Below, piece by piece: positions 1-32,067 of a stretch of DNA of 32,067 bases. Numbering within the stretch: position 1 is the stretch's first letter; the number at the start of each line of letters is the position of its first letter. Position numbers and translations under genes: made by a program. This DNA comes from Bacteroidales bacterium (lineage in GTDB: Bacteria; Bacteroidota; Bacteroidia; Bacteroidales; FEN-979), in contig JANXZO010000041.1 in assembly GCA_025355465.1 (NCBI GenBank), positions 1-32,067 on the forward strand. The letters are read 5' to 3'. Below the pieces are notes generated by a model. The model had not been told where the DNA came from, ran no database searches, and worked only from the letters and a program-made list of their open reading frames with translations.

Positions 1-129
1 AAATAATATTTGTTAGTATGTCTTGGATTTCAAAAAGTCAAAATTTTACCAACAAACCACCTTGTTCATTACCGATTAAAACTGTTAATAACATTAAGAT
101 TTAGCACTGATTAGTAACCAAATTTTTTT

Positions 130-1068
130 TCAGAAATAAAACGGATGGAATTTTAATTGACCTAACGTATTGTATTCCAGGGTGGGGGCAGGTATTTTGA
201 GAAATCCAAATACATTAAAAATACCTTTTAAAACTTTTGACCGGGTCGGAATCCTTGTGAGGTCAACGTCGACTGAAAGGAAAAACTTGCGGTATCGAAC
301 GAATTGAGGTATCTGGTCGGACTTGACCTGACTACTGATGTCGAATGCCCCGGTCATTCCCTCAGCACCGTATCCGATGGCAACATTGAGCCACCGTGGA
401 AATTTGCTGGATTTTGGAAGGAAAGAGTGGATGTTCCCGGAGATCCAGAAGGACATCCCGTTGTAGTCCTTGAGCATGTTCTGGATCAGATTGTCGCCAA
501 GAAGGTCGGGACGGTATTGAGGATATTGTGTCGGATGGTAAGAGTATTTAACCATAAATCTTTGCTCGTCCCAGGCAAATTGCTGAGCCATGAAGATGAT
601 ACAGCCCGTGGTGTTGGCAGCCAGATCACCAAGCGAGAATCCCCATTCTGACGAGAACCCGTCGAGGATCTCAATGTTGAGCATGTAAGCAAAACCGAGA
701 AGCCCGCCGAACCAAATGGATCGGTTCCGGTCAAGACCTGCCCACCGGTAAGTGGCATGTCCGATACGGCTGATGTAATAGGCCGTCGTAATATGTGCCA
801 TCTTGTCCATCTGCATCCACTCACCGAAATCGTTGAACAGGTGAAAGGAGGATTGCGGATAATCTTTATACCACGCATAATACAAACCACCGAGACTGCC
901 TAAGTAAAAAGCTCCCTGCACCGCAAGGACACCGGTGAGCCGCCCTTTTTTAATGGTGGAAGCCTGAGGACTGACTGAATCCGGTTTTTGGGCACGCACG
1001 TGCGAGGGTATTACGAACATGCTGTGAAGAAGCAGGCAAAAAACTAATCCGGACCAGAAGCTCTTCAT
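130..1068 (-). CDS. DUF2279 (YfiM-like) membrane-associated protein
   Basis: 312 residues. An N-terminal signal peptide (about residues 1-26, ending HVRAQ) suggests export. Hydrophobic segments follow near 46-65 (YLGSLGGLYYAW) and 115-135 (WFGGLLGFAYMLNIEILDGF). The central stretch FNDFGEWMQMDKMAHITTAY, then DGFSSEWGFSLGDLAANTTG, is the signature I associate with the DUF2279/YfiM family, whose biochemical role is unknown. The C-terminal third is rich in aromatic beta-strand-like segments and ends FHPFYF, so the protein may sit in the outer membrane. It is the last gene of a minus-strand operon, 5 bp after mltG, so a link to envelope assembly is plausible but inferred. I see no hairpin terminator between its stop and the left edge of the window; bases 1-129 show no gene. 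Confidence 0.8.
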   Translation of the reverse strand: MKSFWSGLVFCLLLHSMFVIPSHVRAQKPDSVSPQASTIKKGRLTGVLAVQGAFYLGSLGGLYYAWYKDYPQSSFHLFNDFGEWMQMDKMAHITTAYYISRIGHATYRWAGLDRNRSIWFGGLLGFAYMLNIEILDGFSSEWGFSLGDLAANTTGCIIFMAQQFAWDEQRFMVKYSYHPTQYPQYRPDLLGDNLIQNMLKDYNGMSFWISGNIHSFLPKSSKFPRWLNVAIGYGAEGMTGAFDISSQVKSDQIPQFVRYRKFFLSVDVDLTRIPTRSKVLKGIFNVFGFLKIPAPTLEYNTLGQLKFHPFYF

Positions 1069-1073
1069 GTCAC

Positions 1074-2153
1074 TTATTTGATGTTCCGTTTATTGAGTTC
1101 TGCCTGGTAACGTTTAGCGTTCTGGTTATGCCCTGCAAGAGTGGAGGCGAAATTGTGGTAACCGGAAAGATCTTCCCTGGCGCAAAAGTATAGATAATTG
1201 TGAACCTGACGGTTCAAAACGGCATCAACAGAAGCAACGGACGGAATACAGATAGGGCCGGGAGGCAGACCCTGGCGAAGATAAGTATTGTAGGGAGATT
1301 GAATGGCTGTATGTTTGTTTAAAACCCTTTTAATGGTATAGTCGTTCCAGGCATAAATGACAGTCGGATCAGCCTGAAGCGGAATTTTTTTTCTGAGCCG
1401 GTTCAGGTAAACGCCTGCCATCACAGGCTTCTCATCATTTTTATTGGTCTCTTTTTCAATTATGGACGCCAGTGTGATGATTTCCGGGATAGTCAGCTTT
1501 AACGAGTCGGCCCTTTGCTTTCGCTCAGCCGACCAGAAATGCTTAAACTCCGATTGCATCCTGGCGAAAAGAGCATCTCCCGAGGTGTTCCAGTAAAATT
1601 CGTAGGTGTTTGGTATGAAGATCACAAACAGGGTAGCCGGTGTAAGATTGTAACTTCTCAGGTAGTCAGGATCATTGAAAAGTCTTATTAATGCCGATGA
1701 ATCAGTCTCCAGATTCCTGCCAAGTCTTCCGGCGAGTTCCGCATTGGTGCGTGCGCCCTGGATTGTTATCCTGACAGGCTCCTGCCGGCCTGATCGTAAT
1801 AAATTGATGAGGGCATTGTTGCTCATCCCGTCCAGAATCCGGTAACGTCCTGCATGCACTTTCTGATCATAATGCTTCCTGGCTGCGAGCCATCTGAGGG
1901 AGGCTGAATTTTTGATGTATCGTTTTTCTTTGAGTTCCTTCACCACGTCATCGAAACTACTCCCGGTGCGGATGTAAAGAAAGGTCTGCTTCTGGTCCGG
2001 AAGAGAGATGTTCGGACGGGTAGCGTAAAGATAAAAACGGAGTGCGGAAATTCCGGTGATAACAATTACAAGTCCGATCAATATCCAAGGCATCATGTCG
2101 CCCCAGAGATGGCGCTGCGGATAAATTTTATATTGAGTAAGAAAATTACTCAT
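1074..2153 (-). CDS. mltG: Endolytic murein transglycosylase MltG (YceG-like)
   Basis: 359 residues, the usual length for the family. There is a cytoplasmic start, one transmembrane helix (about 22-42) and a LysM-like subdomain (about 55-107). The YceG catalytic domain follows, with the signatures PNTYEFYWNTSG, ASIIEKET (predicted catalytic Glu233), VYLNRL and PLQADPTV, and RQGLPPGPICIPS near the end. In known members this inner-membrane lytic transglycosylase cleaves nascent glycan strands and sets their length. The start overlaps the end of the upstream acetyltransferase gene by 8 bp, which suggests translational coupling, and the gene shares an operon with dapF, which supplies the meso-DAP of the same polymer. 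No key residue appears to be missing. Confidence 0.95.
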   Translation of the reverse strand: MSNFLTQYKIYPQRHLWGDMMPWILIGLVIVITGISALRFYLYATRPNISLPDQKQTFLYIRTGSSFDDVVKELKEKRYIKNSASLRWLAARKHYDQKVHAGRYRILDGMSNNALINLLRSGRQEPVRITIQGARTNAELAGRLGRNLETDSSALIRLFNDPDYLRSYNLTPATLFVIFIPNTYEFYWNTSGDALFARMQSEFKHFWSAERKQRADSLKLTIPEIITLASIIEKETNKNDEKPVMAGVYLNRLRKKIPLQADPTVIYAWNDYTIKRVLNKHTAIQSPYNTYLRQGLPPGPICIPSVASVDAVLNRQVHNYLYFCAREDLSGYHNFASTLAGHNQNAKRYQAELNKRNIK

Positions 2154-2700
2154 GCTTGTTGATCAGCTGGTACATGAATTCATCCTGCCATGACTCACCT
2201 TCGTTGTTCCAATCAGCCTTTACACCACAACGAATAAAGCCAAGATGTTCGAAAAGGGAGCAGCTGGCGTCATTCCCTGCCAAGATGTTGCAATAAAGCT
2301 GGTGAAGTTGCAGCATGGTAAAGGAATACCTGATTAAAATTTCCAGGGCTTCCCTTGCGTATCCCATTTTTCGATACTGTTCGCTGATGAGTATGCCAAC
2401 ACCAGCACGGAGATGCATCGGATCAAACTCGAACAGATCAACACTGCCGATTGTGAGCGGATTGACCGGATCAGTGCAAAGGTCGATCATAAGGCGCAAT
2501 TGACGGGCCGCAAAGATGTCCTGTTTTGCGTTCATGATATACTCCTCAAGTTGAAACCTTGAGAACGGAATCAGGGTGTTGCTTGCTTTCCACAGGGTGG
2601 TGTCATTTTCCCACTGGTAAAGTAAGTCCATATCCGACGGCTCCGGTGCACGGAGTTGCAGGTTTTTGCCCGATAGCATATTGGTGGAAGGATGTTTCAT
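2146..2700 (-). CDS. GNAT family N-acetyltransferase (RimJ/SpeG-like)
   Basis: 184 residues, a single GNAT (Acetyltransf_3-like) domain. It opens with LQLRAPEPSDMDLLYQWEND, the typical first strand and helix of RimJ/RimL/SpeG-like enzymes. The acetyl-CoA binding motif A is GVGILISEQYRKMGYAREAL (about 105-124), and the closing motif is NDASCSLFEHLGFIRCG. The substrate cannot be read from sequence; family members acetylate ribosomal protein N-termini, polyamines or antibiotics. It lies between dapF (9 bp upstream) and mltG (8 bp overlap) on the minus strand, so it is co-transcribed with wall genes. A role in wall or precursor acetylation is possible only by context. It is soluble, with no signal peptide. 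Confidence 0.88.
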   Translation of the reverse strand: MKHPSTNMLSGKNLQLRAPEPSDMDLLYQWENDTTLWKASNTLIPFSRFQLEEYIMNAKQDIFAARQLRLMIDLCTDPVNPLTIGSVDLFEFDPMHLRAGVGILISEQYRKMGYAREALEILIRYSFTMLQLHQLYCNILAGNDASCSLFEHLGFIRCGVKADWNNEGESWQDEFMYQLINKHE

Positions 2701-2709
2701 GTGGCGGAC

Positions 2710-3543
2710 CTAAATTGCATAATTCATAGGACCATATTTTTCTGCATCCAACATCATTTCACCTGCGAATACATGCTTTGCAGCTCCTTCCAGCCACACC
2801 TCAGAGAACGATAATCCATCTCTCCTGAAGGTAACCAATAAGTTTCCTCCGGAAGTGGTTACTTCAACTTGCCCGGTATTGCTTTTTTCTGTCCAGGCGA
2901 TGGCAAGGGCGGCTGCAGTGACGCCTGTACCGCACGAAAGCGTTTCGTTCTCCACCCCGCGCTCGTAAATTCTGACAAAAAGCCCGCTGGCAGTCTTCTC
3001 TACAAAATCAACGTTGGTTCCGTCACAACCGAAACGACCATCCAGGCGCAATTCCCGGCCTGCATTCAGGATGTCGATGTCCATGACAGTGTCAACCTGA
3101 ACAACAAAGTGCGGAGATCCGGTATCAAGAAATATCCCATCCGGATACTCCTTACCGATGGTGGTTTCTTTCATCTTGAGCCGGATGTGAAATTCACCCT
3201 CGTCTTTTGCCAGAACCAGCGCTTCATGTGGGCCGTCAACCGCAAGAAAATTGGCTTTCCTGTCGATCAGGCCAAGCGATTCAGCAAATGCAGTAATACA
3301 TCTACCGCCATTGCCACACATGGTACTTTCCTTTCCGTCGGAATTGTAATAGGTCATCCCAAAATCATAACCTCCGGAAATGCTTAACAGCATCAGTCCA
3401 TCAGCTCCGATGCCGAAATGACGGTCGCAAAGGAATTCAATCTGTCGCTGGGAGGGCTTCCAACCCAGCGATCTGTTGTCTATCAGGATGAAATCATTCC
3501 CGGTTCCCTGGTATTTATGAAAGGATATAGTTTTGTGATCCAT
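2710..3543 (-). CDS. dapF: Diaminopimelate epimerase
   Basis: 277 residues, full length for the family. The enzyme converts LL- to meso-diaminopimelate in lysine and peptidoglycan synthesis, in the cytoplasm. Both catalytic cysteines are present: Cys76 in STMCGNGGRC and Cys204 in TLSCGTGVTA. The start region KYQGTGNDFILIDN and the substrate loops YNSDGKES, TGSPHFV and GTNVDFVE are conserved. It leads a minus-strand operon with a GNAT acetyltransferase, mltG and a DUF2279 gene. The ATG lies only 7 bases after a TAACTTTG promoter box, so the transcript probably has almost no leader. The start is supported because the family N-terminus begins within a few residues of it. Confidence 0.97.
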   Translation of the reverse strand: MDHKTISFHKYQGTGNDFILIDNRSLGWKPSQRQIEFLCDRHFGIGADGLMLLSISGGYDFGMTYYNSDGKESTMCGNGGRCITAFAESLGLIDRKANFLAVDGPHEALVLAKDEGEFHIRLKMKETTIGKEYPDGIFLDTGSPHFVVQVDTVMDIDILNAGRELRLDGRFGCDGTNVDFVEKTASGLFVRIYERGVENETLSCGTGVTAAALAIAWTEKSNTGQVEVTTSGGNLLVTFRRDGLSFSEVWLEGAAKHVFAGEMMLDAEKYGPMNYAI

Positions 3544-3550
3544 TGTTCTG

Positions 3551-3558
3551 CAAAGTTA
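3551..3558 (-). promoter_or_regulatory. Bacteroidota -7 box for the dapF operon
   Basis: On the minus strand this reads TAACTTTG, an exact match to the Bacteroidota -7 consensus TAnnTTTG. The box ends 7 bases before the dapF ATG at 3543, so transcription would begin at or next to the start codon. There is no clear TTG at the expected -33 distance; that position is occupied by the opposing promoter box at 3579-3586. Confidence 0.55.
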
Positions 3559-3578
3559 AGGAAAATCGATTAATTTAT

Positions 3579-3586
3579 TAATTTTG
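3579..3586 (+). promoter_or_regulatory. Bacteroidota -7 box for the surface-antigen gene
   Basis: TAATTTTG matches TAnnTTTG and ends 7 bases before the ATG at 3594, the same spacing as the opposing dapF box. The -33 position falls on the dapF box, so RNA polymerase could probably occupy only one promoter at a time. A leaderless or nearly leaderless mRNA is predicted. Confidence 0.5.
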
Positions 3587-3593
3587 GCTCTCG

Positions 3594-4880
3594 ATGAAAA
3601 TACTCCTGCCAGGCTTTCTTTCGCTGATCTTTTTACTTGGGATGCCAAGCCTGATACTCTCCCAGGGTCACAGTGACACCCTGACCCGGAAAGTTGATTG
3701 CTACCCGATGGATATTCAGGATATTGTTTTCAAAAAGTCAGAAGAGGAACCCTTTAAAATTTCCAAAAAAACCCAATTATTCATTTTACCCCTGATCGCT
3801 TTTTCTCCTGCCACCAGCCTCTCATTTGGTGCTGGAAGTGCTGTTTCATGGTTCATGGGTAAGGACAGCCTCACCAGGATCTCAGCCGGGGTGGCCAATG
3901 TAACTTATACCCTGAAGAACCAGCTTATCGTGCAGGTAAAGACGAACATGCAGTTTCCCCGCAACCAGTGGTATCTGCAAACCGACTGGCGGTTATACCT
4001 TTTCAATTTGCCAACGTACGGTCTTGGCACGGGCAATGGAAGGGTAATCCCTGAAATCACAGGGATTACACAACCCCCCTCAGCTTATTTTCAGAGTAAT
4101 GCCTCCTATCCGATGAACTTCAATTGGATAAAGTTTCATAATATTCTTTCACGGCGTGTCGCTCCTGATCTTTTCGTTGGGCTGGGTTACCATCTCGATT
4201 CCCATTTTGGAATTGTAGACGAATTGCTGGATACGGCGAAGGGTGTGTACACTCCCCATTTTGCCTATTCGGTCAACAATGGTTTTAACAGGAAACAATA
4301 TATCTCTTCCGGGTTTAGTGCAAACTTCGTGTACGATTCACGGGATAACATCATCAATCCGTATAGCGGGTTTTTTGTTCAAGTCAATTACCGTTTCAAC
4401 AAGAAAATATTCGGAAGCAGCGCCAATGGTTCCCAACTGTGGACCGAATTTCGCACCTATGTGGGACTTTCCAGAAAGAATCCCCGTCATGTGCTTGCAT
4501 TCTGGATTTACGGAAGTTTTCTGGTGAGTGGAAAGATCCCATACCTCGACCTGATGTCAACGGGGTTCGATCAGATGAACTCATCGGGTAGAGGTTACCC
4601 GCAGGGCAGATGGAGAGGTGAAGACGTAGTATATGGTGAACTGGAGTACCGTTTTCCGATTTCCAGATGCTCAGGCATAATCGGTGGGGTGCTCTTTGCA
4701 AATGTAACCACCGCATCCAGCCGCGAAATGAATATTCCGCTTTTCGGATACTTTAAAGGTGGGGCTGGTTTTGGTGTCCGTATCATGCTCAATAAGCACG
4801 ACCGCACAAACCTTCTGATCGATTTCGGAATGGGGCGCGAATCACAAGGGTTGTACATTCAGGCACAGGAAATTTTCTGA
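3594..4880 (+). CDS. BamA/TamA-like outer-membrane surface-antigen barrel (no POTRA domains)
   Basis: 428 residues with a signal peptide (about 1-23, ending LILSQ). The mature part is almost entirely amphipathic beta-strands. Features of the bacterial surface antigen (D15/Omp85-type) barrel include SFGAGSAVSWF, a glycine-rich loop at FDQMNSSGRGYPQGRWRGED resembling the conserved RGY/RG loop, GELEYRFPIS, and the final strands NLLIDFGMGRESQGLYIQAQ. It is much shorter than BamA and no POTRA repeats are visible, so it more likely resembles the stand-alone BamA/TamA-family barrels common in Bacteroidota. The substrate is unknown. It is transcribed alone, divergent from dapF, with a very short predicted leader. 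Confidence 0.8.
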   Translation: MKILLPGFLSLIFLLGMPSLILSQGHSDTLTRKVDCYPMDIQDIVFKKSEEEPFKISKKTQLFILPLIAFSPATSLSFGAGSAVSWFMGKDSLTRISAGVANVTYTLKNQLIVQVKTNMQFPRNQWYLQTDWRLYLFNLPTYGLGTGNGRVIPEITGITQPPSAYFQSNASYPMNFNWIKFHNILSRRVAPDLFVGLGYHLDSHFGIVDELLDTAKGVYTPHFAYSVNNGFNRKQYISSGFSANFVYDSRDNIINPYSGFFVQVNYRFNKKIFGSSANGSQLWTEFRTYVGLSRKNPRHVLAFWIYGSFLVSGKIPYLDLMSTGFDQMNSSGRGYPQGRWRGEDVVYGELEYRFPISRCSGIIGGVLFANVTTASSREMNIPLFGYFKGGAGFGVRIMLNKHDRTNLLIDFGMGRESQGLYIQAQEIF

Positions 4881-4990
4881 TCCGACATTGTTTAATTACG
4901 GAAAACTATGCATATTTGCGTCCGGCGATAGGGTCTGACTTATTGAATAGGAATTTCATCGGGGTTTTGCGGTTATCTGTCGAAAATGCA

Positions 4991-5021
4991 TTTCGCAACA
5001 TTAAAGCCCTGCCTATTTTTG
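4991..5021 (+). promoter_or_regulatory. Probable promoter of the LiaF-like/LytS/LytTR operon
   Basis: TATTTTTG at 5014-5021 matches the -7 consensus. TTTC at 4991-4994, 19 bp upstream, is a one-mismatch fit to TTTG at -33. The ATG at 5056 is 34 bp downstream, giving a leader of about 28 bases. Confidence 0.5.
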
Positions 5022-5055
5022 CCCCGTCAATATAAATCGTTAAATACTGAGAGCC

Positions 5056-5778
5056 ATGGAACCGAACGAAAAAAAACCTGAAAACCGTATTTCGAGAAAC
5101 TATGCCCTGGGTGTGCTGGTTATTTTTGCAGGACTTATACTGCTTTTGTCCAACATGAATATTCTTTCCTACGAAGCCAGCCATATCTTTTTCTCGTGGC
5201 AGATGCTGCTGATCGGAATCGGAGTGATCAGTCTTTTTGGAAGCGAAAATCATACCCCGGGATATATCCTGATTGTGATTGGAAGTGTTTTTCTTATTCC
5301 GCGCGTCTTCGATCTGAATTTCAATATTATGCATGTTTTTTGGCCGGTAATATTAATTGCAATAGGCATCCTTATCCTGCTCAAACGCATGCCGAGACGT
5401 CCTTACCGAACAAATTTCTCTGTGCACAAAGAATCTCCCGAAGGCTTTATCCATGAAGATAATATCTTTAGCGGTGGTAAACAAAAGGTTACCCATGAAT
5501 TCCGCGGAGGTCAGATCAACTGCATTTTTGGAGGATCGGAGATCGACCTGACCCAGGCAACATTAGGGGAAGGGATCAATGACCTGGAAGTGAACACCAT
5601 ATTTGGAGGGGTAACACTGATAGTCCCTGCCGATTGGAAGATTCAGCTTAAAATGACCTCCATTTTGGGAGGCTTCTCCGACAAGCGATCATATATCAAG
5701 GATAGTCTGGATCCCTCACGAATGCTGATTATCCGGGGAAGCACCATTTTCGGCGGGGGCGAGATCAAAAGCTATTGA
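5056..5778 (+). CDS. LiaF-like membrane protein (DUF5668 + LiaF C-terminal-like domain)
   Basis: 240 residues. Four transmembrane helices occupy about 17-108 (NYALGVLVIFAGLILLLSN, FFSWQMLLIGIGVISLFG, PGYILIVIGSVFLIP, FWPVILIAIGILILL). A cytoplasmic C-terminal domain follows, built from short repeated strands each marked by an FGG/LGG turn: CIFGGSEIDL, TIFGGVTLIVP, SILGGFSDKR and TIFGGGEIKSY. This matches the LiaF/VraT-like layout in which the C-terminal domain controls an adjacent sensor kinase in Firmicutes. Here the next gene, 16 bp downstream, is a LytS-type histidine kinase and not a LiaS-type one, followed by a LytTR regulator. The role as a modulator of that kinase is inferred from this layout. 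Confidence 0.8.
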   Translation: MEPNEKKPENRISRNYALGVLVIFAGLILLLSNMNILSYEASHIFFSWQMLLIGIGVISLFGSENHTPGYILIVIGSVFLIPRVFDLNFNIMHVFWPVILIAIGILILLKRMPRRPYRTNFSVHKESPEGFIHEDNIFSGGKQKVTHEFRGGQINCIFGGSEIDLTQATLGEGINDLEVNTIFGGVTLIVPADWKIQLKMTSILGGFSDKRSYIKDSLDPSRMLIIRGSTIFGGGEIKSY

Positions 5779-5794
5779 ACCTCAACTTTGACGA

Positions 5795-6865
5795 ATGACC
5801 CAACCAGTCTTTTCAAACACCAAATCCATTTCCGTGTATTTTGGTCTGTGGATCCTTATCATGGGGATCCACTTTTCTGTTTTTTATTTCTTCTATTTTT
5901 TTCCGCTTGATATATCGCTGGCCGATAGTATCGTATATAACTCCTTGTTCAGTATTATTGGCATTTCCATGTGGTATGTTGTTCGGTACAGTGTTCCGGA
6001 CCAGAAAAATCTCTGGAATGTAGCCTTTAATCACCTGGCTTTTTTAACATTGGCTTTGATCGTTTGGATAGGTGTTGGATATGCCCTGCTATCGACCCTG
6101 TTCAGTAACAATAAAGTCTACCTGGACATCATGAATGTTTCAATCCCCAACAAGATCATCACAGGTACGATCTTTTATGTTGTCATTGCCCTCGCTTATT
6201 ACCTGTATATTTATTATATTAATCTCCAGGAGAAGGTCCAGGTTGAATCAAGGCTCAGGGAGGTGCTTAAGGAGACGGAATTGAACATGCTTAAGTCTCA
6301 GATAAACCCGCATTTCCTGTTTAACAGTCTCAATTCAATCAGTTCGCTCACCATCACCAACCCGGAAAAGGCACGCGAAATGGTGATCATGCTTTCTGAT
6401 TTTCTCCGGTATTCCGTATCAACCAACGCCACAAGTTTCACGACCCTTTCGAAGGAGATGGCCAATATTGAACGCTATCTGCAGATTGAAAAAGTCAGAT
6501 TCGGTGATAAATTGGTGTTCGATTTCAAACTTGAAGGAAAGTGCATGGATCATCAGATTCCGGTAATGTTATTGCAGCCGCTCTTTGAAAATGCGATCAA
6601 GCATGGGGTGTATGAAAGCACGGAGCAGGTGCGAATCGACATGGATTGTGAATACAAGGAGGGGTACCTTGAGATAAGTATTGTTAACGATTTTGACCCT
6701 GAGGCACATGCCAGGAAAGGAACAGGGATCGGATTGAAAAATATTCGCGAACGGCTTCGTCTGCTTTATAAGAATGAAAAGCTTTTGCGGGCCCATGCCG
6801 AAGGAAATAAGTTTTTTGTTTATCTTAGTTTGCCGGGAACGGTGCAAAACCTAACGCAATTGTAA
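5795..6865 (+). CDS. LytS-type sensor histidine kinase
   Basis: 356 residues. The N-terminus carries about four transmembrane helices (16-37, 45-62, 79-104, 121-143) with short loops and no large sensor domain. A coiled stretch leads into the His_kinase (PF06580) motif SQINPHFLFNSLNSISSL, with predicted phospho-accepting His173. The HATPase_c domain shows LLQPLFENAIKHGV (N box) and GTGIGLKNIRERLRLLY (G box). With so little periplasmic sequence, the kinase probably senses the membrane itself or is controlled by the LiaF-like partner encoded 16 bp upstream. The cognate regulator follows after 3 bp. The signal is unknown. Confidence 0.92.
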   Translation: MTQPVFSNTKSISVYFGLWILIMGIHFSVFYFFYFFPLDISLADSIVYNSLFSIIGISMWYVVRYSVPDQKNLWNVAFNHLAFLTLALIVWIGVGYALLSTLFSNNKVYLDIMNVSIPNKIITGTIFYVVIALAYYLYIYYINLQEKVQVESRLREVLKETELNMLKSQINPHFLFNSLNSISSLTITNPEKAREMVIMLSDFLRYSVSTNATSFTTLSKEMANIERYLQIEKVRFGDKLVFDFKLEGKCMDHQIPVMLLQPLFENAIKHGVYESTEQVRIDMDCEYKEGYLEISIVNDFDPEAHARKGTGIGLKNIRERLRLLYKNEKLLRAHAEGNKFFVYLSLPGTVQNLTQL

Positions 6866-6868
6866 TTC

Positions 6869-7618
6869 ATGATATTAAGAACTTTACTTATCGACGACGA
6901 ACAACCTGCCAGGGATGTTGTTAAACATTACCTGAAGGATTTTAAGGAGATTGAAATCATCGGTGAATTTCAGGACGGGTTTACAGGTTTGAAAGCGATT
7001 CAGGAGCTAAAACCTGACCTTGTCTTTCTTGATGTGCAGATGCCCAAACTAACTGGCCTGGAGCTCCTGGAATTGTTGGAACAGCCGCCCCTCATCATCT
7101 TCAGCACAGCATACGATCAATATGCCATCAAGGCTTTTGAGATGAATGCCATCGACTACCTGCTTAAACCCTTTTCAAAAGAAAGGTTTACCCAGGCTTT
7201 GCAAAAGGCCATGTTGCAGGCCGGAAGCGGGCAGAAATCATCCACCCCGGTTCAGAACCTTGTAAAGTCACTGGAGGAGTCGCCGGAATTCCTGCAACGG
7301 ATTGCTGTAAAATCCAGGCACAAGGTAAGTGTGGTTCCGGTTGATGAGATCATCTACCTTGAAGCAGAAGGAGATTATGTGATGATACACACGAAAGAGG
7401 CACGGCACCTGAAGGAGAAGACGATGAAATATTTCGAGACACATCTCGATGCCCACCAGTTCATCCGTATTCACCGTTCTTTCATTGTGAATGCAGCCTT
7501 CATCGACCGGATTGAATATTACGATAAGGAGTCTTATTCCATTCTCCTCAAGAACGGTGCTAAACTCCGCGCCAGCACAAGCGGTTATAAATTGCTTAAA
7601 CAGATCCTCAACATGTAA
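6869..7618 (+). CDS. LytTR-family response regulator
   Basis: 249 residues. A receiver domain (1-120) has acidic pocket D9/D10, phospho-acceptor Asp55 in FLDVQMPKLTG, and the conserved Lys in YLLKPFS. A linker leads to a LytTR DNA-binding domain (about 145-248), recognisable from VDEIIYLEAEGDYVMIHT, FIRIHRSFIVN and the closing RASTSGYKLLKQIL. It is the output half of the pair with the preceding kinase (3 bp gap), acting as a transcription factor. Its targets are unknown. LytTR proteins bind paired imperfect repeats, and I could not pick out a convincing one in this window. Confidence 0.95.
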   Translation: MILRTLLIDDEQPARDVVKHYLKDFKEIEIIGEFQDGFTGLKAIQELKPDLVFLDVQMPKLTGLELLELLEQPPLIIFSTAYDQYAIKAFEMNAIDYLLKPFSKERFTQALQKAMLQAGSGQKSSTPVQNLVKSLEESPEFLQRIAVKSRHKVSVVPVDEIIYLEAEGDYVMIHTKEARHLKEKTMKYFETHLDAHQFIRIHRSFIVNAAFIDRIEYYDKESYSILLKNGAKLRASTSGYKLLKQILNM

Positions 7619-7659
7619 TCAGGTATATCGAAAACAGAACGACCATAGATAGCATTGAA

Positions 7660-9072
7660 ATGAACCGGAAAATTACTCGCCGTCAGGCCATGAAAACCAT
7701 GGGACTGACCTTCGGAGCAGTGACCCTTGGTTTTGAAGGGTATGGCAAGGTAAATGAAAATGTTTATGAATATCCGCTTAATCACAGGGAGATATTCAAT
7801 CCCCTGGATAATCCCCTCGGCAGGGTAATTACCGCAATTACCTGCGGAGCTGGTGCCAGAGGGAATGTTTATGGTAACTACGCTTCCGCATTCCCCGAAC
7901 AGATCAAAATAGTCGGGGTGGCTGAACCAATCCCACTCAGAAACGATCGGTATGCTAAAAAGCACGCGATTTCTGATGAAAACAGATTTGTTACATGGGA
8001 AGATGTTTTCAAGCGTCCGAAATTTGCAGATGCAATCATCATCACAATGCCCGATAACCTGCACTACGAGCCATGTATGACGGCAATGAAACTGGGCTAT
8101 GATGTGCTGCTGGAGAAACCAATGGCCCAGACAGAGCAAGAGTGCCGGAACATACTTGCCATGACACGTAAAACAGGACGTATCGTGGCTGTTTGTCATG
8201 TGCTGAGGTATTCTCCCTATTTCATCAGGATGAAAAAGCTGATCGGGGATGGCGCCATTGGGGAACTGATCAGCATTCAGCATTTCGAGCCCATAGAGCA
8301 CATCCATATGTCGCATTCATTCGTGCGGGGGAACTGGCATGATTCCAAAGCAACTACGCCCATCATCCTGGCTAAGTCATGTCACGACCTGGATATTTTA
8401 CGATGGATGATCGGCAGTAATTGTAAAAGCATTGCTGCGATGGGCGACCTGAAATGGTTCAGGAAGGAGAATGCGCCTGAAGGAAATACACCGAGATGCA
8501 TGGATGGATGCAGCATTGAGGCCAGCTGTCCCTACTCGGCAATGCGTATCTACCATCGTGAACGAAGCTGGACCTACGTTTTTGATCTTCCGGAGGAAAA
8601 GGAAAAACAGGGAGATGCCATTATGCAATACCTGCGAACAACAAACTATGGGCGTTGTGTTTATCACATGGAAAACGATCAGCCCGATCACTACATTGCC
8701 TCGATCAACTTTGAAAACAGGGTGACGGCGAATTTTTCCATGGAGGCATTTACTTCATACAGTGGCCGGCGAACACGTGTGATGGGATCGATGGGAGATA
8801 TGGTGGGTGACATGGAAGAGCTGGATATCACGGATTTTCGTACCAATAAAACGGTAAAGCTGATTCCTAAATCAGAGGACATCGAAAATTACAAGAACAG
8901 CGGACATGGCGGTGGCGACTGGTTCCTGATGCGTGATTTCGTGACCGCAGTAGCAAATCAGGACCCTAAATACCTCACCTCGACCATTGACCAGTCAATT
9001 GAAAGCCATATCATCGGCTTTGCGGCTGAGCGAAGCCGGAATAGCGGTCAGATCGCTCAGGTAAAAATGTAA
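7660..9072 (+). CDS. Gfo/Idh/MocA family NAD(P)-dependent oxidoreductase, Tat-type signal
   Basis: 470 residues. The N-terminus has a twin-arginine motif (TRRQAMK) followed by a hydrophobic stretch (MGLTFGAVTLGF), so export through Tat is likely. A Rossmann fold (about 55-175) begins TCGAGARGNVYG, and the catalytic-type EKP motif is Glu152-Lys153-Pro154. The C-terminal Gfo/Idh/MocA sandwich domain contains KSCHDLDILRWM and a cysteine cluster C280-x3-C284-x5-C290 (RCMDGCSIEASCPYSA). Family members act on sugars or related polyols or glycosides; the substrate is not readable here. It starts 41 bp after the LytTR regulator and may be in the same transcript. An AT-rich hairpin with a T-run follows its stop. 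Confidence 0.9.
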   Translation: MNRKITRRQAMKTMGLTFGAVTLGFEGYGKVNENVYEYPLNHREIFNPLDNPLGRVITAITCGAGARGNVYGNYASAFPEQIKIVGVAEPIPLRNDRYAKKHAISDENRFVTWEDVFKRPKFADAIIITMPDNLHYEPCMTAMKLGYDVLLEKPMAQTEQECRNILAMTRKTGRIVAVCHVLRYSPYFIRMKKLIGDGAIGELISIQHFEPIEHIHMSHSFVRGNWHDSKATTPIILAKSCHDLDILRWMIGSNCKSIAAMGDLKWFRKENAPEGNTPRCMDGCSIEASCPYSAMRIYHRERSWTYVFDLPEEKEKQGDAIMQYLRTTNYGRCVYHMENDQPDHYIASINFENRVTANFSMEAFTSYSGRRTRVMGSMGDMVGDMEELDITDFRTNKTVKLIPKSEDIENYKNSGHGGGDWFLMRDFVTAVANQDPKYLTSTIDQSIESHIIGFAAERSRNSGQIAQVKM

Positions 9073-9102
9073 TTGATTGCAAATCGATTCATTGTTTTTT
9101 TT
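9071..9102 (+). terminator. Weak AT-rich terminator after the oxidoreductase gene
   Basis: An 8-bp stem AATTGATT/AATCGATT (9071-9078 with 9082-9089, one U-G pair) with a 3-base loop is followed by eight T residues (9095-9102). The stem is AT-rich, so termination may be partial. The T-run abuts the next promoter box. Confidence 0.4.
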
Positions 9103-9109
9103 ATCTTTG
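9077..9109 (+). promoter_or_regulatory. Promoter of the barrel/GDPD gene group
   Basis: TATCTTTG at 9102-9109 exactly matches TAnnTTTG, and TTG at 9077-9079 lies 22 bp upstream. The first gene begins at 9145, giving a leader of about 30 bases. Confidence 0.6.
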
Positions 9110-9144
9110 CGACGGTTTGTTAACTCTCTTACATTACTTCCTTT

Positions 9145-9894
9145 ATGAAGCATCCTGTAACAGCGGGTAAAATCCCGATAAATATCCTTATTTTATTTTT
9201 ATTATGGATCGCCTTTCAGCCGGCTAACGCCCAGAAGGCGGCGACCACTGATTCATTTGATATTACAAACAATGCCATCCGGTTTCCGCACCAATACAAA
9301 AAGTGGGGTTTTCAGATTTCAGCAGGGCTATTGCTTGTAAAACCTCCGATGGATTTGTTGGAGAATGCGATACAGGCTCCACTGGTGAACATTCATATGA
9401 CTTTCGGTTTGCCATGGAAATTTTCTCTTGAGGCCGATGTTTCGACCATCCTGGTTTCGAATCAATTCGCATTAGGCCCAAGGATTGGTTTTGGCCACAG
9501 GAATTTTTATTTTAACCTTGGGTGGGATATTGCTTTTGTGTACGGGCAAATGCGACAGGCAGGATTCAACAACAGTACAAAGGTATTCCTGCAGTATCCT
9601 AACCTTTCACTTGGGTACAAGTTGAAAAAAATGTCTTTCACAGTTAAAGGGGAAGCAGTGGGGATTCTCAGTTCGGTAACCACTTCCGGGGAGAATGAGG
9701 TCAACCGGTCGAAAGATTTTTTTAACGGGGTAACAGTCGCCTTTTATCTTGAACAAAGGTTATGGAAGAACCATGTGTTTGTGTTCGGAATAAAAGACAG
9801 TTATGTAAAATATTATTGGCCAACCTGGCTGATATTTACCACGTTTAATCGTTTTTATCATATTCCTGAACTCTCTTTTAGCTGGATTTTATGA
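9145..9894 (+). CDS. Hypothetical outer-membrane beta-barrel protein
   Basis: 249 residues with a long signal peptide (about 1-30, ending FQPANAQ). The remainder alternates hydrophobic and polar residues, as in beta-barrel strands: WGFQISAGLLLVKPP, HMTFGLPWKFSLEADVSTIL, GHRNFYFNLGWDIAFVYGQ, FPNLSLGYKL-type strands and a closing PELSFSWIL. No named family is recognised. It overlaps the following glycerophosphodiesterase gene by 4 bp (ATGA), a sign of translational coupling, so the two products may work together at the outer membrane. It has its own TATCTTTG promoter. A specific transport role cannot be assigned. Confidence 0.75.
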   Translation: MKHPVTAGKIPINILILFLLWIAFQPANAQKAATTDSFDITNNAIRFPHQYKKWGFQISAGLLLVKPPMDLLENAIQAPLVNIHMTFGLPWKFSLEADVSTILVSNQFALGPRIGFGHRNFYFNLGWDIAFVYGQMRQAGFNNSTKVFLQYPNLSLGYKLKKMSFTVKGEAVGILSSVTTSGENEVNRSKDFFNGVTVAFYLEQRLWKNHVFVFGIKDSYVKYYWPTWLIFTTFNRFYHIPELSFSWIL

Positions 9895-11138
9895 GGACAA
9901 TAATATTGCTTTTAACATCGATGATCTTTGTGTTGTATGGCTGCAACAAAGATACAACAGTACCTATACCCAGTGCCGGACCAAATTCGATGATGAAGGA
10001 GACGTTTCCGTTGAAGCCATCCTCGAAGTTATTGATGGAAGGCGTATACACGGTCAACCAGGGTGCCGACTTCTTCGGGGAACATGTTGTCATAAAATGG
10101 AACCGCACAGGAATGTCGATTGCCTGCGACAACGGAAAATATTTTGTAATGCAGGCCGGTCACCTCGATTCTGTTATTTTTATCCAGGGATACTGGCGTA
10201 ACGGTTACGGAGACGGAACGGGTTTGGCATCCTTTTACATCTCAAAGAAGGAAGGCGGAACCATGATCGTTACCGGCAATTCAAACCAGGCTATAACCAT
10301 AAGAGGTGCGTATGGTAATGGTTCAGGAACAACTGAATACCCCCTTGTTCTGACTTACCAGCGACCCTTTTCAGACAAAGTCAAGAACCAGAATTTTTAC
10401 ATTCTGGCTCACCGTTCGGGAGGACGTACTTCCGACCGCCTGCCTGTCTCCGAGAACAGCATCGAGATGATCAATTTTACGGAAAGACTGGGTTCAACCG
10501 GTATTGAAATTGATGTAAGGCTCAGCAAAGACGGTGTGGCATTCCTTTATCACGACGGAGACCTGAATATCCGGCTTACACAAAAAGGGCCATTGGCCGG
10601 ACCACCAGAAAATTTTACGTGGGAACAGTTATCAACTTTTGTCAGATTGATTCATGGAGAAAAGATCCCCACCCTGGAAGAGGCGCTTACATTTACGATA
10701 GACAGCACCCAGTTGCGGTTTGTCTATCTTGATATGAAGGAGAAAAAGGAGGCCATGGCTACTGTGATTCCTATTCAGCAGCGAATGCTTGAAAGAGCCA
10801 GGCAGAAGGGGCGTGACATAATGATTGTGGTGGGCATTTCATCAACCGATGTACTTGACGATCTGATGACTTACCCCAATTACCAGACAATCCCTTCACT
10901 GTGTGAGTTAACGGTTGATGATGTGCGTCAGGTCAATTCCATGGTTTGGGCTCCGCGATGGACACTGGGAACCCAGAACTCACTTGTGCAGGAGATGCAT
11001 GGGGAAGGAAGGCTTGCAGTCTGCTGGACCATCGACCAGGTTCAATGGATTCAGGAATATCTGAACGACGGTTTATTTGACGGGCTTCTGACCAATTATC
11101 CATATATAGTTGCCTATTATCATTATATTCAACAATAG
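9891..11138 (+). CDS. Glycerophosphodiester phosphodiesterase lipoprotein
   Basis: 415 residues. A lipoprotein signal ends in the lipobox VLYGC (Cys18), so the mature protein is lipid-anchored. Residues about 30-160 form an extra N-terminal region with no recognised domain (glycine-rich strands such as AITIRGAYGNGSG). The GDPD TIM barrel begins at YILAHRSGG, with predicted catalytic residues His174, Glu206, Asp208 (GIEIDVRLSKDG) and His221 (LYHDGD), and ends with VCWTIDQ and FDGLLTNYP, typical of the family. Such enzymes hydrolyse glycerophosphodiesters to glycerol-3-phosphate and an alcohol. The gene is coupled to barrels on both sides (4-bp overlap upstream, 4-bp gap downstream), which suggests lipid headgroup scavenging or modification at the surface; this is inference. 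Confidence 0.9.
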   Translation: MRTIILLLTSMIFVLYGCNKDTTVPIPSAGPNSMMKETFPLKPSSKLLMEGVYTVNQGADFFGEHVVIKWNRTGMSIACDNGKYFVMQAGHLDSVIFIQGYWRNGYGDGTGLASFYISKKEGGTMIVTGNSNQAITIRGAYGNGSGTTEYPLVLTYQRPFSDKVKNQNFYILAHRSGGRTSDRLPVSENSIEMINFTERLGSTGIEIDVRLSKDGVAFLYHDGDLNIRLTQKGPLAGPPENFTWEQLSTFVRLIHGEKIPTLEEALTFTIDSTQLRFVYLDMKEKKEAMATVIPIQQRMLERARQKGRDIMIVVGISSTDVLDDLMTYPNYQTIPSLCELTVDDVRQVNSMVWAPRWTLGTQNSLVQEMHGEGRLAVCWTIDQVQWIQEYLNDGLFDGLLTNYPYIVAYYHYIQQ

Positions 11139-11142
11139 AGAT

Positions 11143-11730
11143 ATGTTCCGGAAAATTATCTTAATCATATTCCTGGTCTTCGTCACCGGAAGTCTTGTTC
11201 AGGCATCTAAAAAGGACAGTACCAAAGTTTCACTGAACCATTACACGTTAACCGTTGGGGCAGGGTGGGTGCACTTCGTCAATAACCTGGAGATCGGCAA
11301 GGATGCTGCTAAAATTAACAGTCTCGGTGTCTCCCTGAAGTTTTTCTGGGAGCCTGAACATCTGCTAAGTCTTGGATTGGAAACAGGATTCTACCGGCTT
11401 TACAGTCTGAAAAGCCAGAGTTATACCGACCTTACAGGGCAGGCAAGTACATCTGCCGTCCCGTTGTTTCTGAATGTAAGGATGCGCCTCGTAGACCACT
11501 TTTACCTGACCGCGGGAGCCGGACTAACACTGTTGTTCAATAAAGTTGTCGGGATTGGAGATAAAACAACTGCAACAATTTTGTCGATGTCAAATTATCA
11601 GCTTTCGGGTTCCTATATATATCCACTTTCAAAACATTGGCTGTTGGGAGGTGAATGTAAGGTGCTTTATTTTGGCAAGGCCAATGACTGGTTATACACT
11701 ATCCAGGCTGTCTGTGCCTTTAAATTGTAA
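11143..11730 (+). CDS. Hypothetical outer-membrane beta-barrel protein
   Basis: 195 residues from ATG 11143. The longer reading from TTG 11110 would add residues lacking signal-peptide character and overlap the GDPD gene. The signal peptide is MFRKIILIIFLVFVTGSLVQ. Strand-like segments follow: YTLTVGAGWVHFVNNLEIG, LGVSLKFFWEPEHLLSLGLE, VPLFLNVRMRLVDHFYLTAG, LSGSYIYPLSKHWLLGGECK and a closing YTIQAVCAFKL. The size fits a small 8-stranded porin-like barrel. No named family is recognised. It starts 4 bp after the glycerophosphodiesterase stop, so the two are almost certainly co-translated from one mRNA. Confidence 0.75.
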   Translation: MFRKIILIIFLVFVTGSLVQASKKDSTKVSLNHYTLTVGAGWVHFVNNLEIGKDAAKINSLGVSLKFFWEPEHLLSLGLETGFYRLYSLKSQSYTDLTGQASTSAVPLFLNVRMRLVDHFYLTAGAGLTLLFNKVVGIGDKTTATILSMSNYQLSGSYIYPLSKHWLLGGECKVLYFGKANDWLYTIQAVCAFKL

Positions 11731-11760
11731 TAAAAATCGATCACGAAAAATGATTAATTG

Positions 11761-11768
11761 TACATTTG
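11761..11768 (+). promoter_or_regulatory. Possible -7 box before the DUF4136 gene
   Basis: TACATTTG matches TAnnTTTG and lies 20 bp before the ATG at 11789. No TTG is present at the usual -33 spacing, so this may be a weak internal promoter of the cluster. Confidence 0.35.
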
Positions 11769-11788
11769 AATCAATTAAAAAACCTACT

Positions 11789-12403
11789 ATGAAAACAAAA
11801 CTATTATTAATGCTGGGGCTGACAGGGATTGCTCTTGTTTCCTGCTCTAAGTATCCTCCTTCGTCGTCGCGGCTTACGGAAGACATGGCGATTTATACCA
11901 AATATGATGTAACGACCGATTTTACAAAGTTCAAAACCTATTACCTTAGCGACTCCATCGTGAAAGTGTCGACCAAGGACAGTGGATGGTATTATAATTC
12001 AACAGTTCAATCATTTACTGCCAGGATTGCACAAAACATGAATAATCTTGGCTATACAAGATCATGGAACAAGAAAACAGTAGATTTATACCTGGGCGTC
12101 TCGTATGTGGTTAATATCAATGTGACAACCTATTACCCTGGTTGGTATTGGGGCTACTATCCCTACAATTATTGGGGAGGATATGGTCCTTACTACCCCT
12201 ATTACCCGGCTTATGTTACTAGCTATTCCACAGGTACCGTACTGATCGACATGATGGATGTTAAAAATCCTGTTGGCAAGCAGTATCCCATACGCTGGAA
12301 TTGTTACATCCGTGCACTCCTTACCGGGGATCATACTTCGGCACAGATTAATGGAAGTGTTGACCAGGCTTTTACACAAACCAAGGGTTTCCCGAAACGT
12401 TAA
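11789..12403 (+). CDS. DUF4136 domain lipoprotein with Tyr-rich insert
   Basis: 204 residues from ATG 11789; longer upstream readings overlap the preceding gene and are not signal-like. The lipobox is LVSC with Cys19. The DUF4136 fold is suggested by TKYDVTTDFTKFKTYYLSD, the helix FTARIAQNMNNLGYTR, DLYLGVSYVVNINV and GTVLIDMMDVKNPVGKQYPIRW, with the usual closing helix. DUF4136 proteins are envelope lipoproteins of unknown function. Unusually, residues 115-146 are extremely aromatic: 14 tyrosines in 32 residues, with Trp, Gly and Pro filling most of the rest. It follows a barrel gene and precedes another by 21 bp. Confidence 0.85.
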   Translation: MKTKLLLMLGLTGIALVSCSKYPPSSSRLTEDMAIYTKYDVTTDFTKFKTYYLSDSIVKVSTKDSGWYYNSTVQSFTARIAQNMNNLGYTRSWNKKTVDLYLGVSYVVNINVTTYYPGWYWGYYPYNYWGGYGPYYPYYPAYVTSYSTGTVLIDMMDVKNPVGKQYPIRWNCYIRALLTGDHTSAQINGSVDQAFTQTKGFPKR

Positions 12404-12424
12404 CAACCTCAAAAGAAATTCAAT

Positions 12425-13075
12425 ATGAAAAAGTTATTAATATTTTTAGTGACCCTGATCTTTACAGCCGGAGTAGCTCAGGCGCAGGACCAACCCGTTT
12501 CCTTGGGTTATACACCAAGTTCTTATTACTCCTTTTCATGGAATACCAGCTTCACGGTTGGAGATTTCAATAAGTGGGTTGGAAATGGCAGTCCCGCCGG
12601 ATTTGATTTCGGAGGTCGTTACCTGATCCGCAAAGGACTCATGGCGGGCTTTAACTTCGGTTGGCAACGCATATCCCAAAGCTATGGTTATCAAACATTT
12701 TATGGCGATGATGGTGCTGCAATAACCTCTACCAACTACCGGTTCACATGGATGGTTCCATTTCAGGCAGTCATCGGTTATCAACTGATGTCTGATAAAA
12801 TGATCTCCCCATACCTTTCCCTTGGGATCGGTGGAGACTACATGGAGCATCATTTGCTGGTTCAGGAGTATGATATTTATAAAACCCGCTGGGATTTCTC
12901 CCTCACTCCTGAACTGGGAGCATTGGTTAAATTCGGATCCTACTCCAGTTGGGGTGCATTGGTTGCAGTAAATTATAAATGGACGACCAATCAGATTGTG
13001 ATTGCCAACAATCAGGATCTGAAGAATATATCGATGGTTAATCTGAAAGTTGGAATTGTTCTGATCGTCAGGTAA
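12425..13075 (+). CDS. Hypothetical outer-membrane beta-barrel protein
   Basis: 216 residues with a clear signal peptide (MKKLLIFLVTLIFTAGVAQA, cleavage before QDQP). Barrel-like strands follow: YYSFSWNTSFTVGDFNKWVG, GFDFGGRYLIRKGLMAGFNF, FTWMVPFQAVIGYQLM, SPYLSLGIGGDYMEHHLLV, DFSLTPELGALVKFG and a closing MVNLKVGIVLIVR. It resembles general outer-membrane beta-barrel domain proteins, but no function can be read. It is the last gene of the plus-strand envelope group, with a strong terminator 24 bp after its stop. Confidence 0.75.
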   Translation: MKKLLIFLVTLIFTAGVAQAQDQPVSLGYTPSSYYSFSWNTSFTVGDFNKWVGNGSPAGFDFGGRYLIRKGLMAGFNFGWQRISQSYGYQTFYGDDGAAITSTNYRFTWMVPFQAVIGYQLMSDKMISPYLSLGIGGDYMEHHLLVQEYDIYKTRWDFSLTPELGALVKFGSYSSWGALVAVNYKWTTNQIVIANNQDLKNISMVNLKVGIVLIVR

Positions 13076-13098
13076 AAAGGATAACAAAATGTAAATGG

Positions 13099-13128
13099 GC
13101 CCTGTATTTAAAAATACAGGGCTTTTTT
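13099..13128 (+). terminator. Strong rho-independent terminator
   Basis: A perfect inverted repeat GCCCTGTATTT/AAATACAGGGC (13099-13109 with 13112-13122) is followed by TTTTTT. It closes the plus-strand group ending at 13075. It also abuts the stop of the convergent minus-strand gene at 13127, but the T-run favours plus-strand use. Confidence 0.9.
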
Positions 13129-14812
13129 ATGTGCCTTTTACGATCAGAGGCTTCGAGGTTTTTCCTGTTGGAGTGATTAAAATGCAGTGGTATTCCCCCG
13201 GACTAAGGCCTTTCACGCTGAAAGAAACCGTGTGGCGACCGACTGAACCTACCCCTTGGAATATCTGTAAAACATGCTTCCCTTGTGAATTATATAATCC
13301 AATGTCTGTAAACGTATTTTCTCTGAGGGTGTAGTTGAGAGTTGCAACTTCAGCGACAGGGTTTGGCATAATCATATTAAGTGCAGATGTTGGATCGGAT
13401 ATTTCAGGGACGCCGATCAGGATTGGGTCATGACATTCAAATGCACCGATGTCGTAACCACGTGCAAACGGTCGCCATCGACAAAGAAAATCCCAGTTCA
13501 GATTGAGGTTATCGATGTAAGACCCTTTGTCAACGCCAGGTGAACCGGGGAGAAGGTCATAATTTACAGCGGATGTATCGCGAAATCCAATCGGGGAAAA
13601 ATAGGCACTTGTGAGATTGTTAAACCAGCTGAAATCTGTCCCAGGATTCTCCTTCATAATAAACGCCAGCTGTCCCTCCTTCGCGAACATCCCCGGTCCG
13701 ACAATGATGTTGCTGGATGCAAGGTTGGTTGTTCCGGGATAATCAGAAACCCGAATTCCATAGCTCTTGGGGAAGATTATGGTGTTATAGTGAATTCCAA
13801 GGCTTGTTGGAATATTCATCGCTGTGCTGCCAACATAGATGCCGACTTTCTGGTAGGGGTAAACATTTGATCCAGGATTATAGTTTCGCCCGGGCTGGAA
13901 AATAAAATTATTGTAAAGGAACTCAACTCCCTGACCGAATACATCAATTCCGTCACCTTTGCCGTTCATAATAGAATTGTTATAGCAATTGCAGCTGGAT
14001 CCTCCTCCGATGAGGATCCCGGACATCTGGTTTATCTCTTCAAGTTGACTGTCGGCATAAATGTAATTATGATGGATGAAACATCCCGAATCAGCTGAAG
14101 AAACCTGTATCCCGTCCCATCCGGTAGAATCCATGTGGTTACTGAATATCTGCACTCCTTTCAGAGCATGTGGATAAACCAGAGTGTCTTTACCGCGGTA
14201 ATTAATCAATTGCCCGAAATAGTGAGAATTTCCGATATACATGCCTTCAGTTTTCGTATGATGGATGTAGTTGTCGTGAATGATTGTATTTCTCTGAACG
14301 AATTTCTCACGTGTTGAAGTAAAATCGGCAGTATCAGGATCGCTTTTGGCAGCGATTCCGGCAAGTTCGGTCCGCGCGATCTCAAGGCCCTCTACCTCTA
14401 TGTCTGTACTGAGCCCCTGGATTGATAAACCAACTCCGTTAACATCGTGAATGTTAATTCCGTAACTGATACCTGCAACCCCTTTACCCGAAAGAATAAT
14501 GTGAGAGCAGGAATCGATTTTTAACCCATAATAAAACCCGCTGATGTCGACAATGCCTCCATTGTTTACAATCACCACGGGCGACTGAGAGGTGCCATGG
14601 ATATATGAAATCCAGACAAACTGCCGTGCGCCTGATTCGAGGCAAATGGTATCGCCTGGCCTTACCATATTGGCATTTGAGCGTCCGTCGATCTTCCATT
14701 CAGCAGGGGGAACAGATAGTGTACAAGCATGCTGTGCTTTAAGTTCCCGGATAGAATTAACGGATATCACGGCAAGGATGAGAAGGTAGGTAGAAAACGA
14801 AGGTTTTTTCAT
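13127..14812 (-). CDS. Right-handed parallel beta-helix protein with T9SS sorting domain
   Basis: 561 residues from ATG 14812; an ATG at 14821 or GTG at 14824 would add 3-4 residues. The signal peptide MKKPSFSTYLLILAVISVNS... ends near ELKAQ. Residues about 30-460 carry repeating short strands and Asn/Gly turns typical of a right-handed beta-helix (NGGIVDISGFYYGLKI, NTIIHDNYIHHTKTEGMYIG, GCFIHHNYIY, CYNNSIMNGKGDGIDV, SLGIHYNTIIFP). The last about 80 residues form a T9SS type A sorting domain (MPNPVAEVATLNY, then LSPGEYHCILIT). It is therefore probably secreted to the surface or medium, perhaps as a polysaccharide-binding or -cleaving protein. No lyase catalytic residues could be assigned. Confidence 0.85.
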   Translation of the reverse strand: MKKPSFSTYLLILAVISVNSIRELKAQHACTLSVPPAEWKIDGRSNANMVRPGDTICLESGARQFVWISYIHGTSQSPVVIVNNGGIVDISGFYYGLKIDSCSHIILSGKGVAGISYGINIHDVNGVGLSIQGLSTDIEVEGLEIARTELAGIAAKSDPDTADFTSTREKFVQRNTIIHDNYIHHTKTEGMYIGNSHYFGQLINYRGKDTLVYPHALKGVQIFSNHMDSTGWDGIQVSSADSGCFIHHNYIYADSQLEEINQMSGILIGGGSSCNCYNNSIMNGKGDGIDVFGQGVEFLYNNFIFQPGRNYNPGSNVYPYQKVGIYVGSTAMNIPTSLGIHYNTIIFPKSYGIRVSDYPGTTNLASSNIIVGPGMFAKEGQLAFIMKENPGTDFSWFNNLTSAYFSPIGFRDTSAVNYDLLPGSPGVDKGSYIDNLNLNWDFLCRWRPFARGYDIGAFECHDPILIGVPEISDPTSALNMIMPNPVAEVATLNYTLRENTFTDIGLYNSQGKHVLQIFQGVGSVGRHTVSFSVKGLSPGEYHCILITPTGKTSKPLIVKGT

Positions 14813-14844
14813 TTGCTGCATCACCGTAAAAGTAATTATCTTTG
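14812..14844 (+). promoter_or_regulatory. Consensus promoter of the 14882 barrel gene
   Basis: TTTG at 14812-14815, a 21-bp spacer, then TATCTTTG at 14837-14844: a near-perfect Bacteroidota promoter. The -33 element overlaps the start codon region of the divergent beta-helix gene. The leader would be about 30 bases to the ATG at 14882. Confidence 0.75.
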
Positions 14845-14881
14845 TTTAAAGTAATGAAATTTGACCCTAAATTTTTCCTTC

Positions 14882-15463
14882 ATGAAAAAACTAACTCATT
14901 TCACTATCGCGTTTCTTGTTCTTGGATTTTTCCAGGCCAATGCCCAGGAACAAAAAAAGTCAACCGCTCCTGTTAAAGCGAACCAGGCAACACTTGTTAA
15001 TGATTTCTACATCTCCTATGGATTTGGTTCACTCTATTTTATTTCAAACCAGGGTGGAGGAAGCAATTCATACAAAACCTCAGGCGCTGTTATTTTAGGA
15101 TACTCGCGTTCGCTGAGTATGGTTGTTGCTGTCGGGTTTCAGGCTAGTTTCATGAATATCTCGCATAAAAGCGGATCTAGTACCTATGAGGATAATTATT
15201 GGTCGGGACTTGCCAACGTCCGGTTCAGATATTATAACAGACCATCTTTCTGCATGTATTCCGGGGTAGCTCTGGGGATAGCGATGGATTACATAAACGA
15301 GAATAAAACCTCCGGAACAAATAGTTACCAGAACTACTATCCGGCAGGGCAATTGACGCTGCTTGGCTTCCGTGTTGGGCGGTCACTTAGTTTTTTCGGT
15401 GAGTTCGGGATCGGAACCAATTCCATCATCAACGGAGGCATCAGCTATAAGTTTGGGGAATAG
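14882..15463 (+). CDS. Hypothetical outer-membrane beta-barrel protein
   Basis: 193 residues from ATG 14882; the upstream TTG reading adds seven residues that are not signal-like. The signal peptide MKKLTHFTIAFLVLGFFQAN ends before AQEQ. Strands include FYISYGFGSLYFISNQGG, GAVILGYSRSLSMVVAVGFQ, NVRFRYYNRPSFCMYSGVAL, LTLLGFRVGRSLSFFGEFGI and the final NGGISYKFGE. It is a small 8-stranded-like barrel with no named family that I recognise. It is transcribed alone from a strong promoter and converges with a frameshifted DUF3575 gene whose true end lies only 7 bp beyond this stop. Confidence 0.75.
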   Translation: MKKLTHFTIAFLVLGFFQANAQEQKKSTAPVKANQATLVNDFYISYGFGSLYFISNQGGGSNSYKTSGAVILGYSRSLSMVVAVGFQASFMNISHKSGSSTYEDNYWSGLANVRFRYYNRPSFCMYSGVALGIAMDYINENKTSGTNSYQNYYPAGQLTLLGFRVGRSLSFFGEFGIGTNSIINGGISYKFGE

Positions 15464-15470
15464 GGTGTTG

Positions 15471-16211
15471 TTATAAATGAAACCCGATCGAGACCGAATA
15501 TCTGAACCCCGGACTTAATTGAATCTTTGTTCCTGTATGCCGCAATGTTTCACCGCTGAACAAAGTACCGATCAGCGGATATCGGCTTATCATTCAAGGC
15601 TTTCTGCATAGGTGCTTAAGGAGGGTCCGAAAAGAACCAGATCGACGGAGAGGCGTTTCCAGAAGATAAATTGATATCCAAGCGTGATACCTGCATTTAT
15701 AACGTTTAGGTCGCCCTTTATGGATGCCCCCTGATCAACGGTTGTGCGGAGGATGTTAATGCCGTTTTTAAAATGAAACCCATAATAGGAGAGATAGGGA
15801 GCAAGATATACACCATCCGGAGCAGGTCGCCGGTTCCGCTTACCCAGATAAAATCTGTATTCCGTACTCACATTAATTCCCCATTTCTGCCGGCTGGTGA
15901 GCGAAACCAGGTTGGCAATTGTGTCGGCGAACAGCGCGGGAAATTCAAGGTATCCGATTTGTACCGCAATTGATTGATTGTTCTTAATAAGACGCTCATA
16001 GCTGATTGTAACATTCCGTACACTGCTCCAGCATCATTGGTGTAGGATTGAACTTGATGACATTCCGGTGGATGGGTACAGGGTATTCAGATTTTTCCCG
16101 TGCTGGTTTTATCCCCGCCTGGGCCAGGTTTGCTGAGTCTGTTTTTTGCTGACTAACAACCGGTTTGGACAGCCCCAGTGCTAAAGCAATGATAAGGAAA
16201 AGGATTCTCAT
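15471..16211 (-). pseudogene. DUF3575-like outer-membrane barrel gene with two compensating frameshifts
   Basis: The N-terminus (frame from ATG 16211) has a signal peptide ending VVSQQ and the strand HRNVIKFNPTPMM. At about 16029-16031 the frame breaks: it stops 8 codons later, while the family-like sequence continues in the next frame as WSSVRNVTISYERLIKNN, IAVQIGYLEFPALF, QKWGINVSTEYRFYLGKRNR, VYLAPYLSYYGFHF, NAGITLGYQFIFWKRLSVDL. That frame stops at 15590. The original frame then resumes with SRYPLIGTLFSGET and a typical closing strand FRYSVSIGFHL, ending at a TAA at 15471. The two shifts cancel: the span is exactly 247 codons. Either the gene is decayed, the assembly has two errors, or the changes are real and tolerated. 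It is the last gene of an operon with the 16233 gene, 21 bp upstream. Confidence 0.8.
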
Positions 16212-16232
16212 TTACAGATTGTTATTGGTTGG

Positions 16233-18560
16233 TTAACGACGACCACCCCGGGGCATTCCACCACCTTCCCGATTTTGCATTCCACTCATGCCTCCACCGC
16301 TCCGCTGAAAATTACCCCTGTTCATGTTTTGCTGACTGGCACGATCTCGGTCCATATTCTGACGGTCCATGTTCTGCTGGTCGAAACTGCCGGATTCGCG
16401 TGCTGGCTGGGATGATCTTGCCCCCGAAGGTTGACCCGGAGCTGAATTTCTGTCGGCCTGCTGCCAACTCCTGCCATCATTTTGTTCCCAGTTATTGCCG
16501 TTTCTCCGATAGACCTCGCCGTTATTCCCGGTGAACACATTGTTCTTCGTATTTTCAGCCCGTGGGGCTCGTTGCATTCCGTCTGATGGCTGGCGATTGC
16601 CAGAACCCTGCCGGTCAATAGGCTGTGTAGCTGCCTGACGGTTATGGGCGGTAGTTCCCGATTGAACCCCGGTTCGATGGTTGTTGTACAGGTTGTTCTG
16701 GTTAACGTTGTTCCTGTTATAGGTATTTACATTGATGGTTGTATTTCTTGCATAAACAGCTCCTCCGCCGTAATAATGGTTGTAGGGCGTGGCGAAAGGC
16801 GGCCGGTACATTGGAGGGCCCCACCATCCTCCATGGTACATCGGCGCTCCAACACCAACATGAATAAATCCGGCGGAAAATCCAAATCCCATGTTCCAAC
16901 CCGTCCAGGGATTATAATTCATGCTGAAACCCCAGGTAACAGGTCGCGGGTAATAGTATGCCCCATACCAGCAGGGGTATTGGTAACCGGTGCCGTAAAC
17001 AATGGTTGGACCATTCACATAGCAGCCAACATAGCCAGGCAGATAACCCATATAAACCACCGAAGGCTGAACATCATAAATATAAACGTACTTTACGTTG
17101 TATGCAGGATTGTCAGGAGGAATTTTCTGAATGTCGGCAGGGATCGCGGTTGCCACAACCCATGGACCGGTAGGGGAATTCCCGATAAACCAGACCGCAT
17201 TTTCACAAACATAATAGACTGAGGCTGACATGATCACTGAACTACTTGTGTTGACACCCCGGTAAAGCAGTGTGCCTTTAATCTGTTCAAATTTCGGATC
17301 TCCGTCGTATGTAACGGTGCAGGTTGCTGTATTGCGGTCAACTGCAGCAGTTTGAGGAATTTGAGAATCCATAATCGCCTCCTTGGCGGCCGTGGTTCCG
17401 GCAACGGAAGCCAGTACAATATCGTTGACCGTGCCTTCGGGGATCCTATAAAAATCCGGAGGAAGATTCTCAGAGGCTGTGTAGTTCCAGGGACCTTTCA
17501 GATTTTTAGAAGTATACCATCGGCCGGAAATGAGGATGTAATACTGCTGCTGGTCGATGGCCATAAAAATTTTGTTGTCTGTGTTTGTCATATACAACAA
17601 CTGGGTTTCCTGTATCGGAGCAAAATCAGGTTCCCCGGTTGATTGTAGAAGTTCGGCAGGTTTGGTCCGGACGATAATATCAGGAATTGCAAGGGGAGAT
17701 TCCTTTACGGCTGTTGTTCCGGATGCTGACGGATCCGCATTGGCAGGTTTCATGTTCTCCTGCATTTTCATTATGTCATCTGGTGGTTCTTTAATGTTTC
17801 TCCATGGAGCGTTCACAACATCTGCAGAGGTAAACCAAAAGTCTCCTCCGTAAAGAAAATATTGTTTGCTCTTGTTATCCTGCACGACAAAATAGGGGGT
17901 ATTGATCGCTTTTTGAACGTCGGTGTTTTCAACAGGTTTAAAAACAGGATTTCCATCAAATAGGAGAAGAACGCCTGGTTTGTCCATGAAGATGATTTCA
18001 GGAGGCGTATTGTCGAAGTTTTGAGCTTGCTTAATAATGGCAGAGTTTGCTTTCAGGGTCGCCGTGAGATCGCTCAATGAACCTGAAATCTCCCACTTTG
18101 GAATTTCCGTTTCCAGCAGCGATTTGAACTGTCCGATCTTATCCTCCGGAATGGAGTCCTGGTTAGGAAACCTGACGTTTGTAATGGTAACAGCCACGAG
18201 AGTGATCTCACCAGTTTGGCGGTCGGTATTGAGTGTTGCAGAAGCCCAAACAGCGCCGAAAACCGGTTGGTCCTGTTGTGTGGTTATCGAAACAGCTGCC
18301 CTTGCATACAACCTGATGCCAACAAGAGAATCAGGCTGTGGCTGATAAACCAGGATGCGTGCGCCGTTGGAGTTAATCTCTTTGGGCCAGTTGGATACCA
18401 TTTGTGGAGAGAGACCTGATTTGTCCGATTTTCCCGATTTTCCCGAAGTTTGACAAAATCCCTTCACAAACGTTCCCCCGACAAGGATTATCATTAGGGT
18501 TTTCATTAATAAATGGGTCAATGTTTTCATCATAAAGGCTTTACGTATAAAACCTACCAT
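16233..18560 (-). CDS. Exported triple-repeat carbohydrate-binding (CBM5/12-like) protein
   Basis: 775 residues from ATG 18560, which overlaps the upstream gene by 7 bp; ATGs at 18533 or 18530 would start closer to the signal peptide (hydrophobic MKTLMIILVGGTFVKGFCQ). Three related units of about 60 residues lie near 195-255, 301-361 and 413-471. Each ends with a Trp-rich motif: FWFTSADVVNAPW, RWYTSKNLKGPW, VWFIGNSPTGPW. These resemble the short WY..GPW pattern of chitin-binding family V/XII modules. A Tyr/Trp/Gly-rich segment follows (505-605), then a low-complexity Asn/Gln/Arg/Gly tail ending RGGRR. The role is unknown; surface glycan binding is inferred. The gene sits between two barrel genes in one operon. 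Confidence 0.7.
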   Translation of the reverse strand: MVGFIRKAFMMKTLTHLLMKTLMIILVGGTFVKGFCQTSGKSGKSDKSGLSPQMVSNWPKEINSNGARILVYQPQPDSLVGIRLYARAAVSITTQQDQPVFGAVWASATLNTDRQTGEITLVAVTITNVRFPNQDSIPEDKIGQFKSLLETEIPKWEISGSLSDLTATLKANSAIIKQAQNFDNTPPEIIFMDKPGVLLLFDGNPVFKPVENTDVQKAINTPYFVVQDNKSKQYFLYGGDFWFTSADVVNAPWRNIKEPPDDIMKMQENMKPANADPSASGTTAVKESPLAIPDIIVRTKPAELLQSTGEPDFAPIQETQLLYMTNTDNKIFMAIDQQQYYILISGRWYTSKNLKGPWNYTASENLPPDFYRIPEGTVNDIVLASVAGTTAAKEAIMDSQIPQTAAVDRNTATCTVTYDGDPKFEQIKGTLLYRGVNTSSSVIMSASVYYVCENAVWFIGNSPTGPWVVATAIPADIQKIPPDNPAYNVKYVYIYDVQPSVVYMGYLPGYVGCYVNGPTIVYGTGYQYPCWYGAYYYPRPVTWGFSMNYNPWTGWNMGFGFSAGFIHVGVGAPMYHGGWWGPPMYRPPFATPYNHYYGGGAVYARNTTINVNTYNRNNVNQNNLYNNHRTGVQSGTTAHNRQAATQPIDRQGSGNRQPSDGMQRAPRAENTKNNVFTGNNGEVYRRNGNNWEQNDGRSWQQADRNSAPGQPSGARSSQPARESGSFDQQNMDRQNMDRDRASQQNMNRGNFQRSGGGMSGMQNREGGGMPRGGRR

Positions 18561-19171
18561 ACACGTCCAAGCCGGAACACCAAACCACCGGTGAAACCAA
18601 ACTGTACCATGGTCGAATACAGCGACACACCGGTTGAAGGGCCGCCACCGCCAAAGTACATGGTGAAGCCGGCTCCCTGAATGGGCAGGTACATCTGAGC
18701 CTGGAGTTTTATTCCAACACGTTTGGAGAAGTAAATTTTAGCACCTCCGTTTATTCCTGCAGAGAAAAACCAGGCATCATTAAACTGGCCTTCTTTCGGA
18801 TAAAACAATACGGTACCGATATTCATCCCAAAGTAGGGTGAAACAACAGGATTAACACGAAAATTTTTGGTAAAGCCGATCTGCATATAATTCACGCTGA
18901 CAGGCGATTCCAGTAAGCTGAAATTATACCCGCTGAATTGTGCTTTGGTATCCGAGCGGTTGTAAATAATATCCACGTCTACAGCACGGCTGATTCCTAC
19001 ACTGATTTGCCCTCCGTATTGTGCATTACCGGCAATGTATACACTCCCTCCGTTGCCGTTCCAAGTACTTCCGAATACATACCCGCCAAATGGTGTGATT
19101 TCAACTGTCTGTGTTTTAGCCATGAAAGGCAGCATCAGGACGACTGCCATCACAATGATTAGCTTCTTCAT
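18554..19171 (-). CDS. Hypothetical outer-membrane beta-barrel protein
   Basis: 205 residues with signal peptide MKKLIIVMAVVLMLPFMAKT. The mature protein is a glycine-rich barrel: VEITPFGGYVFGSTWNGNGG, YGGQISVGISRAVDVDIIYN, VNYMQIGFTKNFRVNPVVSP, YFGMNIGTVLFYPKEGQFND, INGGAKIYFSKRVGIKLQAQ and the closing GFTGGLVFRLGRVW. It resembles general OmpW/Opacity-like eight-stranded barrels, but the family is not certain. It leads a minus-strand operon with the 775-residue repeat protein (7-bp overlap) and the broken DUF3575 gene. A promoter box lies 32 bp upstream. Confidence 0.75.
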   Translation of the reverse strand: MKKLIIVMAVVLMLPFMAKTQTVEITPFGGYVFGSTWNGNGGSVYIAGNAQYGGQISVGISRAVDVDIIYNRSDTKAQFSGYNFSLLESPVSVNYMQIGFTKNFRVNPVVSPYFGMNIGTVLFYPKEGQFNDAWFFSAGINGGAKIYFSKRVGIKLQAQMYLPIQGAGFTMYFGGGGPSTGVSLYSTMVQFGFTGGLVFRLGRVW

Positions 19172-19203
19172 AATAGGTTTTTTAAGTTGTTACCAGTTTG
19201 ATG

Positions 19204-19211
19204 CAAATATA
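19204..19211 (-). promoter_or_regulatory. -7 box for the 19171 operon
   Basis: On the minus strand this reads TATATTTG, an exact TAnnTTTG match, 32 bp before the ATG at 19171. A TTG at the usual -33 spacing is not obvious. Confidence 0.5.
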
Positions 19212-19273
19212 ATATTATTGAACACAATGCAGACACGCTGAATCCGGAATAGGTAAGGAATCAGGAGTGCCCG

Positions 19274-20692
19274 CTATGAAACCGTGTGTATTTTAATAAA
19301 GTTCGTACCGCCGGGATGATTGGCAGGAATTCCTCCTAAAATAAGGATTTTATCACCTGTCGTTGCAATGTTTCTGGAGGTCAGAATTTTTTCCGATAGC
19401 CTGGTAATATCTTCGTATGTGACATAGTTGTCTGTCACCAAAATCGGTTTGATACCCCAGATTAGATTAATGCCATGGTAAACCACAAGATTGTTGGTTA
19501 ATGCGTAAATTGGTGCCTTGGGTCGACCGGCCGCGGCATACCTCGCACTTCGTCCGCTGGTGGTAAACACCAAAATGCATTTTACATCCACGATTTTTTC
19601 GATATGGTTCGCCGCCTCACTTAAGGCCATAATCTCAGAATGTCCGGCCGGAGGATAAGTTTTAAATTCTATATTGCTTTCAACTTCTACCGCTATTCTG
19701 GCCATCATCTCAACCGCTTTTACAGGATAATCGCCAACGGCAGATTCGCCGGAGAGCATGGTGCAGTCTGTGCCATCCACGATTGCATTGGCAACATCAT
19801 TGGCTTCAGCCCGCGTGGGCCGGGGATCGTGGATCATGCTTTCAAGCATCTGTGTGGCCGTAATCACGGGTAGTCCACGCCGGTTGCATTGTTCGATGAT
19901 GTGTTTCTGAATCATTGGGACCTTTTCAGGAAACATCTCCACGCCAAGATCACCGCGTGCTACCATGATCCCCTGCACTTCGTCGAGGATCTCAGGCAGA
20001 TTTTTTACAGCCTGAGGTTTTTCAATCTTCGCAATCACCGGTTTTTCATATCCCATCGCACGGATAAATCGTTTTAGCTCTTTTACATCGTCCGCACATC
20101 TTACAAAACTGAGTGAAACCCAATCAATCTCATGTTTTAGTCCGAATTCAAGATCCTGCCTGTCCTTCTCTGTAAGTGATGGCAGTGTTAACTTCAGGTC
20201 CGGAAAATTTACTCCTTTCCGACTTGTCAGGATGCCTCCGTCGATTACCTTGCAAATCAGTGAGCTGGATTTAATTGCAGTGACTTCAAGTTGAAAAAGC
20301 CCATCAGCAAGGAGGATTGCAGTTCCTGGTTTTGCCTCATCAGCAGCATGCGGATAGTCGATCGGAAAGGTGTTCGGTTCACCCTTGAATTCCTTTTCAG
20401 GTACAATTGCAATTGTTGCTCCCGGCTCCAAAATTATCTCTCCGCCAGGCAATTGTCCGACCCGGATCTTGGGACCCTGTAGGTCCTGCATCAATGTAAT
20501 GGGAGTGGAGAGTTCTTCTGAAATCTGTCGAATTACGGCAATTGTTTTTGCATGATCTTCGTAACTTCCATGAGAAAAATTTAACCTTGCAACATCCATT
20601 CCAGCCTTGATAAGTTGGCTGATCATCTCTGGTGAACTGCTTGCTGGACCAATGGTTGCCACAATTTTGGTACGTCTGAAATAGTTGCTCAT
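19274..20692 (-). CDS. pyk: Pyruvate kinase
   Basis: 472 residues from ATG 20692. A longer in-frame reading to 20866 would add low-complexity Asn-rich residues not found in the family, and would read through the divergent promoter region, so it was rejected. The enzyme transfers phosphate from phosphoenolpyruvate to ADP in glycolysis. All signatures are present: RRTKIVATIGPASS, the active-site Arg36 with Asn38 and Ser40 in ARLNFSHG, VIAKIEKPQAVKNL (catalytic Lys region), VARGDLGVE, ITATQMLESM, PTRAEANDVANAIVDGTDC and LSGESAVGDYPVKAV, then the C-terminal regulatory domain (TTSGRSARYAAAGRPKAPIY). It stands alone, divergent from the glycosyltransferase group. Confidence 0.97.
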   Translation of the reverse strand: MSNYFRRTKIVATIGPASSSPEMISQLIKAGMDVARLNFSHGSYEDHAKTIAVIRQISEELSTPITLMQDLQGPKIRVGQLPGGEIILEPGATIAIVPEKEFKGEPNTFPIDYPHAADEAKPGTAILLADGLFQLEVTAIKSSSLICKVIDGGILTSRKGVNFPDLKLTLPSLTEKDRQDLEFGLKHEIDWVSLSFVRCADDVKELKRFIRAMGYEKPVIAKIEKPQAVKNLPEILDEVQGIMVARGDLGVEMFPEKVPMIQKHIIEQCNRRGLPVITATQMLESMIHDPRPTRAEANDVANAIVDGTDCTMLSGESAVGDYPVKAVEMMARIAVEVESNIEFKTYPPAGHSEIMALSEAANHIEKIVDVKCILVFTTSGRSARYAAAGRPKAPIYALTNNLVVYHGINLIWGIKPILVTDNYVTYEDITRLSEKILTSRNIATTGDKILILGGIPANHPGGTNFIKIHTVS

Positions 20693-20752
20693 GATACGGG
20701 ATTTAAAAACGAAGATACACATTCCTATTGGTTTCGTTAAGCGGGAATTTGT

Positions 20753-20760
20753 TATTTTTG
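20753..20760 (+). promoter_or_regulatory. -7 box for the glycosyltransferase group
   Basis: TATTTTTG matches TAnnTTTG, with TTG at 20728-20730 (22-bp spacer). The ATG at 20786 follows 25 bp downstream. Confidence 0.55.
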
Positions 20761-20785
20761 ATGTGTTTATTCCTGAAGTTTTTTC

Positions 20786-22567
20786 ATGAAAGTTACATAT
20801 CCCGCCTCTGTTGTTGCCTTTGTTATTGTAGCGTGCGGTATTATTGTTATTGCTGCTTTTAACCATCCGGTCCGCAACCCGGTTGGAAGCAACTATTTAA
20901 TAAGCAATTACAGCGGAAATTATCTGTATTTGCCTGCCTGCCTCCTTTACAATGATTCTGCACATCGCTCTTTTGAATTCCTGGAACCGTGGCAAAAAAT
21001 GGGTTTTTCAATCGGAGGGTTCTATGCAGCGGGTCAACGTATTTCAGATGGCTACGTGATAAAGGATATTCCCGGAATGGCTATACTCTGGCTGCCATTT
21101 TTTTTGTCCGGACATGCACTTGCATGGGTGTTTGACTTTCCCGGAGATGGATTTTCTGTTCCATACCAGGTGGCAATTTTTATTGGGGGGGTGTTCTATG
21201 TTCTGGCAGGAATGTGGTTTCTCAGACGCATCCTGGTTTCTTTGCTTGGAGACCCTGTTGCAGCCATAACCCTGATAGCCTTATTTTTAACAACGGGCCT
21301 TTTCTGGACCTCCTGCTTTCAAAGTTGGAGACCTGAAGGAATGCTGTTCTTCACAGTCAGTCTTGGCATTTGGGCATCGTTGAAATTCGATAAAGATCAC
21401 AAATTGTATTATGCTCTGCTCTCGGGAATGGCCATCGGAATCTCTTGTCTGATAAAACCGCTGGCGTTGATCCTTATCTTCGTCCCGCTGTTGCTGAATA
21501 TCCTTGATAAGTCCTCATGGAAGCTGAAAATTTCAAATATTTTGATCCACAGGTGGAAAATTCTGGCTGCCACATTATGTTTTCTGATGCCAGTGGTGGC
21601 GCCTTTTTTTTATTGGAAAGCCACAACCGGAAATTATTTATTTGATCCCTGGGGCTTTGTTGACAATGTTAAATTACTAGGTCAGTACCTCCCGGATCTC
21701 TTTCTTTCCGGAGAAAACGGGCTACTGGCTTATTCCCCGGTACTCGTTTTGATCCTACCTGGTTACTATTTTCTTTCAAAGGTGAAACCTGAGCTCTTTT
21801 ATGCTTTTTTTATGCCGGTTGTTCTTTTGATTTTACTTGCCGGAAGCCTGCCCCCCAAATGGTACACGGGCGGACCGGGACGCTATGATCTCACTGGATT
21901 CTTGCCACTTGCCGCTGTGCCGCTGGGTTATTTTTTCAGCTGGATTTATTCAACCGGGTGGTATTTTAAGGCTATTGGAGCCGCGGCAATCGTCTTTCTC
22001 TCCATCGTAAATGTTTCTAAAACATTTTCGTTTACAATTCAAGCTCACCTTCCGGCCAGGCCCTTCGTTCGCTCTTTGTCAGATATACAGGGTTATTCTT
22101 CCAGGTCAATCTGTTATTATGGTTTTGAAGACGGATGTGAACCTCCGCAATGTCAGTCAGGTGATTTTCACCATACCGGTAAGAAATCATTCAAACTAAC
22201 GGCAGAACAGCAGTATTCGCAGGGATTGACACGAAAATTCGGAGAGATTCCATGCCGTGATTCTTCGAAAGTACGGATAACGGCATATGTTTATTTTGGT
22301 TGTGCTCCACATAACCTAAAGGTAAACCTCGTAATGTCGTGTATTCATAACGGGCAGGGGTATCAGTACAAAGCCATCCGTTTAACCAAAGAATCGGTGG
22401 TTCCAAACAAATGGAATTATATCAGCTATGTTTATTGGTTGCCAGCTGACCGTCAGCCGGAAGACTTTATTCAGGTCTATTTCTGGAATACCGGAGGTGG
22501 AAATTTATATATAGACGACTTTAAAGTTGACCTCCTAACACCGGTCGCTAACGTACGTAAAGAATAA
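20786..22567 (+). CDS. Polytopic GT-C-like glycosyltransferase with C-terminal jelly-roll-like domain
   Basis: 593 residues. About 10-11 transmembrane helices span 8-430. Features shared with the next gene are NYLYLPACLLYN (first loop), GENGLLAYSPVLVLILPG, and WYTGGPGRYDLTGFLPLAAV before a late helix. This is the layout of GT-C/GT39-like membrane enzymes that use lipid-phosphate sugars. The first loop has Asn-Tyr (SNYSGNY) where the paralogue has an acidic residue (SDKAGYY), so activity of this copy is uncertain. Residues about 445-593 form a soluble domain (YYGFEDGCEPP, SFKLTAEQQYSQ, VYFWNTGGGNLYIDDFKVDL) resembling a carbohydrate-binding beta-sandwich, probably periplasmic. The substrate is unknown. 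The next gene starts 14 bp later. Confidence 0.7.
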   Translation: MKVTYPASVVAFVIVACGIIVIAAFNHPVRNPVGSNYLISNYSGNYLYLPACLLYNDSAHRSFEFLEPWQKMGFSIGGFYAAGQRISDGYVIKDIPGMAILWLPFFLSGHALAWVFDFPGDGFSVPYQVAIFIGGVFYVLAGMWFLRRILVSLLGDPVAAITLIALFLTTGLFWTSCFQSWRPEGMLFFTVSLGIWASLKFDKDHKLYYALLSGMAIGISCLIKPLALILIFVPLLLNILDKSSWKLKISNILIHRWKILAATLCFLMPVVAPFFYWKATTGNYLFDPWGFVDNVKLLGQYLPDLFLSGENGLLAYSPVLVLILPGYYFLSKVKPELFYAFFMPVVLLILLAGSLPPKWYTGGPGRYDLTGFLPLAAVPLGYFFSWIYSTGWYFKAIGAAAIVFLSIVNVSKTFSFTIQAHLPARPFVRSLSDIQGYSSRSICYYGFEDGCEPPQCQSGDFHHTGKKSFKLTAEQQYSQGLTRKFGEIPCRDSSKVRITAYVYFGCAPHNLKVNLVMSCIHNGQGYQYKAIRLTKESVVPNKWNYISYVYWLPADRQPEDFIQVYFWNTGGGNLYIDDFKVDLLTPVANVRKE

Positions 22568-22581
22568 AAGGATTTTGTACA

Positions 22582-24402
22582 ATGCCAGGAATTTCAAATA
22601 GCGGGATGGGTGATAAATCCAGAAGTTTGATCAGAGATACCCGGTTCAGAACCATTCTCTGGTTTCTGCTTATTTTCACTTCACTGGCCACCGTGTCGGT
22701 TTTGATACATCGCCAGGATGGCCGGTTTAACTGGTACAGCACCATCTTTTCAGACAAAGCCGGGTATTACATATACCTGCCAGCAACTCTTTTTTTTGAT
22801 TTTAATCCAGACAAATGTCCAGTGCGGATGGATGAAAAAACGGGATATGGTTTTTATCTTGACTATAGCAAACACAAGATCCAGACACAATATTTCTATG
22901 GTGTATCCTTCATGTTGTCCCCGTTTTTCATGGCCGCTCACGGGATCTCAAAAATCTATGGTATCGACGAGGAGGGCGGATTTTCGCAGCTTTACCATGA
23001 TGCAGCCGATGTTGCAGGTGTTTTTTACCTTACGCTTGGACTTTTCTTTTTGTTCTATTTTTTGAAGTTCTATTTTCGACGGCCAACGATTTTTGTTATC
23101 CTGACCATTATTTTTCTTGGAACCAATCTGTTTGATTATGGTTTGTCGGACACGCTGATGTCGCATGTGTATTCTTTTGCTGCCATTTCAATATTCCTCT
23201 GTTTCATGAGGCTTTTTCTCAGCAACAATTCATCCTATCTTGTCTTTCTGATCATGTGTCTTTCATTTGCAATCCTGACAGTGGTTCGTCCAACCAATGT
23301 GCTTATCGGACTGGCTTATCTTTTCTGGGATTTGAAATCATGGAAAGAGATACCAGAAAGACTGAAGAGATTCTTTGTCCCAAGGTACATCCTTGTGTTT
23401 CTTCTGATTATGATCCTTTTTATTATCCCTCAACTCGTTTATTTCAAGTATCTAAATGGTAGTTATTTCACGGTTGTTTATGGCTCAGGATTCACAAACT
23501 GGGCGCATCCGCTGTTTGCGGAGGTGTTGTTTTCACCACTGAATGGCCTGTTCCTCTTTAATCCGGTACTCTTGTTTTTCGTTGCCGGTGTGATGATCAT
23601 GATTGCGGGTCGTATGCCGAACGGCTGGTTTATACTCGGGATTTTTCTTACCGTTACCTATTTGGCCGCCGCTTATTCATACTGGTATTATGGTTGCTCC
23701 TCAGGGCACAGGGCTTACGTTGAATTCTACCCGCTCTTTGCAATTGCCGTTGGTGTTTTTTTTGAACGCATCAGGCTTCTTAGGAACCTGTTCATTCGCA
23801 CCGCCATATACCTCTGTATCCTGGTTACAGTCTATTTCAACCTTAGGATGAGTATTGCTGTAATGACCCATTCCGTTGAGAAGTGTTTCACCGGTTCAAC
23901 ATGGGACTGGGACCACTATATTACAAATCTCGACCTGGCAGGTATCTGGAAGCCATCAAAATTGCCGCAGTCATTTACCAATGATTTTGAGAACGGTGAA
24001 ATATTTCGTGGCTATCTGATCACCTACGATTTATTTCATTCGCGGGGACGAAGCATGAAATTTGATACAACAAAGCCTGCGGATTGTCATTATCGGAAGA
24101 AATTCAATGAATTCAGGGATTTTCAGCCCGCGATGGCGAAAACCTCGGTTTGGTGCTGGAGTGCGGACAGCCTGAAGACCTACGCCATGCTGGTATGCAG
24201 TATAGAAAAGGACGGAAAATCAATTGTCTGGCAGTCTGTTCCCATTGATCAGAAAACCAGAACAGCACGCACCTGGTTTAAGGTAAGTACTGATTTTAAA
24301 ATCCCGCCTGTCTCCGACGGTGAAACACTTCTTCAGTTCTATGTGTGGAATCCTGCCAAAAAAGTTTTCTATCTGGATGATTTTAAAATAATCTTTGAGT
24401 AA
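22582..24402 (+). CDS. Polytopic GT-C-like glycosyltransferase with C-terminal jelly-roll-like domain (paralogue)
   Basis: 606 residues. One helix lies at about 25-43, then a first loop with SDKAGYYIYLPATLFFD, where the Asp is placed like the catalytic acid of GT-C enzymes. About nine more helices follow to residue 430. Shared landmarks with the preceding gene are FSPLNGLFLFNPVLLFF and YGCSSGHRAYVEFYPLFAIA. Residues about 455-606 form a soluble domain (SFTNDFENGEIFRGYLITYD, RSMKFDTTKP, FYVWNPAKKVFYLDDFKIIF) matching the tail of the neighbour in layout and in its closing YLDDFK strand. The tandem pair with a downstream GT2 enzyme suggests transfer of sugars to an envelope acceptor. The acceptor and donor are unknown. 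Confidence 0.72.
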   Translation: MPGISNSGMGDKSRSLIRDTRFRTILWFLLIFTSLATVSVLIHRQDGRFNWYSTIFSDKAGYYIYLPATLFFDFNPDKCPVRMDEKTGYGFYLDYSKHKIQTQYFYGVSFMLSPFFMAAHGISKIYGIDEEGGFSQLYHDAADVAGVFYLTLGLFFLFYFLKFYFRRPTIFVILTIIFLGTNLFDYGLSDTLMSHVYSFAAISIFLCFMRLFLSNNSSYLVFLIMCLSFAILTVVRPTNVLIGLAYLFWDLKSWKEIPERLKRFFVPRYILVFLLIMILFIIPQLVYFKYLNGSYFTVVYGSGFTNWAHPLFAEVLFSPLNGLFLFNPVLLFFVAGVMIMIAGRMPNGWFILGIFLTVTYLAAAYSYWYYGCSSGHRAYVEFYPLFAIAVGVFFERIRLLRNLFIRTAIYLCILVTVYFNLRMSIAVMTHSVEKCFTGSTWDWDHYITNLDLAGIWKPSKLPQSFTNDFENGEIFRGYLITYDLFHSRGRSMKFDTTKPADCHYRKKFNEFRDFQPAMAKTSVWCWSADSLKTYAMLVCSIEKDGKSIVWQSVPIDQKTRTARTWFKVSTDFKIPPVSDGETLLQFYVWNPAKKVFYLDDFKIIFE

Positions 24403-24446
24403 TCTTTCAAATGTATCGTTATCCTTTACGGTTCGGCAGGAAATCC

Positions 24447-24454
24447 TAATTTTG
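24447..24454 (+). promoter_or_regulatory. Possible -7 box before the GT2 gene
   Basis: TAATTTTG matches TAnnTTTG and lies 22 bp before the ATG at 24477, in the 74-bp gap after the GT-C gene. No TTG was found at -33, so it may be a secondary promoter. Confidence 0.4.
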
Positions 24455-24476
24455 CAGCTACCTACACTTTTGAATA

Positions 24477-25232
24477 ATGTTGTTGAATAAAAAGATCGTT
24501 GTTGTATTACCTGCATACAATGCTGCCAAAACCCTGGAGGATACCTACCGTGAGATTCCCCTGAATATCGTGGATGAGGTTTTGATGGTAGATGATGCAA
24601 GCTGTGATAATACGGTAGAAGTGGCCCGGTCGCTTGGGATACGCACCATCATCAGGCACGAGAAAAACCTGGGGTATGGTGGTAATCAGAAATCCTGTTA
24701 CGATGCGGCATTGATGCTGGAGGCAGATATCGTCATCATGCTGCATCCCGATTATCAGTACACGCCTAAACTGATCCCGGCAATGGCACATCTTATCGCG
24801 GTTGGTTTATACGAAGTAGTCCTCGGGTCAAGAATCCTTGGGGGTGGTGCGCGGAAGGGAGGAATGCCCCTGTACAAATACATCGCTAATCGTTTGCTCA
24901 CACTGTCACAGAATATCCTGCTTGGAGAGAAGCTTTCGGAGTACCATACCGGTTACCGTGCCTTTTCAGGAAAAGTATTGAGAAGCATAAACTATCACGC
25001 CAATTCGAACGACTTTGTTTTTGACAATCAGATGCTGGCCCAGATATTTTATCAGAACTACGAAATTGCCGAAATCACTTGTCCTACAAAATATTTTAAG
25101 GATGCCTCCTCAATTAACTTCAGCAGAAGTGCGAAATATGGGCTGGGGGTTATTAAAACTTCATTAGTTTACGCAATGCAGCGTTCTGGACTTGTCAAAT
25201 CCCGGCTTTTTGAACCTCCCGCCAAAGTTTAG
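24477..25232 (+). CDS. Glycosyltransferase family 2 (polyprenyl-phosphate sugar synthase-like)
   Basis: 251 residues, a GT-A fold. VVVLPAYNAAKTL at the N-terminus is the nucleotide-binding start, VDDASCDNT carries Asp39/Asp40, and HEKNLGYGGNQKSCYDAAL and IVIMLHPDYQYTPKLIPAMA (metal-binding Asp92 region) are typical of DPM1/ArnC-like GT2 enzymes. LGEKLSEYHTGYRAFSGKVL is the conserved acceptor-side motif. It lacks the two C-terminal transmembrane helices of ArnC-type proteins. A natural reading is that it loads a sugar on a lipid phosphate used by the GT-C proteins encoded just upstream, but this is inferred from gene order. The stop overlaps the end of the convergent gene by 4 bp. Confidence 0.88.
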   Translation: MLLNKKIVVVLPAYNAAKTLEDTYREIPLNIVDEVLMVDDASCDNTVEVARSLGIRTIIRHEKNLGYGGNQKSCYDAALMLEADIVIMLHPDYQYTPKLIPAMAHLIAVGLYEVVLGSRILGGGARKGGMPLYKYIANRLLTLSQNILLGEKLSEYHTGYRAFSGKVLRSINYHANSNDFVFDNQMLAQIFYQNYEIAEITCPTKYFKDASSINFSRSAKYGLGVIKTSLVYAMQRSGLVKSRLFEPPAKV

Positions 25233-26620
25233 AATTTAATCACCTCGCCAAACACAGGCAGTAGTGCGTCGATCCCATAACGTTCTTTGATAATTTTGGC
25301 CAGGGGAATCCTGGACCGGTCCTCTCCATGCGTCAGCACAACTTTCGGACGTGCGGATGATAGTGCATCAAACCACCGCAGTAAATCGCTCTGACCAGCA
25401 TGGGCACTGAATCCTCCCAGCTTATGTATTTGTGCGTTTACTGCGATCCGTTCGCCCCATATCGTCACCCAGGATGCTCCGTCTACAAGCCTTCTGCCCA
25501 GTGTTCCTTCGGCCTGATAGCCTACAATTAATACAGAAGTTTCGGAACGCCATAAATTGTGACGTAAATGATGCTGGATCCGTCCGGCGTTGCACATGCC
25601 CGACCCTGCAATGATCATGCATGGCCCGGGTACATCGTTGAGTTTCTTTGACTCGTCGGGTGTAACCGTAGGGTGAATATAGTTTCCATATTTTAGCAGT
25701 TCGCCTTTTTTTACGAATTCCTTCATCTCCTCATCGAAAAGTTCCGGATGACTCATATATATTCGGGTTGCCTCGATGGCCATCGGGCTGTCTATATAGA
25801 TGGGAAATGGGGGTAAGTCTCCTTTGCTGAATGCCTGTTCAAGGTAGTACAGCATATCCTGGGTACGTCCGATAGCGAAAGAGGGAACCAGGATTTTGCC
25901 CTTGGTCAGCAATGCCTGTTTTATGATTGAATCCATTTCACTGAGTGTTTCTGCCAGGGGCTTGTGATCACGATCCCCGTAAGTGGATTCCATAAAAACA
26001 ATATCGGCTGATGAAAATGGTTCGGCATCCCTTACAATGGCCATTCCATAGGGTCCCAGGTCTCCGGAAAAGACGATCACCTTTTTATACCCCTTCTCCT
26101 CCGCAGTCACCCTGAGTGTACCACTGCCAATAATGTGTCCAGCCTCATCAACCATCACCGAGATCCCATTTGCGACCTGGCACTCTTCATGGTAAGGTAA
26201 AGGCCGCATCAGGGCAATTGCCTTTTCAACCTCTTTTTCGCTGAACACAGGTTCCATCGGGCGCTTTCCGTTGCGCTTAAGCCGGCGGTTAAGTTTTTCC
26301 AGATCATTGAGTTGTACTTTCAACGAATCCCTTAAAACGAGAGCTGCAACATCAATAGTGGCGGGCGTTGCGAATATCGGACCGTTGTAACCCTCTTTAA
26401 CCGCCAGGGGCAATCGGCCGCAATGATCGAGGTGTGCATGGGTGAGCAGAATGGCATCAAGTGTCGCATAGCTAACCGGAGGGGCTTTTCTGTTTTTTTG
26501 TTCAGCGTCCTTGGAACCCTGAAATACACCACAGTCAATGAGTACAGCAGCCTGTCGGGTTTTTAGGTAGTAGGCAGTTCCGGTAACATTACCAGCTGCA
26601 CCGTATAGTGTTATGTTCAT
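25229..26620 (-). CDS. MBL-fold RNA-processing-like hydrolase (beta-CASP / RNA specificity domain)
   Basis: 463 residues from ATG 26620; a TTG start at 26641 would add seven residues. A metallo-beta-lactamase fold begins ITLYGAAGNVTGTAYYL, and the zinc motif is LLTHAHLDHCGRLP (HxHxDH). Further metal ligands are in DEAGHIIGSG and FSGDLG. A beta-CASP domain follows (SFAIGRTQDMLYYLEQ, PIYIDSPMAIEATRIY) and an RNA-specificity motif near the C-terminus (GSGMCNAGRIQHHLRHNLW, GGFSAHAGQ, THGE). This is the layout of CPSF73/RNase J-like bacterial exonuclease family members; the exact substrate is not known. It ends convergently with the GT2 gene, overlapping by 4 bp. It is 43 bp downstream of a histidine kinase gene on the same strand. 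Confidence 0.93.
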   Translation of the reverse strand: MNITLYGAAGNVTGTAYYLKTRQAAVLIDCGVFQGSKDAEQKNRKAPPVSYATLDAILLTHAHLDHCGRLPLAVKEGYNGPIFATPATIDVAALVLRDSLKVQLNDLEKLNRRLKRNGKRPMEPVFSEKEVEKAIALMRPLPYHEECQVANGISVMVDEAGHIIGSGTLRVTAEEKGYKKVIVFSGDLGPYGMAIVRDAEPFSSADIVFMESTYGDRDHKPLAETLSEMDSIIKQALLTKGKILVPSFAIGRTQDMLYYLEQAFSKGDLPPFPIYIDSPMAIEATRIYMSHPELFDEEMKEFVKKGELLKYGNYIHPTVTPDESKKLNDVPGPCMIIAGSGMCNAGRIQHHLRHNLWRSETSVLIVGYQAEGTLGRRLVDGASWVTIWGERIAVNAQIHKLGGFSAHAGQSDLLRWFDALSSARPKVVLTHGEDRSRIPLAKIIKERYGIDALLPVFGEVIKF

Positions 26621-26663
26621 AGTGAGAGGGTGAATATTCAATGGCTAAGATACAGCAAAATGT

Positions 26664-27833
26664 TTAGTTGTTTGTGAATGTCAGCCTTACCGTTGCACCT
26701 TTAACAGGGTTGTTGAAAATTTCAATAAGGCCTTGATGAGCGTCCATGATAAGTTTTACAAGGGCAAGCCCCAGTCCGGCATTTTGATCAACATGCTGTT
26801 GCCCAAGGGCAAACGGCTGGAAAAGGGTACTTAATGCCAATCGTGAAAAACCCTGTCCTTCATCAATACATTCTACGATCACTTTTCCCTGCATTTCATG
26901 GGTTTGCAAGGTGATTGAAGTGTCTGAATCCGAGTAATTTACTGCGTTTTCAAGGACCGCCGTAAAGCATGAATGCAGCAGTTTCGAATTGCCGGGTATA
27001 TAAATATTTAAGGCATCACCCTCGACTCCGATCTGAATATTTTTGGCCAGTATCACATCTTTCAGTCCTGTTTTCGCTGAAGTAATAATCTTATTTACCT
27101 GCACGGAATCTTTCCCGATCGGTTTGTTACTGGTCCTTAATTCGGTGATCTGAAGGACAACCATCAGGAATTTTTCCAACCGCAACGAGGCAATGTCAAG
27201 ATAATGAACCAGTTCAAAAATTTTTGTTGATTTTAATTCACTTTTCAGAATATCCGTAAAGCCAAGAATGGCATTCAGCGGTGTTCTGATTTCATGATTG
27301 ATCATCCGCATAAATTCATTCTTCGCCACATCAAGGGCCTTTAACTCAGCATTTGCTTTTTCGAGTTGGGCATTTGAATCTGTCAGTGCTGCCGTACGTT
27401 CTTCAACTTTTTCCTCCAACCACCTGTTGGCCTCTTTTTGTTGTTCCCGCAAACGTTTTAACTGGGCATGCGTTTTAACCCTGGCCAGTAATTCATCAAT
27501 CCTGAAAGGTTTTGTGATATAATCAAAACCTCCGGCTCCAAAAGCCCTGGTAATGCTCTCGGATTCTGTTTTAGCAGTAAGAAAAATTATTGGCAGGTCT
27601 TCATTTCGCCTTTCTGCCTTAATCCTGACGCAGGTCTCAAAGCCATCCAATTCAGGCATCATGATGTCGAGTAAAACAACATCGTAATTTCCTAAAGCAA
27701 TTAATTTCAGTGCTTCGGCACCAGATAAAGCATAGTCAACAACGAAATTATCAGAGGACATGAGTGCTGACAATACCCTTAGATTTTTGGGGTTGTCATC
27801 AACGGCAAGAATTTTATATGCATCAGTATCCAT
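26664..27833 (-). CDS. Soluble receiver-histidine kinase
   Basis: 389 residues with no transmembrane segment. An N-terminal receiver domain (1-122) has D12/D13, phospho-acceptor Asp56 in LLDIMMPELDG, and Lys108 in YITKPF. A coiled coil covers about 125-170. HisKA follows, with phospho-accepting His180 in MINHEIRTPLNAILGF, then HATPase_c with ENAVNYSDSD (N box), DEGQGFSRLAL (G1) and GLGLALVKL (G2). The receiver precedes the kinase, so it is likely controlled by an upstream kinase or phosphotransfer protein and is not a direct sensor. No output regulator gene is adjacent. A short open frame running out at its start codon may be the tail of a lost partner gene. Confidence 0.92.
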   Translation of the reverse strand: MDTDAYKILAVDDNPKNLRVLSALMSSDNFVVDYALSGAEALKLIALGNYDVVLLDIMMPELDGFETCVRIKAERRNEDLPIIFLTAKTESESITRAFGAGGFDYITKPFRIDELLARVKTHAQLKRLREQQKEANRWLEEKVEERTAALTDSNAQLEKANAELKALDVAKNEFMRMINHEIRTPLNAILGFTDILKSELKSTKIFELVHYLDIASLRLEKFLMVVLQITELRTSNKPIGKDSVQVNKIITSAKTGLKDVILAKNIQIGVEGDALNIYIPGNSKLLHSCFTAVLENAVNYSDSDTSITLQTHEMQGKVIVECIDEGQGFSRLALSTLFQPFALGQQHVDQNAGLGLALVKLIMDAHQGLIEIFNNPVKGATVRLTFTNN

Positions 27834-27941
27834 CAGCAGGAATTTTTGAATCCAAATCGCAGATGTGATTGAAGCCCCGGTAACCGCTGTTGTCTGCCTC
27901 AGCCAAAAGTTCTGTATCGAGAGCTGCGATGGGGCCGGAAA
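27823..27941 (-). other. Possible 3' remnant of a lost gene upstream of the kinase
   Basis: On the minus strand an open frame runs for about 39 codons, as SGPIAALDTELLAEADNS, then GYRGFNHICDLD and SKIPADGY, before a TGA. The stop overlaps the kinase start codon region (ATGGATACTGA) as in tightly coupled operons. No start codon suits it, since its upstream part falls inside the 27942 gene. It may be chance. Confidence 0.25.
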
Positions 27942-28901
27942 TTATTTTTGTATGACAATCTTTCTGAAATAGCAGCCTTCTATGGTTTTTGCTTTCACAA
28001 CATAAATGCCTTCGGGCAGATTTATGGATGATAGTCTGATCACCGCATTTTCAGTACCTGTGAAGGTGTTCGAATAGACTTCAGTGCCGGTTATACTGGA
28101 AATCGTAAGAATGGTCTTCCCTGCTGTGCCAATTTTATTAAGGTTGACATTAATATAATCTTTTGCAGGATTTGGATAGACTCCCAGCGTTTCAGGGTTA
28201 TTTTCTCCGGTTCCGAAAACATAGCTCTGCAGGTCAATGTATTTCTGCTTAATCGTATTGCTGTCAAGCGAATAATTGTAAAAATTCAACATGGCAACAG
28301 CCCCAGAACTTGCTTCATTTGGCACCATCAGGTCATCCTGAAAAAAATTGAGGAGGTTATCTGCACTTAATAATCCTTCGTTGTCGAGGTCATTGAATTC
28401 GACCTCTACCTTTGCATCGGTGTATATTTTCAGCGCCTTGGAAGCACCGTCGCGTGTTATCACATAATACGTATATTCCCCGGCAACAACGGGGGCCTCC
28501 CCGCTGTACACATAATTATAAAAGTTAAGTTGTCCGTTATAAACATACGCTCCCTTGTCTGTCGTACGGTTTTTCCAGTCAACCACACGTTTCCAGCTTG
28601 AGAGGTTGTCGAAGACAAAGTAAAGCTCGATCGTATATGTTTCACCGATGAAATTTCCGGCATTGGTATTATTAAATTGGAATCCGGAATTTTTTTCGAA
28701 TCGGTATACCGTTTTGGTCTTGCCACTGATTTCATTCAGGGTGTCCAGAACAAATATTCCGGCATTGCCCAATGTTGTCAGTGCCGGTCCGGTACCGCCA
28801 GTTTCAGTGAGGACGTTATTGAAATTGTAACGCAAAACATTTTGCGCATTTACAATGACGAAAGGAAAGAAAAGCACCAGAAGCAGGGTAAATTTTTTCA
28901 T
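27942..28901 (-). CDS. LamG-like secreted protein with T9SS sorting domain
   Basis: 319 residues with a signal peptide (about 1-20, ending VIVNAQ). Residues about 22-225 form a LamG/concanavalin-like sandwich: YRFEKNSGFQFNNTNAGNF, GETYTIELYFVFDNLSSWKR, GEYTYYVITRDGASKALKIY, SGAVAMLNFYNYSLDSNTIK. The C-terminal 80 residues are a T9SS type A sorting domain (VYPNPAKDYINVNLNKIG, LPEGIYVVKAKT, FRKIVIQK). It is thus predicted to be secreted through T9SS and anchored or released at the surface. The ligand is unknown; LamG-like modules bind glycans or proteins. A near-perfect promoter lies upstream. Confidence 0.88.
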   Translation of the reverse strand: MKKFTLLLVLFFPFVIVNAQNVLRYNFNNVLTETGGTGPALTTLGNAGIFVLDTLNEISGKTKTVYRFEKNSGFQFNNTNAGNFIGETYTIELYFVFDNLSSWKRVVDWKNRTTDKGAYVYNGQLNFYNYVYSGEAPVVAGEYTYYVITRDGASKALKIYTDAKVEVEFNDLDNEGLLSADNLLNFFQDDLMVPNEASSGAVAMLNFYNYSLDSNTIKQKYIDLQSYVFGTGENNPETLGVYPNPAKDYINVNLNKIGTAGKTILTISSITGTEVYSNTFTGTENAVIRLSSINLPEGIYVVKAKTIEGCYFRKIVIQK

Positions 28902-28947
28902 GGCTTTATGGTTAGAATGTGAATATTAGGTTTAAGTTAATAATGAG

Positions 28948-28978
28948 CAAATATAAGAAACCCGGAGGCTAATACAAA
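28948..28978 (-). promoter_or_regulatory. Consensus promoter of the LamG-like gene
   Basis: Minus strand: TTTG (28978-28975), a 19-bp spacer, then TATATTTG (28955-28948). Both elements match the Bacteroidota consensus exactly. The ATG at 28901 is 46 bp downstream. Confidence 0.8.
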
Positions 28979-29054
28979 CCGGAAAGAGGGTATCTGTTTT
29001 AAGTTTCAACTCCTTCTTCGGAGCTTATGGGTGTCGGAGAGGATAGATGAAAAT

Positions 29055-29084
29055 AGTAAAACCGCCAAGAGTGGCGGTTTTACT
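29055..29084 (-). terminator. Rho-independent terminator of tRNA-Val
   Basis: A perfect 13-bp inverted repeat (AGTAAAACCGCCA with TGGCGGTTTTACT) and a 4-base loop lie 31 bp downstream of the tRNA on the minus strand, followed by ATTTTCAT. Because the stem ends in T/A runs on both sides it could act in either direction. Confidence 0.75.
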
Positions 29085-29115
29085 TGCTTTCCGTTGATTA
29101 TCAGGAAATGTTCTG

Positions 29116-29190
29116 TGGGATTTGAGGGATTCGAACCCACGACCCCCGCCCTGTCAAGGCGATGCTCTAAACCAACTGAGCTAAAATCCC
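29116..29190 (-). tRNA. tRNA-Val (anticodon GAC)
   Basis: 75 bases read on the minus strand. The acceptor stem is GGGATTT/AAATCCC with discriminator A, and CCA is not encoded. The D-arm has TAGCTCAGTTGG, and the T-arm has the canonical GGTTCGAATCC. The anticodon loop is TTGACAG on a 5-bp stem TCGCC/GGCGG (outer pair U-G), giving anticodon GAC, which reads valine GUC/GUU codons. It stands alone, with a TATCTTTG box just upstream and a hairpin terminator downstream. Confidence 0.95.
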
Positions 29191-29202
29191 GAATTGCAGG
29201 TG

Positions 29203-29210
29203 CAAAGATA
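29203..29210 (-). promoter_or_regulatory. -7 box for tRNA-Val
   Basis: On the minus strand TATCTTTG exactly matches TAnnTTTG and ends 12 bases before the mature tRNA 5' end. No clear -33 TTG is seen. Confidence 0.55.
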
Positions 29211-29299
29211 GAAAATCTTTTTAATTCCCTATTCCACTTAACTTGGCGAGGGTTTCCTGGTATACATCGAAAAAACCAACCTGCTTTCGCATAATTTTC

Positions 29300-29307
29300 T
29301 ACTTTTG
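29300..29307 (+). promoter_or_regulatory. -7 box for the DPP-IV gene
   Basis: TACTTTTG matches TAnnTTTG, 37 bp before the ATG at 29345. No TTG at the usual -33 distance. Confidence 0.45.
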
Positions 29308-29344
29308 ATGCGCAAATTTAATCGTTAATTAAACAGGCAGTCCT

Positions 29345-31534
29345 ATGTCGCGTCCACTTTCCCGGTCATTTATCCTTTCCATCCTGGTTTTATCGGCAGG
29401 AGTTCTATTTGCCCAGACTGAAAAAAAGTCCATCACTCTGGATGATATCTACAAAAACAGAAAATTCTCCTCACGCGGAGTTTATGGTATCCAGTCGATG
29501 AACGACGGGGACCATTATTGCCAGCTGAAAAAGGATAGTCTGAATGTTTATGAATATAAAACAGGGAAATATACGCGTACCATTGTCACTGCGAAGATGC
29601 TGATTCCGGCAGGTGATACGGCGCCGATTGCGATGAGTAGTTTTGAATTCAGTGATGATGAGACCCGATTGTTATTTGCCACGGATGATGAGCCGATATA
29701 CAGGCGCTCATCCAAAGCGACCTATTTTGTCTATGATTTGAAGTCGGGAAGCCTCACTCCGCTATCGAAGGGAGGAAAACAGCGGTTGGCCACCTTTTCG
29801 CCGGATGCATCCATGGTGGCTTTCGTTCGTGATAATAATATTTTCTGTGCCGACCTGAAATCTGGTTCCGAGTTGCAGGTGACGACAGACGGGAAGGTGA
29901 ATGAGATTATCAACGGGGCAACCGACTGGGTTTACGAAGAGGAGTTTGAATTTTCCAAGGCCTTTGCCTGGTCCCCTGACAGTAAAAAAATTGCCTGGTA
30001 CCGTTTCGATGAGAGCAAAGTAAAAGAGTACCAGCTCACCTATTATGGTGACCTCTATCCTGAACAATATAAATACAAGTATCCAAAGGCCGGAGAGGAT
30101 AATTCAGTAGTTGACTTGTATGTGTTTGATTATCAGAAAAAAAAATCAATAAAGATTGATCTTGGCAGTGAACGGGATATCTATATTCCCAGAATGAAAT
30201 GGACTGAGGATCCAAACACCCTCGCATTCTACCGGATGAACCGGAACCAGAATAAGCTGGACCTGCTCCTTGCTGATGGCACAACCGGGGCAACGCGGAT
30301 CCTCTATACGGAGGAAAACAAGTATTATATCGAGATCAATGACCACCTTACATTTCTTAAAAACGGAAAGGAGTTTCTGATTTCGAGCGAAAAGGATGGC
30401 TACCGGCACCTTTATCTTTACAGTTTGAATGGAAGCCTGATCCGTCAGCTTACCAAGGGCAACTGGGAGGTATTGAATGTTCTTGGAGCGGATGAAAAGA
30501 ACAACCTCGTCTATTACACTTCAACTGAGACTTCACCTCTTGACAAGGACCTTTATTCAGTAACGGTCGACGGGGAGAAGAAAAATAAAATCAGCCAGAG
30601 AGCCGGCAGCAATTCACCCGAATTCAGCAAAAGCTATTCCTGGTTTATCAACAGGTGGTCCGACATTAACACCCCAAGCTATACTGCTGTTTACGACTCA
30701 AAAGGGAAAGAGATAAGGTTGCTTCAGGACAACGCCAAACTCAGGGAGACCATGGTTGAATACAATTTTGCCAAAGCTGAGTTCTTTACTGTAAAAACAT
30801 CCGATAACCTGGAGTTGAACGGCTGGATGCTTAAACCCGCTGATTTCGATCCATTAAAGAAATATCCTGTACTTTTTACCATTTATGGCGGACCTGGTTC
30901 CCAGACTGTTGTGAATTCATGGGGCTCGGTTTCGTCGTGGAACCAGTTATGGGCGCAACACGGGATCATCGTGGTTTCGGTTGATAACCGCGGAACTGGC
31001 GGCAGGGGAGAGGAATTCAAGAAATGTACCTACCTGCAGCTTGGCAAATATGAGACTTTTGATCAGATTGAAGCGGCGAAGTATCTTGGAACACTGCCGT
31101 TTGTCGATAAGGGACGGATAGGTATGTGGGGCTGGAGTTTCGGCGGCTATCTTACGCTTTCCTGTGTAACCAAAGGGGCTGATGTCTTCAGTTTCGGAAT
31201 CGCTGTGGCACCGGTGACCAACTGGAAATATTATGATAACATCTACACGGAGCGTTTTATGCGCACCCCGAAAGAGAATAACGAAGGTTATGAAGAAAAT
31301 TCTCCGGTGAACCACGCCGAGAAGTTCAGGGGAAAATTATTGATGATCCATGGCATGGCCGACGACAACGTTCATCCCCAGAACTCCTACGACATGGTAA
31401 CTGCGCTGGTAGGGGCCAACAAACAGTTTGAATCCCAGTTTTATCCGAATTCCAACCACGGAATCTATACAGGAAAGAACACGACGTACCATTTGTATAC
31501 CCGGATGACGGATTTTATTTTAAAGAACTTATAA
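29345..31534 (+). CDS. Dipeptidyl peptidase IV-like S9 family peptidase
   Basis: 729 residues with a signal peptide (MSRPLSRSFILSILVLSAGV, ending LFAQ), so periplasmic or surface-exposed. A beta-propeller covers about 40-470 and includes Asp194-Trp-Val-Tyr-Glu-Glu-Glu200, the double-Glu motif that binds the substrate N-terminus in DPP-IV. The alpha/beta-hydrolase domain (about 490-729) has the nucleophile Ser598 in GWSFGGY, Asp673 in GMADDNVH and His705 in NSNHGIY: a complete catalytic triad. Family members release X-Pro (or X-Ala) dipeptides from peptide N-termini. It is transcribed alone. The rpsU promoter begins about 70 bp after its stop. Confidence 0.95.
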   Translation: MSRPLSRSFILSILVLSAGVLFAQTEKKSITLDDIYKNRKFSSRGVYGIQSMNDGDHYCQLKKDSLNVYEYKTGKYTRTIVTAKMLIPAGDTAPIAMSSFEFSDDETRLLFATDDEPIYRRSSKATYFVYDLKSGSLTPLSKGGKQRLATFSPDASMVAFVRDNNIFCADLKSGSELQVTTDGKVNEIINGATDWVYEEEFEFSKAFAWSPDSKKIAWYRFDESKVKEYQLTYYGDLYPEQYKYKYPKAGEDNSVVDLYVFDYQKKKSIKIDLGSERDIYIPRMKWTEDPNTLAFYRMNRNQNKLDLLLADGTTGATRILYTEENKYYIEINDHLTFLKNGKEFLISSEKDGYRHLYLYSLNGSLIRQLTKGNWEVLNVLGADEKNNLVYYTSTETSPLDKDLYSVTVDGEKKNKISQRAGSNSPEFSKSYSWFINRWSDINTPSYTAVYDSKGKEIRLLQDNAKLRETMVEYNFAKAEFFTVKTSDNLELNGWMLKPADFDPLKKYPVLFTIYGGPGSQTVVNSWGSVSSWNQLWAQHGIIVVSVDNRGTGGRGEEFKKCTYLQLGKYETFDQIEAAKYLGTLPFVDKGRIGMWGWSFGGYLTLSCVTKGADVFSFGIAVAPVTNWKYYDNIYTERFMRTPKENNEGYEENSPVNHAEKFRGKLLMIHGMADDNVHPQNSYDMVTALVGANKQFESQFYPNSNHGIYTGKNTTYHLYTRMTDFILKNL

Positions 31535-31602
31535 TCGAAACTGGCTAATTAATTATCTCATCTCCTGAATACTACATGTTGCATCTTTATGTTGTATCTT
31601 TT

Positions 31603-31634
31603 TTTGGTATTCTCGTAATTACATTGTAATTTTG
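31603..31634 (+). promoter_or_regulatory. Consensus promoter of rpsU
   Basis: TTTG at 31603-31606, a 20-bp spacer, then TAATTTTG at 31627-31634. Both match the Bacteroidota consensus. The leader to the ATG at 31689 would be about 48 bases and has no AGGAGG-like Shine-Dalgarno; AAAGAAAGCGAGCG is its only purine-rich stretch. Confidence 0.8.
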
Positions 31635-31688
31635 CGGCCCTTTTAATAGTAAACTGAATATTAACTTTAAAGAAAGCGAGCGAAAAGC

Positions 31689-31886
31689 ATGATTATCGTA
31701 CCTGTTAAAGAAGGCGAAAGCATCGACAGAGCCCTGAAGAAACTGAAACGCAAATTTGAAAAGACCGGTGTTGTAAAAGAACTCCGTGAACGTCAGAAAT
31801 TTACGAAGCCCTCCATCAAGCACAGGGAGGCAGTTAATAAAGCTATTTATATTCAGAAGATCCAGGACGCCGAAGCAGCATTGTAA
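31689..31886 (+). CDS. rpsU: 30S ribosomal protein bS21
   Basis: 65 residues, full length. It begins MIIVPVKEGESIDRALKKLK and continues with the basic helices RKFEKTGVVKELRERQKFTK and KHREAVNKAIYIQK, the standard bS21 sequence of Bacteroidota. It binds the small subunit near the 3' end of 16S rRNA; in this phylum bS21 helps hide the anti-Shine-Dalgarno sequence. The gene has its own strong promoter. In many relatives it precedes a tyrosine recombinase and a hibernation factor, but the window ends too soon to see them. Confidence 0.97.
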   Translation: MIIVPVKEGESIDRALKKLKRKFEKTGVVKELRERQKFTKPSIKHREAVNKAIYIQKIQDAEAAL

Positions 31887-32067
31887 CAGCGTAAGATTTT
31901 TTTTGGAAGAAATTTTGCATTGCCTCAGAAACTGTTTTGATTTTTAAAAAAGGAAGTGTTTTGTTGAAAAGAATGTTCATAACTAATTGAAATTCAGTTA
32001 GATGGTTAGATAAATATTTGTAACTTTATGATTATTAACCACATAATTCATAAAGCGATGCAAACCT
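31887..32067 (+). other. Intergenic tail, possible start of a further gene at the edge
   Basis: AT-rich sequence with a T-run soon after the rpsU stop (31898-31905) but no stem before it. An ATG at 32058 (ATG CAA ACC) could begin another plus-strand gene, of which only three codons are present. TAACTTTA at 32021-32028 is a near-match to the -7 box. No firm gene is supported. Confidence 0.3.

What the first reader, a model, noticed from the sequence alone, without database searches (positions are those of the whole stretch)
15471..16211. DUF3575-like barrel gene carrying two frameshifts that cancel out
Seen directly: the N-terminal part (16211 to about 16030) and the C-terminal strand FRYSVSIGFHL (ending at 15471) are in the same frame, but the 145 codons between them that carry the family-like barrel sequence are in another frame. 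The full span is exactly 247 codons. Neither break is in a homopolymer: one is at ATGATGCTGGAG, the other at CTTGAATGATAA. That makes ordinary homopolymer miscalls less likely. Possibilities are a decaying gene, two assembly errors, or a recoding event.
Basis: partly seen in the sequence, partly recalled or inferred. Interest (0 to 1): 0.6.

Follow-up and report, generated by a model that had tools for sequence, protein, structure and literature searches.

The report
Broken outer-membrane barrel gene
A gene for a small outer-membrane barrel protein in a Bacteroidales-type bacterium appears to have lost two short pieces of DNA and can no longer be read as one protein, most likely an ordinary recent gene loss and not a new way of reading genes.

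Summary
Three pieces of 16211-15471 (-), in two frames, align in order to one intact protein. The cause looks ordinary: compared with its closest relatives the gene lacks 2 nt at the first break and 61 nt at the second, 63 nt or 21 codons in all, so the outer frames agree by arithmetic. Relatives keep one uninterrupted frame: 26 of 29 aligned family copies and 20 of 21 further copies. The nearest relative has it intact in the same gene order. Reading from the start codon stops after 71 residues, and nine stops lie between the outer pieces, leaving a signal-peptide-like start and one barrel strand. No aligned relative shares break 1 or the 61-nt loss; one (G037) is frameshifted near break 2. 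No slippery heptamer lies within 40 nt of either break. Recoding is very unlikely. Substitutions show no decay, so the losses are recent or, less likely, assembly errors; no reads were available. Verdict: recent pseudogene of a DUF3575-type barrel, low interest.

The parts
16032..16211 (-). N-terminal piece in frame 1: signal-peptide-like start and first barrel strand (60 codons)
   Evidence: NVIKFNPTPMM aligns to relatives; strand 43-48 of the relative's model
16028..16034 (-). Break 1: 2 nt fewer than in the relatives of its own clade
15996..16031 (-). Out-of-frame tail of the frame-1 reading, 11 codons then stop TGA (predicted 71-aa product)
15593..16030 (-). Middle piece in frame 2, 146 codons, six predicted barrel strands, Pfam DUF3575 match; its first ATG/GTG/TTG is only at 15871
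15590..15595 (-). Break 2: 61 nt (20 codons + 1 nt) missing against relatives, followed directly by an in-frame stop
15471..15593 (-). C-terminal piece in frame 1, 40 codons, last strands of the barrel, and stop
16233..18560 (-). Intact upstream gene (775 aa), 21 nt before the broken gene; also just upstream of the intact gene in G012
18554..19171 (-). Intact upstream barrel-like gene (205 aa), same order in G012

Best explanation
It is a recently inactivated gene (pseudogene) for a DUF3575-type outer-membrane beta-barrel, probably the last gene of a three-gene operon. Two separate deletions, 2 nt just after the first strand and 61 nt in the long loop after the seventh of nine predicted strands, each shift the frame. 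Translation from the normal start would give a 71-residue product, a signal-peptide-like start plus one strand, so no barrel can be made. One deletion probably came first and the other followed once the gene was no longer selected. Shown: the collinear homology, the sizes of the losses, the intact gene in the same gene order in a relative, the stops. Inferred: operon, order and age of events, loss of function, and that the assembly is right.
For: Three collinear pieces match one intact protein, joint E 2.4e-76. 26 of 29 aligned family copies are one open frame through both sites (29 of the 39 matches outside the window's genome were aligned); 28 of 29 have exactly 20 residues where the window has none. 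The nearest relative, G012, carries it intact behind the metallo-hydrolase, pyruvate kinase, 205-aa barrel and 775-aa genes in the window's order. The gene is dispensable: 17 of 43 genomes, the window's own among the 43, have no match, some of them incomplete. Other damaged copies exist: a frameshift in G037, 5' truncation in G036 and G020. In a coding-frame scan this gene is the only one of 28 coding segments flagged in the window, and 2 of 291 are flagged in 381 kb of the rest of the genome, so the assembly is not generally full of frame errors. No slippery heptamer within 40 nt of either break.
Against: No sign of decay apart from the two deletions: dN to the G012 gene is 0.256 against 0.18-0.36 in six neighbours (dS is saturated, so a ratio is not usable), 2 of 49 invariant columns are changed against 0-4 in 26 intact copies, and the end branch, 0.61, is shorter than that of the nearest relative, 0.78 (that fork is unresolved). 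This fits a very recent loss but equally an assembly error. Only one genome of the genus is held, so no second genome confirms it. The five-gene order was found in 1 of 10 stretches fetched.
Confidence: 0.8

Rival explanations
1. Assembly or consensus error: the organism's gene is intact, and the contig carries two false deletions, for example from mixing of strains or low coverage.
For: No substitution-level decay. PMC11017572 (abstract seen) reports that many apparent pseudogenes in bacterial assemblies are assembly errors. The genome is in 75 contigs.
Against: Two independent errors inside one 0.75-kb gene while the 27 other coding segments of the window are not flagged and only 2 of 291 elsewhere. 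No run of 4 or more equal bases at either break. A 61-nt loss is not a base-calling slip.
Confidence: 0.16
2. Programmed recoding: ribosomes change frame twice and make one full-length protein.
For: The protein sequence of the pieces is still constrained. One relative, G037, has a frame change in the same direction within a few residues of break 2, at an in-frame A AAG GGG. The stretch after break 2 folds slightly better than shuffles (z -1.33, 17 of 200 shuffles as good).
Against: 27 of 29 family copies run in frame through break 1 (the other two lack the region) and 28 of 29 through break 2. At break 2, 61 nt are absent. No X XXY YYZ heptamer lies within 40 nt of either break, and the stretch after break 1 folds worse than shuffles (z 1.40). 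G037 keeps the 20-residue segment, and the window does not have its heptamer. PMC3711429 (abstract seen) uses conserved position and motifs as signs of recoding.
Confidence: 0.02
3. The middle piece is a separate, shorter gene that does not belong with the outer pieces.
For: It is an open frame of its own.
Against: Its first ATG/GTG/TTG is GTG at 15871, 53 codons into the homologous part, it would lack a signal peptide, and relatives hold all three pieces in one frame.
Confidence: 0.02

Closest known systems
Pfam PF12099 (DUF3575)
   Same: The middle piece matches above the gathering score; the nearest relative is predicted to be a beta-barrel.
   Different: The match is weak and partial (profile 60-134 of 177), and the nearest intact relative falls just under the cut-off (20.7 against 21.1 bits). 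Here the gene is broken.
Frameshift pseudogenes of prokaryotes (GeneTack survey, PMC3711429, abstract seen)
   Same: Frame changes without a conserved position or a recoding motif.
   Different: Two lesions in one gene, one of them a 61-nt loss.
Small outer-membrane barrels such as CarO, OprF N-terminal domain, Ail (PDB fold hits)
   Same: Small barrel; Foldseek hits to 3dzm, 4fuv, 4rlc, 3qra.
   Different: TM-scores are low (0.28-0.53 for these) and no PDB chain matches the profile by sequence at E up to 1; fold likeness only.

Membership tests
DUF3575 (PF12099) | Score at or above the Pfam gathering score | tested here: met
   24.1 against 21.1 bits for the middle piece; the intact relative L032 gave 20.7, just under
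DUF3575 (PF12099) | Intact barrel protein | tested here: not met
   Stop after 71 residues and two losses; relatives are intact
Pseudogene | Disruption absent from orthologues, including one at the same place in the genome | tested here: met
Pseudogene | Relaxed selection visible in substitutions | tested here: not met
   consistent with a recent event, for which these tests have little power
Pseudogene | Disruption supported by reads or a second isolate | not testable with these tools
   No reads; only one genome of the genus held
Programmed frameshift | Frame change conserved among relatives | tested here: not met
   Break 1 in 0 of 27 copies that hold the region; at break 2 one of 29 (G037) has its own frameshift nearby, without the 61-nt loss
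Programmed frameshift | Slippery heptamer X XXY YYZ at the site | tested here: not met
   None in any frame within 40 nt of either break; other slip motifs were not scanned
Programmed frameshift | Stimulatory structure downstream | tested here: inconclusive
   z 1.40 after break 1, z -1.33 after break 2

The most novel reading that the evidence does not exclude
The gene is still expressed as a full-length barrel through two frame changes, one of which tolerates loss of 20 codons of a surface loop; the lack of substitution decay would then be real selection on a shortened, recoded protein.
Probability: 0.02. Interest if true: 0.75.

Novelty: new member of a known kind. Interest (0 to 1): 0.08.

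Why it matters
As a pseudogene it matters little: it is one more example of a patchily kept outer-membrane barrel being lost, and a caution that two frame breaks which sum to a multiple of three need no special mechanism. It would matter only if protein evidence showed a full-length product.

Tried and rejected
Recoding was rejected, though G037's nearby frameshift and a weak fold after break 2 are on the other side. A paralogue mix-up was rejected because the window's genome has only one match to the middle piece and the intact relative sits in the same gene order. Long-term decay was looked for and not found.

Rows dropped or not looked at. One search gave 39 matches outside the window's genome; 29 became loci and were aligned. 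Of the other ten, several were seen later through other loci (such as L083, L088, L089, L092), but the short matches in G034:C255 and G025:C155 were not examined. In one search, three of the 29 (L026, L027, L030) were dropped as damaged or cut by a contig end; the tree kept them, and L026's long branch there probably comes from its frameshifted tail. In one search, 47 of the 52 loci were measured; L052, L061, L063, L077 and L083 were left out (contig edge, damaged, or doubtful record). In one search, 42 of the 47 were aligned.

The first frame scan saw the middle piece as a lone coding segment and the outer pieces as non-coding; I loosened its penalties. That scan finds only missing starts and frame switches, was trained on the same stretches of the window's genome, and is a lower bound. 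One of its two flags outside the window (L098) read like a normal gene (by eye). A single-sequence structure model was useless (mean pLDDT 33.4) and was replaced by an alignment-based one (83.2). NCBIfam had no match for this gene at E up to 0.1. A full-text search for DUF3575 found 2 papers: passages of PMC10434189 only list DUF3575 genes in expression tables; PMC10470040 was seen in the listing only.

Full report
Observation. The window is the whole of contig C33 of a 3.54-Mb, 75-contig genome estimated 98.77% complete. On the minus strand from 16211 to 15471, frame 1 gives a signal-peptide-like start and NVIKFNPTPMM, then runs out of register, meets a stop after 71 residues and eight more stops, and ends with MISRYPLIGTLFSGETLRHTGTKIQLSPGFRYSVSIGFHL. 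Frame 2 holds the barrel-like middle piece of 146 codons from 16030 to 15593. The middle piece matches Pfam DUF3575 at 24.1 bits, over the gathering score of 21.1.

Do the pieces belong together? Yes. Of 43 genomes of the same family, the window's own among them, 26 have a match to the middle piece, 40 matches in all, 39 outside the window's genome. I aligned 29 of these 39 with the window's three pieces. In 26 of the 29, one open frame runs through everything. Of the other three, L030 is cut by a contig end, L027 (G036) is 5'-truncated, and L026 (G037) has one frameshift. One tblastn query, the intact protein L003, picks up all three window pieces in order with joint E 2.4e-76. A scan of a wider genome collection gave 52 loci; I measured 47, of which 26 are the same contigs as above by their length. 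Of the 21 further ones, 20 are full single open frames.

What the breaks are. A DNA alignment with six relatives shows 61 nt fewer in the window than in each of the six at break 2, and 28 of 29 homologues have exactly 20 residues where the window has none. At break 1 the window is 2 nt shorter than four of the six and 1 nt longer than two (L004, L007) that lack one codon there. The six other members of the window's clade (support 99) all have the longer form, so a 2-nt loss is the simplest reading. The losses add to 63 nt, which is why the first and last pieces share a frame. Given two frameshifting changes, such agreement is about an even chance and needs no explanation.

What is lost. The model of the nearest relative (L032, the same contig as L003), built on 42 aligned sequences (mean pLDDT 83.2), has strands at 43-48, 61-70, 73-82, 96-114, 127-147, 155-177, 181-203, 239-247 and 251-259, with a helix at 207-224 in the long loop. 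Break 1 falls at residue 54, just after the first strand. The 61-nt loss covers residues 201-220, the end of one strand and most of that helix. The normal start codon therefore gives only a signal-peptide-like start and one strand; the middle piece has no ATG/GTG/TTG until 15871. Foldseek places the fold near small outer-membrane barrels (3dzm E 8.4e-05, CarO 4fuv E 2.5e-04) with low TM-scores, and no PDB chain matches the profile by sequence at E up to 1.

Neighbourhood. In G012 (locus L084) the window's order recurs: metallo-hydrolase, pyruvate kinase, 205-aa barrel, 775-aa protein, then the intact gene, with the 216-aa barrel and a DUF4136 gene beyond on the other strand; three further window genes lie between the first two and gave no hit there. 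This is 1 of the 10 stretches fetched; in the other nine the five-gene order is not seen. The window's gene starts 21 nt after the 775-aa gene, so it is probably the last gene of an operon (inferred from spacing).

How recent, or is it an error? Between window and G012 the middle piece has dN 0.256, against 0.18-0.36 for six neighbouring genes (dS is saturated). The window changes 2 of 49 columns that are invariant in the other 26 rows, while the intact copies change 0-4. Its end branch is 0.61, that of L003 is 0.78. Substitutions show no decay. By my own estimate, two indels could build up in an unselected gene of this size with only a few percent neutral change, which these tests would not resolve; an assembly error would look the same. 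A coding-frame scan flags this gene alone among 28 coding segments of the window, 2 of 291 in 381 kb of the rest of the genome, and 6 of 309 in 356 kb of relatives. One of the two is a further interrupted barrel-like gene with an in-frame TAG (L096), for which 8 of 14 matches in relatives lie in open frames of 350-424 residues. PMC11017572 (abstract) warns that many such cases are assembly errors, so I keep 0.16 for that.

Recoding. Break 1 is in none of the 27 copies that hold the region. At break 2, 61 nt are absent; one relative, G037, has its own frameshift within a few residues and in the same direction, at an in-frame A AAG GGG run, but keeps the 20-residue segment. The window has no such heptamer within 40 nt of either break. 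The stretch after break 1 folds worse than shuffles (z 1.40) and that after break 2 slightly better (z -1.33). PMC3711429 (abstract) reports 4010 pseudogene clusters and 146 recoding clusters among frame-changed prokaryote genes. I put recoding at 0.02.

Verdict. An ordinary, recent pseudogene of a DUF3575-type outer-membrane barrel, with assembly error as the main rival.

Noticed in passing
L096 (G000:C3) 15340-16506: A second barrel-like gene of the same genome seems interrupted by an in-frame TAG at 15865-15867; 8 of 14 matches in relatives lie in open frames of 350-424 residues. Whether the piece before the TAG is homologous in them was not tested.
   Followed up: partly
L091 3551-4332 (G037): A copy of the family is frameshifted in the same loop as break 2, in the same direction, at an in-frame A AAG GGG heptamer; an indel in the G run or a slippage site could explain it. 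The other aligned copies lack that heptamer in this loop.
   Followed up: partly
L090 5591-6112 (G036); L083 4119-4424 (G020): Two 5'-truncated copies of the same family, away from contig ends.
   Followed up: partly
L088, L089, L092: Three relatives carry two copies of the family a few kb apart in opposite orientation; in L088 the pair flanks relatives of the window's 9145-11730 genes.
   Followed up: no
L059, L077: Records titled Alphaproteobacteria and Klebsiella pneumoniae MAGs carry this Bacteroidota-type gene; the bins may be mislabelled or contaminated.
   Followed up: no
window 29116-29190: A tRNA gene on the minus strand, the only Rfam match at the gathering score in the window.
   Followed up: no
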